From positions 496,001-560,000 of the forward strand of contig NZ_CP012334.1 of NCBI RefSeq assembly GCF_001704295.1: 64,000 nucleotides of DNA. The letters run 5' to 3'. The first letter of the stretch is position 1; each line of letters opens with the position of its first letter. This document shows positions 1 to 64,000 of this stretch, one piece after another. The stretch comes from Bordetella sp. H567. Its GTDB lineage: Bacteria; Pseudomonadota; Gammaproteobacteria; Burkholderiales; Burkholderiaceae_B. Both the position numbers and the translations under genes were made by a program. The notes below the pieces were generated by a model that made no database searches, was not told the origin of the DNA, and was given only the letters and a program-made list of their open reading frames with translations.

Positions 1-589
1 AGGAAATATTCGCCGCCTTGGCGCCGGCGCGCGTCATGGTGGCCTGCGAAACGTCGTCGTAGGTGCGGATCGAAAGCGCCTTCAGGTCCGCCACCGTCTT
101 GATCGGCGCCTTGGACCAGATGCCGGAAGGCGGCCACGGCGTGGTGTACAGCAGTTTCTGGCCATGCGCGGCCAGGAACCGGGCGTAAGCCGGCCGCGCG
201 GCGTCGCGCAAGGCGCGCGCATTGTCCAGCGAGTCGGCCAGGAAGGGCAGCGACGACACGCCGAAGATCGGATATTTGTTTGCCAAGCCCCCGGCGAAGG
301 CATCGGCGGCATCCACCTTGCGCGCCTGGACCGCATCCACCATATCGGCCGACTTGTAGCCCTTGGACGCATCGAAACTGGTTTCGACGACGATATTCCC
401 GTGGGATTTTTCCTTCACCTGCTCGGCAAAGGTCGATATTCCCAGTCCCGGCATGGAGGTGGCCGGATATTCGGTGGTCATCTGCAGGGTCGTGGCGGCT
501 TGCGCCGAGACCGCCATCAGCATGGCCGTGGCCAGCAGGCCGGGAAGGCGGGCGAAACGAAGGGCGGAGCGCCGTGAAAACGCGGGCAT
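1..589 (-). CDS. TRAP transporter substrate-binding protein, DctP family (partial, C-terminus off the left edge)
   Basis: Periplasmic solute receptor of a tripartite ATP-independent transporter. The ATG is at 589, and 196 codons are present before the window edge. Residues 1-31 form a signal peptide: basic start (FSRRSALRFAR), hydrophobic core, cleavage after SAQA. The mature part opens with TTLQMTTEYP, then FAEQVKEKSHGNIVVE and a segment on a reduced or discarded path (VQARKVDAADAFAG), a layout typical of DctP receptors. Partner permease genes would lie outside the window to the left. The ligand cannot be read from this half. It is a different protein from the complete DctP at 34416-35447. 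Confidence 0.85.
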   Translation of the reverse strand, partial: MPAFSRRSALRFARLPGLLATAMLMAVSAQAATTLQMTTEYPATSMPGLGISTFAEQVKEKSHGNIVVETSFDASKGYKSADMVDAVQARKVDAADAFAGGLANKYPIFGVSSLPFLADSLDNARALRDAARPAYARFLAAHGQKLLYTTPWPPSGIWSKAPIKTVADLKALSIRTYDDVSQATMTRAGAKAANIS

Positions 590-692
590 GGTGGTTTCCT
601 GGGTAGGTTCGATAAAAGCGGCGCGCGCCGCGAAGGCGGCGGCGCAGCCGTAGCCTGCCACGGCGCGCCCCGAAAGGGACTTCGGCCTTACC

Positions 693-1910
693 CTAGGACG
701 GCCGTGGCGAGGCCGGTTCGCGCCATACGAGCAGCCCGCCGGCCAGCGCCGCCGTGGCCACCGCGGACGCGAATACGGTAACCGCGACGGGCATCCCGGC
801 AATGTCCACCAGATAACCGGTCGCGACCGGCAGTAAGCCGGCCGGGATATATCCAGCGATATTCAATACGGCATTCGCTTCGGCGCGGCGGCTTCCACGG
901 ATATTCAGGCCGATCAGCGTCAGGCCGCCCAATTGGCCCAAGCCCTGGCCCGCGCCGGCCAACAGCGCGGCGATAAGCAGCGCGAGAGCAATCGCTCCGT
1001 TCACCGCCAGCGCGAGGCTGAACATCGCCAGTACCGTGGCGGCCGCGCCGCTCAGCAGAATCCCACGTACCGACAGTCGCCGTGCAGCGAATTGCGAGCC
1101 GGTCGCGGCCAGGAACATGGCGCAGGCCATGCCCCCGGCAATCAAGGGACTGTGGACATGCAATAAACGCGAGAGCAGCGACGGGCCCAGCGACAGGACG
1201 AACGATGTCGCGGTGATGCCGGGCCCGAATACGCTGATACCCAGGACAAGATGGCGCCGCGCGTCGCGGGGAACGGACGGCAGGCGCAGTGTCCAGGCAG
1301 CGCGATCGCGCCGGGCAGGGCGACGCATCGGCAGGAAAAGAACCACAATGATCGCGCTGATCAACACCAATGCCTGCACGCCAAAGACAATCGCCACGGG
1401 CCTTTGCATGTCCTGCGCCACCGCTCCGGACAGCAAGGGCCCGAGACCTGCGCCGAAAACCATCGCCACCGACGCCAGCAAGGCGGCCTGCCGGGTGCGT
1501 GCCTCACCGCCGAGATCAGCCACCGCGGCCATGCCGGCCGTCACGACGACGCCCACCGCAATGCCGGCAAGCAGGCGCGCCGCCCCGAGGGCAGCCACCG
1601 ATTCCGCGCCAGAGAAAAGCAGGCAGGCCAGCAGCGCGGCCAACAGCCCGGGCAGCAGTACCGGCTTGCGCCCATAACGATCCGACAGCTGGCCCGCGAC
1701 CAGCAGCGTCCCGAGCAGGCTCGCGATGTACACGGCGAATATCACGGTCAGCGTGCCCGACGAGAAGTTCAACTGCGTGCGCCAGTGTTCATAAAGAGGC
1801 GTGGGCGAGTTCGATAGCATGAATACCGCTGCCACCGTTCCGGCTGCGCCCCACATGGGACCACGCGATTTCGTGGTGGTCGTCGCGCTCAGTATGTTTG
1901 CGTGGCTCAT
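693..1910 (-). CDS. MFS transporter
   Basis: Inner-membrane secondary transporter of the major facilitator superfamily, 405 residues, the usual length for a 12-helix member. The loop between helices 2 and 3 carries the MFS motif A as GQLSDRYGRKPV (residues 73-84). Long hydrophobic segments rich in Ala, Leu and Gly fill the rest. The start at 1910 overlaps the stop of the upstream quinone reductase gene by 4 bp (1907-1910), so the two are probably translationally coupled. The pair with its divergent LysR gene looks like a stress or drug-response cassette. The substrate is unknown; exporter polarity is inferred from subfamily resemblance. Confidence 0.9.
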   Translation of the reverse strand: MSHANILSATTTTKSRGPMWGAAGTVAAVFMLSNSPTPLYEHWRTQLNFSSGTLTVIFAVYIASLLGTLLVAGQLSDRYGRKPVLLPGLLAALLACLLFSGAESVAALGAARLLAGIAVGVVVTAGMAAVADLGGEARTRQAALLASVAMVFGAGLGPLLSGAVAQDMQRPVAIVFGVQALVLISAIIVVLFLPMRRPARRDRAAWTLRLPSVPRDARRHLVLGISVFGPGITATSFVLSLGPSLLSRLLHVHSPLIAGGMACAMFLAATGSQFAARRLSVRGILLSGAAATVLAMFSLALAVNGAIALALLIAALLAGAGQGLGQLGGLTLIGLNIRGSRRAEANAVLNIAGYIPAGLLPVATGYLVDIAGMPVAVTVFASAVATAALAGGLLVWREPASPRPS

Positions 1911-2455
1911 GCGGCTATCCGGTCGCGGTAATAGGTGGTCAGATAATGCAGATACGACACGCCGCTGGCGGCCAGTTCCGCATCGGTCACGTGCGCCACG
2001 CCCGTCAGGACGAACGGCGGCAGGAAAATCCCGCCTACGCGATGCACGGTTGCTTCAAAAGGCCAGGTCAATTCCTCGATGGTGTGTCCAACGGAGCCAT
2101 CGTGCTGGTAAGCCGTGCTGGGGGTGAAGGCCGAAATCGCGATGCCGAACTCCTTGCCTTCCAGCGCGTGGCCGGCGGGGCCGTATGCCCATCCGTAGGC
2201 CAGTACTTCGTCGAACCATTTCTTCAGCAGCGGGGGCGAGCTGTACCAGTAGAGGGGGAACTGAAAAACGATGCGATCGTGGTCGCGCAGCAGTGCCTGT
2301 TCGCGCGGCACATCGATGTTCCCGTCAGGATACCGCGCGTACAGTGTGTGGATGGTGATGTCCGGGTCCCGGGCCGCGCGCAGCACGGTCAACCAGGCGC
2401 TGTGTATGCGGGACTCTCCGAGATCCGGGTGTACCGCGATGACTAGGGTCTTCAT
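1907..2455 (-). CDS. NAD(P)H-dependent oxidoreductase, flavodoxin-fold (KefF/NQO-like)
   Basis: A 182-residue flavodoxin-like FMN protein of the NAD(P)H dehydrogenase (quinone)/KefF/MdaB family, expected to reduce quinones or similar electrophiles by two electrons in the cytosol. It opens with a beta strand and phosphate-binding turn (LVIAVHPDLGESR, residues 4-16). The signature FPLYWYSSPPLLKKWFD spans residues 66-82. A good ribosome site (GGGAGG) sits just upstream of the ATG at 2455. It is the first gene of a two-gene unit with the MFS transporter and lies head-to-head with a LysR gene, 116 bp away, which is its likely regulator. Confidence 0.87.
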   Translation of the reverse strand: MKTLVIAVHPDLGESRIHSAWLTVLRAARDPDITIHTLYARYPDGNIDVPREQALLRDHDRIVFQFPLYWYSSPPLLKKWFDEVLAYGWAYGPAGHALEGKEFGIAISAFTPSTAYQHDGSVGHTIEELTWPFEATVHRVGGIFLPPFVLTGVAHVTDAELAASGVSYLHYLTTYYRDRIAA

Positions 2456-2571
2456 GGTGCCCTCCCTGGGCTGGATGGCCGGGCTTGCGCCGGGTCGATG
2501 CAGGCATCATCGTCCTGCTCCATGGCATGGTAAATTCCCCATCGGCTCACCTCAAATGTGAAAAATTTCCC

Positions 2572-3441
2572 ATGATCGACTGGGAAGACCTGCATGTATT
2601 CGCGGTTTTCATGCGGCAAAGGTCTCTGTCGGCGGCCGCGCGCGAGTTGCAAGTCGAGCACGCAACCATCGCGCGCCGCATCGCCTCGCTGGAGCGCGAC
2701 CTGAAATTGAAGCTGGTGGATCGCCGGACGCGGTCGTACCTCCCTACTTCCGATGGCGAAACCATTGCCCGCCTGGGCGCCGGGATGGAAGAAGCGGCGC
2801 ACGCGATCACGCGGGTGGCCGAGGCCGGACAGCAGGGCGTCCTGGGCGATGTCTCGCTAAGCGCGCCGCCGATGCTGACATTGAACCTGATCGCGCCCAG
2901 GCTCGGTGAGCTAAGGAAAAAGCACCCAGGGCTACGGCTGCACATCATCACGGAGACCCGCACCGCGTCGCTGACCCAGGGCGAAGCCGATCTGGCCATA
3001 CGCCTGAGCCGGCCGACGGGTTCCGCGCTGGTCGTGCGGAAGTTGGGGAGCATTCCGTTCTGGCTGTACGCGTCACCGGCCTACCTGGAGGAATGCACGT
3101 CGGCGGATTGGACGTTCCTTGCCTACGATGAAAGCATGGAGCAATCGCCGCAACAGGTATGGTTGAAGGCTCACGCCAATGGCAGGCCCATCGTGCTGTC
3201 CAGCAACCATCTGGAAATCCAGCAGGCGGCCGCGGCGGCCGGCGCGGGGATCGTGGGCTTGCCTTTTTTTGCCGGCGATCGTGACCGACGCCTGGTTCGC
3301 GTCGATAGCGCCGGGCCGGCCCTGAGGCGCGACGTTTGGCTGATCGTGCACGAGGACTTGCGCAGGGTGCCGCGCGTTGTGGCCGCGATGGAGTTCGTCA
3401 GCAATGTGATTGGCGATGTGTTGAAGGACAACGCGAGCTAG
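2572..3441 (+). CDS. LysR family transcriptional regulator
   Basis: A 289-residue LysR-type regulator. The N-terminal winged helix-turn-helix starts MIDWEDLHVFAVFMRQRSLS and continues AAARELQVEHATIARRIASL. An effector-binding domain follows (about residues 90-289), beginning GDVSLSAPPMLTLNLIAPRL. The reading frame is open back to 2485, but the ATG at 2572 gives the standard LysR N-terminus, so I chose it. It is divergent from the quinone reductase/MFS pair. The shared 116-bp gap is AT-rich near this start (2530-2570), where a LysR operator would be expected. The inducer is unknown. Confidence 0.88.
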   Translation: MIDWEDLHVFAVFMRQRSLSAAARELQVEHATIARRIASLERDLKLKLVDRRTRSYLPTSDGETIARLGAGMEEAAHAITRVAEAGQQGVLGDVSLSAPPMLTLNLIAPRLGELRKKHPGLRLHIITETRTASLTQGEADLAIRLSRPTGSALVVRKLGSIPFWLYASPAYLEECTSADWTFLAYDESMEQSPQQVWLKAHANGRPIVLSSNHLEIQQAAAAAGAGIVGLPFFAGDRDRRLVRVDSAGPALRRDVWLIVHEDLRRVPRVVAAMEFVSNVIGDVLKDNAS

Positions 3442-3447
3442 CCGCGC

Positions 3448-4458
3448 CTATGCCGATGCGCCGGCGTCCAGGCCCGAGCCGCCGGGCGCCCCCGGCGCGC
3501 GTTCGTAATAGATATCCCAGGCATCTTCGCCCGTCTGCACGAAGCCGTGCCGCTGGTAGAAGCGGTTCGAGGCGCTGTCGCGCAGCGCACCCAGCCGCAC
3601 CGGCACCCCCAGCGCATCGGCGCGCTCGAAGATGCGCCGCAGGACCGCCGCGCCCAAGCCCATGCCCTGGTGGCCGGGTGCGATGTACAGGTGATCCAGC
3701 TTCAGCGCGCCGTCATCCCGCCGCAGCGTGTAGAACCCGATACGCGTCCCGTCCAGCAGGATGGCCAGCGTGTCTCGCGGCGCGTACGTCGCCCGCAGTC
3801 GCTGCCGGGCGCGCTCCGGGTCGAAGCGTCCCACGCGTTCCAGGCTCTCGCGCATCGCGGCGATCCGCAGGTCCGCCAGCACGTCGAAATCCTCTTCTCC
3901 CACGGCGGCGTAGGCCAGCCCCCGTGGTGCCATCGTCATCAGGTATTCGTCGTGGTACGCGCCGGCGACGTACAGGGCTTCCTTCTCGCGCCCATAGATT
4001 TCGAAGCCCAGGCGCCGATAGAGCGCCAGTGCCGCCGTGTTGCCGACGGTCACCGACAGGTTTATCCGCCGCACCCCTGGCATGTCGCGCGCCAGTTCGA
4101 TCGCGGCGTTGATCAGGTGCGCCGAGATCCCGGCGCCGCGATGGGCCGGCGCCACGTACACCGAGACCAGCGACGCCTTGTGGCCTTCCGTTTCGCCCGC
4201 CGCGCGCCGGACGCATGCCATTCCGACCAGCGTCGCCCCGTGGAAGGCGCCGACGCCGCCGCCGCGTGCGGGATCGAGCGGCGCGATCCATCCCGCGACG
4301 ACTTCGGGCGTGTACCGCCGTTCGTCTTCCAGGTTCGCGCCGAAGGCGGTGGGGGATTCCTGCAAGGCATGCAGGCGAAGCGCGTGGAAGGCAGCCGCGT
4401 CTTCGGCGGTAAGGCGGCGGACAAGTGGGGATTCGGTGTCAGTGGGCGGCATGCTCAA
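3448..4458 (-). CDS. Tandem-domain GNAT N-acetyltransferase
   Basis: A 336-residue protein with two GCN5-type acetyltransferase domains in one chain, roughly residues 12-170 and 180-320. Both carry the acetyl-CoA pyrophosphate loop: HRGAGISAHL at 106-115 and HQGMGLGAAVL at 263-273. Both also have the late Asn/Tyr region (NTAALALYRRLGFE near 140-153; SASNRFYQRHGF near 295-306). Single-domain GNATs are about half this length, so this looks like an internal duplication or fusion. The acyl acceptor cannot be predicted. It is convergent with the LysR gene (6 bp apart) and divergent from the decarboxylase gene. Confidence 0.88.
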   Translation of the reverse strand: MSMPPTDTESPLVRRLTAEDAAAFHALRLHALQESPTAFGANLEDERRYTPEVVAGWIAPLDPARGGGVGAFHGATLVGMACVRRAAGETEGHKASLVSVYVAPAHRGAGISAHLINAAIELARDMPGVRRINLSVTVGNTAALALYRRLGFEIYGREKEALYVAGAYHDEYLMTMAPRGLAYAAVGEEDFDVLADLRIAAMRESLERVGRFDPERARQRLRATYAPRDTLAILLDGTRIGFYTLRRDDGALKLDHLYIAPGHQGMGLGAAVLRRIFERADALGVPVRLGALRDSASNRFYQRHGFVQTGEDAWDIYYERAPGAPGGSGLDAGASA

Positions 4459-4592
4459 CTGTAACGTATCGGCAGGTACGCCGGATGCGTCCCGACCCCG
4501 ATCCGCCAGCCATGCGGCGGCGCAACGCCCGCGTCGCGCGTACGCAGTACACTCGCGTCGGCTTTAGGCCCTACCCCGCAGGAGTCCCCCGC

Positions 4593-6863
4593 ATGAAATT
4601 CCGGTTTCCCATTGTCATCATCGATGAAGATTATCGTTCCGAGAACGCCTCGGGGCTGGGCATACGCGCGCTCGCGTCGGCGATCGAGGCCGAAGGCGTG
4701 GAAGTGCTGGGCGTCACGAGCTATGGCGACCTGAGCTCCTTCGCGCAGCAGCAAAGCCGGGCCAGCGCCTTCATCCTGTCGATCGACGATGAGGAGTTCG
4801 ACGTCGATTCGCCGGAAGACGTGGCCAGTGCCATCAAGAACCTGCGGACCTTCATCGGCGAGCTGCGCTTTCGCAACGCCGACATCCCCATTTATCTGTA
4901 CGGCGAGACGCGCACGTCGCAGCACATCCCCAACGACATCCTGCGCGAACTGCACGGCTTCATCCACATGTTCGAGGACACGCCGGAATTCGTCGCGCGC
5001 CACATCATCCGCGAGGCGCGCGCCTACGTGGACGGCCTGCCGCCGCCCTTCTTCCGCGAACTGGTCAAGTACGCGCAGGACGGTTCGTATTCCTGGCACT
5101 GCCCGGGGCACTCGGGCGGCGTGGCTTTCCTGAAGAGCCCGGTGGGCCAGATGTTCCACCAGTTCTTCGGCGAGAACATGCTGCGCGCCGACGTCTGCAA
5201 TGCCGTTGACGAACTGGGCCAGCTGCTGGACCACACCGGCCCCGTGGCGGAATCGGAGCTGAACGCCGCGCGCATCTTCCACGCCGATCATTGCTACTTC
5301 GTCACCAACGGCACGTCGACCTCCAACAAGGTCGTGTGGCACGCCAACGTCGCCGCCGGCGACGTGGTGGTGGTGGACCGCAACTGCCACAAGTCCATCC
5401 TGCACGCCATCACGATGACGGGCGCGATTCCCGTCTTCCTGCGCCCCACGCGCAACCACCTGGGCATCATCGGGCCCATTCCCATCGAGGAATTCGAGCC
5501 CGAGAGCATCCTGAAGAAGATCGAGGCGAACCCCTTCGCGCGCGAGGCGAAGGACAAGAAGCCGCGCATCCTGACGCTGACGCAAAGCACCTATGACGGG
5601 GTGATCTACAACGTCGAAATGATCAAGGCGAAGCTGGGCGACTACGTCGACACGCTGCATTTCGACGAAGCGTGGCTGCCGCACGCGGCCTTCCACGAGT
5701 TCTACCAGGACATGCACGCCATCGGGCAGGGACGCCCGCGCAGCGATTCCGCCATGGTGTTCGCCACGCACTCCACGCACAAGCTGCTGGCCGGCATTTC
5801 GCAGGCGTCGCAGATCATCGTGCAGGAATCCAAGACCCGCAAGCTGGACCGCAACATCTTCAACGAAGCCTATCTGATGCACACGTCGACGTCGCCGCAA
5901 TACGCGATCATCGCGTCCTGCGACGTCGCGGCCGCCATGATGGAGCCGCCCGGCGGCACGGCCCTGGTCGAGGAAAGCATCCGCGAGGCCATGGATTTCC
6001 GCCGCGCCATGCGCAAGGTGGAGTCTGAGTTCGGCCGCAACGACTGGTGGTTCAAGGTCTGGGGCCCCAACCGCCTGGTGTCCGACGGCATCGGCAACCG
6101 CGACGAATGGCTGCTGGAGTCGGGCGATCACTGGCACGGCTTCGGCGATATCGCCGACGGCTTCAACATGCTGGACCCCATCAAGGCCACCATCATCACG
6201 CCGGGCCTGGATATTTCCGGCAGTTTCGGTGAAACGGGCATTCCCGCCGCCCTGGTCTCCAAGTACCTGACCGAACACGGTGTGGTGGTCGAAAAGACCG
6301 GGCTGTATTCCTTCTTCATCCTGTTCACCATCGGCATCACCAAGGGACGCTGGAACACCTTGCTGACGGCCTTGCAGCAGTTCAAGGATGACTACGACCG
6401 CAACCAGCCGATGTGGCGCATCCTGCCGGAATTCTGCCGCGACCACCGCCAGTACGAGCGCATCGGCCTGCGCGACCTGTGCCAGCAGATACACGAAGCC
6501 TATCGCGAGAGCGACGTGGCGCGGCTCACCACCGAGATGTACCTGAGCGACATGGTGCCGGCGCTCAAGCCGTCCGATGCGTTCGCGCGCATGGCGCACC
6601 GCCAGGTGGAACGCGTGGCCATCGAAAACCTGGAAGGGCGTGTCACCGGCGTGCTGCTGACCCCGTACCCGCCGGGCATCCCGTTGCTGATCCCGGGCGA
6701 ACGCTTCAACCGCACCATCGTGCAGTATCTGCAATTCGCGCGCGCCTTCAACGAACGTTTCCCGGGCTTCGAAACCGACATCCACGGCCTGGCGGAGGAC
6801 GTGGACGACGATGGCCAGGTGCGCTATTACGTCGATTGCCTGAAGGAAGAGCAGACCCGCTAG
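4593..6863 (+). CDS. Biodegradative arginine/lysine/ornithine decarboxylase
   Basis: A PLP-dependent basic amino acid decarboxylase of the AdiA/LdcI/SpeF group, 756 residues, matching the family length. An N-terminal response-regulator-like wing domain (FPIVIIDEDYRSENASGLG) is followed by the aspartate-aminotransferase-fold core. The PLP lysine is in HSTHKLLAGISQASQ, about residue 397. The HCPGHSGG segment near residue 168 and FHVTNGTS-like turn (FVTNGTSTSNK) are also family hallmarks. The start at 4593 is preceded by AGGAG and gives the expected N-terminus, although the frame is open further upstream. Arginine is the likeliest substrate, but lysine and ornithine cannot be excluded. No antiporter gene is adjacent. 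Confidence 0.9.
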   Translation: MKFRFPIVIIDEDYRSENASGLGIRALASAIEAEGVEVLGVTSYGDLSSFAQQQSRASAFILSIDDEEFDVDSPEDVASAIKNLRTFIGELRFRNADIPIYLYGETRTSQHIPNDILRELHGFIHMFEDTPEFVARHIIREARAYVDGLPPPFFRELVKYAQDGSYSWHCPGHSGGVAFLKSPVGQMFHQFFGENMLRADVCNAVDELGQLLDHTGPVAESELNAARIFHADHCYFVTNGTSTSNKVVWHANVAAGDVVVVDRNCHKSILHAITMTGAIPVFLRPTRNHLGIIGPIPIEEFEPESILKKIEANPFAREAKDKKPRILTLTQSTYDGVIYNVEMIKAKLGDYVDTLHFDEAWLPHAAFHEFYQDMHAIGQGRPRSDSAMVFATHSTHKLLAGISQASQIIVQESKTRKLDRNIFNEAYLMHTSTSPQYAIIASCDVAAAMMEPPGGTALVEESIREAMDFRRAMRKVESEFGRNDWWFKVWGPNRLVSDGIGNRDEWLLESGDHWHGFGDIADGFNMLDPIKATIITPGLDISGSFGETGIPAALVSKYLTEHGVVVEKTGLYSFFILFTIGITKGRWNTLLTALQQFKDDYDRNQPMWRILPEFCRDHRQYERIGLRDLCQQIHEAYRESDVARLTTEMYLSDMVPALKPSDAFARMAHRQVERVAIENLEGRVTGVLLTPYPPGIPLLIPGERFNRTIVQYLQFARAFNERFPGFETDIHGLAEDVDDDGQVRYYVDCLKEEQTR

Positions 6864-6876
6864 GCTCGCATTCCGG

Positions 6877-8073
6877 ATGTTCGACGTCGCCATCATCGGC
6901 GCCGGCGCCGCGGGCATGATGTGCGCCGCGGTGGCCGGCCAGCGCGGCCTGCGGGTCGTGCTGATCGACCACGCCGACCGGCTCGCGGAAAAAATCCGCA
7001 TTTCCGGCGGCGGCCGCTGCAACTTCACCAATACCGGCACCGGCCCGGCGAACTTCCTGTCGGAAAACCCGCACTTCTGCCGGTCCGCGCTGGCCGGCTA
7101 CGGGCCGCGCGATTTCCTGGACTTGCTGCGCCGCTACCGTGTCTCCTGGCATGAAAAGCATCGCGGCCAGCTGTTCTGCGACGAATCCAGCGAAGCGGTC
7201 ATCGACGTGCTGCGCGCCGAATGCGATGCCGGCAACGTGCAGTGGCGCATGCCCTGCACCGTGGCCGACATCGGGCGGTCGGCCGACGAGAGCTTCGAGC
7301 TGCGTACCGACGGCCAAGGCGTGCTGCGCGCGGCCAAGCTGGTCCTGGCCACCGGCGGCATGGCGATTCCGCAGCTGGGGGCGACCGACTATGCGTTGAA
7401 AGTGGCGCGGCAGTTCGGCTTGAAGGTCGTCGAGCCGCGGCCGGCGCTGGTGCCGCTGACCTTCGACGCCGCGCAGTGGGCCCCTTTCGCGGCCTTGTCC
7501 GGCGTTGCCCTGGAAGCCGCGGTGCGCAGCGGCGCCGGCGAATTCCTGGAAGACGTGCTGTTCACCCATCGGGGCCTGTCGGGACCGGGCATCCTGCAGA
7601 TCTCCAGCTATTGGAATCCCGGCCAAGCCGTGACGCTGGACCTGGCCAGCGGCCGCGACCTGGCGGACGAGCTGATCCATGCCAAGTCCGGCGGCCGCCA
7701 GCAGCTCGGTACGGCCCTGGCGGCGCTGTGGCCGCGCAGGCTGGCGGAGCAATGGCTGTGCGATGCCGTCGATGCCCGCGGCCAGCCGCTGGCCGCCGCG
7801 CGCCTAGCCGATATCCCGGACAAGACGCTGCGCGCGCTGGCCCAGGGCATACATGCCTGGACGCTTGTGCCGACCGGCACGGCGGGCTACAAAAAGGCCG
7901 AGGTCATGCGGGGCGGCGTCGATACCCGCGGCCTGGACCAGAAAAGCATGCAGGCACGCGGCATTCCAGGCCTGCACTTCATCGGCGAGGCGGTGGACGT
8001 CACCGGGTGGCTGGGCGGCTACAACTTCCAGTGGGCCTGGGCGTCCGGCGTCGCCTGCGGCAAGGCGCTGTAA
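6877..8073 (+). CDS. NAD(P)/FAD-dependent oxidoreductase, HI0933/YhiN (BaiN) family
   Basis: A 398-residue flavoprotein of the HI0933/YhiN/BaiN family. The FAD-binding Rossmann motif is at the N-terminus (IIGAGAAGMMCAAVAG, residues 6-21), followed by the family block RISGGGRCNFTNTG (41-54). The C-terminus closes with the second FAD contact region (FIGEAVDVTGWLGGYNFQWA). The gene starts 13 bp after the decarboxylase stop and may be co-transcribed with it. The physiological reaction of most members is unknown. A diverged relative lies at 49173-50432. Confidence 0.87.
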   Translation: MFDVAIIGAGAAGMMCAAVAGQRGLRVVLIDHADRLAEKIRISGGGRCNFTNTGTGPANFLSENPHFCRSALAGYGPRDFLDLLRRYRVSWHEKHRGQLFCDESSEAVIDVLRAECDAGNVQWRMPCTVADIGRSADESFELRTDGQGVLRAAKLVLATGGMAIPQLGATDYALKVARQFGLKVVEPRPALVPLTFDAAQWAPFAALSGVALEAAVRSGAGEFLEDVLFTHRGLSGPGILQISSYWNPGQAVTLDLASGRDLADELIHAKSGGRQQLGTALAALWPRRLAEQWLCDAVDARGQPLAAARLADIPDKTLRALAQGIHAWTLVPTGTAGYKKAEVMRGGVDTRGLDQKSMQARGIPGLHFIGEAVDVTGWLGGYNFQWAWASGVACGKAL

Positions 8074-8121
8074 GCGGCGCGCTTTTTGCTGTCTGCGTCG
8101 CCACACGACGAAGGACGCGCT

Positions 8122-9012
8122 ATGAACACACACATCCGTTCGCTGGCCGAGGCCGGCGCCGGCAAGGCCCTGATGATCATCGTGCCCGTTCTGGGCGCCC
8201 TGGGCGCATGGGCCCTGTGGGTGGCATTGCGCGACGACTATCCGCAGGTCGCCAACGCCTGGCTGGGCGGGCTGATCGCGGCGGGCGCCACGGCCGCGGG
8301 CACCTTGCCGGTGGTCTTTTCCCAACGATTGTCCGACCGGGTGCAGGACTCCATGTTCGGCTTCGGCGCCGGTGTCATGCTGGCCGCCAGCGCCTTTTCG
8401 CTGGTCACGCCGGGCATCCAGGCAGCGAAGGACCTGGGCGCGGGCCCCTGGGCGGCGGGGCTCACCGTGGGCGCGGCCATCCTGCTGGGGGCGGCAGCGT
8501 TGCTGTGGCTCGAGCATACCGTGCCGCACGAGCATTTCATCAAGGGGCGGGAGGGCCACGACGGCCGCCTGCTCAAGCGCACCTGGCTGTTCGTCTTCGC
8601 GGTCATGCTGCACAACCTGCCGGAAGGCCTGGCCATCGGCGTGGGCTTCGGCGGCACCGACCCCATGCGCGCCGGTGCCCTGGCCACCGGCATCGCGATC
8701 CAGGACGTGCCGGAAGGCCTGGTCATCGCCGTCGCGCTGCTGGCGGCGGGGTATGGCCGCGTCTTCTCCGTTATCCTGGGCATGACCTCGGGCCTGATCG
8801 AGCCGGTCGGCGCGTTGGCCGGCGCCGCCGTAATGACCTGGTCCACGGTGCTGCTGCCCTGGGGCCTGGGCTTCGCGGCCGGCGCCATGCTGTTCGTCAT
8901 CAGCCACGAAATCATCCCCGAATCGCATCGCAAGGGCCATGAAGTCTATGCCACGGGCGGCCTGATGCTGGGCTTCGTGCTCATGATGCTGCTGGACACC
9001 GCCCTGGCCTGA
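8122..9012 (+). CDS. ZIP family metal transporter (GufA type, BbZIP-like)
   Basis: An inner-membrane divalent metal transporter of the ZIP family, 296 residues, very like the structurally known Bordetella bronchiseptica ZIP. The binuclear metal site is visible: HNLPEG at 164-169 (H164, N165, E168), IQDVPEG at 193-199 (Q194, D195, E198) and SGLIEPVG at 223-230 (E227). A His-containing loop (EHTVPHEH) sits before helix 4. Zinc or cadmium is the expected cargo by family. I chose the ATG at 8122. It ends 30 bp before the glycine riboswitch of the gcv operon and is probably transcribed separately. Confidence 0.92.
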   Translation: MNTHIRSLAEAGAGKALMIIVPVLGALGAWALWVALRDDYPQVANAWLGGLIAAGATAAGTLPVVFSQRLSDRVQDSMFGFGAGVMLAASAFSLVTPGIQAAKDLGAGPWAAGLTVGAAILLGAAALLWLEHTVPHEHFIKGREGHDGRLLKRTWLFVFAVMLHNLPEGLAIGVGFGGTDPMRAGALATGIAIQDVPEGLVIAVALLAAGYGRVFSVILGMTSGLIEPVGALAGAAVMTWSTVLLPWGLGFAAGAMLFVISHEIIPESHRKGHEVYATGGLMLGFVLMMLLDTALA

Positions 9013-9042
9013 GTTGTATCCTTCGCCACGCTGTCACGCATC

Positions 9043-9280
9043 GTGCGGGAGAGAGCGGCCGCCGCAGGCGCGCCGCCGCCGAAGGCGCAATTCGCCCGGA
9101 ATCGCTCAGGCAACCCATACCGCAGCATGCCTTGCCCAGGCCGCGCCGCACCCGGCGCCCGGGCGAACACAGCGCTCTGGAGAGAGCCGGCCATCCGCGC
9201 GATGCGCGATGCGACCGGACGCCGAAGGTGCAAACCCGTCAACGCGGGGCAACTCTCAGGCAAAAGGACAGAGGGGCGGA
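9043..9280 (+). promoter_or_regulatory. Tandem glycine riboswitch upstream of gcvT
   Basis: Two consecutive glycine aptamers are visible. Aptamer 1 (about 9043-9124) has the core GGGAGAGAGCGG, then GCCGAAGGCGCAA, then CGCTCAGGCAACC. Aptamer 2 (about 9172-9279) has CTCTGGAGAGAGCC, then CGCCGAAGGTGCAAACC, then CAACTCTCAGGCAAAAGGAC. This order and spacing is the classic cooperative tandem form that switches on glycine-cleavage genes when glycine is abundant. It sits 78 nt before the gcvT start. I do not see a clear intrinsic terminator after aptamer 2, so control may act on translation or through Rho. Confidence 0.95.
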
Positions 9281-9357
9281 AACACAGCCGGTCACGGGGC
9301 GTTCCGCATCCAGGCCGGTATTCCGCTACCCCTTGCCGTCGCTGTCCGGAGCCTCCC

Positions 9358-10461
9358 ATGTCGAATTCCCTGAAAAACACCCCCCTGGCGCAGACGCACA
9401 TCGACGCCGGCGCACGCATGGTCGACTTCGGCGGGTGGAACATGCCGCTGGCCTACGGCTCGCAGCTGGAAGAGCATCATGCCGTGCGGCGGGACGCCGG
9501 CATGTTCGACGTCTCGCACATGCTTAACGTCGACGTAACGGGGGCCGACGCCATGGCCTTCCTGCGCCGCCTGATCGCCAACGATGTCGCGAAGCTGACG
9601 GGCACGCCGGGCAAGGCCCTGTACAGCTGCATGCTCAATCCGGAAGGCGGCGTGATCGACGACCTGATCGTCTACTTCTTCGCGCCCGACCGCTGGCGGG
9701 TGGTCGTCAATGCGGCCACCGCCGACAAGGACATCGCCTGGATGCAGCGCATCGCCATCGCCTGCCGCCTGGCCGTGGCCATCGCCCCGCGCCGCGACTT
9801 GTCCATGGTCGCCGTGCAGGGGCCGAACGCGCGCGCCAAGGTCTGGGCGGCGCGTCCCGCATGGAAGACGGATACGGAAGCCCTGACACCGTTCACCGCG
9901 GCGCGCTTCGAGCCCGAAACCCTGGTCGCGCGTACCGGCTACACCGGCGAGGACGGCTTCGAGATCGTGCTGCCCGCCACGGAAGTGGTGGCCCTCTGGA
10001 ACGACCTGGCGGCGCAGGGCGTGCGTCCCTGCGGCCTGGGCGCGCGCGATACGCTGCGCCTGGAAGCCGGCATGAACCTCTACGGCCAGGACATGGACGA
10101 GGTTACCCAGCCCGCGCAGGCCGGCCTGAGCTGGACCGTTTCGCTGAAGGATCCGGCGCGCGGCTTCATCGGCCGCTCCGCCATCGAGCAGTTTCCCACC
10201 CCCGCCGCTTTCCTCGGATTGAAACTGAACGAACGCGGCGTCATGCGCGCCCACATGGCGGTACGCACGGCCCACGGGGATGGGGAAATCACCAGCGGCA
10301 CGATGTCGCCCACGCTGGGCGTATCGATCGCCTTCGCGCGCATGCCCGTGGGAGTCAACCCCGGCGATACGGTGCAAGTGGATATCCGCGGCAAATGGGT
10401 GCCCGCGACGGTATGCAAATTACCCTTCGTCCGTCACGGAAAAGCGGTCGAACAACCGTAA
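9358..10461 (+). CDS. gcvT: Glycine cleavage system T protein (aminomethyltransferase)
   Basis: Tetrahydrofolate-dependent aminomethyltransferase, 367 residues. It takes the aminomethyl group from lipoylated GcvH and forms methylene-THF and ammonia. Family blocks are present: [36 protein letters not shown], and a late [13 protein letters not shown]. The frame continues far upstream, but that stretch is riboswitch RNA, so the ATG at 9358 is the start. It is the first gene of gcvT-gcvH-gcvP on the plus strand. Confidence 0.96.
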
Positions 10462-10563
10462 ACTGGCGATGCCCGTGCCGGCGCACGCCGCGCAGGGGCA
10501 GGGCGCGCATGTCTTCTCTACCCATCCTTCCATACGGTTTTTGAATTCTTAGGAGCTGCTTCC

Positions 10564-10932
10564 ATGAGCCTGCCTACCGACCGCAAGTACACCGAATCGC
10601 ATGAATGGGTGAAAGCCGAGGGCGACGTATTCGTCGTCGGCATCACCGACCAGGCCCAGGAACAACTGGGTGATCTCGTTTTCGTCGGCGACGTCAAGGT
10701 CGGCGCCAAGCTGGCCGCGGGCGATACCGCCGGCGTGGTGGAATCCGTCAAGGCGGCATCCGACATCTATGCACCGGTCGCCGGCGAGATCGTTGCCTTC
10801 AACGATGCGCTGGAAGCCGATCCCGCGCAGATCAACAGCGGTGCCTACACCGCCTGGATTTTCAAGATCAAACCGGACAACGCCGCCGATCTGGACAAGC
10901 TGCTGGACGCCGCCGGCTACGAAGCCCTGTAA
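10564..10932 (+). CDS. gcvH: Glycine cleavage system H protein
   Basis: Lipoyl carrier of the glycine cleavage complex, 122 residues, normal length. It starts YTESHEWVKAEG-like after a short leader, and the lipoylation lysine is K63 in VVESVKAASDIYAP. A ribosome site (AGGAG) lies just upstream of the ATG at 10564. It lies between gcvT and gcvP, 102 bp after gcvT and 21 bp before gcvP, and shares the upstream riboswitch. Confidence 0.97.
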   Translation: MSLPTDRKYTESHEWVKAEGDVFVVGITDQAQEQLGDLVFVGDVKVGAKLAAGDTAGVVESVKAASDIYAPVAGEIVAFNDALEADPAQINSGAYTAWIFKIKPDNAADLDKLLDAAGYEAL

Positions 10933-10953
10933 GGCCACTTTTCAAGAGACACC

Positions 10954-13827
10954 ATGTCGCGCCCCCTCGACACGCATACCGATTTCATTCCCCGCCATAT
11001 TGGTCCTTCGGACGCCGACCAGGCCGCCATGCTGCAGCTGCTGGGCGTCGCCAGCCTGGACGAGCTGATCGGCCAGGTGGTGCCGCCGCGCATCCGCACC
11101 CTCGCACCGCTGGCGCTGCCGCCGGCGCGCAGCGAACCGGACGTGCTGGCCGAATTGCGCGATATCGCCGGCGCCAACCAGGTCTACCGCAGCTACATCG
11201 GCCAGGGCTATTACGGCACGCACACGCCCAACGTCATCCTGCGCAATATCCTGGAGAACCCAGCCTGGTACACGGCCTACACGCCCTACCAGCCGGAGAT
11301 CTCGCAGGGCCGGCTGGAAGCGCTGCTGAACTACCAGACCATGGTGGCCGACCTGACGGGGCTGGATATCGCCAATGCATCCTTGCTGGATGAAGGCACC
11401 GCGGCGGCTGAAGCGATGACGCTGGCTCGCCGTGGCGCGACCTCGCGCAGCAATGTCTTTTTCGTTTCCCGCCACTGCCATCCGCAGACCATCGAGGTGG
11501 TGCGCACGCGCGCCGAAGGCCTGGATATCGAGATCGTGGTCGGCGACGAGGCCGCCGGGCTGCCGGACTGCTTCGGCGTGTTGCTGCAATATCCCCACAG
11601 CCTGGGCGCCGTGGCCGACTATCGCGCGCTGGCTGAAGCGGCGCATGCGGCCGGCGCGGTGGTGGCCTGCGCGACGGACCTCCTGGCGCTGGCGCTGCTG
11701 GCGCCGCCGGGCGCGTGGGGCGCCGACATCGCGGTGGGTTCGGCCCAGCGCTTCGGCGTTCCCTTCGGCTTCGGCGGCCCGCACGCCGGGTTCATGGCGT
11801 GCAAGGACGCGTACAAGCGCAACATGCCGGGCCGCCTGGTGGGCGTGTCCAAGGACGCGCAGGGCGGCCATGCGCTGCGCCTGGCGCTGCAGACGCGAGA
11901 GCAGCACATCCGCCGCGAAAAGGCGACGTCCAACATCTGCACCGCGCAGGTCTTGCTGGCGGTGATGGCCGGCATGTATGCGGTCTGGCATGGTCCCGCG
12001 GGCATCCACCGCATCGCCCGGCGCGTTCAGCGCGCTACCGCCATCCTGCGTACGGCCCTGAACGACCTGGGCGCCAAGGTGGTCAACGACAGTTTCTTCG
12101 ACACGCTGCTGGTACGTACGGGCGGCGCCACGGCGGCGGTGCGCGCCGCCGCCGACGCGGCGCGCATCAACCTGCGCGCGGTGGACGGCGAACACGTGGC
12201 GGTCTCGCTGGACGAAACCGTGACCGATGCGGACCTGGCCCAACTGGCCGATGTGTTCGCGCGCGGCCTGGGCAAGGGCGCGGCCGCGCTGGATATCGAT
12301 GCGCTGGACAAGCGCGCCGCCGGTGGCATTGCGGCGTCCGTCGCGCGCCAGGGCGACATCCTGTCGCACCCCATCTTCTCCAGCGTGCAGTCGGAAACCG
12401 ACATGCTGCGCTATCTGCGCAAGCTGGCGGACAAGGACCTGGCGCTGGACCGCAGCATGATCCCGCTGGGCTCGTGCACCATGAAACTGAACGCCACGGC
12501 CGAGATGATCCCGATCACCTGGCCGGAGTTCGCGCATATCCATCCCTTCGCCCCCGCGGCGCAGACCGCCGGCTATCGCACGCTGATCGACAAGCTGTCG
12601 GCCGCCTTGTGCGAGATCACGGGCTACGACGCGATCAGCCTGCAGCCGAACTCCGGCGCGCAAGGCGAATATGCGGGCCTGCTCGCGATCCGCGCTTATC
12701 ACGAGGCCAATGGCCAGCACCAGCGCAATGTCTGCCTGATTCCGTCGTCCGCGCATGGCACCAACCCGGCGTCGGCGCAACTGGCCGGTATGCAGGTCGT
12801 GGTGGTGGCGTCGGACAGCAACGGCAACGTGGACGTGGCCGATCTGCGCGCGAAGGTGGCGCAGGTGGGGGACCGCCTGTCCGCGCTGATGATCACCTAT
12901 CCGTCCACGCATGGCGTGTTCGAGGAAGCGGTGACGGAGATCTGCGACATTGTGCACAAGGCGGGCGGCCAGGTGTACATGGATGGCGCGAACATGAACG
13001 CGATGGTGGGGCTGGCGAAGCCGGGCAAGTTCGGCTCCGATGTGTCGCACTTGAACCTGCACAAGACCTTCTGCATTCCGCACGGCGGCGGCGGCCCGGG
13101 CGTGGGGCCCGTGGCGGTGCGCGGCCACCTGGCGCCGTATCTGCCGGGCGTGGTGGATGCCGGCGGCAAGCTGCCCGAAGGCGCCAAGGTGGGGCCGGTG
13201 TCGGCGGCGCCGTTCGGGTCGGCGGGGATCTTGCCGATTCCCTACATCTATATCGCCCTGATGGGCGCCGAAGGTTTGCTGCGCGCCACGGAAGTGGCGA
13301 TCCTGAACGCCAACTACATCGCGCACCGTTTGCGCGACCATTATCCGGTGCTGTACTGCGGACGCAATGGGCGGGTGGCGCACGAATGCATCCTGGATGT
13401 GCGTGAGTTGAAGGATAGCAGCGGCGTGTCGGCCGAGGATATCGCCAAGCGCTTGATCGACTATGGCTTCCATGCGCCGACCATGAGCTTTCCGGTGGCG
13501 GGGACGCTGATGGTGGAACCCACGGAATCCGAAAGCCTGACCGAACTGGATCGCTTCGTGGACGCGATGATCGCGATACGCGAGGAGATCGCGCAGATCG
13601 AGCGCGGCGAGCGGGATCGTGATGACAACGTGCTGCGCAATGCCCCGCATACCGCGGCGACGCTGATGGCCGATGAGTGGCATCACGACTATACGCGGCG
13701 AGAGGCGGCTTATCCGCTCGAATCGCTGAAGGATGGCAAGTATTGGCCGCCTGTCGCGCGGGTCGATAATGCTTATGGCGATCGGAATCTGGTTTGTTCC
13801 TGCCTGCCTATCGAGGCTTATGCTTGA
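10954..13827 (+). CDS. gcvP: Glycine dehydrogenase (aminomethyl-transferring), P protein
   Basis: PLP-dependent glycine decarboxylase of the glycine cleavage system, 957 residues. This is the single-chain form with two aminotransferase-like halves. The N-terminus [17 protein letters not shown] is typical. The PLP lysine is K704 in [16 protein letters not shown] (codon at 13063). It decarboxylates glycine and passes the aminomethyl group to lipoyl-GcvH. It is the last gene of the operon; its stop codon overlaps a predicted terminator. Confidence 0.97.
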
Positions 13828-13849
13828 CGCCTGACTGGGCGTCTTCTTT
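13826..13849 (+). terminator. Predicted intrinsic terminator after gcvP
   Basis: Stem GACGCC (13826-13831) pairs with GGCGTC (13838-13843) over a 6-nt loop and is followed by TTCTTT. The stem starts inside the gcvP stop codon. It is short with an imperfect U tract, so termination may be partial. Confidence 0.55.
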
Positions 13850-13914
13850 GCGGTAGGGTGGTTGGCGGGTTTGTCTGGCTGCGGGTTTGGGCTTGCGTGT
13901 TGGATGGCCGTGGT

Positions 13915-14350
13915 TTGTTTTGCTATTGCCGTCCGGCGCGGGAGTCGCCTGTCGGGGCCAGCCTGATCGGGCGGTCCGGCCCCCGGGGGCCGGACACCAC
14001 TTCGCTGACCTCGTCCGCCGGGCGTTTCCGGGTGGTGTTTTTCTTGGTGATGTCCGCGCCTCGGCTCCCTACGGTACCCGCTCGTTCGCCCTCAACAGGC
14101 TGGCCCCGACAGGCGACTCCCCCGCCGGACTCCGGTGTCTCTCAATCACGTCCGCTGGGGCGGTCTGGGTGCTTGGCGCTTCGTCGGCTTTGGAATTTGC
14201 CGATGAAAGACGTAGTAATGCCCGTCGTTCGCCGCCGCCCTGCGCGGCCGCGAAGCGACTTACGCGGTTTCGTCATACGGCGGGGACTGGCGTGCGGGGA
14301 TCGCCGCAAACAAGTGGGAATTCGTGCGTGCGAAGGATGCCGGGTTGTGC
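13915..14350 (+). repeat. Long structured intergenic repeat, left copy
   Basis: No gene is supported here. The stretch is homologous, in opposite orientation, to 15749-16145. Its core is a nested hairpin: outer arms 13931-13965 and 14096-14130 pair over 35 bp with one mismatch, and inside them 13974-13995 is a perfect 22-bp palindrome. Downstream of the arms lies a conserved tail; 14154-14177 matches the other copy (15868-15891, reverse strand) over 24 identical bases. GAAGCGACTTACGC near 14252 is also shared. It sits at the 3' end of gcvP in a convergent region. Its function is unknown. Confidence 0.75.
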
Positions 14351-14358
14351 TTAAGTCC

Positions 14359-14387
14359 GGGACTGTCAGGATTTTTGTGTTTGAGGC
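14359..14387 (+). repeat. IS256-family left terminal inverted repeat
   Basis: A 29-bp end starting GGGACTGTCAGG and ending TGTGTTTGAGGC. It pairs with 15712-15740 (4 mismatches). The flanking TTAAGTCC at 14351-14358 is the target duplication. Confidence 0.9.
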
Positions 14388-14431
14388 ATTTGAACGTCGT
14401 CGTGTTTCTGACTCTCCAGGTTCATGCTACT

Positions 14432-15682
14432 TCAGTGATATGGGTCGGTGAAGCGTTCTGCATAGATGATGGCAAACTGGTTCATGGCCAACCTCCAGTC
14501 GTGCGTGGCGCAGCCCCAGGTGCCCGTGATATTGCGCAGGACTAACCACAATAACTTGGTTGCGGCGTCGTCACTGGGGAAGTGTCCACGGGTCTTTACC
14601 GATCGGCGCAATTGCGCATTCAAGCTCTCGATGGCATTGGTGGTGTAGATGATCTTTCGGATCGCCGGGGGAAACGTAAAGAACGGGATCACGCGGTCCC
14701 AGGCGCGATGCCAGGTCTGGGCGATGGTCGGATATCTTTGGCCCCAACTGCCTTGCTCGAACACTGCCAGCGCCGCTTGCGCAGCCTCCACGGTCGGTGC
14801 GGTGTAGATCGGCCTGAGAGCCGCAGCCACTATCCGGCGCTCCTTCCAGCTCGCATATTCGACGCTACTGCGCATCAGATGCACGATGCACGTTTGCAGT
14901 GTGGTGCTTGGAAATACCGCGTTCAGCGCCTGCTCCATTCCCTTTAAGCCGTCGGTGACCGCGATCAGGATATCCAGCGTGCCCCGAGTCTTGAGTTCGT
15001 TGAACACCTTCATCCAGAACTTCGATCCCTCGGTCTGCTCGATCCACAGGCCCAGGATGTCACGAGTGCCGTCCGGCAGGATCGCCAGCGCCAGGTACAC
15101 CGCCTTGTTGCGTACCACGCCATCTTCGCGGATCTTCACCCGCAACGCGTCGAAGAACACCACCGGATACATGGTCTCCAAAGGGCGGTTCTGCCAGGCG
15201 ATCACCTCTTCCATAACCGCGTCGGTCACCGAACTGATGAACTCGGGCGAGACTTCCGTGCCGTACTGCTCAAGCAGAAAACCTTGGATCTCGCGCACCG
15301 TCATCCCCCGGGCGTACATGGCGATGATCTTGTCATCAAATCCCGTAAATCGACGCTTGTGCTTGGGAATCAGGATCGGCGCAAAACTGCCTTGCCGGTC
15401 CCGGGGAATGTCCACGCGTAGCGGCCCATCGTCGGTTATCACCGTCTTGCCACTGGTGCCGTTGCGATGGTTAGTGCTGCCTTCGGGCGGGTCCGTGCCG
15501 GCGCCATAGCCCAGGTGCTGGCCCATTTCCGCGCCCAGCGCCCGTTCGATCAGGGCCTTCTTGAACGCCATCGAAAGGTCCTGCACCGACTCCGGCGTCA
15601 TCGGACCTTTGACGAACTCATCCATCAGATTTGCAGGAATCGATGGCAATTCCCTCGGAGGTGCCTTTTGCTTGGTAGCCAT
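14432..15682 (-). CDS. IS256-family transposase
   Basis: A DDE transposase (mutator type), 416 residues. The catalytic triad regions are visible: VVFFDALRVKIRE (first Asp), LIAVTDGLKGMEQAL (second Asp) and TTNAIESLNAQLRR (Glu). The N-terminal region includes GAEMGQHLGYG, typical of the family. The ATG at 15682 (MATKQKAPPREL) follows a strong GAGGAG site; a longer frame reaches 15724 inside the terminal repeat and is less likely. The gene is uninterrupted, so the element may be able to move. Confidence 0.95.
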   Translation of the reverse strand: MATKQKAPPRELPSIPANLMDEFVKGPMTPESVQDLSMAFKKALIERALGAEMGQHLGYGAGTDPPEGSTNHRNGTSGKTVITDDGPLRVDIPRDRQGSFAPILIPKHKRRFTGFDDKIIAMYARGMTVREIQGFLLEQYGTEVSPEFISSVTDAVMEEVIAWQNRPLETMYPVVFFDALRVKIREDGVVRNKAVYLALAILPDGTRDILGLWIEQTEGSKFWMKVFNELKTRGTLDILIAVTDGLKGMEQALNAVFPSTTLQTCIVHLMRSSVEYASWKERRIVAAALRPIYTAPTVEAAQAALAVFEQGSWGQRYPTIAQTWHRAWDRVIPFFTFPPAIRKIIYTTNAIESLNAQLRRSVKTRGHFPSDDAATKLLWLVLRNITGTWGCATHDWRLAMNQFAIIYAERFTDPYH

Positions 15683-15711
15683 AATGTGCTCCTCTGGAGC
15701 AGCTATGTTAG

Positions 15712-15740
15712 GCCTCAAACACAAAATTTATGACACTCCC
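15712..15740 (-). repeat. IS256-family right terminal inverted repeat
   Basis: Read on the minus strand it begins GGGAGTGTCATAAA and matches the left end 14359-14387 at 25 of 29 positions. TTAAGTCC at 15741-15748 follows directly as the second copy of the target duplication. Confidence 0.9.
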
Positions 15741-15748
15741 TTAAGTCC

Positions 15749-16145
15749 GCATGCCAGCGCCCCCGGCATGCCACCACGGCGTAAGTCGCTTCGTGCTCGC
15801 GCTGGGCGACCGCGAAGCGACGGGCAAGCCAAGATCTTCCATCGGCGAAAGTCAAAATCCACGAAGGGCCAAGCACCCAGACCGCCCCAGCGCCCGTGAT
15901 CAAGGCACAACGGAGTCCGTCGGGGGTGAGGCCTGTCGGGCCCGGCCCGTAGGAGCCGCGCGAGGGAATCCGAAGGGAGGACGGCCGGGCAAAAAAGCCG
16001 CAAGAACGCAAACGACGTTCGGCCGCCGGACGAGGATGACGACGCGGAAGTCCGCCGCGAAGGCGGCGGACCGGCTCCTCCGGGCCGGGCCCGGCAGGCC
16101 TCACCCCCGACGGACGGCAATAGCAAACCGACCCGCGCCAGCACC
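15749..16145 (-). repeat. Long structured intergenic repeat, right copy (inverted)
   Basis: Homologous to 13915-14350 but in the opposite orientation. The outer arms 15915-15958 and 16072-16115 pair over 44 bp with two mismatches. Inside, next to the gene-proximal arm, 16050-16071 is a hairpin with a 9-bp perfect stem and GAAG loop. The conserved tail includes the 24-bp identity at 15868-15891. It sits at the 3' end of the malonate-semialdehyde dehydrogenase gene, so each copy lies behind a convergent gene. No coding region is convincing here. Confidence 0.75.
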
Positions 16146-16159
16146 CTCCGAAAAAATCC

Positions 16160-17653
16160 CTACTTCGCCACAGGCATGGTGAACTCCGCACCCTTGGCAA
16201 TACTATCCGGCCACCGCTGCATCACACTCTTGTAGCGCGTATAAAACCGCACCCCTTCCTCGCCATAAGCGTGATGATCGCCGAAGAGCGAACGCTTCCA
16301 CCCGCCGAACGAATGCCAGGCCATGGGCACCGGGATAGGCACGTTGATGCCCACCATCCCCACCTGGATCTGCCGCGCAAACGCCCGCGCCACGCCGCCA
16401 TCCGAGGTAAAGCACGACACGCCATTGGCGAACTCGTGTTCGTTGATCAGCTTCACGGCCGACGCGAAGTCGGGCACGCGCACGATGCACAAGACCGGAC
16501 CGAAGATTTCCTCCCGGTAGATGTTCATCGTCGGCTTCACATGGTCGAACAAGGTGCCGCCCAGGAAGAAGCCCTTCTCGTTGCCCGGCACCGGAATGTC
16601 GCGCCCGTCGACGACGATCGTAGCGCCCGCCGCCACGCCGTCCTCGATGTACCCGCGCACCTTGTTGCGATGTTGCGCGGTAACCAGCGGCCCCATCTCG
16701 GCTTGCGGATCCATGCCGTCCAGCATCTTCAGGGCGCGCACGCGCGGGGTCAGGCGCTCGACCAGCTTGTCCGCCACGCTGCCCACCGCGACCGCGACGG
16801 AAATCGCCATGCAGCGTTCGCCCGCCGAACCATAGGCGGCGCCCATCAGCGCGTCGGTCACCTGGTCCAGGTCCGCGTCCGGCATGACCACCAGATGGTT
16901 CTTCGCCCCGCCCAGCGCCTGCACGCGCTTGCCGCGCGCCGTGCCCTGGGCGTAGATGTATTGCGCGATCGGCGTGGAGCCGACGAAGGAGAGCGCCTGG
17001 ATGTCGGGATGCGCGATCAGCGCATCGACCGCCTGCTTGTCCCCGTGTACGACGTTGAAGACGCCGGGCGGCAGGCCCGCTTCGGTAAGCAGTTCGGCCA
17101 GCCGGACCGATGCGGACGGATCGCGTTCCGATGGCTTGAGCACGAAGGTATTGCCGCAGGCGATCGCCACCGGGAACATCCAGGCAGGGACCATCATGGG
17201 AAAGTTGAACGGCGTGATGCCCGCCACGACGCCCAGGGGCTGGCGCATGCTCCAGTTATCGATGCCGCCGCCGATCTGCTCGGTGTACTGGCCCTTGAGC
17301 AAGTGCGGGATGCCGCAGGCGAATTCGACCACTTCGATGCCACGGGTGACTTCGCCCTTGGCGTCCGAGAAGACTTTCCCATGTTCGCGCGTGATCAGCG
17401 CCGCCAGTTCGTCCTGGTGCTTGTCCAGCAGCGCCTTGAAGTTGAACAGGATCCGGGCGCGCTTGAGCGGCGCGGTTTCCGACCATGCGGGAAACGCTTC
17501 GCGCGCCGCGGCGACCGCCAGGTCGACGTCCTCGACGCCGGCCAGCGGCACCGTCGCGGCGATCTCGCCGCGCGCGGGGTTGAAGACGTCGCCGTAGCGG
17601 CCGCTGCGTCCGTCGTAGGCTTGTCCGTTGATGTAGTGTGCAATGGTAGTCAT
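16160..17653 (-). CDS. mmsA: CoA-acylating methylmalonate/malonate-semialdehyde dehydrogenase
   Basis: An aldehyde dehydrogenase superfamily enzyme, 497 residues. It oxidises malonate semialdehyde or methylmalonate semialdehyde to acetyl- or propionyl-CoA with NAD and CoA. The catalytic cysteine is C281 in [14 protein letters not shown]; the NAD-binding [15 protein letters not shown] (146-160) and [10 protein letters not shown] (221-230) are conserved. It starts 2 bp from the stop of the upstream aminotransferase gene, so the two form an operon. This pairing matches the bauA/bauC beta-alanine pathway of Pseudomonas, in which this enzyme is the second step. The valine pathway is an alternative role. 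Confidence 0.92.
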
Positions 17654-17655
17654 GG

Positions 17656-18981
17656 TCAGGCGATTTCCTTCAGCACCGAGCCGATGGTATGGAAGATTTC
17701 ATCGATCTGCTTTTCCTCGATGATCAGCGGCGGCGAGACCGCCAGGATGTCCCCGGTATAGCGTACGAGCAGGCCGGTATCGAAGCAGCGCTGGAAGGCT
17801 TCCGCGGCGCGCGCGCCGGCCGCGCCCGGGCGCGATGCCAGCTCGATGCCCGCGACCAGGCCGATGTTGCGTACGTCGATGACGTGCGTTGCACCCTTCA
17901 GGCCGTGGGCGGCGCGTTCGAAGGCCGGCGCCAGCTCGCGCGCACGGGCGAACAGGTTGTCGCGGCGGTAGACGTCCAGCGTGGCCAGTACGGCGGCGCA
18001 CGCCAGCGGATGCGCGGAATAGGTATAGCCGTGGAAAAACTCGATGCCACCCGGCCCGCTCTCCACGATGGCGTCGTGTACCTCGCGCTTGACCGCCACC
18101 GCGCCGCAGGGCACCACGGCATTGCTCACGCCCTTGGCCATGGCGATCAGGTCGGGCGTAACGCCGAAGAACTCGGCCGCGGTGGCCGCGCCCAGCCGGC
18201 CATAACCCGTGATGACCTCGTCGAAGATCAGCAGGATGCCGTGCTTGCTGGTGATCTCGCGCAGGCGCTCCAGATAGCCCTGGGGAGGTATCAGCACGCC
18301 GGTCGATCCCGCCATCGGCTCGACTATGACCGCGGCCACGGTGGACGGGTCGTGCAGGGTTAGGATGCGTTCGAGTTCATCGGCCAGGTGCGCGCCCCAG
18401 GCGGGTTGGCCCTTGGAAAACGCGTTGTGCTCCAGGTTGTGCGTATGGGGCAGATGGTCCACCGCGGGCAACAGCGCGCCGGAGAACGTCTTGCGGTTGG
18501 GCGAAATGCCGCCCACCGAAATACCTCCGAAACCCACGCCGTGGTAGCCGCGCTCGCGGCCGATCAGGCGCGTGCGCTGTCCTTCGCCACGGGCGCGATG
18601 GTAGGCCAGGGCGATCTTCAGCGCCGTGTCCACCGACTCGGAACCGGAGTTGGTGAAGAAGATGCGGTCCAGGCCCTGCGGCATCAAGCCCGCCACCGCG
18701 CTGGCCGCCTGGAAGGCCAGGGGATGGCCCAGCTGGAACCCGGGGGCGTAATCCAGGGTGCCGGCCTGGGCGGCCACCGCCTGGGTGATTTCGTCGCGGC
18801 AGTGGCCCGCGTTCACGCACCATAGCCCCGAGGTGCCGTCCAGGATCTGGCGGCCGTCGAACGACGTGTAATACATGCCCTTGGCGGCGACCAGCATGCG
18901 CGGATTGGCCTTGAATTGCCGGTTCGCGGTGAAGGGCATCCAAAGGTGCGACAGGTCGGGGGGCGTGTTCGGCGCGTTCAT
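17656..18981 (-). CDS. bauA: Omega-amino acid (beta-alanine):pyruvate aminotransferase
   Basis: A class III PLP aminotransferase, 441 residues. The PLP lysine is K283 in [18 protein letters not shown] and the cofactor aspartate is D254 in [11 protein letters not shown]. The N-terminus [18 protein letters not shown] and [13 protein letters not shown] closely resemble the Pseudomonas omega-amino acid:pyruvate enzyme. It should convert beta-alanine plus pyruvate to malonate semialdehyde plus alanine, feeding the adjacent dehydrogenase. I chose the ATG at 18981; a frame to 19128 exists but adds a non-conserved stretch. It is divergent from a MocR regulator. Confidence 0.87.
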
Positions 18982-19144
18982 GGTGAGGGCTCCGGAAGGG
19001 GAAGGTCGACGCCGGGCCGACTGTGCTGGTCCGTTGCATGGTCGCGGGCGGACGCCCGGAACCCCGGCGTGGCGGGAATCAGCAGGCATTCTCGGCCGGG
19101 GTGCCGCCGCTGGAAATAGACAATCCATGCAAAAATGGCGGACC

Positions 19145-19173
19145 GTACAGGTAGATTCTGGACAACTGTACAG
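19145..19173. promoter_or_regulatory. Candidate MocR-type operator in the divergent promoter region
   Basis: Two GTACAG copies lie at 19145-19150 and 19168-19173, 23 bp apart (about two helical turns). The second is part of the palindrome CTGTACAG (19166-19173). They are just upstream of the regulator start at 19182. MocR/GabR-type proteins usually bind spaced direct repeats in this position. This is an inference from spacing and location only. Confidence 0.4.
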
Positions 19174-19181
19174 AGACCCCC

Positions 19182-20642
19182 ATGGCCGATTTCCCCACCC
19201 TGGATTTCCATCCCCTGCGCGACCGCGCGAACGCCCCGACCCTGGTGCAGCAGGCGGTCGACGCCGTCGTGCGCGCCATCGAGGCCCGCGTGCTGGGGCC
19301 GGGCATGCCGCTGCCCTCGGTGCGGGAATTCGCGCGCGCGCATGACATCAGCACCTTTACGGTGGCCAGCGCCTACGCGCGCCTGGTCTCCCAGGGATGG
19401 CTGCTGGCGCGGCCCGGTTCGGGCTACCGGGTGGCGCCGCGGGCGCCGGCGGCGGCCGTCGCGCCCACACCGCGCCCGTGGCAGCCGCCCACGCCCGGCG
19501 CCGAATGGCTGTTGTCCGATGTATTCGCGGACCATTCCATCCCCGTCAAGTCCGGCTGCGGCTGGCTGCCGGGCGAATGGCTGAACGAGACCGGCCTGCA
19601 CCTGGGACTGCGCCATGTGGCGCGGCTGCCGGGCGCACGCATCGCGGGATACGGGCATCCCTACGGCTATGCGCCGTTGCGCGACGCCATCGCCGCGCAG
19701 GCCGCCACGCTGGGCATGCCGGTGGAACCGGCCCAGGTCCTCATGACCCAGGGGGTTACGCATGGCCTGGACGTCGCGATACGGACGCTGCTGCGGCCGG
19801 GCGACGCGGTGATCGTGGAGCAGCCCTGCTATGCCAATCTGCTGGCGCTGCTAAGGTTGGCCGGGCTGCATGCCGTCGCGGTCCGGCGCACGGTGGAAGG
19901 GCTGGACATCGCTGAACTGGCGCAGGCGGTGCAGGCGCATCGGCCGCGCGCGATGATCATCAATACGGTGCTGCAGAATCCCACCGGCACCAGTCTGACC
20001 ATGGCGAACGCCTACCAGGTCCTGCGCATCGCCGAACAGCACGATTGCTGGATCATCGAAGACGATATTTCCCGCGAGCTCGCGCCGGGCGTCGCGCCTG
20101 TCCTGGGCGCCCTGGATGGCTTGCGCCGGGTGGTCTACCTGAGCGGTTATTCGAAGGTGATCAGCCCATCCGTGCGCGTCGGCTATGCGCTCGCGCATCC
20201 GGACGTGGTGCGTGACATGGCGCGCACCAAGATGGCCGTCGGCCTGACCTCGCCGGAGATCATGGAACGGGTAGTGCATGAAGCGCTGCGCGAAGGCCGC
20301 TACCGCGCGCACGTCGCCGGTTTGCAGGAACGGCTTGCACTGGCGCACGTGAAGATCGCGCGGCGCCTGGCCGACCTGGGCATGGCCGTGCATGCGGAGC
20401 CGCGCGCGGGCCTGTTCCTGTGGGCGCGGCTGCCGGTGGACGGCGAGGGCGCCGGTGCCAATGCCTTGGCCCAGCGCGCGCTGCGCGACGGCATCTGGTT
20501 GGCGCCCGGCTCTTATTTCGACGCCGCGCAACGCGACCTGCCCTGGATCAGGCTGAATGTCGCCTATTCGGACGATGAAAGGCTGTGGCGTTTCCTGGGC
20601 GACCGTGCCAATCGCGCATTCCACGCCGGCGCGGCCGCCTAG
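19182..20642 (+). CDS. MocR-family transcriptional regulator (GntR HTH plus aminotransferase fold)
   Basis: A 486-residue fusion of a GntR-type winged helix (about residues 15-85, with MPLPSVREFARAHDISTFTV and ASAYARLVSQGWL) to a class I aminotransferase-like domain. The PLP lysine is K325 in LSGYSKVISPSVRVGY and the upstream IIEDDIS matches the cofactor aspartate region. Such proteins sense amines or amino acids through PLP. It is divergent from the beta-alanine aminotransferase/dehydrogenase operon with a 200-bp gap, so it probably controls that operon and itself. Confidence 0.92.
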   Translation: MADFPTLDFHPLRDRANAPTLVQQAVDAVVRAIEARVLGPGMPLPSVREFARAHDISTFTVASAYARLVSQGWLLARPGSGYRVAPRAPAAAVAPTPRPWQPPTPGAEWLLSDVFADHSIPVKSGCGWLPGEWLNETGLHLGLRHVARLPGARIAGYGHPYGYAPLRDAIAAQAATLGMPVEPAQVLMTQGVTHGLDVAIRTLLRPGDAVIVEQPCYANLLALLRLAGLHAVAVRRTVEGLDIAELAQAVQAHRPRAMIINTVLQNPTGTSLTMANAYQVLRIAEQHDCWIIEDDISRELAPGVAPVLGALDGLRRVVYLSGYSKVISPSVRVGYALAHPDVVRDMARTKMAVGLTSPEIMERVVHEALREGRYRAHVAGLQERLALAHVKIARRLADLGMAVHAEPRAGLFLWARLPVDGEGAGANALAQRALRDGIWLAPGSYFDAAQRDLPWIRLNVAYSDDERLWRFLGDRANRAFHAGAAA

Positions 20643-20720
20643 GAATGCGGTGGCACGCTCGCATCGTGCCGGCGCGCGGCGCGATATCCCGCGAACGAAG
20701 CTCGTCGCGACGGTGCGCGG

Positions 20721-21230
20721 TCAGTTTGCCGCGGGCGCCCGCTCGTAGATGACGAAGTCGTATTCGTAGCCGTTTTCCGCGGGTTGCGGCTGGCGCGAAG
20801 CTTCGCGCCAGCGAAACGAAGGCAACAGGGGGAACCAGGCGTCGCCCTCGACGTCGGCCTTGATCTCGGTCGCGACGATGCGATCCGCGTGGTCCAGCAC
20901 GGCGCTGAAGATCTGCGCCCCGCCGATGATGAAGATTTCATCCGTCGCGCCGCTCGCGCGCAGCGCGCCCTCGATATCCGGCACCACGATCGCGCCTTCG
21001 GCCGCATAGCCGGCATTGCGCGTAATGACGATGTTGGTGCGGCCGGGTAACGGCCGCCCCAGCGATTCCCAGGTCTTGCGTCCCATCACGATGGGGTGGC
21101 CCAGCGTGGTGCGCTTGAAATGCGCCAGGTCGCCGGGCAATTTCCACGGCAGGCCGTTGTCCCGTCCGATGACCCGGTTACGCGCATAGGCCACCACGAG
21201 CGTCAGCCGTGGGCGCGAGGCGGTACTCAT
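20721..21230 (-). CDS. folA: Dihydrofolate reductase
   Basis: NADPH-dependent reduction of dihydrofolate, 169 residues. The N-terminus reads [20 protein letters not shown], followed by [16 protein letters not shown] and the cofactor loop [32 protein letters not shown] marks the second NADPH site. Its ATG at 21230 overlaps the thyA stop by 4 bp (21227-21230), so the two are translationally coupled. ThyA makes the dihydrofolate that FolA recycles. Confidence 0.95.
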
Positions 21231-22021
21231 ACCGCGACCGCGCCCTTGATATGCGGATGGCTTTGGTAGTCGACCACTTCCAGATCTTCGTATTCGTAGT
21301 CGAAGAGCGAGGCCGGCTTGCGCTTGATGCGCAGCTTCGGATACGGATAGGGCTGGCGCGACAGCTGCAGTTCGACTTGCTCGAAATGATTGCTGTAGAT
21401 ATGGCAGTCGCCGCCCGTCCAGATGAAGTCGCCGACGTCCAGATCGCATTGCTGCGCGACCAGGTGCGTCAGCAAGGCATAGCTCGCGATGTTGAACGGC
21501 ACGCCCAGGAAGATATCCGCGCTGCGCTGGTACAACTGGCAGGAGAGCTTGCCGTCGGCGACATAGAACTGGATCAGGGCGTGGCAGGGGGGAAGCGCCA
21601 TGCGCGGAATATCCGCCACGTTCCAGGCCGATACGATCAGGCGGCGTGAATCCGGATTGCGGCGGATCTGGTCCAGCAGCTGGGAGATCTGGTCGATATG
21701 ACGGCCGTCCGGCGCAGGCCAGGAGCGCCACTGCACCCCATAGACCGGCCCCAGGTTGCCGTCGGCGTCGGCCCATTCGTCCCAGATGGTGACGCCGCGC
21801 TCCTGCAGCCAGCGGACATTGCTGTCGCCGCGCAGGAACCACAGCAGTTCGATGAAGATGCTCTTGGTGTGCAGCTTCTTCGTTGTCACCAGGGGAAAGC
21901 CTTGCGACAGGTCGAAGCGCATCTGGTAGCCGAATACCGAACGCGTGCCGGTGCCGGTGCGATCCGTCTTGGTGACGCCATGTTCATAGACATGGCGCAT
22001 GAAGTCTTCGTATTGACGCAT
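21227..22021 (-). CDS. thyA: Thymidylate synthase
   Basis: Methylates dUMP to dTMP using methylene-THF, 264 residues, the same length as the E. coli enzyme. The catalytic cysteine is C146 in [31 protein letters not shown] near the N-terminus and [19 protein letters not shown] in the C-terminal half are conserved. It is upstream of folA in the same unit and 15 bp downstream of the OsmC-like gene. Confidence 0.97.
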
Positions 22022-22036
22022 GGAATCGGGCCGGGC

Positions 22037-22486
22037 TCAGTTCGTGTCGGCGGCGGCATCCGCCCCGGTTTCGACGATGTCCACGGAAAACGTCATTTCC
22101 GCCGTCTTCGCCAGCATGGCCGAGGCCGAGCAGTATTTCTCGTGCGACAGCTGCACGGCGCGCTCGACGGCCGCGCGCGGCAAATTGTGCCCCGTCACGG
22201 TGAAAGCGAAATGGATGCGGGTGAACACCTTGGGATCGGTCTGGGCGCGGTCGGCGTCCAGCTTGACGCTGCAGCCCGTTACGGTGTGCCGCCCGCGCTT
22301 GAGGATGAGCACCACGTCGTACGCCGTGCAGCCGCCGGTGCCCGCCAACACCATTTCCATGGGGCGGAAGGCCAGGTCATGGCCGCCTCCGTCCACGGCG
22401 CCATCCATGACGGCGACATGACCGCTACCCGAAGTGGCCACGAACAGCATGCCCGAAGGGCCGCCCCAATCGATCGTGCATTCCAT
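22037..22486 (-). CDS. OsmC family protein
   Basis: A 149-residue OsmC/Ohr-fold protein. Two cysteines typical of peroxide-reducing members are seen in [18 protein letters not shown] and, earlier in the chain, MECTIDW; a third is at SVKL-adjacent GCSVKLDAD. It is closer to the YhfA/OsmC-like group than to Ohr. I chose the ATG at 22486; the longer frame from 22546 has no support. It precedes thyA-folA on the same strand. A specific substrate is not predicted. Confidence 0.85.
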
Positions 22487-22668
22487 GTCGATACCCTGAA
22501 TCGTCTTTTGCAAACAAGGATCATAGCCGGTTCCGTTGCGCCCCAAGGGGCCCCTCGGCCGCCCGCGGCGGGCCGATCTCGCCAGGCCGCCGGACGCCTT
22601 CCTTACAATATGGGAATCGAGCCAGGCGATGCTTTCCCGCTTCGTCCGGCGCTATAGAGGAGTATCCG

Positions 22669-23379
22669 ATGCCGTCTCCCCAGCAGCCGTCGACCGTGCA
22701 GTCGGCTCCGTCGGCGCAGCCGTCGCCGTTTTTTCCGTCCCTGTCCCGCCGCAAGACTCCCCTGGACGCCATCGTGGGCGAAGCGGACCGGGCCCTGCGC
22801 GTGCTGGCGGGCGCCTCCAGCGCGGGCCGGCCGTATCCGGCTGGCCCGGAGGCCGCCGAGACCTTGGCCCCGGCCGATCGCCGCCACGCCGCCGGGCTCA
22901 TGCGCGTGAACCATGTGGGCGAGATCTGCGCCCAGGCCCTGTATCGCGGCCAGGCGCTGGGGTGCGCGGACGCCGCCGCCCGCAGGATGTTCCAGGAGGC
23001 CGCCGCGGAGGAAGTCGACCATCTGGCCTGGTGCGAGCGGCGCCTTGGGGAGTTGCGCAGCCGTCCCAGCCTATTGAATCCCCTGTGGTATGCCGGGTCG
23101 TTCGGGCTGGGCCTGCTGGCCAGCCGCACCGGCGTGCGGCGGAATCTGGGATTCATGGCGGAAACCGAGCGCCAGGTGGAAGCCCACCTGGACAGCCACC
23201 TGAAGCGCCTGCCGGCACAGGACGACCGTTCCCGCCGGGTGGTGGACCAGATGAAGCAGGACGAGATCAACCACCGTGTCAGCGCCGAGCGCGCCGGCGC
23301 CGCGCCGCTGTCCTGGCCTGTCCGGGGGGCGATGCGGGCGCTGTCGCGAATAATGACGGGGACGGCTTACTGGATCTAG
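22669..23379 (+). CDS. coq7: Demethoxyubiquinone hydroxylase (2-polyprenyl-3-methyl-6-methoxy-benzoquinone monooxygenase)
   Basis: A di-iron carboxylate enzyme of ubiquinone synthesis, 236 residues. Iron ligands are visible in [15 protein letters not shown] (E85), EEVDHLAW (E115, H118) and later [12 protein letters not shown]. It has a proline- and serine-rich N-terminal extension of about 30 residues, as in other beta-proteobacterial Coq7 proteins. It acts at the inner membrane face in the penultimate hydroxylation of ubiquinone. It is divergent from the OsmC-like gene. Confidence 0.94.
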
Positions 23380-23521
23380 CGCCACCCGGGCATGGCCCTG
23401 GGGCCGCGGTGGTAGACGCCGCCAGAGGCGGGCGGATCGCCGACGGCGGCTCTCGCCTCCGGCCGGAATCCCAGGGCACAGGGTTAACCCCGTCCGATAT
23501 TTTGAAGCCGCTGGGGCGGTG

Positions 23522-23537
23522 TGGCACAATCATTGCT
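23522..23537 (+). promoter_or_regulatory. Predicted sigma-54 (RpoN) promoter
   Basis: TGGCAC (23522-23527), a 5-nt spacer, then TTGCT (23533-23537). This matches the -24/-12 consensus at every invariant position. A transcript would start near 23548 and read toward the small RNA at 23691 and the terminator at 23823-23855. An enhancer-binding protein site would be expected further upstream, in the 23380-23500 stretch where I see no gene. Confidence 0.55.
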
Positions 23538-23600
23538 CCCGGAGATCGCCAGGTGAAGCCATCGGGCGGCTCAGCGCCGCGGGGCCCGCCGCTCCGATAA

Positions 23601-23665
23601 TGCGATGCACAAATGCAACAGTTGGTGGACCGTTGAATGGCGTGAAAATTTCTTCTTGCATCGCA
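23601..23665. promoter_or_regulatory. Inverted repeat overlapping the small-RNA promoter
   Basis: TGCGATGCA (23601-23609) and TGCATCGCA (23657-23665) are perfect 9-bp reverse complements, 47 bp apart. The right arm overlaps the -35 element of the sigma-70 type promoter (23656-23661). This could be a looping operator or an RNA stem in a transcript from the sigma-54 promoter. Confidence 0.45.
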
Positions 23666-23684
23666 CAAAAAGTTTGGCTATGAT
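23656..23684 (+). promoter_or_regulatory. Predicted sigma-70 promoter of the small RNA
   Basis: TTGCAT (23656-23661), a 17-bp spacer and TATGAT (23679-23684), close to consensus at both elements. The expected start is about 23691. Confidence 0.65.
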
Positions 23685-23690
23685 TTGCCC

Positions 23691-23855
23691 ATCGGATGTC
23701 GAAACGCAGTCGGCGCGGTGCAAAACCCCGGCGGCGATCAGAGTACCTGGGAGGGTACTCCAGGGTTAACCCTCTGCGACATGCCACGGTTGTCTCCTCC
23801 ACCCTCCTCCTTTGGTGGATTTAGCCCGAGATCGTCAGATCTCGGGCTTTTTTTT
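23691..23855 (+). ncRNA. Predicted small RNA (about 165 nt) with anti-Shine-Dalgarno hairpin loop
   Basis: No coding frame is convincing between the promoter at 23656-23684 and the strong terminator at 23823-23855, so a free-standing RNA is the best reading. Its 5' part can close on itself (ATGT and CGCAG near 23697-23710 with CTGCG and ACAT near 23774-23782). It contains a GTACC/GGTAC hairpin and the palindrome AGGGTTAACCCT. Then comes a C-rich segment in which CCACC (23799-23803) pairs with GGTGG (23814-23818), presenting a CUCCUCCUUU loop. Such loops pair with ribosome-binding sites in known riboregulators. I do not recognise the family. A leader for tviB, 214 nt downstream, is a less likely alternative. 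Confidence 0.6.
23823..23855 (+). terminator. Strong intrinsic terminator of the small RNA
   Basis: AGCCCGAGAT (23823-23832) pairs perfectly with ATCTCGGGCT (23839-23848) over a 6-nt loop and is followed by eight T (23848-23855). Confidence 0.9.
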
Positions 23856-24068
23856 ATCCATTTTCGGCCCATGGCGCTTCGTGCGCGTGCACCGCGCGCA
23901 CCGCGCCGCGGGTCCGGCATGTCGGCAGGCCGGGAGGCCGCGGCGGGGTTTCTGCGCCATAGGCCGGCGGGGTTCGCGGTATCGGCCGCAAGGTTTCCCG
24001 TCGCAAGCCGGGAGCGCCACGTCCCCATCCACTAAAATCGCCGGATCGATAGCGGTAGGAAATCCGTC

Positions 24069-25346
24069 ATGTTGCGTATTCAGGATGTGAAGTTGGCCAT
24101 CGTGGGGCTGGGTTATGTCGGCCTGCCGCTTGCCGTCGAATTCGGCAAGAAGCGCGCGGTTGTGGGCTTCGACATCGACTCGCGCCGCATCGACGAACTC
24201 AAGCGCGGCCAGGATCACACCCTGGAGGTCGACCAAGCCGAACTCGGGGCCGCCAGCCACCTGGAATTCACCGCCGACCCGGCGCGCCTGGCCCAGGCCA
24301 ACGTCTACATCGTGACGGTGCCCACGCCCATCGACGCCTATAAACAGCCGGACCTGACGCCGCTGCGCAAGGCCAGCGAAACGATAGGCCGGGTGCTCAA
24401 GCGCGGCGACATCGTCATCTACGAATCCACGGTCTATCCCGGCGCCACGGAGGAAGACTGCGTGCCCGTGCTGGAACGTGTCTCCGGCCTGGTGTTCAAC
24501 CGGGACTTCTACGCGGGATACAGCCCGGAACGCATCAATCCCGGCGACAAGAGCCACCGCGTCAACACCATCAAGAAAGTGACTGCCGGCTCGACGCCGG
24601 AAGTCGCCGACCTGGTGGATGCCCTGTACGGCGAAATCGTGACCGCGGGCACCCACAAGGCCGCCTCCATACGCGTGGCCGAGGCGGCGAAGGTGATCGA
24701 GAATACCCAGCGCGACGTCAACATCGCCCTGATCAACGAGCTGGCGCTGATATTCAACAAAATGGGCATCGATACCGAGGCGGTGTTGCAGGCCGCCGGC
24801 ACGAAGTGGAACTTCCTGCCGTTCCGGCCCGGCCTGGTTGGTGGCCATTGCATCGGCGTCGACCCCTACTACCTGACGCACAAGGCCCAAAGCCTGGGTT
24901 ATCACCCCGAAATCATCCTGGCGGGCCGCCGGCTGAACGATGCCATGGGCGGCTACGTCGTGTCGCAGCTGGTCAAGGCCATGACCAAGCGCCGTATCCA
25001 CGTACAGGGGGCGCGTGTCCTCGTCATGGGGCTGGCCTTCAAGGAAAACTGCCCCGATCTGCGCAATACCCGAGTGGTCGATATCGTGCGGGAACTGCGG
25101 GAATACGGGGTGGACGTCGATGTCCACGATCCTTGGGTCGATCCGGCGGAAGCGCGGGCCGAATATGGCATCGAGCCCGTCTCCACGCCAGCGCCCGGCC
25201 ACTATGACGGCATCGTTCTTGCGGTAGCGCATCGGCAGTTCGCCGAACTGGGCGCGGCACGGATACGCGCCTACGGCAAGCCCGAGCACGTGCTGTACGA
25301 CTTGAAGTATGTCCTCCAGCCCGGTGAATCCGACCTGCGTTTGTAA
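24069..25346 (+). CDS. tviB: UDP-N-acetylglucosamine 6-dehydrogenase (TviB/WbpA-like)
   Basis: A nucleotide-sugar dehydrogenase, 425 residues, the same length as Salmonella TviB and closely similar along its whole length. The NAD-binding [15 protein letters not shown] is at residues 13-27. The catalytic cysteine is C261 in [15 protein letters not shown]. TviB oxidises UDP-GlcNAc at C6 to UDP-GlcNAcA, a precursor of Vi-type and O6-type polysaccharides. The next gene is the matching C4 epimerase, 26 bp downstream. No polymerase or export genes lie nearby in this window. Confidence 0.93.
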
Positions 25347-25372
25347 ATCCACGTTTGAAAAAAGGGCAAAGC

Positions 25373-26398
25373 ATGACGCACCGCTATCAGCAAATCACCG
25401 AAGACCTGCGCAAGGCGCCTCGCACTTGGCTGGTCACCGGCTGCGCCGGGTTCATCGGCTCGAACCTGGTGGAAACGCTGCTCAAACTGGACCAGGTGGT
25501 GGTCGGCCTGGACAATTTCTCCACCGGCTACCAGCACAACCTGGACGAAGTCATGGAACTGGTGTCGGCCGAGCAATGGGGCCGGTTCACTTTCATCCAG
25601 GGCGATATCCGCGACCTGGAAACCTGCCGCAAGGCCGCCACGGGCGTGGACTTCGTGCTGCACCAGGCCGCGCTGGGTTCGGTGCCGCGCTCCCTGCAGG
25701 AGCCCATCACCACGAATTCCGTGAACGTCGACGGCTTCCTGAATATGCTGGTCGCGGCGCGCGACGCGCGGGTACATGGCTTCGTCTATGCGGCGTCCAG
25801 TTCCACTTATGGCGACCACCCGGCGCTGCCCAAGGTGGAATCCGAAATCGGCAATCCCCTGTCGCCCTACGCCGTGAGCAAGTATGTGAACGAGCTGTAT
25901 GCCGACGTGTTCGCCCGCAGCTACAGCTTCGGCAGCGTGGGACTGCGGTATTTCAATGTGTTCGGCAAGCGGCAGGATCCCAACGGCGCCTACGCCGCCG
26001 TCATCCCCAAGTGGATCGGCGCCATGATCCGGGGCGAGGATGTCGTCATCAACGGCGACGGGGAAACCAGCCGGGACTTCTGCTTCGTGGAAAACGCCGT
26101 GCAGGCCAATCTGCTGGCGGCGCTGGCGCAGGGGCAGGGCACGCATCAGGTCTACAACGTGGCGTTCAACGCCCGCACCAGCCTGAACGACCTGTTCAAG
26201 CATCTGACCCGGCTGCTGGCCAAGCATGGCGTGCAGTATGACAAGCCGCCCGTCTACGGCGATTTTCGTCCGGGCGACGTGCGGCATTCGCAGGCCGACA
26301 TTGCCAAGGCCAACGATCAGCTGGGCTACAAGCCCATGCACGACATCATCGAAGGCCTGGAAGTCGCCATGCCCTGGTATACGCAGTTCCTGCGATAA
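25373..26398 (+). CDS. tviC: UDP-N-acetylglucosamine/UDP-GlcNAcA 4-epimerase (TviC/WbpP-like)
   Basis: A short-chain dehydrogenase/reductase-type sugar epimerase, 341 residues from the ATG at 25373. A TTG at 25355 is a possible alternative start. The Rossmann motif is [14 protein letters not shown] (21-34), and the catalytic YxxxK is Y166/K170 in [15 protein letters not shown] with serine in [11 protein letters not shown]. The segment [15 protein letters not shown] is characteristic of TviC and WbpP. Together with TviB it should supply UDP-GalNAcA for a surface polysaccharide. Confidence 0.93.
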
Positions 26399-26463
26399 GG
26401 CGGGACGCGGTCGCGGCCCGCGCTATCGCAGGCCGCCCCGCGCGATGGTCGACCCGCCGCTCG

Positions 26464-27861
26464 TCAGAAGGGCAGCTTGGCGTCCGGCTTGAGCGCCAGC
26501 AACTGCTTGCGGAAGTCGTCCTGGATGCGCGCCAGCGCGGCTTCGTTGTCCGCCTCGAACCGCAGTACCACCACCGGGGTGGTGTTGGATGGCCGTGCCA
26601 GGCCGAAGCCGTCCGGATACTCGGCGCGAACGCCGTCGATGGTCACCACCTGGACGGCGCCGTCGAACTTGCCTTTCTCCTGCAGGGCTTTCACCAGCGC
26701 GAACGGTTCGCCTTCCTGCATTTCCAGTTTGAGTTCCGGCGTGGACAGCGCCTTGGGCAGGGCCTCCAGCACGGCCGACGGATTGGCGTCGCGCGAGATG
26801 ATTTCCAGCAGGCGCGCGCCGGTGTACAGGCCGTCGTCGAAGCCGTACCAGCGTTCCTTGAAGAAGATGTGGCCGCTCATTTCGCCCGCCAGGGGCGCGC
26901 CCGTTTCGGCCAGCTTGGCCTTGACCAGGGAATGGCCGGTCTGCCACATCAGCGGCTGGCCGCCGGCCTGCTTGACGGCCAGGCCGACGTGGCGGCTGCA
27001 CTTGACGTCGTAGATGATCATGGCGCCCGGGTTGCGGGACAGCACGTCGCGCGCGTACAGGATCAGCTGGCGGTCGGGCCAGATGATCTCGCCCGATTTC
27101 GTCACCACGCCCAGGCGGTCGCCGTCGCCGTCGAAGGCCAGGCCGATTTCGCAATCCGTGGTTTTCAGGCAGTGGATCAGGTCTTCCAGGTTGTGCGGAT
27201 CGGCCGGATCGGGATGGTGGTTGGGGAAGTTGCCATCCACGTCGCAGAAGAGCTCGGTGACCTCGCAGCCCATTTCGCGGAACAGCCGGGGCGCGATGGC
27301 GCCGGCGACGCCGTTGCCGCAATCGATCGCGATCTTCATCGGGCGCGCCAGCTTGACGTCGCCGATGATGCGTTCGATATAGCGGCCGACGATGTCCATG
27401 GTGCGGCGGCGCCCGGGGGCGATGCCGGCGGGCGCCTGGCCGGCGGCCGCTTCCATCGCGCCGTGCAGGCTCTGGATATCCGCGCCGTACAGGGCCGCGC
27501 CGCCCATCATCATCTTGAAGCCGTTGTACTTGGGCGGGTTATGGCTACCCGTGACGGCGACGCCGGAGCCGGTTTTTTCGGTATAGGCACCGAAGTACAC
27601 CAGGGGTGTGGGCACCTGGCCGATGTCCAGGGTGCTGACGCCGCCGGCATTCAGCCCTTCCTGCAGGGCCAGGGCCAGTTCTTCGCTGCTGAGGCGGCCG
27701 TCGCGGCCGATCACGAGTTCAGGAATGTTCTTTTCGCGTGCGCGGGCCGCCAGGGCCAGCCCCAGTTCGCGCGCGAAGCGCGCGTTGAGCAGGTCGGGCA
27801 CGGTGCCGCGTATGTCGTACGCCTTGAAGATAGAAGCCGGGAAAGACGACGCATTACCCAC
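26464..27861 (-). CDS. Phosphomannomutase/phosphoglucomutase
   Basis: An alpha-D-phosphohexomutase, 465 residues, of the AlgC/XanA type. The phosphoserine is S106 in AVTGSHNPPKYNG, and the metal-binding loop is AFDGDGDRLGVV. Near the C-terminus the phosphate-binding loop reads LARPSNTTPVVVLRFEA, with RPSNT as expected. It interconverts hexose 1- and 6-phosphates and feeds GDP-mannose or UDP-glucose pools. It converges on tviC (65 bp), a location in keeping with surface sugar synthesis. Confidence 0.93.
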   Translation of the reverse strand: MGNASSFPASIFKAYDIRGTVPDLLNARFARELGLALAARAREKNIPELVIGRDGRLSSEELALALQEGLNAGGVSTLDIGQVPTPLVYFGAYTEKTGSGVAVTGSHNPPKYNGFKMMMGGAALYGADIQSLHGAMEAAAGQAPAGIAPGRRRTMDIVGRYIERIIGDVKLARPMKIAIDCGNGVAGAIAPRLFREMGCEVTELFCDVDGNFPNHHPDPADPHNLEDLIHCLKTTDCEIGLAFDGDGDRLGVVTKSGEIIWPDRQLILYARDVLSRNPGAMIIYDVKCSRHVGLAVKQAGGQPLMWQTGHSLVKAKLAETGAPLAGEMSGHIFFKERWYGFDDGLYTGARLLEIISRDANPSAVLEALPKALSTPELKLEMQEGEPFALVKALQEKGKFDGAVQVVTIDGVRAEYPDGFGLARPSNTTPVVVLRFEADNEAALARIQDDFRKQLLALKPDAKLPF

Positions 27862-28272
27862 GGTAGTTCCTTTGTGGTCGAATGATTCGGTAAAGACGGA
27901 AGGGCGATTATCCCCGATAAGCGAGGCCGGTCCGCGTGGGGTGCATGGCCTAATGCCAAGGACCTAACGCGTATGGATGGCGCGGTCATCGTGGATCGGG
28001 CTTCCGCCCGGATGGGGTGGCGGCATCGCGCGGGCCTGGCTCGCTTGCGGTCGGCTCCCGCGGGTGCCCCGAAGGCGCGTACCGGAGGATTCCGCCAGGC
28101 CGGCCGGGACGCCGGGATGGCGTGCTGCCACCTGGGATTGTGGCACGGAGGCGCGCCGCGGGGCTGTGTCGGAAACCGACAATCCTGACCGGGTGTTGCG
28201 GGACACCGCATCGCCCTACAATAGCCGCTCGGCCCGGCCAAGCACCGGGCACATGATTCATAACGGTGGCCG
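27862..28272. other. Intergenic region between two divergent genes, no gene seen
   Basis: A 411-bp GC-rich gap upstream of the phosphohexomutase and FAD dehydrogenase genes. The short open frames here have no family features. A GATAAT (minus strand, 27907-27912) could be a -10 for the phosphohexomutase gene, and TACAAT at 28217-28222 a -10 for the dehydrogenase gene; neither has a good -35. A CGGGC/GCCCG mini-hairpin lies near 27998-28013. Confidence 0.4.
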
Positions 28273-29688
<1,416 letters not shown>

Positions 29689-29710
29689 CCGGCGCGCGAC
29701 GGACTCCGCC

Positions 29711-30427
29711 ATGACGGCCGCGCCTCTCTCTGCCGCGCATTACCGTGTGCTGATCGTCGAAGACGACGCCACGATCGCCGGCAATCTGTACAGCTTCCTG
29801 GAAGCGCGCGGCTTCGTGCCGGACGCCGCGTATGACGGCCGCGCCGCCTTGGCGCTGCTGACCTCGCAGCACTTCGACGCGGTTATCCTGGACGTGGGAT
29901 TGCCGGGCATGGACGGCTATGGCGTGCTGCGCGCGCTGCGCAAGGAGCACATGCTGCCGGTGCCCGTGCTGATGCTGACGGCCCGCGACGAACTGCAGGA
30001 CAAGCTGGCCGGGTTTTCGCATGGCGCGGACGACTACCTGACCAAGCCCTTCGCGCTGGCCGAGGTCGAGGCCCGCCTGCACGCGCTGATCCAGCGCGCC
30101 AATGGCGCGGTCGCTACGCCGGTCCGGCGCTGCGGGCCATTGAGCTATGACAGCCGCCGGCGCGCCGTGGCGGTCGACGGGCAGGCCGTGCACCTGACGC
30201 GCAAATCCTGCATGATCCTGGACGCGCTGCTGCGCGATCCCGGGCGGGTGGTTCCGCGTCCGGAACTGGAAAGCCTGCTGTGGGGCAGCGAGCCGCCGTC
30301 TTCCGATGCCCTGCGCAGCCAGGTGCATCTGTTGCGCAAGGCGCTGGCCGATGCCGGTTTCGATGGCATCGAAACCGTGCATGGCACGGGCTGGCGCCTG
30401 GTCTGCCCGCAGGGCGGCGCCGCATGA
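29711..30427 (+). CDS. Two-component response regulator, OmpR/PhoB family
   Basis: A 238-residue regulator. The receiver domain (about 12-125) has the acidic pair in LIVEDDA, the phospho-accepting D61 in VILDVGLPGMDGYG, T90 in LMLTARDE and K112 in YLTKPFALAEVE. The C-terminal winged helix (about 138-235) reads VHLTRKSCMILDALLRDPGR and ends ETVHGTGWRLV. It overlaps the sensor kinase start by 4 bp (30424-30427). Confidence 0.94.
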   Translation: MTAAPLSAAHYRVLIVEDDATIAGNLYSFLEARGFVPDAAYDGRAALALLTSQHFDAVILDVGLPGMDGYGVLRALRKEHMLPVPVLMLTARDELQDKLAGFSHGADDYLTKPFALAEVEARLHALIQRANGAVATPVRRCGPLSYDSRRRAVAVDGQAVHLTRKSCMILDALLRDPGRVVPRPELESLLWGSEPPSSDALRSQVHLLRKALADAGFDGIETVHGTGWRLVCPQGGAA

Positions 30428-31794
30428 AGAATGGCGGTACGCTGACCCAGCGCGTGGTATGGGCCTTGACCGGCACGGTGTCCATATTCGTGTCGGTGCT
30501 GGTCGTGCTGGCCTACCTGACTTTCGACCAGATGGAAGACGATCTGGTCAACGACATCCTGATCACCGAAACCGACCGCCTGATCCAGCGCGTCGAAAGC
30601 GGCGAGGAAACCTTGCCGATACACGGCGCGCACGAGCTCGGCGGCACGATGCGCGCCTGGGTGCAGACGCCGGATGGCGCGGATACGGCGATACCCAAGG
30701 AACTGCTGGGCCTGAACGATGGCCTGCACCTGCTGGAGCCGGGCACGGAAACCTGGCATGTGGTGGTCGCGGACATGTCCAAGGGGCGGCGGATGTATGT
30801 CGTGTATGACGCTACCGACAACGAGGATCGCGTCTTCGATTTCGGCCTGATCGTCCTGGGCCTGGGCGTCATCTGCATCGTCGCGGCCTATGGTGTCGCC
30901 CGCAAGGTGGCGTATCTGGCCGTGGGGCCCATGCTGGCCTTGACGGACCGGCTGGCGACCTGGGCGCCCGGCGCGCCGGACCTGGCGGTGGAACGCAATG
31001 ACGAGGCCGGCCGGCTGGTCGAGGCCTTCAACCGCGTGCAGAACCAGGTCGACCGCTCCCTGGCGCGTGAGCGGGAATTCGCCGCCAACCTCAGCCACGA
31101 GGTGCGCACGCCGCTGGCCGCCATCCGCAGCGATGGCGAACTGATGTTGCTGGCGCCGGACGCCACGCCGGGCCAGCGGACGCGCCTGGCGCGTATCGTC
31201 CAGAACGTGGATAGCGTGGCGGCCGCGCTGGAAAGCGCACGTGCCATGGCGCGCGACGAACCGCGCACGCCCGAGCCGGTGGACCTGGCCGAATGCCTGG
31301 CCGTGGCCTGGCAGGGGCTGGAAGCGAACGCCCAGCAGGCCGGCCTGGCGCTGGAGGACCACATCGCCGGCGGCACGGTGCGTCTTCTGGATCGCTACGC
31401 GCTGCTGACGGTGCTGCGCAATCTGGTCCGCAATGCCATCGAGCACGCCGCACCCGCGGTATTGTCAGTGCGCGCCGTCGATGGCGGGCTGGAAATCCGC
31501 GACAACGGCAAGGGTATCCGGCCGGAAGACCTGCCTTTTGTTTTTGACCGTTATTACAGTGTGCGCCGACGCGACACGCAGGGCCATGCGGCGGACGAAG
31601 GCGAGGCCGCGGAGGCGCCGGATCGCGGCCTGGGCTTGGCCATCGCCAAGCGCGTCTGCGATATGCAGGGATGGACGCTGAGTGTTGAATCCTGGGTCGA
31701 CGTCCCGCAACACGGCACCTGTTTCACGTTGCGTTTCAACGGCGCGGAGGCGGTATCCGGACGGTCGGCCCCGGCGGCCGCCCGGGCAATTTGA
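30424..31794 (+). CDS. Sensor histidine kinase
   Basis: A 456-residue membrane kinase. The first membrane helix is at about 12-34 and the second at about 139-158 (GLIVLGLGVICIVAAYGVAR), enclosing a periplasmic sensor region of about 105 residues. A HAMP-like linker is followed by the phospho-accepting H225 in FAANLSHEVRTPLAAIR. The ATP-binding domain has NLVRNAIEHAAP, IRDNGKGIRPEDLPFVFDRY and RGLGLAIAKRVC. It is translationally coupled to the upstream response regulator. The adjacent PAP2 phosphatase suggests an envelope lipid theme. The stimulus is unknown. Confidence 0.94.
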   Translation: MKNGGTLTQRVVWALTGTVSIFVSVLVVLAYLTFDQMEDDLVNDILITETDRLIQRVESGEETLPIHGAHELGGTMRAWVQTPDGADTAIPKELLGLNDGLHLLEPGTETWHVVVADMSKGRRMYVVYDATDNEDRVFDFGLIVLGLGVICIVAAYGVARKVAYLAVGPMLALTDRLATWAPGAPDLAVERNDEAGRLVEAFNRVQNQVDRSLAREREFAANLSHEVRTPLAAIRSDGELMLLAPDATPGQRTRLARIVQNVDSVAAALESARAMARDEPRTPEPVDLAECLAVAWQGLEANAQQAGLALEDHIAGGTVRLLDRYALLTVLRNLVRNAIEHAAPAVLSVRAVDGGLEIRDNGKGIRPEDLPFVFDRYYSVRRRDTQGHAADEGEAAEAPDRGLGLAIAKRVCDMQGWTLSVESWVDVPQHGTCFTLRFNGAEAVSGRSAPAAARAI

Positions 31795-31850
31795 CAATTA
31801 TTCGATATCGTCCTGGGTAGTGTGCCGGGATCGTTTTTTTCGGCCTCCCC

Positions 31851-32588
31851 ATGCATTCCCATGTTTCCCCGTCCGGCCAGGGCGCGATCCGTGCCGAAAC
31901 CTATCTTTTTACCCACGTATTCGGCGTGACGCTGCTGTTGGCCGTGCTGGCCACGGCGATCAATTATTCCGGGCTGGACATGGCGTTGTCGCGGTTCTTC
32001 TACGACGCGGCGAGCGGTGGTTTCCCATGGCGCGCCTCGCGGGTGCTGGAAACGCTGGGCCATCGGGTGGTGCTGGTGCTGCCGGTTGGCGTGGCCATCG
32101 CGGCCCTGGCCGCGGCACTCGCCAGCCATTGGTTTCCCGCGCTGCGCCCGTGGCGCGGCACCCTGTGGGCGATCGCGCTGACCTGCGGCCTTGGGCAGCT
32201 CATTATTTCGCAGCTGAAGTACCACACCGCGCTGCCGCGGCCCTACAACCTGAGCATGTTCGGCGGCTACGCGAACTATCCCAATCATTTCTGGGCCATG
32301 AGCCGGCGCCAGGCCGGCGGTGCCCTCCCGAGCAACCATGCCGGCGCCGGCTATGCCTTGCTGTCGCTGTACTTCGCCGGCTGGTCGATGCGCCGCCCCG
32401 CGTGGCGCTGGGGCGGGCTGGCGATCGGCGTCGGGGCCGGGGTGGTGTTTTCCGTCGTGCGCATCATGCAGGGCGCCCATTTCCTGAGCCAGACCGTATG
32501 GTCGGCCTGCGTGATGTGGGCGGTGGCCAGCCTGCTGTTCTATCCGCTGCTCACGCGTCCGCGGCCCGCCTTACCCGCTGCCAAGTAG
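31851..32588 (+). CDS. PAP2 family phosphatase (lipid phosphatase-like membrane protein)
   Basis: A 245-residue inner-membrane protein with several hydrophobic helices and the three PAP2 signatures: KYHTALPRPYN, GGALPSNHAGAGYA (PSNH) and RIMQGAHFLSQTVW (the catalytic His motif). Family members dephosphorylate lipids such as undecaprenyl pyrophosphate, phosphatidylglycerol phosphate or lipid A. It follows the sensor kinase by 56 bp on the same strand and may be controlled by it. Its last 18 bp overlap the 3' end of the convergent TRAP permease gene. Confidence 0.88.
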   Translation: MHSHVSPSGQGAIRAETYLFTHVFGVTLLLAVLATAINYSGLDMALSRFFYDAASGGFPWRASRVLETLGHRVVLVLPVGVAIAALAAALASHWFPALRPWRGTLWAIALTCGLGQLIISQLKYHTALPRPYNLSMFGGYANYPNHFWAMSRRQAGGALPSNHAGAGYALLSLYFAGWSMRRPAWRWGGLAIGVGAGVVFSVVRIMQGAHFLSQTVWSACVMWAVASLLFYPLLTRPRPALPAAK

Positions 32589-33860
32589 GATCCCGGGCAG
32601 CCACAGCGAGAACGCCGGCACATAGGTGACCAGCGCCAGCGCCGCCAGCAGCGCGCCGTAGAAGGGCCAGATGGTGCGCATCACCGTGCCCACCGAAACT
32701 TCGCCGATGGCGCAGCCGACGAACTGCGTGGTACCCACTGGCGGCGTGTTCAGGCCCAGCGCGCAATTCAGCAGCATGACCATGCCGAACTGCACCGGGC
32801 CCATGCCGTACTGCACGCAGATGGGCAGGAAGATGGGCGTGCAGATCAGGATCGTGGCCGCCATGTCCAGGAAGGTGCCCAGCACGAACAGGACGATGTT
32901 CACCATCAAGAAGATGGCCCACGGGCTGGTGGAGATGGATCCCAGCAGTTCGCCGGTTTTTTCCGCCACGCCGTAGAAGCTGATCAGATAGCCGAAGGTG
33001 GCCGAGATCCCGATCAACAGCAGCACCACGCCGGTCGTCTTGACCGCCTTGGCGGCGGCGCGTACGAACTGATCCCACGTTAGCGTGCGATAGACCAATA
33101 CCGTCAACGCCAGCGCGTAGATCACCGCCACCGCCGCGGATTCCGTCGCGGTGAAGACGCCGCTCAGAATGCCGGCGATGATGACCACCACCACGAACAA
33201 TCCCGGCGTGGCGGCCAGCAGCGAACGCAGCACGATGTTCCAGCCGGGAAAGGTGCCGGCCGCATAGCCGCGATGGCGCGCCACGAAGTAAGCCGCGGCC
33301 AGGTTGCATAGCGTCAGGATCAACGCGGGCAGCAGGCCCGCCGCGATCAGCGCGGCGATGGATACCTTGCCGCCCGCCGCCAGGGTATAGATGATGATGT
33401 TGTGGCTGGTGGGCATCAGCGCGCCGACCAGCGCGGCATGCGTGGTGACGTTGACCGCGTAGTCGGCGTGATAGCCCTCGCGCTTCATCATGGGGATCAT
33501 GACCGAGCCCATCGCCGATACGTCGGCCACCGGCGAGCCCGATACCCCGCCGAACAGCGTGCAGGCCACCACGTTGGACATGCCCAGTCCGCCGCGCACG
33601 TGGCCGACCAGCGAGCGCGCGAAATTGACGATGCGGTCGGCGATGCCGCCGTACAGCATCAGTTCGCCGGTGAAGATGAAGAAGGGGATGGCCAGGAAGG
33701 AAAACGCGTTCATCCCCGACGTCATCTGCTGGAAGGCCACCGCGACGGGTAGATCTTCGTACAGGATGGCGGCGATGGAGGCCAGGCCGATGGCGAAGGC
33801 CACCGGCACGCCGATCACCAGGAAACCCAGGAACGAGACGGAAAGCAGTGTCAGCGCCAT
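32571..33860 (-). CDS. TRAP transporter large permease subunit (DctM)
   Basis: The 429-residue large membrane subunit of a tripartite ATP-independent periplasmic transporter, with about 12 hydrophobic segments. Conserved stretches include AIPFFIFTGELMLYGGI, GGLGMSNVVACTLFGGVSGS and GLNTPPVGTTQFV near the C-terminus. It forms the sodium-driven translocation channel with DctQ. Its start overlaps the dctQ stop by 10 bp. Gene order on the minus strand is udh, dctP, dctQ, dctM. Confidence 0.94.
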   Translation of the reverse strand: MALTLLSVSFLGFLVIGVPVAFAIGLASIAAILYEDLPVAVAFQQMTSGMNAFSFLAIPFFIFTGELMLYGGIADRIVNFARSLVGHVRGGLGMSNVVACTLFGGVSGSPVADVSAMGSVMIPMMKREGYHADYAVNVTTHAALVGALMPTSHNIIIYTLAAGGKVSIAALIAAGLLPALILTLCNLAAAYFVARHRGYAAGTFPGWNIVLRSLLAATPGLFVVVVIIAGILSGVFTATESAAVAVIYALALTVLVYRTLTWDQFVRAAAKAVKTTGVVLLLIGISATFGYLISFYGVAEKTGELLGSISTSPWAIFLMVNIVLFVLGTFLDMAATILICTPIFLPICVQYGMGPVQFGMVMLLNCALGLNTPPVGTTQFVGCAIGEVSVGTVMRTIWPFYGALLAALALVTYVPAFSLWLPGILLGSG

Positions 33861-34408
33861 GCGGGGATGACCTCCTGGTTGCGCAGCAGTGCCACGATGT
33901 GCTCGATCGAGAACAGCGCGATCAGTCCACCGGAGAGGGTCGCGGGCATGTATTTCCAGCCTTCGGAGATGCCCAGGTTGGGCATCATGTAGCCGGCCAC
34001 GGATTCAGCCAGGATGGCGCAGTTCCACGCCATCATCACGCCGAACAGGAAGACCAGCCCATGGATGAATATCTCCATGCGCCGCTTGCCGGCCGGGGGC
34101 AGGGCTTCCAGCAGCGATTCGAAGCCGATGTGGCCGGCGTCGCGCACCCCCACCGCCGCGCCCAGCATGGTCACGTACAGCACCAGCAGCATGGCGATGC
34201 TTTCCGCCCAGGTGGGTGTACGGTTCAATACGTGGCGCCCGAAAATCTGAAACCCCACGGCGGCGATCAGGCAGGTCAGCCCGGTCACGCTGACCCACAT
34301 GCAAACGCGCGCCAGCAGCCTGCAGCAGCGCGTGTAGGCATCGAGCAGCCGCGCGCCGCCGGTCCGGCCCGCCGCCGGCATGGTGTGTTCCTGCGAACTT
34401 GCCAGCAT
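33851..34408 (-). CDS. TRAP transporter small permease subunit (DctQ)
   Basis: A 185-residue protein with four predicted helices. The family segment VLNRTPTWAESIAMLLVLY is followed by GAAVGVRDAGHIGFESLLEA. Its start is 7 bp after the dctP stop, and it overlaps dctM by 10 bp. An internal ATG nine codons downstream is a possible alternative start. It completes the DctPQM set. Confidence 0.92.
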   Translation of the reverse strand: MLASSQEHTMPAAGRTGGARLLDAYTRCCRLLARVCMWVSVTGLTCLIAAVGFQIFGRHVLNRTPTWAESIAMLLVLYVTMLGAAVGVRDAGHIGFESLLEALPPAGKRRMEIFIHGLVFLFGVMMAWNCAILAESVAGYMMPNLGISEGWKYMPATLSGGLIALFSIEHIVALLRNQEVIPAWR

Positions 34409-34415
34409 GGCGTCC

Positions 34416-35447
34416 TCACTGCACCGCTTGGATGCGCTGTACCAGGCCCTTCATTTCGGGGGTGGTGACGAAGCGCTCGTAAACGGGCTTCATCGCGGCC
34501 TGGAAACTGGCCTTGTCCACCTCGATGATCTGCGCGCCGGCCTTCTCGACGATCGACCGGGACTTGGCTTCGCGTTCCGCCCACAGCTTGCGCATATAGG
34601 GCACCGATTCCGCGGCGGCCTCGCGCAGGATCTTCTGGTCTTCGGGCGACAGCTTGTCCCACTGGCGCTTGGAGAAGATCAGGATCTCCGGCGTCATGCT
34701 GTGTTCGGTCAGGGAGTAGTACTTCGCGACCTCATAGTGGTGCGCGCTTTCGTAGCTGGGGAAATTGTTTTCCGCGGCATCCACCAGTCCGGTCTTCAAG
34801 GAGGTGTAGACCTCGCCCATGGCCATGGGCGTGGCGTTCGCGCCCATGGCTTCCACCATGGCCACCGACAGATCCGATTGCTGCACGCGGATCTTCAGGC
34901 CCTTGGCGTCCGCCAGCGTCTTGATGGGCTTGTTGCGCGTGTACATGGACCGCGAGCCGCTGTCATACCATGCCAGTCCGACGAAGCCCGCGCCTTCGCA
35001 GGCCGTGAGCAGCTGTTTGCCGATGTCGCCGTCCAGCACCGTGTGCAGGTGATCGACGGAGCTGAACAGGAAGGGCAGGGAAGGCACGCGCGTGTTGGGG
35101 CAGATGTTGTGCATGGCCGCGCTGCTGACGCGTGCCATGGTCAGGGCGCCCAGCTTGACCTGTTCGATGGAATCGTCTTCCGAACCCAGCTTGGCGCCGG
35201 AGAAGACACGGATGGTCATTTTGCCGCCGGAGCGCTCCTTGACCAGGTCGGCCATGTGGCGCACGGCCAGCACGGTCGGGTAGTCGTCGGGATGGATATC
35301 CGCGGAGCGGAATTCCGCGGCCCGTGCCGCCGGCGCGACGGCCAGCAGCGCGGCCAGGGCGAGCGCGCCCCGGGCGAAGGCCGCGCGGGCGGCCTGGGAC
35401 ATCGTGCCTGCCGCGCGGGTATGGTGCGTGGTCATGTGCAGCGTCAT
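34416..35447 (-). CDS. TRAP transporter substrate-binding protein (DctP), probable hexuronate receptor
   Basis: A 343-residue periplasmic receptor. The ATG at 35447 follows AGGAGG at a good distance, giving a long signal peptide that ends near VAPAARA (about residue 43). Mature-domain blocks are [35 protein letters not shown] and [18 protein letters not shown], typical of DctP proteins that bind organic acids through arginine. Linkage to uronate dehydrogenase suggests galacturonate or glucuronate as the ligand. That is inferred from context, not from binding residues. Confidence 0.93.
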
Positions 35448-35620
35448 TGTCTACCTCCTGGTATTTGCCGTCCGCCGCGCTTTTGGCGCGGGCCGCGGCG
35501 AGCCTTTATTCGGGCTTCTATCGGCGAGCCCGTGTTCAGGCTTCTCTCGTTGGGAAAAAGGTGGGGGCGAAATCCTTGCGTCGTTGGGACCGTGGTTGTG
35601 GGCGTCGATAGGGGAAGGCT

Positions 35621-36454
35621 TCAGAAGGGGCCGGTCTTGACGAAGGCGCCGCCCTGGTAGCGCGCGACGGGATCGTCCGGCGCCAGCGGCGGCTGCGTTT
35701 CCACCTTGGCGCGAAACTGCTCCGACGAGTCCTTGGGCTGGAAGCCCAGGTGTGCGGCGCGCGAGTTGTCCCACCAGCTGTCGCGGTTGGCCGAGGCGCC
35801 GTACACGATGGTGTGGCCGACGTGCGGCGTGAAGAGGGACTGCGCGATCAGGTGGGTCAGGTCGTCGTAGCTGAGCCAGGTGACCAGCATGCGCCTGTCC
35901 TTGGCTTCCGGAAACGAAGAGCCGATCCGCAGGCACACGGTTTCGATGCCGTAGCGGTCGAAATAGAAGCGCGACAGGTTTTCGCCGAAAGCCTTGCTGA
36001 TGCCGTAGTAGCCGTCCGGCCGCACGGGGACATCGGCGTCGATGACCTGCCCCTGCCGGTAGAAGCCGATGACGTGGTTGGAACTGGCGAAGACCACGCG
36101 CTTGATGCCGTGCCGGCGGGCGGCCTCGTACAGGTTGTACACGCCTTGGATGTTGGCCGGCAGGATCTCGTCGAAGGGGCGTTCGATCGACACGCCGCCC
36201 ATATGCACGATGGCGTCCGTGCCGCGCACCATGCGGTCCACCGCGTCCGCATCGGCGAGATCGCCGAGGACGATCTCCTCGCCGTCCTGGGCGGCGCCCA
36301 GGTCCGCGATATCCGATAGCCGAAGGGTGCCCGCGTAGGGTTTCAGGCGCTCGCGCAGCACTTTGCCGAGGCCGCCGGCGGCGCCGGTCAGGAGCAGGGT
36401 GGAGATGCGTTGCGTCTGTGACGGGGTGGGGGTAGGCGTAGCCTGGGGGCTCAC
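35621..36454 (-). CDS. udh: Uronate dehydrogenase
   Basis: A 277-residue short-chain dehydrogenase closely resembling bacterial uronate dehydrogenases, which oxidise galacturonate or glucuronate to the aldarolactone with NAD. The nucleotide motif is LLTGAAGGLGKVLRERL (21-37). The catalytic residues are in VVFASSNHVIGFY and Y150/K154 of PDGYYGISKAFGENL. GASANRDSWWDN is another signature. It starts with GTG at 36454 behind AGGAG. The N-terminus is about ten residues longer than in relatives. It lies 173 bp upstream of dctPQM on the same strand. Confidence 0.9.
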   Translation of the reverse strand: MSPQATPTPTPSQTQRISTLLLTGAAGGLGKVLRERLKPYAGTLRLSDIADLGAAQDGEEIVLGDLADADAVDRMVRGTDAIVHMGGVSIERPFDEILPANIQGVYNLYEAARRHGIKRVVFASSNHVIGFYRQGQVIDADVPVRPDGYYGISKAFGENLSRFYFDRYGIETVCLRIGSSFPEAKDRRMLVTWLSYDDLTHLIAQSLFTPHVGHTIVYGASANRDSWWDNSRAAHLGFQPKDSSEQFRAKVETQPPLAPDDPVARYQGGAFVKTGPF

Positions 36455-36523
36455 GACGTTGTCTCCTGGGGTGCGACGCCGGTGTTTACACCACGTCGGT
36501 TTGGGTGTTCAATCGGGTAGCTT

Positions 36524-36556
36524 ATAAGTCATCGTACAACGCGCGGCCAGTATAAT
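36524..36556 (+). promoter_or_regulatory. Promoter with candidate GntR operator upstream of the GntR gene
   Basis: A perfect -10 TATAAT lies at 36551-36556. Just upstream, AAGTCATCGTACAAC (about 36526-36540) is a loose GTC/GTAC inverted motif of the kind bound by FadR-subfamily GntR proteins, and would overlap the -35 position, which lacks consensus. This would fit autorepression and repression of udh. Confidence 0.4.
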
Positions 36557-36606
36557 GAGGCCCGCAAACGCCCGTCAAGCGGGGCGGGCGACCAGGAAAT
36601 TTCACT

Positions 36607-37341
36607 ATGACGACGTCCATGTCCGCCGAACTTCCCGCGCGCCGGCGCCCACGCAGCCTGGCGCAGGAACTCGTCGAAAGTCTGTCCACGCGGATACGGG
36701 CCGGCGAAATCCTGCCGGGCGAAAAACTCCCCACCGAATCCGAGATCATGCGCGCCTTCGGTGTCAGCCGTACGGTGGTCCGCGAAGCACTCTCGCGCCT
36801 GCAGGCGTCGGGCCTGGTGGAAACGCATCACGGCGTGGGCACCTATGCGCTCAAGCCCAACACGGGCGGGGATTTTCGCGTGGATCCCGCCGATATCGGC
36901 ACGGTGCGCGACATCCTGGTGATCCTGGAACTGCGCATTTGCCTGGAAACGGAGGCAGCCGGCCTGGCCGCCATGCGCCGCACCGAGGAACAGCTGGCGC
37001 TGATGCGCGAGGCCCTGGACCAGTTCCGCGCCGCGCTACAGCCCGGCGGCGACACCGTGACGCCGGACTTCCGCTTCCATCTGCTGATCTCGCAAGCCAC
37101 GGACAATAAATACTTCGCCGATCTGCTGTCGCACCTGGGGGCGGCCATTATTCCGCGCACGCGGATCAATTCCGCCAAGCTGGGCGACGAAGACCGCGAG
37201 CCCTACCTGGCCCGCGTCAATCGCGAGCATGAAGACATCTACGAGGCCATCCGGCGGCAGGACCCGGAGTCCGCTCGCGCCGCCATGCGTACCCACCTGA
37301 GCAACAGCCGCGAACGGCTGCGGCGCGCGCAGGAGCGCTGA
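36607..37341 (+). CDS. GntR family regulator with FCD domain (FadR subfamily)
   Basis: A 244-residue regulator. The winged helix (about 15-85) reads GEKLPTESEIMRAFGVSRTV and VREALSRLQASGLVETHHG. The FCD effector domain (about 100-240) holds metal-binding histidines in FRFHLLISQATDNKYF and NREHEDIYEAI. It is divergent from the uronate dehydrogenase/TRAP genes, 152 bp away, so it is the likely hexuronate-responsive regulator. A good AGGAAA site precedes the ATG at 36607. Confidence 0.92.
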   Translation: MTTSMSAELPARRRPRSLAQELVESLSTRIRAGEILPGEKLPTESEIMRAFGVSRTVVREALSRLQASGLVETHHGVGTYALKPNTGGDFRVDPADIGTVRDILVILELRICLETEAAGLAAMRRTEEQLALMREALDQFRAALQPGGDTVTPDFRFHLLISQATDNKYFADLLSHLGAAIIPRTRINSAKLGDEDREPYLARVNREHEDIYEAIRRQDPESARAAMRTHLSNSRERLRRAQER

Positions 37342-37501
37342 AGACGGGGTCCGCCCCGCGCCCGGGCCGGCAAGCCGAGCCATGGGCCGACGTCGGCGCC
37401 GTGCACGCCGCTCTTGGCAAGGGCGGGCACCTCGGGCATGACGGCGATCCGGCGGACTGGGAGGCGGCCAAGCCCGCCTCTTGTCATATGACGTATGACG
37501 A

Positions 37502-38827
37502 CTAGAGGGCCGGCAGCACCCGTCCAACGGCCGCGCCGAAAGACAGCCGGGGATAGCCCGGCTTGACGCATTCCGCGCCCAGGCTGACTTCGTCGCCGTC
37601 TTGCAGGAAGGTGCGGGTTTCGCCCCAGGGTAGGGTGAGGGGCGTTTTGCCACCCTGGGTGAGTTCCAGCAGCGAGCCGGCCTGGTCCGGTTCCGGGCCT
37701 GACAACGTGCCGGTGCCCAGCAGGTCGCCGGGCTGCAGGTTGCAACCGTTGACCGTGTGATGGGTCACGAGTTGGCCGACACTCCAATACGCATCGCGGA
37801 AATTGCTGCGCGACAAGGTGGCGGCGGCCTCGCCCTGGCCGCGTGATTGCGCCGTGCTGAGCGTGGCTTGCAGGCGTACGTCGAAGGCGCCCGCGGCGCT
37901 GTTTTGGGCGCCGCTCAGATACGGCAGGGGCATCGGTTCGCCGGCGGCGCGCTGGAAGGGGGCGCGGAACGGCGCCAGCGCTTCCAGGGTGACGATCCAG
38001 GGCGAGATGGTGCTGGCGAAATTCTTGGACAGGAATGGGCCCAGCGGCTGGTATTCCCAGGCTTGCAGATCGCGCGCCGACCAGTCGTTCAGTACCGTCA
38101 GGCCGAAGACGTGCGCTTCGGCATCCTCCAGCCCGATGCGGCGGCCGAGCGGGTTGCCGGTGCCGATGAACACGCCCAGCTCGACTTCATAGTCCAGCCG
38201 CGCGCACGGCCCGAAGCCGGGCGTGCCGCCTTCCTGTGCCGGCCGGGTCTGGCCGACGGGACGGTGGAACTGCTGGGCCACGCCGATGCTGGAGGCGCGG
38301 CCGTGGTAGCCGATCGGTACCCACTTGTAATTGGGCAGCAGCGGATTGTCGGGCCGGAACTGGCGGCCCACCGCCGTCGCGTGATGCAGGGAAATGTAGA
38401 AATCCGTGTAGTCGCCGATGCGTGCCGGCACCGAAAACTCGGCCTCTGCCTGCGCGACCAGCAAGGGTTCGATGGCCTGCTGCATCGGCGAGCCCTCGCG
38501 CAGCGCGCGCGACAAGGCCAGGCGCAAGGCCGACCAGCAGGCGGGACCCAAGGCCATCAGCGTATTCAGGCCGCTGTCCTGGCAGGCGGCCAGGGCGCGC
38601 GCGGCCTCGCCGCTGAACGGCTGCGTCCGCGCCAGCGCGGCCAGATCCAGGATGCGATCGCCGATGCCGGCACCCGGCCGCCAGGCCTCCTGCGAGCTGG
38701 CCGGACGGAAGACGCAGTAAGGCAGGTTTTGCACCGGGAATCCCCGCGCATCGTCGTTGGCGCTTGCCAGCCAGCTGCGCAGCGCGGGATCGTGGGTCTC
38801 ATTCAGAACGCTCATGGTGTCTGTCAT
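37502..38827 (-). CDS. fahA: Fumarylacetoacetase
   Basis: The final enzyme of tyrosine degradation, splitting fumarylacetoacetate to fumarate and acetoacetate. 441 residues. Signatures include YTDFYISLHHATAVGRQFRP, LDYEVELGVFIGTGNPLG and LNDWSARDLQAWEYQPLGPF. An alternative start four codons later (38815, MSVLNETHDP) is equally plausible; neither has a strong ribosome site. It lies 124 bp downstream of hmgA on the same strand and is probably co-transcribed. Confidence 0.95.
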   Translation of the reverse strand: MTDTMSVLNETHDPALRSWLASANDDARGFPVQNLPYCVFRPASSQEAWRPGAGIGDRILDLAALARTQPFSGEAARALAACQDSGLNTLMALGPACWSALRLALSRALREGSPMQQAIEPLLVAQAEAEFSVPARIGDYTDFYISLHHATAVGRQFRPDNPLLPNYKWVPIGYHGRASSIGVAQQFHRPVGQTRPAQEGGTPGFGPCARLDYEVELGVFIGTGNPLGRRIGLEDAEAHVFGLTVLNDWSARDLQAWEYQPLGPFLSKNFASTISPWIVTLEALAPFRAPFQRAAGEPMPLPYLSGAQNSAAGAFDVRLQATLSTAQSRGQGEAAATLSRSNFRDAYWSVGQLVTHHTVNGCNLQPGDLLGTGTLSGPEPDQAGSLLELTQGGKTPLTLPWGETRTFLQDGDEVSLGAECVKPGYPRLSFGAAVGRVLPAL

Positions 38828-38951
38828 CCGAGGTGGCGCCCGGATGGGGCGCCCGTTTCAGTCGAAAGCCGCGGACCCGTGGTCCGCGGCGGGCTCTTTG
38901 TCTTGCCGGGGCGCGCGGCGTTCCATGCCGCGCGCGAGCGCCTTGGCTGCG

Positions 38952-40280
38952 CTAGGGCCGCGTGGGGTCGAAGTGCTTGCGCAGTCCTTGCCAGCAGGCG
39001 TCGTAGTCCGACTGCAGCTCGGGCCATTTCAGCGCGGCGGCGGCAGGGCGTATCACGCGTCGCGTCTCGAACATGAAGGCCATGGTGTCGCGGATGTAGT
39101 GCGGCGTCGAGGTGTCGGCCTGGGAGGCCTTCTCGAAGGTCTCCGCATCGGGACCATGTCCGCTCATGCGATTGTGCAGGCTGGCGCCGCCCGGCATGAA
39201 GCCCTCGGCCTTGGCATCGTAGACGCCCTGTATCAGCCCCATGAATTCGCTGGCGATATTGCGATGGAACCAGGGCGGACGGAAGGTATCCTCCATGGCC
39301 AGGATGCGCGGCGGGAAGATGGCGAAATCCATGTTGGCCGTGCCCGGGGTATCCGAGGGCGAGGTCAGCACCGTGAAGATGGACGGGTCCGGATGATCGA
39401 AACTAATGGAGCCGATCGTGTTGAAACGGCGCAGATCGTACTTGTAAGGCGCGTAGTTGCCATGCCAGGCCACCACGTCCAGCGGCGAATGGTCGAGCCG
39501 CGCACGCCAGAATCCCCCCTCGAACTTGGCGACCAGGGCGAAGTCGCCTTCGATGTCCTCGTACCACGCGACCGATGTTTCGAAGTCGCGGACGTTGGCC
39601 AGGCAGTTCGAACCGATGGGCCCGCGTTCCGGCGGCCGCATGGGTGCGCCGAAGTTTTCAAGCAGATAGCCGCGCGCGGTGCCATCGGGCAGCGTGACGC
39701 GAAAGCGCATGCCGCGCGGAATCACGGCGATTTCCAGCGGCGCGAGGTCGATGCGCCCCAATTCGGTATCCACCCGCAGCCGTCCCTGCTGCGGCACGAT
39801 CAACAGTTCGCCGTCGGCGTCATGGAAATAGCGGCCTTGCATGGGCGCGTTCGCCGTATAGATATGGATGCCGACGCCGCTGTCTTCGCCGGGACCGCCG
39901 TTGCCGCCGACCGTCGCGATGCCGTCGATGAAATCCGTGGGGGTCTGCGGCATGGGGCGCGCGCCCCAACGCAAGCGGTTGGGCGAGACAGGCTGAGCGC
40001 CGAAATGGCTGACCCAGCCGCCCGCCTGCGCGCAGGCCTCGAAGGGCCCGACCTGCGCGGCAGGGCGAATGCGGTAGAGCCAGCTATGGCGGTTTTCGGC
40101 GCGGGGCGCCGTGAAGGCCGTGCCGGAAAATTGTTCGGCGTACAGGCCGTACGGACAGCGGGTGGGCGAATTGCGGCCCACCGGCAGCGCGCCGGGCAGC
40201 GCCTCGGTGGCGAAGGCGTTGCCGAAACCGGTCATGTAGCAGGGGGCCTGGTCGTTCGCGGCAGGGGGCTGCGAGCTCAT
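38952..40280 (-). CDS. hmgA: Homogentisate 1,2-dioxygenase
   Basis: A non-haem iron dioxygenase that opens the homogentisate ring to maleylacetoacetate, 442 residues. The N-terminus [19 protein letters not shown] is diagnostic. Iron-site regions [15 protein letters not shown] and [16 protein letters not shown] are present. I chose the ATG at 40280, preceded by GGAGA. It heads the hmgA-fahA unit and is divergent from a LysR gene. A maleylacetoacetate isomerase gene is not seen next to it. Confidence 0.96.
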
Positions 40281-40491
40281 GGGATGTCTCCGTCTTGTGT
40301 GCGGGAGCGGGCGCGGCGGCCGCGGCCCGTCGTAGGGCGATTTTCCCCGAGGCGGCAGTGCGACGCTAGATGAATGGAAAAATACCGCCCATAAATTTGA
40401 TGAATAATGGGAGGGCGCGCGTCTCATCACTGCCGGCGGCGCCCTGGCCGACGCATCACGGCATCCTCATCCTCTATACGGCGATATCCCC

Positions 40492-41397
40492 ATGCCCGAC
40501 CTGCGCGCGCTCGACTTGAATCTCCTGGTCCTCTTCCAGTACCTGGTGGAAGAGCGCAATCTTTCCGCCGTTGCGCGGCGCCTGGGCATCACGCAGCCGG
40601 CGGCCAGCAACGCCTTGCGGCGGCTGCGCGCGACCTTCGACGATGTGCTGTTCGTGCGGACGCCGCAAGGCATGCTGCCCACGCCCTACGCACAGCACCT
40701 GGCCGGCGCGGTGGCCGAAGCGCTGGGCATGCTGGCGCATGCGCTGGAAGCACCGCCCCGATTCGACCCGGCGACCAGTACGCGCCGGTTCCGCGTGGCG
40801 ATGACCGACGTGGGCGAGATCCACTTCATGCCGGGGCTGATGGAACGCTGCGCGCGCGAGGCGCCCGGCGTACGGGTCGAATCGGTGCGGCTGCAGGGAC
40901 CGGAACTGCAGCGCGAGCTGGACGCGGGGCAGGTCGACATGGCTTTGGGCGCCTTTCAGGGGCTGGGTGGGGGCCTGTTGCAGCGCATGCTGTTCCGCCA
41001 GGGCTATGCCACCCTCTTTCGCCACGGCCATCCCACCGCGCACGAAGGAATGGGTCTGAAGGCCTTTCGCGCCGAGCGCCATCTGGTGGTATCCCATGCC
41101 GCGCCCTACGGTCAGGTGAACCAGGCGCTGGAAAGAGCCGGGCTGGTGCTGGCATCCCACTTCAGCGTGCCGCATTTCGCGGCCGTGCCTTACATCGTCA
41201 GCGTGACGGACCTGCTGGCCACGGTGCCGAGCAAGCTTGCCGACAGCGCGGCCGAGCGCTTCGGGCTGCGCGTGCTGACGCCGCCGGTACGCGTGCCGGC
41301 CCTGCAAAGCAATCTTTACTGGCACGCGCGCTTCCAACGCGATGGCGGCAACCAGTGGCTGCGTGCGTTGATCGTCGATTCCTACGCGCAGCGTTGA
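40492..41397 (+). CDS. LysR family transcriptional regulator
   Basis: A 301-residue LysR regulator. The helix-turn-helix reads LSAVARRLGITQPAASNALR and continues RLRATFDDVLFVRTPQG, resembling the NodD/LeuO-like branch. The effector domain follows from about residue 95 (FRVAMTDVGEIHFMPGLM). It is divergent from hmgA-fahA with a 211-bp gap; an AT-rich stretch at 40367-40410 with two GATGAAT copies is the likely promoter and operator zone. It probably controls tyrosine/homogentisate catabolism. Confidence 0.92.
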   Translation: MPDLRALDLNLLVLFQYLVEERNLSAVARRLGITQPAASNALRRLRATFDDVLFVRTPQGMLPTPYAQHLAGAVAEALGMLAHALEAPPRFDPATSTRRFRVAMTDVGEIHFMPGLMERCAREAPGVRVESVRLQGPELQRELDAGQVDMALGAFQGLGGGLLQRMLFRQGYATLFRHGHPTAHEGMGLKAFRAERHLVVSHAAPYGQVNQALERAGLVLASHFSVPHFAAVPYIVSVTDLLATVPSKLADSAAERFGLRVLTPPVRVPALQSNLYWHARFQRDGGNQWLRALIVDSYAQR

Positions 41398-41498
41398 TAT
41401 TTCAGCGGTGATGTGGCGTTGGCGCAGGCGTCGGCGTAGGCCAGGGCAGGAGCCAGGGCGAGGGTCAAGGCGCCGGCCGGCTTGATGGCGAGCGCGCA

Positions 41499-41525
41499 GG
41501 CGATGGCGATGGCGATGGCGATGGC
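41499..41525 (+). repeat. Short tandem repeat, 6-bp unit
   Basis: GGCGAT repeated 4.5 times between the LysR gene and mutM. On the minus strand it falls in a 53-codon frame (41382-41543) where it encodes an alternating Ala-Ile run. Copy number may vary between strains. Confidence 0.8.
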
Positions 41526-41571
41526 CAGGCCCTGCACATCCATTGCACAGGCCTGCCATTGAGCGCGCGCC

Positions 41572-42399
41572 CTAGGCGCGCTGGCACTTGACGCAGTAGT
41601 ACGTGGCGCGCTGGCCCTGCACGATGCGGCGGATCGCGGTCCCGCAGACGCGGCAGGGCTGCCCCGCACGCTCGTAGACGGCCGCGTGGATGGTGAAATA
41701 GCTGCCCGGCTCGCCGCCCGCGCCCACGTAGTCGCGCAGCGTGCTGCCGCCGGAAGCCAGCGCGTCCGCCAGCGTCTGCCGGATGGCCTGGGCCAGGCGG
41801 TCGCAGCGGGCCGGCGACAGCCGGCGCCCAGGCGTGCGCGGATGGATGCCGGCGCGAAACAGGCTTTCCGATGCGTAGATATTGCCCACTCCCACCACCG
41901 CTTCCCCGGCCAGCAGCAGTTGCTTGACGGGCGCCGCGCGCCCGCGCAACTGCTGGTGCAGCCATGCTCCATCAAAGCGCTCGTCAAAAGGTTCGATGCC
42001 CAGCCGCGCCAGCAGCGGATGGAATTCCACGGGACCGGCATCGGCCGGATGCCAGAGTACCGCGCCGAAACGGCGCGGATCGTGCAGGCGCAGAGTCGCG
42101 TGTTCGAATATCCATTCAACGTGGTCGTGGCGCCGCGGCGCTTCGCCCTCCGGCACGCGGCGCAGTGAGCCGGACATGCCCAGGTGCACGATTTGCGTGC
42201 CATGGTCGAAGCGCAGCAGCAGGTACTTGCCGCGGCGTCCGCATTCCAGGACCGTACGGCCGGAAAGGGTCTCGGGAAGGTCGGCCGGAACAGGCCAGCG
42301 CAGGCGCGGTTCTCTTACCACCAGCTTGACCAGCGGCCGGCCTGTCATGACGGTTGCGATTCCCCGCCGCGTGGTCTCGACTTCAGGCAGTTCAGGCAT
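41572..42399 (-). CDS. mutM: Formamidopyrimidine-DNA glycosylase
   Basis: A base-excision glycosylase/AP lyase that removes 8-oxoguanine and FapyG, 275 residues. After Met removal the catalytic proline and glutamate begin [12 protein letters not shown]. The conserved lysine is in [11 protein letters not shown]. The C-terminal zinc finger has C249, C252, C269 and C272. It is divergent from the TPR protein gene, with about 60 bp between them. Confidence 0.96.
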
Positions 42400-42458
42400 C
42401 AGCCAGTGTAAGATGATCAGTTGCGTGTACAGATTGTGCCATTTATCGGACGGGACGC

Positions 42459-44279
42459 GTGAAGTCGTCGCATATGCATATCAAATATGGGTTCGCCTCG
42501 CTGATGCTGGCGCTGGCCGGATTGCAGGCCGCGCCTGCGCAGGCCGCGGAAAGGCACACCGCCGACACCATCGCGCCGCGCGTGCAGCGGGCGCCGCGTC
42601 AGGAAACCGATGTCATCCGCTTGCGCGAAGGCCAGTTGCCTTACGTCCGCCTGACCTCCAGCATCATGTACCGGATCCTGGCCTCGGAAATCGCCGCGCA
42701 GCGCGGGATGTACGGCACCGCCGCGACCACCATGCTCGGCCTGGCCAAGGACGTGGCCGACCCGCGCGTGGCACGCCGTGCGCTGGAATTCTATCTGGCG
42801 GGCGGCAACCTGAAAGGTGCCCTGGACGCCGCGCGGGTGTGGGCGCGCCTGGCGCCGGGCGATCCGGAAGCCGGCACCACCGAATTGGCGCTGGCCGCGG
42901 CCAATGGGCAGACCGACGGCCTGGCCGAAGCGCTGCGCAAGCGCATCGACGCCGCGCCGGACAAGACCGCCGCCATCTCGCAATCGCTGGCCGTGCTGGG
43001 CCGCATCAACGATCGCAAGACCGCGCTGTCCATCCTGGACCAGGCGCTCAGCCCTGCCGTGCGCAAGCTGCCGGCGGCGCACATGGCCCTGGCCGACGTG
43101 GCGCAGGCCGCGGGCGACAATGCCCGCGCCTTGCAGGAAGCGCAAGCCGCGCTGCGCGCCGATCCGAAATCCGAGGCCGCCGCGCAGCGCGTCCTGGAAT
43201 ACGGCATGAGGGTGGATCCCCGGCAGGCGACCGCCGATGCGCGCGCCTTCATTGCCAAGCATCCCGATGCTCGCCGCCTGCGCCTGATGCTGGCCGGCCA
43301 GCTTTCCGAAAGCGGTGACTATGAGGGCGCCTTGGCCGAGCTGCGCGCCATGTCGCGCCGTTCGCCGGAAGATTTCGACCTGATGTTCATGCAGGCGCAG
43401 CTGGCGTACAAGGCAGGCCGCCTGGACGACGCGCGCCACTTCCTGGAACAGTACCTGGACGTGCAGAACCAGCGCCAGCGTGCACTGGTGCCGGGCACGT
43501 CGGACGCGCCTGGTGCCGCCGCCGACGCGCGCGTCCTGCTGTCGCGCATCGCGGAAGACCAGGGACGCTACGACGACGCGATCGCGGAACTCGGCAGGAT
43601 CGACGATCCGGCCGTGCGCTACCAGGCGCGCATGCGCCAGGCCACGCTGCGCGCCAAGCAGGGCAATGTCGATGCCGCGCTGAAGATGATCGACCAGTCC
43701 CAGCCCCAGGACGAGGAAGAGCGCGTGCTGGGCGTGCTGACCAAGGCGCAGATCCTGCGCGACGCCAACCGGACGGACCAGGCGGTGGCGCTGCTGTCCG
43801 GCGCGGACAAGGCCATTCCGGACACGGTCGAGATCAAATACGAACTGGCCATGCTGTACGAACGCCAGGACAGGATCGTCGATCTGGAACGCCTGCTGCG
43901 GCAGGTGATCGCGCTCGATCCCGATCACGCGCATGCCTACAACGCGCTGGGCTATACCCTGGCGGACCACAACATCCGCCTGAAGGAAGCCCTGGACCTG
44001 ATCACGCAGGCGATGGACCTGGCGCCCGACGATCCCTACATCATGGATAGCATGGGCTGGGTCAAGTACCGCATGGGTGACAACAACGCGGCCTTGACGT
44101 TCCTGCAGCGCGCCTATTCGCGCCGCCCCGAGCCCGAAATCGGTACGCACCTGGGCGAAGTCCTGTGGATGCAGGGGCGCAAGGACGAAGCGCGCGCCAT
44201 CTTCGCGGCGGCCGCGCGCAAGGACCCCGCCAACAAGACGCTGCGCGACACCATCAAGCGCCTGGGGGTCAGCCTGTGA
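42459..44279 (+). CDS. Secreted or envelope TPR-repeat protein
   Basis: A 606-residue protein with a signal peptide ([19 protein letters not shown], cleavage near residue 29) and many tetratricopeptide repeats. Clear repeat units include [20 protein letters not shown] and [20 protein letters not shown] near the C-terminus. It starts with GTG at 42459; an ATG at 42474 is an alternative. Its stop overlaps the lolB GTG start, so the two are coupled. A protein of this kind before lolB is common in beta-proteobacteria. Its partner is unknown. Confidence 0.88.
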
Positions 44280-44851
44280 GGCTGGCGCGCTGGCGCGCCG
44301 CCCTGGCGGCGGCTGCGTGCCTGGTGTTGACGGCCTGCGTTACCCCGGGACGTATCGCCGGCAGTGGCGGCGCGGGGGAATTTTCCCGGGTGGGCCGTTT
44401 CGCGCTGACCGTCACCCAGGACGACGGCAAGCAGGACGCGCTGCAGGGCGGTTTTTCCTGGCTGGACGACGGCCGCCGCTATATCCTGGACCTGACCAAC
44501 CCGCTGGGCGCCACGCAGGCCCGCGTGGAGGGGCAGCCGGGCATGGCGGTGCTAAATAAATCCGACGGGACGCGGCAAGAGGCACGCGATCCCGACGAAC
44601 TCGTGGCCGATGCGATAGGCAGCCGTATCCCCGTATCGGGGCTGCGCGATTGGTTGCGCGGGCGCCTGCCCGCGCGCCCGCCGGCGGACCACGTGGAGCG
44701 CGACCCATCGCAGCGTCCCGTGGCGTTCGACCAGGGCGGCTGGCAGGCCCGATTGTCCCGCTACGACGAGCTGGGCCCGCAGGTGCTGGTACTGGAACGG
44801 CGCGAGCCGGATCGGCGCATCCTCCTGCGCCTGGTCGTCAATCCATCCTGA
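44276..44851 (+). CDS. lolB: Outer-membrane lipoprotein receptor LolB
   Basis: Accepts lipoproteins from LolA and inserts them in the outer membrane. 191 residues starting at GTG 44276, whose last two bases lie in the stop codon of the TPR gene. The lipobox LTAC places the lipidated cysteine at C21. GGFSWLDDGRRYILDLTNPL and GLRDWLRGRLP are family-like. The frame continues upstream inside the TPR gene but lacks a signal peptide there. It lies 3 bp before ispE. Confidence 0.9.
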   Translation: MRLARWRAALAAAACLVLTACVTPGRIAGSGGAGEFSRVGRFALTVTQDDGKQDALQGGFSWLDDGRRYILDLTNPLGATQARVEGQPGMAVLNKSDGTRQEARDPDELVADAIGSRIPVSGLRDWLRGRLPARPPADHVERDPSQRPVAFDQGGWQARLSRYDELGPQVLVLERREPDRRILLRLVVNPS

Positions 44852-44854
44852 ATC

Positions 44855-45811
44855 GTGAACCTGTACGACGTTCCGGCGCCCGCCAAGCTGAATCTCTTCC
44901 TGCATATCGTCGGGCGCCGGGCCGACGGCTATCACCTGCTGCAGACGGTTTTCCGTTTCATAGGCCTGGCCGACAGCCTGAATTTCGAGTCGCGCGCCGA
45001 TGGCCGCATCGTTCGCGTGGACGCATTGCCCGGCGTTCCGGTGGACACCGACCTGACCGTGCGCGCGGCGCTCGCGCTGCAGACGGCCACCGGTACCCGC
45101 CAGGGCGCGTCGATCGGGCTGGAAAAGCGTATTCCCATGGGCGGGGGGCTGGGGGGCGGTTCCAGCGACGCGGCCAGCACGCTGATCGCATTGAACCGCC
45201 TATGGAATACCGGGCTGTCGCGCGCCGAGCTGATGCGGCTGGCCCTTCCCCTAGGGGCCGACGTGCCGGTATTCATTTTCGGCCAGTCCGCTTTCGCCGA
45301 GGGGGTGGGCGAGATCCTCACCGCCGTCCCGCTGCCGGAACGGGCGTACCTGGTGGCACAGCCGGACGCCAGCGTGCCGACGCCGGCGGTCTACGGCGAT
45401 CCTGATTTGACAAGGGATACGCCGTGTATCAAAATAGCGGACTTTCTCGCTTCGACTGATTTCGGCAAGACAGCGCGAATGCAAGGTGGGCAAGCCCCGC
45501 CCCTGTATGGCCGGAATGACATGGAGCCTGTCGTCTATAAGCGTTTTCCGGAAGTTTTCCGGGCCGCTGAATGGCTGGCAAGTCCTGGAATCGTTGCGCG
45601 TATGTCGGGTTCCGGCGCTTGTCTCTTCGCCGAATTCCACGACATGCAAGCCGCGATTTTGGCGGAGCAGAAAATAGCCGCTACAATGCGCGTCGCCGGT
45701 AAAATGGCGGATACGTCGCAGGCAGTGCAAGAACCGCCCGTGCGGTTCCGGTTGGTGCAGGCGAGTCCTGGGTTGATCGAGCATCCGTTGCGGCACTGGA
45801 TTGCAAGCTAG
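44855..45811 (+). CDS. ispE: 4-diphosphocytidyl-2-C-methyl-D-erythritol kinase
   Basis: A GHMP kinase of the MEP isoprenoid pathway, 318 residues, about 35 longer than E. coli IspE because of extra sequence in the C-terminal half. The N-terminus VPAPAKLNLFLHIVGRRADG and the ATP loop PMGGGLGGGSSDAAS are diagnostic; ARMSGSGACLFAEF is the third motif. It starts with GTG at 44855. tRNA-Gln begins directly after its stop. Confidence 0.95.
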   Translation: MNLYDVPAPAKLNLFLHIVGRRADGYHLLQTVFRFIGLADSLNFESRADGRIVRVDALPGVPVDTDLTVRAALALQTATGTRQGASIGLEKRIPMGGGLGGGSSDAASTLIALNRLWNTGLSRAELMRLALPLGADVPVFIFGQSAFAEGVGEILTAVPLPERAYLVAQPDASVPTPAVYGDPDLTRDTPCIKIADFLASTDFGKTARMQGGQAPPLYGRNDMEPVVYKRFPEVFRAAEWLASPGIVARMSGSGACLFAEFHDMQAAILAEQKIAATMRVAGKMADTSQAVQEPPVRFRLVQASPGLIEHPLRHWIAS

Positions 45812-45885
45812 TGGGGAGTCGCCAAGTTGGTTAAGGCACCGGATTTTGATTCCGGCATGCGAAGGTTCGAATCCTTCCTCCCCAG
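45812..45885 (+). tRNA. tRNA-Gln (anticodon TTG)
   Basis: A 74-nt cloverleaf. Acceptor stem TGGGGAG (45812-45818) pairs with CTCCCCA (45878-45884), with discriminator G45885. The anticodon stem CCGGA/TCCGG holds the loop TTTTGAT with anticodon TTG at 45846-45848. The T arm contains GGTTCGAATCC. CCA is not encoded. It starts directly after ispE and ends before a strong terminator. Confidence 0.97.
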
Positions 45886-45903
45886 CCCAACATATCTATA
45901 GAA

Positions 45904-45954
45904 AAAGCTGTTGAACACGCCCGCCTCGCCGGCACAGGTTCAGCAGCTTTTTTT
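45904..45954 (+). terminator. Intrinsic terminator after tRNA-Gln
   Basis: AAAGCTGTTGAAC (45904-45916) pairs with GTTCAGCAGCTTT (45938-45950) with one G-U pair, over a 21-nt loop, followed by a run of seven T (45948-45954). Confidence 0.85.
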
Positions 45955-45989
45955 GTTTCGCCTTCGAAACGACACACAGTGTCTGCATC

Positions 45990-46940
45990 ATGACAAAAGA
46001 CAGTTTCATGATTTTCACCGGCACCGCGAATACGCGGCTGGCCGTCGATGTGGCCAACCACTTGGACATGTCGCTGGGCAAGATGACGGTCGGTCGGTTT
46101 TCCGACGGCGAAGTCATGGTGGAAATCAACGAAAACGTCCGCGGCAAGGATGTCTTCGTGCTGCAGCCGACCTGTGCGCCCACGAATGACAACCTGATGG
46201 AAATCATGGTCATGGTGGATGCGCTGCGCCGTGCGTCCGCTGGCCGCATCACCGCCGCGATTCCGTATTTCGGCTACGCGCGGCAGGATCGCCGCCCGCG
46301 GTCCGCCCGCGTGGCCATTTCGGCCAAGGTCGTGGCGAACATGCTGCAGGTGGCGGGCGTGGACCGCGTGCTGACCATGGACCTGCATGCGGACCAGATC
46401 CAGGGTTTCTTCGATATCCCGGTGGACAACATCTACGCCGGCCCCATCCTGCTGGGCGACATCTGGCGCCGCAATTTCGCCAACCTGGTCGTCGTGTCCC
46501 CCGACATCGGCGGCGTGGTGCGTGCCCGCGCCCTGGCCAAGCAGCTGGAAGCGGACCTGGCCATCATCGACAAGCGGCGCCCGCGCGCCAATGTGTCGGA
46601 AGTCATGAATATCATCGGCGAAGTCGACGGCCGTACCTGCGTCATCATGGATGACATGGTCGACACCGCCGGCACGCTGTGCAAGGCGGCCCAGGCCCTG
46701 AAGGAACGCGGCGCCGGCGCGGTCTACGCCTACTGTACCCACCCCGTGCTGTCCGGCGGCGCGGTCGACCGCATCCAGGGCTCGGAACTGGACGAACTGG
46801 TCGTGACGGACACCATCCCGCTGTCGGAACAGGCGCGCTCGGTCGGCAAGATCCGCCAGCTGTCGTGCGCCGGCCTGCTCGGCGAAACCATATTGCGCAT
46901 TTCGAACGCGGAATCGGTCAGCTCGCTGTTCGCGGACTGA
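45990..46940 (+). CDS. prs: Ribose-phosphate pyrophosphokinase
   Basis: Makes PRPP from ribose 5-phosphate and ATP for nucleotide, His and Trp synthesis. 316 residues. Signatures: the ATP loop region [19 protein letters not shown], the [18 protein letters not shown] segment and the PRPP-binding loop [14 protein letters not shown]. The start at 45990 ([11 protein letters not shown]) gives the conserved beginning. It precedes rplY and pth in the usual beta-proteobacterial order. Confidence 0.97.
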
Positions 46941-47022
46941 ACGCGTTTTCCCCCTCTCGCTTGCCCGCTGGTCGCGGCGCGCAAGCGAAGCCACGGTTCG
47001 CATGGTGCGGCCGTGTTTTACC

Positions 47023-47040
47023 GGGACGCCTCCGCGTCCC
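47023..47040 (+). promoter_or_regulatory. Hairpin just upstream of rplY
   Basis: GGGACGC (47023-47029) pairs with GCGTCCC (47034-47040) around CTCC, ending 17 bp before the rplY ATG. It has no U tract, so it may affect ribosome access or be part of an autoregulatory leader; this is unproven. Confidence 0.35.
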
Positions 47041-47057
47041 ACTGTTTGGAGTCATCC

Positions 47058-47681
47058 ATGAAATTCAACGCCACTGCGCGTAGCGTCCAGGGATCGAGTG
47101 CGAGCCGCCGCCTGCGCCGCGCGGGCCGGGTTCCCGCCATCGTTTACGGTGCGGGCAGCCAGCCCCTGAACATCGAGCTCGACCACAACGAGATCTACCA
47201 CGCCCTGCGCAAGGAAGAGTTCCACTCCTCCATCCTGGACATGCAGATCGAAGGCGGCAAGGGCGAACAGGTGCTGCTGCGCGCCGTTCAATGGCACGCC
47301 TACAAGCAGCAAGTCCTGCACGTCGATTTCCAGCGTGTGGATTCCAGCAAGGTGCTGCACACCAAGGTGCCGCTGCACTTCATCAATGCCGAAGTTTCGC
47401 CGGCCGTGAAGCTGAGCAGCGCGATCATCACTCACGTGCTGAACGAAATCGAAGTGGCCTGCCTGCCGGGCGACCTGCCGCAGTTCATCGAAGTGGACCT
47501 GTCCAAGCTGATCGGCGGTGCTTCGCTGCACCTGTCCGACATCCAGCTGCCCAAGGGCGTGACTTACCTGGCGCACCGCGGTGACGCCAACCCGGTGGTC
47601 GCCTCGGCGCTGGTCAAGGGCGGTGCCGCGGAAGACAGCGGCGACGCGGCGGAAGGCGGCGAAGCCACGCCGGCGGCCTGA
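47058..47681 (+). CDS. rplY: 50S ribosomal protein L25/general stress protein Ctc
   Basis: The 5S rRNA-binding protein L25 of the long Ctc/TL5 type, 207 residues, with the N-terminal RNA-binding domain (GSSASRRLRRAGRVPAIVYG) and a C-terminal TL5 domain (from about residue 100). The chain ends in an Ala/Glu/Gly-rich tail. It lies between prs and pth, which is standard. Confidence 0.96.
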   Translation: MKFNATARSVQGSSASRRLRRAGRVPAIVYGAGSQPLNIELDHNEIYHALRKEEFHSSILDMQIEGGKGEQVLLRAVQWHAYKQQVLHVDFQRVDSSKVLHTKVPLHFINAEVSPAVKLSSAIITHVLNEIEVACLPGDLPQFIEVDLSKLIGGASLHLSDIQLPKGVTYLAHRGDANPVVASALVKGGAAEDSGDAAEGGEATPAA

Positions 47682-47736
47682 CGAAGGCCACCTGACACGG
47701 TGCGGCTTGTCCGGCGCACCGTGCCGCTGTACTGCG

Positions 47737-47772
47737 AACCCTGCGTGTGGAATACCATACGCAGGGTTTTTT
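47737..47772 (+). terminator. Intrinsic terminator between rplY and pth
   Basis: AACCCTGCGT (47737-47746) pairs with ACGCAGGGTT (47759-47768), with a further imperfect stem inside, followed by six T (47767-47772). A second perfect 9-bp hairpin at 47696-47723 lies just before it without a T run. Confidence 0.85.
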
Positions 47773-47786
47773 CATCGTAGATAGTC

Positions 47787-48383
47787 ATGTCCATCCCCAT
47801 CCGCTTGATCGTCGGCCTGGGCAATCCCGGTCCGGAATACGAAACCACCCGCCACAACGCGGGCTTCTGGCTGGCCGATCACATCGCCGACGACCTGCGC
47901 GCCAGCTTCGCGATGGAAAAGGGTTTCAACGGCTTTGTCGCCAAGGCCAGGCATGGCGGCGAAAACGCCGTCCTGCTCAAGCCCATGACGTATATGAACC
48001 GGTCGGGCCAGTCCGTGGGCGCGCTGGCGCGCTTCTACAAGTTCGCGCCGGAACAGATCCTCGTGCTGCATGACGAACTTGACCTGCTGCCGGGTCAGGT
48101 CAAGCTCAAGCAGGGCGGCGGCCATGCCGGCCACAACGGCTTGCGCGACATCCAGTCCGCATTGGGCAGCCCGGCTTTCTGGCGGCTGCGGATCGGCATC
48201 GGCCATCCGCGCGCCCTGGGGCTGGCGCAGCAGGTGGCTGATTTCGTGCTGCATCAGCCGCGCCGCGAGGAATTGACCGGCATCGAAGCGGTGATCGACC
48301 GCTGCCGCGCCGTTATCCCCTCGCTGCTGGACGGCGAATTCGTCCGCGCGACCCAGCAGCTGCATCGCGGCAACGAGGGCTGA
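47787..48383 (+). CDS. pth: Peptidyl-tRNA hydrolase
   Basis: Releases tRNA from stalled peptidyl-tRNAs, 198 residues. The active-site region reads [20 protein letters not shown], with the conserved Asn and His. [15 protein letters not shown] and [16 protein letters not shown] follow. A ribosome site is weak. The CPBP protease gene starts 2 bp after its stop. Confidence 0.96.
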
Positions 48384-48385
48384 TC

Positions 48386-49153
48386 ATGCGGGCATCCCCA
48401 GGCGGCACCGTGCCGCGGCTACGCGGCGATATCGCGGATTTCTGGCGCTTCCTGCGCCGGCCCACGCTGCGCCACCTTTCGCCGCGCCGCCGGGGCACGG
48501 GCCAGCGCGCGGACTGGCTGCCGCCCGTGCCCCTGCGCCGCCTGATGGCCTGGGTGGCCATGCTGTGGGGGATCAACTTGTTCGCGCTGGGGCCGCTGGC
48601 CGTGGCCGTGGCGACGCTGGGCGGCGCGCATCACAAGCTGGAGATGGGCGCGATCCCCTGGTTCACCGCCATCGTCTGGGCGCCGCTGGTGGAAGAAATG
48701 CTATTCCGCTACGGGCTGCGGCGGCCCGTGCACGCGCTGTGGGTCGTTCCCTTGATGATCTGGCCGCTGCTGCGCGGGCCGAATGCGTACACGGCGACGC
48801 TGATCGTGGCGGTGCTGGCTGTTATCGCCTGGACGCAGCGCCAGGGCGGCGACGCGCGGCGCACCTGGAAGTGGGATTGGCGGCGCCGCTACGTGCGGTA
48901 TTTCCCTTGGATACTGCATTCCGCGGCACTCGTCTTTGCCGGCATGCATCTGGGCAATTTCTACCTGAACCATACGCCGCTGGGACTGATGCCGCTGCTG
49001 GTGCTGCCGCAGTGGCTGACCGGGCTGGTATTGAGCTGGATGCGGACGCGCCGGGGGATAGGGGCGTCGATATTGATGCATGCCTTGTTCAACGCCGGAC
49101 CGGTGCTGCTGGTGCTGGCGTTCATGAAGTGGGCGCCTGAAGTCGTTTCGTGA
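48386..49153 (+). CDS. CPBP family intramembrane metalloprotease
   Basis: A 255-residue inner-membrane protein of the CaaX-protease/bacteriocin-processing family. The motifs are EExxxR at E103-R108 (LVEEMLFRYG), FAGMHLGN (H188) and SILMHALFNAG (H232). These make the glutamate/histidine active site. The first 50 residues are basic and cytosolic. It is close behind pth (2 bp) and probably co-transcribed. Its substrate is unknown. Confidence 0.88.
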   Translation: MRASPGGTVPRLRGDIADFWRFLRRPTLRHLSPRRRGTGQRADWLPPVPLRRLMAWVAMLWGINLFALGPLAVAVATLGGAHHKLEMGAIPWFTAIVWAPLVEEMLFRYGLRRPVHALWVVPLMIWPLLRGPNAYTATLIVAVLAVIAWTQRQGGDARRTWKWDWRRRYVRYFPWILHSAALVFAGMHLGNFYLNHTPLGLMPLLVLPQWLTGLVLSWMRTRRGIGASILMHALFNAGPVLLVLAFMKWAPEVVS

Positions 49154-49172
49154 GCCGGGAGATCGGGCCCGA

Positions 49173-50432
49173 CTAATCCTGCGGGGCTCGCCAACGCAAC
49201 ACGCCCTGCGCCGTGGCACGCCCGCTGGCGATGCACGCCGTCAGCAGATAGCCGCCCGTGGGCGCTTCCCAATCCAGCATCTCGCCGGCGCAGAAAACGC
49301 CGGGCACCTGCTTCAGCATGGAATTGTCGTCCAGCGCGTCGAAGCGCACGCCGCCGGCCGTGCTGATCGCTTCATCGATGGGGCGCGTCGCGGTCAGGAC
49401 GAGTGGCAAGGCCTTGATCGTGCGGGCCAGGGTGCCGGGGTCCAGCATGGCCTCCTTGGACAACGCTTCGCGCAACAGCGCCGCCTTCACGCCGATGACG
49501 CCGACGCGGCTTTGCAAGTGCGACGATAGCGAACGCGCGCCGCGCGGGTGGCTGACGTCCGCCAGTACACGGTCGGCTGTCCGGTCCGGCAGCAGGTCGA
49601 TGGTCAGCACGGCCCGGCCGTCGCGTTCGAGCTGGCCGCGCAAGGCGGTCGAGAGCGCATAGATCAGGCTGCCTTCGACGCCCGGTTCGCTGATCACGAA
49701 TTCTCCGCGGCGCCGCAGGGGCGTGCCGTCCACGTTCACGCAGCTCGCCACCACGTTCACGCAGCTCGCCACCACGTTCTTGACCGGCTCGCCGGCGAAC
49801 TTGGCCCGAAAGAAGTCCGACCAGGCGATCTCGAAACCGCAGTTTGCCGGCTTCAGGGGCGCGACCTGCACGCCGCGTCCCGCCAACAGCGGTATCCATG
49901 CCCCATCCGAACCCAGCCTGGCCCAACTGCCCCCGCCCAATGCCAGGATCACGGCGTCCGCGTCGTGCGTACTTTCGCCGCCGGGCGTGGCGAAGCGCAG
50001 GCGGCCGGCGTCGTCCCAGCCGGTCCATCGATGGCGGGCGTGCGTGACGACGCCGTTCTCGCGCAGGCGATGCACCCAGGCGCGCAACAAGGGCGCGGCT
50101 TTCATCTCGCGCGGAAACACGCGCCCCGAACTGCCGACGAAGGTTTCGATGCCCAGGCCCACCGCCCACTCGCGCACCGCATCCGGCGGAAATGCCCGCA
50201 CGAGCGGCGCGATCTCGGCTTGCCGGTCGCCATAGCGCGACAGGAAAGCCGCCAGCGGTTCGCCATGGGTCAGATTGAGCCCGCCGCGGCCGGCCATCAG
50301 GAACTTGCGGCCCACGGACGGCATGGCGTCGAAGAGGTCGACGCCCACGCCGGCGGCGGCAAGGACTTCGGCGGCGGCCAGCCCGGCGGGGCCGCCGCCG
50401 ATGACGGCGATACGAGAGGAGAGATGCGGCAT
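49173..50432 (-). CDS. TIGR03862-like flavoprotein (HI0933 family)
   Basis: A 419-residue FAD-dependent protein related to the flavoprotein at 6877-8073. The FAD motif is VIGGGPAGLAAAEVLAAAG (9-27) and MAGRGGLNLTHGEPL follows. The C-terminal FAD contact reads GVFCAGEMLDWEAPTGGYLL. A 21-bp unit is repeated 2.3 times in frame at 49731-49779, so NVVASCV occurs twice in a row. The reaction is unknown. Confidence 0.87.
   Translation of the reverse strand: MPHLSSRIAVIGGGPAGLAAAEVLAAAGVGVDLFDAMPSVGRKFLMAGRGGLNLTHGEPLAAFLSRYGDRQAEIAPLVRAFPPDAVREWAVGLGIETFVGSSGRVFPREMKAAPLLRAWVHRLRENGVVTHARHRWTGWDDAGRLRFATPGGESTHDADAVILALGGGSWARLGSDGAWIPLLAGRGVQVAPLKPANCGFEIAWSDFFRAKFAGEPVKNVVASCVNVVASCVNVDGTPLRRRGEFVISEPGVEGSLIYALSTALRGQLERDGRAVLTIDLLPDRTADRVLADVSHPRGARSLSSHLQSRVGVIGVKAALLREALSKEAMLDPGTLARTIKALPLVLTATRPIDEAISTAGGVRFDALDDNSMLKQVPGVFCAGEMLDWEAPTGGYLLTACIASGRATAQGVLRWRAPQD
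49731..49779 (-). repeat. In-frame tandem duplication of 21 bp in a flavoprotein gene
   Basis: The unit CACGTTCACGCAGCTCGCCAC... begins at 49731 and again at 49752, followed by a 7-bp partial copy. It adds seven residues (NVVASCV) without changing the frame, and looks recent because the copies are identical. Confidence 0.85.
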
Positions 50433-50708
50433 GGCGGGCAGTGTAGTCCTTCCGCCGGGCTGTCATCGCGGCAAGGCAGGCTTGCCCAAGCCGGGACGGG
50501 CCTGCATAGCCCGGCACGCCATGTTCCGTGGCGGTGGCGTCGCTGCAACATAGGCGCTGGCTTGCCGCTGGCCTTTTGTCCCGGTCCCGCGGCGCTTGGC
50601 TGCGTGTAAGACGTTTTCGTGTATCGTGCGTGGCGCGTTTTTTAATACGGAGACAGCCAGAGCGGGATGTGGGGGCAGGCGCCCTCGGCGTCACGCCGGA
50701 ATACCGCC

Positions 50709-51908
50709 ATGGATACGTTCAAATCAGCCGCCGATACCCTGTTCATCCTCATTGGGGCGATCATGGTGCTCGCGATGCACGCGGGCTTCGCCTTCCTTGA
50801 ACTGGGAACCGTGCGCAAGAAGAACCAGGTCAATGCCCTGGTCAAGATCCTGGTGGATTTCGCGGTGTCGACCATCGCGTATTTCTTCGTCGGCTATCAG
50901 ATCGCCTATGGCGTGCAGTTTTTTACCGGTGCCGAGGCGCTTGCGGTGAAGAACGGCCACGAGTTGGTGCGCTTCTTCTTCCTGCTGACCTTCGCGGCCG
51001 CGATTCCGGCGATCATCTCCGGCGGCATCGCCGAGCGCTCGCGCTTCAATCCGCAACTGGCGGCCACGGCGCTGCTGGTCGGACTGGTGTATCCCTTCCT
51101 GGAAGGCATCGTCTGGAACGGCCATCTGGGACTGCAGCAGTGGCTGACGGACGCCACCGGCGCGCCTTTCCATGACTTCGCTGGTTCGGTAGTCGTGCAC
51201 GCTTTCGGCGGCTGGGTGGCCCTGGTCGCCGTGGTGCTGCTGGGCGCGCGGCGTGGGCGGTACAAGGATGGCCGCATCGCGGCGCATCCGCCGTCCAATA
51301 TTCCCTTCCTGGCGCTGGGCGCCTGGGTGCTGACGGTGGGCTGGTTCGGCTTCAATGTCATGAGCGCGCAGACGCTGGACAAGATCAGCGGCCTGGTCGC
51401 CATGAATTCGCTGATGGCGATGGCGGGCGGCACGCTGTCCGCGTGGCTGGTGGGGCGCAACGACCCCGGGTTCACGTATAACGGCCCGCTCGCGGGGCTG
51501 GTGGCGGTGTGTGCGGGATCGGATCTGATGCATCCGATCGGCGCCCTGGCAACCGGCGCCGTCGCCGGCGTGTTGTTTGTCTATATGTTCACGCGGGTGC
51601 AGAACAAATGGCGCATCGACGACGTGCTGGGCGTGTGGCCGCTGCACGGCCTGTGCGGCGCGTGGGGCGGCATCGCGGCGGGGATCTTCGGCCTGCATTC
51701 CCTGGGCGGGCTCGGCGGGGTGTCTTTCCTGGCCCAGGTCGCCGGCACGCTGTTCGGCGTCGTGGTCGCGCTGGCAGGCGGGTTCATCGTCTACGGCATC
51801 ATCCGCGCGACCGTGGGCCTGCGGGTCAGCCCGGAGGCGGAGTTCAATGGCGCCGACCTGTCGATCCACCGGATCTCATCCACGCCGGAGCGAGAAACAA
51901 ACTGGTAG
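50709..51908 (+). CDS. amt: Ammonium transporter (Amt family)
   Basis: A 399-residue inner-membrane channel. The twin pore histidines are H164 in VVVHAFGGW and H313 in VWPLHGLCGAWGG. GAIMVLAMHAGFAFLELGTV, near the N-terminus, and IISGGIAERSRF are family blocks. I chose the ATG at 50709; an in-frame start at 50667 adds a non-conserved stretch. No P-II gene is adjacent, although Amt proteins are normally gated by GlnK. Confidence 0.95.
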   Translation: MDTFKSAADTLFILIGAIMVLAMHAGFAFLELGTVRKKNQVNALVKILVDFAVSTIAYFFVGYQIAYGVQFFTGAEALAVKNGHELVRFFFLLTFAAAIPAIISGGIAERSRFNPQLAATALLVGLVYPFLEGIVWNGHLGLQQWLTDATGAPFHDFAGSVVVHAFGGWVALVAVVLLGARRGRYKDGRIAAHPPSNIPFLALGAWVLTVGWFGFNVMSAQTLDKISGLVAMNSLMAMAGGTLSAWLVGRNDPGFTYNGPLAGLVAVCAGSDLMHPIGALATGAVAGVLFVYMFTRVQNKWRIDDVLGVWPLHGLCGAWGGIAAGIFGLHSLGGLGGVSFLAQVAGTLFGVVVALAGGFIVYGIIRATVGLRVSPEAEFNGADLSIHRISSTPERETNW

Positions 51909-52252
51909 GTGGGCGCGGCGCGCCGCGACGCACCGACAGTTGAAGCCAGGTTTTCTCGTACCGGGCGTACACGCGACCGGAAGTTTTGCCCGTGTGTATG
52001 CACCGGGCAATAGAAATGCCTGCCCATCAGGCGGCGTTGCGCCGGTGAGGCAGTGATTCCCAGCCCAGCATGGCAAGGCCGATCGATTTGAGCGCGGGTT
52101 TGGCGAGCACCCTGGGGTCAGGCAGGAAAATGAAGCCGCCGCATGGATGATGGCCTTTTCATACAGGTCCTTGTCAGAATGTCACTGCTATACGAACCGG
52201 ATACCTGAAAGAACAAGCGCTTCATCACAGCGAAGGTCCAGGAGGAGACGGC
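51909..52252. other. Intergenic region, no gene seen
   Basis: A 344-bp gap between the ammonium transporter and the beta-propeller protein. I see no coding frame with family features and no clear terminator. An AGGAGGAG-like ribosome site near 52240-52246 belongs to the downstream gene. Confidence 0.5.
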
Positions 52253-53347
52253 ATGAAACAGAAGACATTGTTGATCACTGCTGCATTGACCTTGGGGCCG
52301 GCTCTGGCGCTTGCCGCGACAGACGCGCAGGAAATCCCCTTCAAGGCGACCAACCCCATCAAGATGCCGGCCGGGCAGCACCTGGGCGAGGTATCGGGCG
52401 TCGCGCTGGACAAGGCCGGCCATATCTACGTCTTCCAGCGTGGCAATACGATCGGCCCGGCTTATGGCGCGGCGGCGGCCCAATTGCTGGAGTTCGATCA
52501 AAACGGCAAGTACGTGCGCGAGATCGGCGCGCATCTCTACGCCTGGTCCTTCGCCCACGACGTGCGCGTGGATCCGCAAGGCAATATCTGGGCCGCCGAC
52601 AAGGGCTCGGACGTGGTCATCAAGTTCAATAAACAAGGCGAGGTGGTGTGGGTCATCGGCCGCAAGCCTGAGGCCAGCGACGAGAACGCCCATCCGCTGG
52701 AACATCCCAAGCCGCCCCTGCCGGCTGTTGACGGCGCTTTCCGCCAGGTCACCGACATGGCTTGGGACTCCAAGGGCAATACCTATATCTCGGACGGCTA
52801 CATCAATTCGCGGGTGGCCAAGATCGGACCCGACGGCCGTTGGCTGAAGTCGTGGGGCACGTTTGGTTCGGAGCAGGGCCAGTTCAACACCCTGCATGCC
52901 ATCGCCACCGACGCCGAGGACCATGTCTACGTGGCGGATCGCGGCAACCGGCGCATCCAGGTGTTCGACACCGAAGGGAAGTATCTGCGTTCGATCACCA
53001 TCGACGTGCCGGCCCCGCCGGATGCCCAACAGCTCTACGGCAACAAGCCCAACCCCGAGGCGGGCGGCGTGGCCACCATGTTTCCCGGTGCGCCTTGGAC
53101 TTTGTGTATCACCCCCAAGGTGCCGGGCAAGGAGCAGGTGCTGTACACCTCCGATGCCTACCCCGGACGCATCTACAAGCTGAGCCTGGACGGCAAGCTG
53201 TTGGGCTACCTTGGCAGCTCGGGCCGCAACGCCGGCCAGTTCGGCTGGGTCCACGAAATCGCCTGCCCCAACGAAAACACGCTGTATGTCGGCGAATTGC
53301 TTAACTGGCGCGTGCAGAAGCTGACTTTGAGCCCGACCAAGAAGTAA
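52253..53347 (+). CDS. Secreted NHL-repeat beta-propeller protein (peptidyl-alpha-hydroxyglycine lyase-like)
   Basis: A 364-residue exported protein. The signal peptide ends near residue 22 (ALALAATD). The rest is built of NHL/six-bladed propeller units, for example [39 protein letters not shown] and [20 protein letters not shown]. It resembles the bacterial peptidyl-alpha-hydroxyglycine alpha-amidating lyase group. Enzyme activity is not shown by any motif I can name; a binding role is equally possible. It is a single gene with a strong ribosome site (AGGAGGAG). Confidence 0.82.
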
Positions 53348-53485
53348 TGCGGGGGCCGGCGCATGGCTGGAGCCCTGCGCCGGCTGGGTCCGATGCTTGG
53401 GCTGCGATATCCGGCGCCAGGGCCGTGCAGGGGAAACAAGTGCCGGGGTGTGCCCGGCCCCTCGGTTAAAATCACGTCTTTCGTG

Positions 53486-53516
53486 GACAAAACCCCCGGG
53501 GTTGGCCGGTTTTGTC
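53486..53516 (+). promoter_or_regulatory. Hairpin in the leader region of ychF
   Basis: GACAAAACC (53486-53494) pairs perfectly with GGTTTTGTC (53508-53516), about 100 nt before the ychF start. A TAAAAT at 53466-53471 could be a -10 just upstream, which would place the stem near the 5' end of the mRNA. No T run follows. Confidence 0.35.
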
Positions 53517-53615
53517 GCTAATTCACGACCTGCCCGCACCATTTCCGGCGCGGGTCGGGGCACTTCCGGCACGCCCACATCGGGCTCGATAGTGCCTGGA
53601 CAATCAAGGACTTAC

Positions 53616-54707
53616 ATGGCTTTGCAATGCGGCATCGTCGGCCTGCCCAACGTCGGCAAATCGACTCTCTTCAACGCCTTGACGAAGGCCGGCATCCCGG
53701 CGGAAAACTATCCCTTCTGCACCATCGAGCCCAACGTGGGCGTGGTGGAAGTGCCGGATTCCCGTTTGCAGAAGCTGGCGGAGATCGTCTCGCCGGAACG
53801 CGTCCTGCCGGCCACGGTGGAATTCGTGGACATCGCCGGCCTGGTCGCCGGCGCCAGCCAGGGCGAAGGCCTGGGCAACCAGTTCCTGTCGCACATTCGC
53901 GAAACGCATGCCATCGTCAACGTCGTGCGCTGCTTCGAAAACCCCAACGTGATCCACGTGGCGGGCAAGGTCGACCCGATCGCCGACATCGAAGTCATCG
54001 AAACCGAATTGGCGCTGGCCGATCTGCAGACCGCCGAAAAAGCCCTGCATCGCCATAACAAGACGGCGCGCTCCGGCGACAAGGACGCGCAGCGCCTGGT
54101 GACCATCCTGGAAAAGTGCATCGCCCAGTTGAACGAAGCCAAGCCGGTGCGGGCGCTGGACCTGACGCAGGAAGAGCGCGCGCTGATCGCGCCGATGTGC
54201 TTCATCACGTCCAAGCCGGCGATGTACGTGGGCAATGTGAATGACGACGGCTTCACCAATAATCCGCTGCTGGATCGACTGACCGAATTCGCCAACGCAC
54301 GCAATGCGCCGGTCGTGGCGATCTGCGCGGCGATCGAGTCGGAAATCGTCGATCTTCCGGAAGAAGATCGATCGGCGTTCCTGGCCGATATGGGGATGGA
54401 AGAGCCGGGTCTGAACCGGCTGATCCGCGCGGCGTTCAAGCTGTTGGGCTTGCAAACGTACTTCACCGCGGGCGTGAAGGAAGTGCGGGCGTGGACGATT
54501 CCGATCGGGGCAACCGCGCCGCAGGCGGCGGGCGTTATCCATACCGACTTCGAGCGCGGCTTCATTCGGGCACAGACGATTTCCTATGAGGACTTCATCG
54601 CCTGCAAGGGCGAGCAGGGTGCGAAGGAAGCCGGCAAGATGCGCGCGGAAGGGAAGGAGTACGTCGTGCAGGATGGGGATGTGATGAACTTCCTGTTCAA
54701 CGTCTGA
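53616..54707 (+). CDS. ychF: Redox-regulated ATPase YchF
   Basis: An Obg-related P-loop NTPase with ATPase activity, 363 residues. Walker A is [14 protein letters not shown] near the N-terminus, with G3 in [20 protein letters not shown]. The C-terminal TGS-like domain ends [13 protein letters not shown]. The frame is open to 53397, but the ATG at 53616 gives the conserved start [12 protein letters not shown]. It is the last core gene before the acquired region. Confidence 0.97.
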
Positions 54708-54837
54708 CGATTTTTGCTGGATCTCGGTGGCGCTCAGTAGCGCTTGGTGGATTGGTTTATCCGTTCTAAATTAATGGGTTGCAGAAACAATACGGTCTGC
54801 TGAGCGTTCCTATTGTTCATCGAGGTCCAGAAAATTC

Positions 54838-54880
54838 GGGGGTAGCGTTGGGGGTACTCGTGTTCAACCGTGTGGGTACT
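54838..54880 (+). repeat. Iterated GGGTA motifs upstream of the integrase
   Basis: GGGGGTA at 54838-54844, GGGGGTACT at 54850-54858 and GGGTACT at 54874-54880, 12 and about 24 bp apart, just before the integrase start at 54904. Spaced direct repeats like these are usual for integrase arm-type or excisionase sites. Confidence 0.45.
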
Positions 54881-54903
54881 TTTCCCCGCAGTGGAGTCCA
54901 ACG

Positions 54904-56114
54904 ATGCCCGAGAATCTACTCACCGATGCCAAGGTCAAGGCGGCCAAACCGACTGATCGAGACTGGAAGCTTTCGGACGGCGGGGGCCTGTTCCTGCTGG
55001 TCAAGTCCACCGGCGGCAAGCTCTGGCGGTGGAAGTACCGCCTGCAAGGCAAGGAGAACCTCTTTGCCATTGGCGGCTTTCCTCAAGTAAGCCTTGCGGA
55101 GGCGCGTGCGGCCCGAGAGAAAGCGCGTGCCTTGGTTAAGCATGGTATCCATCCCGCCCATGATCGGCAGCAGGTCAAGCAGCGCAACCTGGAAGCACTG
55201 GAGGAGCGTAAGCGCGCTCGTGAAAGCTCGTTTGCCAAGGTGGCGCAGGCGTACCTGGCCGAGATCAAGTCTGTCTTTGCGCTCAGTTCCTACCGTACGA
55301 AAGAGTCCCGTATCAGGAAATATCTGTCGCCCAAATTCGACGGGATGCCGATGAGCGACATTGGCGTTAAACAGATTCGTCCGCTGCTGGAAGAGTGCAA
55401 GGCCCACGGTGCTTGGGCAGCCATTCACGTCAAAGGCGATCTGGCGGCGATCTTTGAGTTCGCAGTGGTGCGTGGCCTGGTAGAGGCCAATCCAATTCCC
55501 AGTCTTCGCGGGCTGTTGCGCGTGCCGTTCAGCGAGAGCAAGGCGGCGATGACGCGCGAGCAGATCCAGAAGTTCTGTCAGGCCCTGCGCGGCTACCGGG
55601 GCTATCCAGAAACGGCGTTGTGCCTGCGGTTGATTGCGCTGACCGCCTGCCGTCCAGGGAAGCGGCGGATGCCGAGTGGGATGAGTTCGACTTTGAGGAT
55701 GCTCTGTGGCGTCGGCCTGCGGCGAAGATGAAAGCGCGGCGCGACCATGTCAGCCCGTTGTCTGCACAGGCCATTGCCGCGTTGAAGGATTTGCAGTGCA
55801 TCACGGGCGGTGGCAGTTATCTGTTCCCACACCGGAGCGGCAAGGGCTTCACCACGCCCAACCGGCTCACCTACGCGATGCGTGACATGAACCTGGGGCG
55901 GGGTACGACGCCGCACTGCTGGCGGACGACCTTTTCGACCTGGGCCAATGAGAGCGGATACCGGCCTGATGCAATTGAACGGCAGCTTGCCCACGTGGAA
56001 AGCAACAAGGTGCGGGCGACGTACAACAAGGCGCTGCTGTTGGATCAGAGAAGGACGCTGTTGCAGGACTGGGCGGACTATCTGAGTACGGCGGAGGACA
56101 GTGGCACGGCATAG
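54904..56114 (+). pseudogene. P4-type tyrosine integrase, frameshifted
   Basis: The first 250 residues read as a normal P4-family integrase (MPENLLTDAKVKAAKPTDRD, then KLSDGGGLFLLVKSTGGKLW) up to the catalytic arginine in LTACRPG. One base appears to be missing within 55651-55662. Restoring it gives GEAADAEWDEFDFEDALW and the rest of the catalytic domain to 56114. In that second frame the box 2 region is PHCWRTTFSTWANESG, where relatives usually have HGFR, and the tyrosine is in RATYNKALLL. As it stands the enzyme is split, so the island cannot excise by itself. Confidence 0.88.
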
Positions 56115-56238
56115 GGACGATTTGGCCGAGTGTTGCAGAGCGAGTGAGCAGGGGGCGGCCTTTTCCTTTTCAGGATAGGGCCGTTCTCCCTTGAGTGCCG
56201 TTCCCTTGCCGTTTGCCTTTGCCGAGTACGGACCGCTG

Positions 56239-56296
56239 AAAATGGGGTAATCACTTTAGGATATTAGGGTAACTTTTATTGAAATTACCCCATTTT
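56239..56296. repeat. Perfect 13-bp inverted repeat between integrase and HTH gene
   Basis: AAAATGGGGTAAT (56239-56251) and ATTACCCCATTTT (56284-56296) with a 32-bp AT-rich centre that holds a further AGGGTAAC. The right arm runs on into TTTT, so it could be a long-loop terminator for the integrase, or an operator for the HTH protein encoded 95 bp downstream. Confidence 0.6.
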
Positions 56297-56390
56297 TTCG
56301 TGGGATCGCGTCAGGGTTTTTCCGTGCGTCCAGCAGTGTTTATCAGAGATTGATATCATTGTAAGTCAACGTGTCTTTGGGCTTAGATGC

Positions 56391-56711
56391 ATGAAACGCT
56401 GCATTGTGGGTGTTCGACAGCCGGATAGTTCGCCTCCTTCGCGAGGGGGCGAAGTTCCTAGCATCTTGTTCCCATCCCTGGCGTCGCTGGCAGCCGTGCT
56501 GTCGGACGACAACCGCCGCCTGCTGCGGTTGATCCATGACAAACAACCCAAGTCTCTGACCGAATTGGCCGAACTCAGCGGCCGCAAGGTGCCGAACCTG
56601 TCACGCACTCTGAAAATGATGGCGGATTACGGCCTGGTTTCGCTGCAGCGCAATGTTCGAGATGTTCAGCCGACCGCACTGGCGACTGAATTTCTGGTTG
56701 TGCTGGATTGA
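56391..56711 (+). CDS. Small winged-helix DNA-binding protein (HVO_A0114-like)
   Basis: A 106-residue protein with a winged helix in the C-terminal part: LSDDNRRLLRLIHDKQPKSL, then TELAELSGRKVPNLSRTLKM and MADYGLVSL. This is like the HVO_A0114/MarR-type putative DNA-binding proteins of mobile elements. Its TGA (56709-56711) overlaps an ATG of the next frame. It is probably the regulator of the downstream nuclease, resembling an antitoxin-like controller. The first 30 residues look unconserved, so the start is uncertain. Confidence 0.7.
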   Translation: MKRCIVGVRQPDSSPPSRGGEVPSILFPSLASLAAVLSDDNRRLLRLIHDKQPKSLTELAELSGRKVPNLSRTLKMMADYGLVSLQRNVRDVQPTALATEFLVVLD

Positions 56712-56737
56712 TGGCTATGAATACGAGAGGGAATGCG

Positions 56738-57730
56738 ATGGCACGGATGTGGATGGTGCGCGGCGAAGGCGGCAGCCTGTATGACGCCTTTCGAGAACGC
56801 GGCGTGGCTGCCGTGGGCTGGAATCAATTGGCGGCCCATGCCAAACCCGGTGTCGGGCGCAAGCAGTTGATCGCCCTATACCGATCCGCCGAGCCCCAGG
56901 CAAAACAAGGCACGGTGGTATCGGGCGCATCCCAGGTCTGGCGCTTCGTCAACGACATCCAGGATGGTGATTGGATCGTCACCTACTCGCCAGCCAATCG
57001 CGTGTACTCAATTGGCAAGGTCACTGGCCCGGCCGAGCATCACCAAGAGTGGGCTGAACAAGGCATGCCATTGGCGCGCAAGGTGCAGTGGCAAGTGCAG
57101 GAATTGCCACGCGACAGCTTGGGCACCAGCACAAAGAACAGTCTGGGTTCGACCCTGACCCTCTTCGAGGTTCCGTCCAGCGCGGCAGGCGAAGTGTTGG
57201 CGGCGCTGAAGGGTAAACCGGTTCCAGTCGTGGAAGACGAAGCCGAGGAAGTCATCGCCGACCCGCTGGCCGATATCGAATCCCAGGCGCTGGAGCGCAT
57301 CAAGGATCGGGTCAACGAACTCGACTGGGACGACATGCAGCAACTGGTCGCCGGAATCCTGCGCGCTATGGGCTACAAGACACAGGTTTCGCCGCCTGGC
57401 TCGGATCGGGGCAAAGATATCGTTGCCTCGCCGGACGGATTTGGCTTCGAACACCCGCGCATCGTCGTAGAGGTCAAGCACCGCAAGGGGCAGATGGGCA
57501 GCCAGGAAATCCGCAGCTTCCTCGGCGGCCGCCACAAGGATGATCGCGGGCTATATGTCAGCACCGGCGGCTTCTCCAAGGATGCCCAGTACGAAGCAGA
57601 TCGGGCATCCATTCCTCTGGCAATGTGGACGCTGGATCATGTAGTCCGCGCGCTGATCGAGCACTACGACGCCACCGACGCCGAAACCAAACGAATCGTG
57701 CCGCTGAAGCGGTTGTACTGGCCGGCTTGA
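56738..57730 (+). CDS. Mrr-like restriction endonuclease
   Basis: A 330-residue protein from the ATG at 56738, which has a GAGAGG site 7 bp upstream; earlier starts at 56711 and 56717 are possible. The N-terminal half (1-160) is a probable DNA-recognition or PUA/EVE-like domain (MVRGEGGSLYDAF, DWIVTYSPANRVYSIG). The C-terminal Mrr domain has the nuclease residues D227 in SDRGKDIV, E245 and K247 in VVEVKHRKG, and Q256. Mrr enzymes cut methylated DNA. It follows the HTH gene closely and precedes hsdM by 79 bp. Confidence 0.88.
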   Translation: MARMWMVRGEGGSLYDAFRERGVAAVGWNQLAAHAKPGVGRKQLIALYRSAEPQAKQGTVVSGASQVWRFVNDIQDGDWIVTYSPANRVYSIGKVTGPAEHHQEWAEQGMPLARKVQWQVQELPRDSLGTSTKNSLGSTLTLFEVPSSAAGEVLAALKGKPVPVVEDEAEEVIADPLADIESQALERIKDRVNELDWDDMQQLVAGILRAMGYKTQVSPPGSDRGKDIVASPDGFGFEHPRIVVEVKHRKGQMGSQEIRSFLGGRHKDDRGLYVSTGGFSKDAQYEADRASIPLAMWTLDHVVRALIEHYDATDAETKRIVPLKRLYWPA

Positions 57731-57809
57731 GCTTGCAAAGAAAACACTTCGCTAATACCGCCACGACCAGTACTGGCGAACTTACGCATTTGGAACAAGA
57801 AGATTTTTG

Positions 57810-59996
57810 ATGAACGTCCACACACACGAAGCACTGAAAAGCACCATCTGGGAGATCGCTAACCGACTTCGCGGCCCTTACCGCCCACCCCAATATCGTC
57901 TGGTCATGTTGCCGATGGTGGTGTTGCGCCGCCTGGATTGCGTGCTAGAGCCAACCAAAGACAAAGTACTCAAACAATACAAAAAGCTGACGGCGCAGAA
58001 CATGCCGGAAAGTGCGATGGAGCGCTTGCTTGGCCGTGCAGCGGACCCCCAGCGCGATCATCCGCTCTACAACACCAGTCCATTCACCTTCGAGCTGCTG
58101 CTGGGCGACTCGGAGAATATTGCGCCGAACCTCGTCTCCTACATCAACGGCTTTTCCCCTACGGCGAGAACCATCTTCGAGCGGTTCAAGTTCACCGACC
58201 AGATCGAAAAGCTCGACGCAAGCAATCGACTGTTCACCATCGTCAAGGCGATGGCCGACGTGGACCTGCACCCTGACCACATCGACAACTTGCAAATGGG
58301 CTACTTGTTCGAGCATCTGGTGATGCGCTTCAACGAACAAGCCAACGAAGAAGCGGGCGATCACTTCACGCCGCGTGAAGTCATTCGCCTGATGGCGAAT
58401 CTCGTTTATACGGGCGAGAAAGACGTTTACACACCGGGCATTTTCCGCACCATCTACGATCCCGCTTGCGGTACCGGCGGCATGCTGTCGGAATCGGAAA
58501 AGTTCATCCTCGACCAGAACAGCCAGGCCAACCTGGCCCTGTTCGGGCAAGAGTACAACGACGAATCCTGGGCCATCTGCTGTTCGGACATGCTGATCAA
58601 GGACGAGGACACCAGCAGCATTGTGTTGGGCGACACCCTGGGCGACGGCAAAACCCGTGATGGCTTCGAGGGTGAAAAATTCCACTACATGCTGGCCAAT
58701 CCACCGTTCGGGGTGGAATGGAAGGACCAGAAGACCGTCGTTGAACGCGAACACAAGGAAATGGGCTTCTCCGGTCGTTTCGGTGCCGGGCTGCCGGCGA
58801 TCAACGACGGTTCGCTGCTGTTCCTGCAGCACATGATCGCTAAGATGCATCTCTACACGGCCGGGGATGAAAACGCCGTCGGCTCCAAGATTGCCATCGT
58901 CTTCAACGGCTCGCCACTGTTCTCTGGCGATGCAGGATCGGGGCCATCCAACATTCGCCGCTGGATCATCGAAAACGATTGGCTCGATGCCATCGTCGCA
59001 TTGCCCGACCAGCTTTTCTATAACACCGGCATCTACACCTACATCTGGCTGGTCACCAATCGCAAGGCGCCTGAGCGACGCGGCAAGGTACAGTTGATTG
59101 ACGGCATGCGCTTTTGCCAGCGCATGAAGAAAAGTCTCAACAACAAGCGCCACGAAATCACCGAAGATCAGATACGCGAACTGACTCGCCTCTACGGCAA
59201 TTTCCGAGATGGCGAGACGGCAGAGGTCGTGATCGACCAGAAGACCGGCGAGAAAGAAACCCGTGTTGTCTCCCGGATCTTCGAGAACCGTGAGTTCGGC
59301 TTTCTCAAGGTGACGGTGGAGCGCCCCTTGCGCATGAACGTCGAGGCTAGCGCCGAGCGCATCGCCAGGCTGGACGAGCAATCCGCCTTCGCCAACCTGG
59401 CGACCTCCAAGAAGCGCAAGGACGACAAAGCTGCAGCACGCGAGATTGAGGAAGGCCGTGAACAGCAAGACGCCATCCGCAACCTGCTGGCTGGGCTGGA
59501 GGCCAAAGGCCTCTACAGGGATCGCAAGGCGTTCGAAGCCGATCTGGACAGGGCCGCCAATGCCGTTGGGGTGAAACTGGCGGGCCCCATCAAGAAGGCC
59601 ATCTTCGCCGCGCTGGGCGAGCGCGACCCGGAGGCTGAGATCTGCCGTGATCCCAAGGGCAGGCCGGAGCCGGACAGCGAACTGCGCGACACCGAGAACA
59701 TTCCGCTACCCGCAGGTACCGTACTCCCGTTACCAATGGACTTTGGCCCGGACAAGCCCAATGACCGGCTAATCAAGGCTTTTCGCGACGTGATTGACGC
59801 CTACATGGCGAAGGAAGTGCTGCCCCACGTGGCCGATGCCTGGGTCGATTACGACAAGACCAAGGTCGGTTACGAAATTCCGATCAACCGGCATTTCTAC
59901 GTCTACAAGCCGCCGCGCCCCTTGCCAGAAATCGAGGCCGATATCCGGCAACTGGAAGGCGAGATCGCCGATTTGCTCAAAGGACTGCTGGCATGA
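57810..59996 (+). CDS. hsdM: Type I restriction-modification system methyltransferase subunit
   Basis: The N6-adenine methyltransferase subunit, 728 residues, longer than E. coli HsdM (529) because of a C-terminal extension rich in Lys, Glu and Arg. An N-terminal helical domain (HEALKSTIWEIANRL) precedes the SAM motif DPACGTGGM (218-226) and catalytic NPPF (297-300). The start at ATG 57810 follows a weak ribosome site. It overlaps rhuM by 4 bp (59993-59996). Confidence 0.95.
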   Translation: MNVHTHEALKSTIWEIANRLRGPYRPPQYRLVMLPMVVLRRLDCVLEPTKDKVLKQYKKLTAQNMPESAMERLLGRAADPQRDHPLYNTSPFTFELLLGDSENIAPNLVSYINGFSPTARTIFERFKFTDQIEKLDASNRLFTIVKAMADVDLHPDHIDNLQMGYLFEHLVMRFNEQANEEAGDHFTPREVIRLMANLVYTGEKDVYTPGIFRTIYDPACGTGGMLSESEKFILDQNSQANLALFGQEYNDESWAICCSDMLIKDEDTSSIVLGDTLGDGKTRDGFEGEKFHYMLANPPFGVEWKDQKTVVEREHKEMGFSGRFGAGLPAINDGSLLFLQHMIAKMHLYTAGDENAVGSKIAIVFNGSPLFSGDAGSGPSNIRRWIIENDWLDAIVALPDQLFYNTGIYTYIWLVTNRKAPERRGKVQLIDGMRFCQRMKKSLNNKRHEITEDQIRELTRLYGNFRDGETAEVVIDQKTGEKETRVVSRIFENREFGFLKVTVERPLRMNVEASAERIARLDEQSAFANLATSKKRKDDKAAAREIEEGREQQDAIRNLLAGLEAKGLYRDRKAFEADLDRAANAVGVKLAGPIKKAIFAALGERDPEAEICRDPKGRPEPDSELRDTENIPLPAGTVLPLPMDFGPDKPNDRLIKAFRDVIDAYMAKEVLPHVADAWVDYDKTKVGYEIPINRHFYVYKPPRPLPEIEADIRQLEGEIADLLKGLLA

Positions 59997-61072
59997 GCAA
60001 GAAGGACATCGTTCATGCCGCGCAAGGTGAATTGCTGATCTACCCGGCTGGGGGGGATGCGGGAGGAATCCGCGTGCTGCTGGCCGGTGAATCCGTCTGG
60101 CTGACCCAGGCCCAGATTGCCGAGCTTTACCAGACTACGCCCCAGAACATCACTCAACACCTCAAGGCCATCTACGCCGAAGGCGAACTAGAAGAGGCAG
60201 CAACGTGTAAGCCGTACTTACAAGTTCGCCAGGAGGGCGGACGAACCGTCTCCCGCAGCACCAAGCACTACCGGCTGGAAGCCATTCTTGCCGTCGGTTA
60301 CCGCGTCCGCTCCGCACGCGGTACCGAGTTCCGTCAGTGGGCTACCGCGCGCCTGAGCGAGTACCTGACCAAGGGCTTTGTGCTGGATGACGAACGACTC
60401 AAGGGCAATACCAGCCCGGTGGATCACTTCGATGAGCTGCTGGCCCGCATTCGCGAAATCCGCGCCAGCGAGGCTCGGGTCTATCAACGCATCCGCGAAA
60501 TCTTCAAGATGGCGGTGGACTACCGTGAAGGTGACCAAGCCACCCAACTCTTCTTCGCGACCATGCAGAACAAGATGCACTACGCCGCGACTGGCCTGAC
60601 GGCGGCGGAAATCATCCGCAAGCGTGCCGATGCCTCCAAGCCCAACATGGGCGTCAACACCTGGAAGGGCAGCCATGTGCTCAAACAGGACGTAGGCACA
60701 GCCAAGAATTACTTGGATGCACAGGAAATCGACACCCTAAACCGCATCACCGTGATGTTCCTGGACCAGGCCGAATTTCGCGCCATGCGCCGACAGGACA
60801 TCCGCCTCGCCGACTGGGATGGCTTTCTCGACAAGTTCCTGCGCGATACCGAACTGCCAGTGCTGGTTGGTGCTGGCAAAGTTGGTCGCCAGCAGGCGCT
60901 GGGCTGGGCTGAAGGGCAATACGACGCCTTCGCCGAGAGGCGGAGGCTTGAAGCCGAGCGGGTGGCAGAGGCGCGGTACTTGGAGGATTTGCGTAACTGT
61001 GCGGACAGCTTGAAATCGGTTAAACCGGCAGCAAGTAAGCGCTCATCAAACAAATCTGGAGACAAAGCATGA
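59993..61072 (+). CDS. rhuM: RhuM family protein in restriction operon
   Basis: A 359-residue protein of the RhuM (virulence) family, first described on a Salmonella pathogenicity island. The N-terminal region is predicted to bind DNA (SVWLTQAQIAELYQTTPQNI and TQHLKAIYAEGEL, a helix-turn-helix shape). FRLKGNTS-like and GVNTWKGSHVLKQD blocks follow, and a charged C-terminal tail. It sits between hsdM and hsdS with 4-bp overlaps on both sides, so it is translated with the restriction subunits. Its role in such operons is not settled. Confidence 0.88.
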   Translation: MSKKDIVHAAQGELLIYPAGGDAGGIRVLLAGESVWLTQAQIAELYQTTPQNITQHLKAIYAEGELEEAATCKPYLQVRQEGGRTVSRSTKHYRLEAILAVGYRVRSARGTEFRQWATARLSEYLTKGFVLDDERLKGNTSPVDHFDELLARIREIRASEARVYQRIREIFKMAVDYREGDQATQLFFATMQNKMHYAATGLTAAEIIRKRADASKPNMGVNTWKGSHVLKQDVGTAKNYLDAQEIDTLNRITVMFLDQAEFRAMRRQDIRLADWDGFLDKFLRDTELPVLVGAGKVGRQQALGWAEGQYDAFAERRRLEAERVAEARYLEDLRNCADSLKSVKPAASKRSSNKSGDKA

Positions 61073-62388
61073 CGACCGTTCCAGAGAAGGTAAAGCAGGC
61101 TTATGGGCGCATGCCGAAAGGATGGCGACTAAAAAAGCTGAAGTTTTTCACCGATGTCAAAAATAGCAATGTAGATAAAGTAATTGCCGATGGTGAAGAA
61201 CCGGTTTTTCTTTGCAACTACACCGATGTTTACTACAACGACCGCATCACGCCTGAAATGGATTTCATGCAGGGCTCGGCTAGTCCCGCAGAGATAGCGA
61301 AGTTCAGTTTGAAGGGTGGGCAAGTCCTTCTTACCAAGGATAGTGAGGGATGGAATGATATTGGCATCCCCGCCTTGGTATCCGAAGACATGCCTAATGT
61401 ACTTTGTGGGTATCACCTTTCCGTGCTTGAGCCGGGGCCAGAGCTGGATGGCGGATTCCTAGCGTGGCTTTGCCGGTCCGAACCTTTGAACGACCAATTT
61501 AAGTTGGGCGCGAATGGTGTCACTCGGTATGGCCTCGGTCAATATCCGATGAAGAACGCTGTCATTACAATTCCACCAATTGACACTCAGCGTAGTATCG
61601 CCAAGTTCCTGGATGAAAAGACCGCCCAAATCGACGGACTGATCGAAAAGAAGCGCGCGCTTCTGGACCGATTGGCCGAAAAGCGCCAAGCCCTCATCAA
61701 CCGCGCCGTCACCAAGGGCTTGAATCCCGATGCCCCTATGAAGCCCTCTGGTATCGACTGGCTTGGCGATATTCCGGCGCATTGGGAGGTGCTACCCGTC
61801 AAAAGGGTTGCCAAGCTAGAGAGCGGACATACACCCGACAAGAAAATCGACGCCTATTGGGAAGGCTGCGAGATACCATGGGTGTCTCTTAATGACACGG
61901 CCATATTGCGAGAAGCAGATTACATTTCTGACACCACATTCAAGATAAATGAACTAGGCCTCGCAAATTCGTCCGCCCGGCTGCTTCCTGCTAGAGCAGT
62001 AGTTTTTACCCGTGATGCCACCATTGGCGAAAGCGCCATTACGACGCGGCCGATGGCTGTATCTCAGCACATCATCGCATGGTTGTGCCACAAAGATCGC
62101 GTTATACCAGAATACTTACTATTTACGATCTACGGAATGACTGGAGAATTATTGCGATTAACCAATGGATCAACAATTGGCACCATAGGACTCGGGGACG
62201 TGAAATCTATTCGCATGGCTCTGCCACCAATTGAGGAGCAGAAAGCGATTATTGCCACGATTGCTGCGGAAAAGAGCAAGCTGGATGAGGTCGTGCTTCA
62301 GATACATAAATCATCTGAACAACTATCAGGATATCGCGCCTCCATCGTTACTGCAGCTGTCACCGGGAAAATCACGGATCTGCAATGA
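61069..62388 (+). CDS. hsdS: Type I restriction specificity subunit
   Basis: A 439-residue DNA-recognition subunit with two target-recognition domains (about 10-170 and 225-400). Each is followed by a conserved helical spacer: SIAKFLDEKTAQIDGLIEKK after the first, and KAIIATIAAEKSKLDEVVLQ after the second. The second domain starts SGIDWLGDIPAHWEVLPVK, the usual repeat unit. GC is clearly lower than in flanking genes, as is common for specificity genes that are swapped between strains. It overlaps rhuM and the next gene by 4 bp each. Confidence 0.95.
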   Translation: MTTVPEKVKQAYGRMPKGWRLKKLKFFTDVKNSNVDKVIADGEEPVFLCNYTDVYYNDRITPEMDFMQGSASPAEIAKFSLKGGQVLLTKDSEGWNDIGIPALVSEDMPNVLCGYHLSVLEPGPELDGGFLAWLCRSEPLNDQFKLGANGVTRYGLGQYPMKNAVITIPPIDTQRSIAKFLDEKTAQIDGLIEKKRALLDRLAEKRQALINRAVTKGLNPDAPMKPSGIDWLGDIPAHWEVLPVKRVAKLESGHTPDKKIDAYWEGCEIPWVSLNDTAILREADYISDTTFKINELGLANSSARLLPARAVVFTRDATIGESAITTRPMAVSQHIIAWLCHKDRVIPEYLLFTIYGMTGELLRLTNGSTIGTIGLGDVKSIRMALPPIEEQKAIIATIAAEKSKLDEVVLQIHKSSEQLSGYRASIVTAAVTGKITDLQ

Positions 62389-62996
62389 CACTGGCGGCGA
62401 GCACATACTTTGAGCATCTTAAAGCATACGTAAATAGAGATTACGTTATGCACCATGGAGACGGTGGCAAGGTTATTTTGACGGAGAAGTACTTTCGCCC
62501 TGAAGACATCAAGCCACAGGAGCGAAAGGTTGAACTGTTGCTTCCTGGAGTAGGAATGGCATTCAAACTGGATCACGATGATTTCGAAACGGCCAAGAAA
62601 AAAATTAAACCTGCTCTTTTTCATTTTCTCGACGACACCTCGAAACCATGGTCTAAGCGCTGCGACTTTGTCATTTTCTATGTTAACAGTCGCGCATTTC
62701 ATGCGGACTGTATAGAGTTTAAATCCAAGAGTCTCACCGCCGATAAAATCGTTCCGCAACTCAGGGCGGGGGTGTGCTGGGTAACCAGCCTCAAACGTAC
62801 TATCGAGCATTACACCGGTGATAAACGCAAGATCCGTTTGCGTAAGTTTGTATTTGCTGATAACGACAACCCTGGTGCATATTTGGATGTCAACTCGCAG
62901 CTCAAAGCCGATCCATCAATTCGGTATTACAATTTTGATGAAGTAAACGGGTTGTCACTGGCGGCACTGCAAAATACTTCTGTGCAGGAGATTTGA
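62385..62996 (+). CDS. Unrecognised protein in type I restriction operon, PD-(D/E)XK-like pattern
   Basis: A 203-residue protein I do not recognise. It overlaps hsdS by 4 bp and ends 3 bp before hsdR, so it belongs to the operon. Two predicted strands carry D94 in KRCDFVIFYV and E111/K113 in ADCIEFKSKSL, followed by Q125 in VPQLRAGV: the spacing of a PD-(D/E)XK nuclease core. No signal peptide or membrane segment is seen. A degenerate or active nuclease, or a modulator of HsdR, would fit. Base composition is lower in GC than the core genome. Confidence 0.75.
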   Translation: MTLAASTYFEHLKAYVNRDYVMHHGDGGKVILTEKYFRPEDIKPQERKVELLLPGVGMAFKLDHDDFETAKKKIKPALFHFLDDTSKPWSKRCDFVIFYVNSRAFHADCIEFKSKSLTADKIVPQLRAGVCWVTSLKRTIEHYTGDKRKIRLRKFVFADNDNPGAYLDVNSQLKADPSIRYYNFDEVNGLSLAALQNTSVQEI

Positions 62997-62999
62997 GCT

Positions 63000-64000
63000 A
63001 TGTCTAGCCATACCGAAAGGGACTTTGAAAACGCCATCGAAGCCGGACTGATCGGTGTCGGCGGCTACGTCAAACGCTCGCCCACCGCTTACGACGAATC
63101 ACTGGCGCTGTTTCCCGACGACGTGATCGGCTTTCTGAAAGATAGCCAACCCACGAAATGGACGCAGCTTGAAACCTTGCTCGGTGCCAAGACTAAAGCC
63201 ACGACGCTGGACAGTCTCGCCAAGGAACTGGAGATCAAGGGCACGCTGCATGTGCTGCGCCACGGCTTCAAGTGCTATGGCAAGACCTTCCGGCTGGCGT
63301 ATTTCCGTCCCAATTCGGGTATGAACCCCGAAGCCGCAGCCCTGTATGCCGCCAATCGGCTTGCTATCACCCGGCAGGTGGCCTTCACCTCGGTGATGAA
63401 GAACGCCGAGGGCAAGAACCGCCGCTGCATCATCGACGTGACGTTAAGCCTCAACGGCCTGCCGATTACTACGGCGGAGTTAAAGAACCCGCTGACCGGC
63501 CAACGTGCGGCAGATGCAGTGCTCCAGTACTGCGAGGCGCGCGATGAACGCGACCTGCTGTTCGCCTTCAAGAAACGTGCCCTAGTGCATTTCGCAGTAG
63601 ATCCGGATGAGGTGTGGATGACCACACGCCTGAAGGGCAAGGCGACCGTATTTCTGCCTTTCAACCGGGGCAATAACCACGGTGCGGGCAATCCACCCCT
63701 CGAGGGCAACTGGAAAACCCATTATCTGTGGGATGAGGTATTGCAAGCTGATAGCTTGCTGGACATCCTGCAGCGCTTCATGCACCTGGAAGTGAAGGAG
63801 CGGCAGGTAAAGACAGACAAGGGCGCACGCACCATTCGCAAGGAAACGATGGTCTTCCCGCGTTACCACCAACTCGATGCGGTACGCAAACTGTTGGGGC
63901 ATGCGCGCGCGAACGGCGCGGGGTGCAACTATCTCGTGCAGCATTCGGCAGGCTCGGGCAAATCCAACTCCATCGCCTGGCTGGCGCACCGGTTGGCCAG
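63000..64000 (+). CDS. hsdR: Type I restriction endonuclease subunit R (partial, C-terminus off the right edge)
   Basis: The first 333 codons of the translocating nuclease subunit. The N-terminal nuclease domain has D146 in RRCIIDVTLS and E160/K162 in TTAELKNPLTGQ. The motor begins with Walker A in QHSAGSGKSNSIAWL (K320). HYLWDEVLQADSLLDILQRF is family-typical. It begins 3 bp after the small unrecognised gene. The helicase domains lie beyond the window. Confidence 0.93.
   Translation, partial: MSSHTERDFENAIEAGLIGVGGYVKRSPTAYDESLALFPDDVIGFLKDSQPTKWTQLETLLGAKTKATTLDSLAKELEIKGTLHVLRHGFKCYGKTFRLAYFRPNSGMNPEAAALYAANRLAITRQVAFTSVMKNAEGKNRRCIIDVTLSLNGLPITTAELKNPLTGQRAADAVLQYCEARDERDLLFAFKKRALVHFAVDPDEVWMTTRLKGKATVFLPFNRGNNHGAGNPPLEGNWKTHYLWDEVLQADSLLDILQRFMHLEVKERQVKTDKGARTIRKETMVFPRYHQLDAVRKLLGHARANGAGCNYLVQHSAGSGKSNSIAWLAHRLA

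Follow-up and report, generated by a model that had tools for sequence, protein, structure and literature searches.

The locus at 23691-23856 of the window (the whole stretch of 64,000 nucleotides that was analysed) is, judging by its sequence, an orthologue of the Bordetella small RNA S17, also known as CT_433; the RNA itself is not new. The new part is the control of S17: the -35 region and the adjoining spacer carry a site of the published PhaR type, i.e. a candidate PhaR operator, and the comparison across genomes suggests that the S17 promoter is held shut by PhaR. This site goes beyond the published S17/CT_433 work, and so does a second element, a leader that would be folded by a covarying helix, P1. 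Taken as a whole, we read the locus as an S17/CT_433 orthologue with a P1-folded leader, acting as a ribosome-site blocker with RNase E and Hfq and transcribed from a promoter held by PhaR, and we assign this reading a probability of about 0.8. The features involved are the following.

22669-23379, plus strand: coq7 (NCBIfam NF033656, 302 bits, cut-off 180), in conserved synteny with S17.
23653-23669, plus strand: predicted PhaR-type operator TTCTTGCATCGCACAAA, differing from the R. eutropha consensus YTKNTGCRNYGCANMAR at one position.
23656-23661, plus strand: -35 hexamer TTGCAT, identical to the -35 of the B. pertussis S17 promoter (PS17).
23679-23684, plus strand: -10 hexamer TATGAT, after a spacer of 17 bp.
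23691-23856, plus strand: S17L, predicted primary transcript (analogy with the mapped B. pertussis start; start region conserved in 33 aligned orthologues).
23694-23701, plus strand: 5' strand of helix P1, GGAUGUCG (fold, RNAalifold, covariation).
23696-23824, plus strand: 42-aa ORF overlapping the leader, judged to be no gene, as frame, length and start codon are not conserved.
23705-23773, plus strand: three inner leader hairpins (23705-23736, 23741-23760, 23762-23773; minimum-energy prediction).
23777-23785, plus strand: 3' strand of helix P1, CGACAUGCC, with a bulge at G23783, close to the RNase E site on its 5' side (fold, RNAalifold, covariation).
23791-23856, plus strand: S17S, predicted stable RNase E product, with its 5' end at 23790 or 23791 (RF02278 match at 23791-23855; published 67-nt B. 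pertussis form).
23793-23800, plus strand: Site 1, UCUCCUCC, the Shine-Dalgarno-pairing seed, invariant in 33 of 33 aligned orthologues and with a role shown in B. pertussis (PMC11722255).
23798-23819, plus strand: SL1, i.e. UCCACC, the loop CUCCUCCUUU (Site 2) and GGUGGA (folding, alignment).
23823-23855, plus strand: intrinsic terminator, a stem of 11 pairs at 23823-23848 followed by a T run (folding, RNAalifold).
24069-25346, plus strand: tviB (NCBIfam NF011729, 679 bits, cut-off 592), in its own frame, downstream and outside the small RNA.

The initial annotation had placed a free-standing small RNA between coq7 and tviB and had not recognised its family. The protein family matches bear out the two neighbours, and the published work on the B. 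pertussis orthologue supports a free-standing small RNA; its family is an already known one. The Rfam/Infernal search recommended at that stage identifies RF02278 (Betaproteobacteria toxic sRNA) with 69.6 bits (cut-off 50, E 5.7e-12), the model being covered full-length, at positions 1-64 of 64, and this is the sole Rfam match above cut-off at the locus. Other RNA families remain below their own thresholds: NmsRb of Neisseria (RF02877), which like S17S has two hairpins and a CU-rich loop, reaches 36.5 bits against a cut-off of 52, and anti-hemB, SorY and SorX each fall short. The members of RF02278, whose model is without a leader, include the Burkholderia double-hairpin RNAs ncS03, ncS05, ncS27 and ncS62, three of which are very short and consist of nearly just the two hairpins, the fourth being processed.

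The B. pertussis RNA is reported to lie between coq7 and BP3151, called a glycosyltransferase, and to be transcribed from a sigmaA promoter TTGCAT-17-TACTAT with a start A 7 bp downstream; its primary transcript, S17L, is 190 nt long and is trimmed by RNase E to the stable 67-nt S17S, which in turn gives its name to the predicted product here (PMC11722255). S17 represses BP2158 by pairing with the 5'UTR, a target proven by compensatory mutations (PMC11722255). A second group found the same RNA, as CT_433, with Hfq RIL-seq, in which it is one of the two sRNAs holding most of the sRNA-mRNA chimeras; the CT_433 targets carry a Shine-Dalgarno-like motif, and the RNA was Northern-probed in seven Bordetella species (PMC12235514). 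Both papers report Hfq dependence (PMC11722255, PMC12235514). The window locus and B. pertussis S17/CT_433 have in common the coq7 side, the -35 hexamer, the spacing, the start base, the C/U-rich 3' half and the terminator. They differ in the downstream neighbour, which is tviB in the window as opposed to BP3151, and in the length of S17L, predicted here from the sequence at about 166 nt. Because the published promoter shares the TTGCAT hexamer, the 17-bp spacer and an A start 7 bp downstream, TTGCAT-17-TATGAT is very probably the right promoter of the locus, with A23691, 7 bp 3' of the -10, as the predicted start. A near-consensus promoter had been described at this place before; the place is correct, but the wording was generous, as the -35 agrees with the consensus in 3 of 6 positions and the -10 in 5 of 6, and a promoter scan with a threshold of 4/6 per hexamer consequently leaves it unlisted.

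The 167-nt RNA folds at -70 kcal/mol with a z-score of -4.0, a value equalled by 0 of 200 shuffles, and the fold of the 67-nt 3' part has a z-score of -6.4. SL1 is a stem of 6 bp (23798-23803 with 23814-23819) closed by a 10-nt loop; its sequence is invariant in the orthologue alignment and so carries no covariation information. In the terminator, several pairs are changed on both sides in the RNAalifold alignment. What had been noticed in the 3' third reappears here with small corrections. The hairpin with a CUCCUCC loop is present, with the longer stem UCCACC/GGUGGA in place of CCACC/GGTGG; the further CUCCUCC just 5' of it is Site 1; and the terminator is a stem followed by T's, but with 11 pairs, not 10. 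The conservation of the hairpin, a point left for checking, is found for both Site 1 and SL1 in all 33 aligned orthologues. The suggestion that such C/U-rich stretches block ribosome sites agrees with what is published for B. pertussis S17, except that the loop had been taken for the active part: by analogy with that RNA, the upstream CUCCUCC, Site 1, is probably the main pairing site, and the RNA probably works as the 67-nt 3' fragment cut out by RNase E rather than at its length of 165 nt.

Outside the closest species, good conservation is described as confined to the 3' region (PMC12235514), and a predicted S17L fold is drawn in one of the two B. pertussis papers (PMC11722255 or PMC12235514). 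In our comparison the leader varies in length and sequence, and its inner hairpins are variable among relatives, but its ends stay paired via P1. This helix is found unaided both by RNAalifold and by the single-sequence fold. In the alignment of orthologues (33 loci of our own choosing, L038 and L044 having been dropped from 35 because their 5' ends were misaligned), 99.2% of the P1 cells are paired, 4 of the 8 pairs are changed on both sides, and 0 of 500 shuffles attain any of five measures. A second test used the loci with TTGC-N3-GCA within 260 nt (n=114), of which 13 without GGA at the expected place were set aside. At least 7 of the 8 pairs are formed in 93 of the remaining 101 loci, and the true partners beat 500 of 500 sets with swapped partners (37 distinct strand pairs). 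The variants of the two strands include GGATGTTG/CAACATGCC, GGATATCG/CGATATGCC, GGAAGTCG/CGACTTGCC and GGAAGTTAAG/CTTAACTTGCC. The 3' strand ends 5 nt 5' of the RNase E site. We infer that P1 hides the 5' end, presents a single-stranded cleavage site beside a duplex and may in this way guide RNase E, which gives a testable reason for the position of the cut.

The transcript itself could be read in two other ways. B. pertussis S17L has been noted to contain a 32-residue ORF (PMC11722255), and the 42-aa ORF starting at 23696 might likewise point to a small-protein mRNA or a dual-function RNA. However, the frame and the length of this ORF differ among the 33 aligned orthologues and the ATG is missing in two, so that a conserved frame was not found, and helix P1 accounts for the conservation of the start region; we consider a peptide-coding leader hardly credible, in agreement with the earlier view that these roughly 165 nt contain no convincing gene. 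The Rfam name, on the other hand, speaks for a growth-inhibiting ('toxic') RNA that stops growth by sequestering ribosomes, and overexpression of ncS27 does slow B. cenocepacia. Yet S17S overexpressed in E. coli leaves exponential growth unimpaired and impairs growth only modestly at entry into stationary phase, a specific target has been proven with compensatory mutations (all PMC11722255), and the broad, mostly single-copy conservation fits a regulator, which makes toxicity a very unlikely role. Another idea that was discarded is that a GGGAGGG segment of the leader latches onto the CCCUCC loop: the pairing is absent from the minimum-energy fold and the inner leader is not conserved.

We now turn to the promoter of the S17/CT_433 orthologue. 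The predicted operator, with its core TGCATCGCACAA at 23657-23668, spans the -35 hexamer and the first part of the spacer, and the conserved block CTTGCATCGCACAAA begins 5' of the -35 and extends into the spacer. The consensus to which the operator was compared is that of R. eutropha PhaR (PMC12849132). The core is identical to the PhaR site listed for phaP5 of B. diazoefficiens, a gene that is up 129-fold without phaR and whose promoter is shifted by PhaR in gels; the corresponding Bradyrhizobium consensus, TGCRNYGCASMA, was derived by footprinting at phaP1 and phaP4 and by alignment (PMC6201568). A site fitting the R. eutropha consensus without mismatch stands upstream of 21 of 30 phasin genes, and one with at most 2 mismatches upstream of 29 (shuffles 0/300 and 23/300, respectively); in front of S17, a site with at most 2 mismatches is seen in 105 of 118 upstream regions (shuffles 39/590). 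A perfect TGCRNYGCANMA is present within 260 nt in 78 of 78 named coq7-S17 loci (from the best 80 of 464), as compared to 9 of 780 shuffles; the locus of Castellaniella defragrans DSM 12141 (L291) is one of these 78. The window's own genome has 8 sites that match TTGCAWYGCACAA with no more than one mismatch, against 2 in a backwards-read control, and one of the 8 precedes the only Phasin_2 gene found there. Since the box overlaps the -35, its TTGC part would be conserved regardless of PhaR.

The small RNA is present in 234 of the 250 host-family genomes searched, mostly as a single copy (one in the window's own genome), and PhaR (PF07879) is found in 229 of the 250. We took the 80 best named coq7 loci (out of 464): 78 have the S17 core close by, and the remaining two end about 100 nt past coq7. 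These loci come from Bordetella, Achromobacter, Castellaniella, Pollutimonas and others, and many belong to the same genomes as those that we denote by G numbers. No plasmid-borne copy of S17 was found by blastn in the plasmid collection, and genomes of 0.7-1.7 Mb (genera g7 and g63; G027 and G085) gave no match to either PhaR or the sRNA.

The box and PhaR tend to occur together. Within the family 112 of the 234 sRNA-positive genomes were scored, including 7 of the 8 genomes without a PhaR match (G224, where the contig ends, was left out). A perfect TGCNNNGCANMA, the loose form of the core, is present in 103 of the 105 PhaR-positive genomes scored and is absent from 3 of the 7 without a PhaR match (Fisher 0.0015, phylogeny ignored). 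The three box-less, PhaR-less genomes belong to three genera: G084 (9 contigs, 100% complete), G132 (one contig, 100%) and G144 (a 91% draft). All three still have a predicted promoter, with a TTGC-type -35 and a -10 spaced by 17 bp, but have lost the half of the box that lies in the spacer. In G084 the predicted promoter, identified by likeness, lies 273 nt 5' of S17S as opposed to 131-136 nt in its congeners. The PhaR-positive congeners of these genomes keep the box, with the exceptions of G149 (one mismatch) and G180 (one mismatch by the stricter core). Neither G132 nor G144 has a phasin match; G084 retains a phasin, whose promoter boxes have decayed (best site with 2 mismatches, no second box). 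Against the rule, four drafts without a PhaR match (G209, G216, G217 and G272) keep the S17 box. All four have a phasin with boxes at 0 or 1 mismatch, and because these boxes are near-perfect, PhaR may simply be unassembled in the drafts. Further exceptions are G018 and G149, in which PhaR is present and the S17 box is degraded. In G174 the phasin boxes are intact, and PhaR and the sRNA were both not found.

Outside the family, a perfect core is found near at least one copy in 14 of 19 PhaR-positive genomes, i.e. 5 are without it, versus 0 of 8 PhaR-negative ones (Fisher 0.0006, phylogeny ignored). Counted per copy the figures are 18 of 33 and 0 of 12, with more copies scored in the PhaR-positive genomes. 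Each genome was represented by its best site, whichever the strand, at up to 200 nt from any copy scored, with no shuffle control. The set consists of 24 of the 32 genomes with an RF02278 match, plus G045, G038 and G056. Omitted were G282, G283 and G292 (no PhaR, no perfect core) and, with PhaR present and matches below 40 bits, G048, G391, G055 (without perfect core), G377 and G493; L208 and L219 were not scored, G042 and G039 were inspected but not scored, and some extra copies were omitted. On the whole the site is kept with PhaR and lost without it, with the exceptions given above.

Could the conserved box be explained without PhaR? One proposal is that the S17 orthologue has a housekeeping promoter without regulation, in which the conserved spacer is good promoter context and no operator. 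The -35 does fall inside the box, and purified sigmaA RNA polymerase is reported to transcribe the B. pertussis promoter without an activator (PMC11722255). The GCANMA half of the box, however, sits in the spacer, where sigma-70 has no consensus; it is this half that the PhaR-less genomes have lost, although a -35 and a -10 at the right spacing are still predicted there, and in G084 the motif has decayed at the phasin promoter as well. We therefore regard an unregulated promoter as unlikely. It is similarly improbable, in our view, that the box is the operator of some other regulator that tends to be lost along with PhaR. Such a proposal can appeal to the fact that the case for PhaR is made from sequence and co-loss, and to B. 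pertussis, in which S17 follows the Bvg mode and depends on bvgAS (PMC11722255, PMC12235514), a dependence that PhaR alone does not explain. But the motif has been published as that of PhaR in four species and is present at phasin promoters, and the addition of BvgA~P is reported to leave in vitro transcription from PS17 unchanged (PMC11722255).

Control by PhaR has a precedent. PhaR is a repressor of phasin genes that comes off the DNA once granules of polyhydroxybutyrate (PHB) form, and in Sinorhizobium the sRNA MmgR is repressed by PhaR/AniA, which binds the MmgR promoter. The alphaproteobacterial sRNAs compared here are MmgR/alpha-r8 of Sinorhizobium (RF00519) and SisA-D of Caulobacter. 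MmgR is a 77-nt transcript under NtrC control for which no direct base-pairing had been identified. At the S17 locus RF00519 scores 19.2 bits against a gathering cut-off of 41, so the likeness is one of control and not of family; S17 would be the betaproteobacterial counterpart of MmgR in this respect. The genomic comparison and this analogy together lead us to infer that PhaR represses S17 as PhaR/AniA represses MmgR. For PS17, Sim et al. postulate a repressor that they leave unidentified (PMC11722255), and PhaR would be that repressor.

The Burkholderia RNAs of the same Rfam family were also compared from this point of view. An upstream motif is described as common to three of the four ncS RNAs, and according to the authors the regulator of their accumulation is unknown. 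ncS03, ncS05 and ncS27 rise in biofilm, under starvation and most in glucose medium: in low-peptone glucose medium they are up 8.0-fold, 6.9-fold and 4.3-fold, respectively. PhaR control would fit this rise above the starvation level in a glucose medium poor in peptone. The main texts of PMC11722255 and PMC12235514 mention none of the terms PhaR, phasin, PHB and polyhydroxybutyrate, the Burkholderia ncS sRNA papers mention none of PhaR, phasin, hydroxybutyrate and hydroxyalkanoate, and in the Herbaspirillum sRNA paper PHB occurs only in the title of one reference. Among the titles listed, we recognised none linking PhaR with betaproteobacterial sRNAs or with Bordetella, in a search that covered few subscription papers.

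Put together, the proposed mechanism would run as follows. The housekeeping-type promoter would give the precursor of about 166 nt, whose leader would fold via P1, the 5' end pairing with the sequence that ends just before the cleavage site; RNase E would then release the piece of about 67 nt, and this piece, with Hfq, would pair through its CUCCUCC segments with the Shine-Dalgarno region of many mRNAs and block their translation. PhaR would hold the promoter and leave the DNA once PHB granules form, and therefore S17 should rise in carbon excess. If this is true, a ribosome-site-blocking sRNA of more than 200 searched species is placed under the cell's sensor of its carbon store. More tentatively, we speculate that alpha- and betaproteobacteria share one ancestral circuit, in which PhaR represses an Hfq-dependent sRNA (MmgR/alpha-r8 or S17/RF02278), granules release phasin and sRNA together, the betaproteobacterial sRNA masks the ribosome sites of genes for uptake and catabolism, and PhaR is the PS17 repressor in Bordetella; the circuit in this full form is possible, though we would not call it probable. 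Its PhaR-S17 half has strong comparative support from the genomes, and a common descent of MmgR/alpha-r8 and S17 is weakly hinted at by the RF00519 score.

A conserved targeting of phasin mRNA by S17 was considered and is not supported by duplex energies: 21 phasin leaders have a mean of -11.9, versus -10.6 (sd 4.1) for a background of 42 window ORFs picked by length, one of which reached -24.4. Strong pairing of S17S with the phasin ribosome site is seen in the window's own genome (L105, -23.6 kcal/mol) and in another genome of the same genus (G005, L131, -22.6 kcal/mol), and is absent from the other 19 of the 21 leaders.

There are a few further observations on sites and copies. The only other exact TTGCAWYGCACAA of the window's genome, at C1:4151889-4151901 (L097), lies between ORFs that by eye resemble an AraC-type regulator and an aldo/keto reductase and may be another PhaR target. 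Tandem S17 pairs, a few hundred bases apart, occur within one genus (L052, L094 and L169). One genome, G042, has 9 RF02278 copies (L150-L157): the promoter of one S17-like copy, L153, still has the PhaR core, L155 has a near-consensus PhaR-type site further upstream, and the remaining paralogues seem to be controlled otherwise. A palindrome-like element over the -10 and the start, by eye close to ATATTAGAnAATnCTAATA, is common to sRNA promoters of genomes that mostly have no PhaR (L172, L178, L185, L187, L189, L190 and L192-L195); it is perhaps the operator of another regulator. Elsewhere in the window, at 9036-9281 on the plus strand, there are tandem glycine riboswitch aptamers with 52 and 51 bits.
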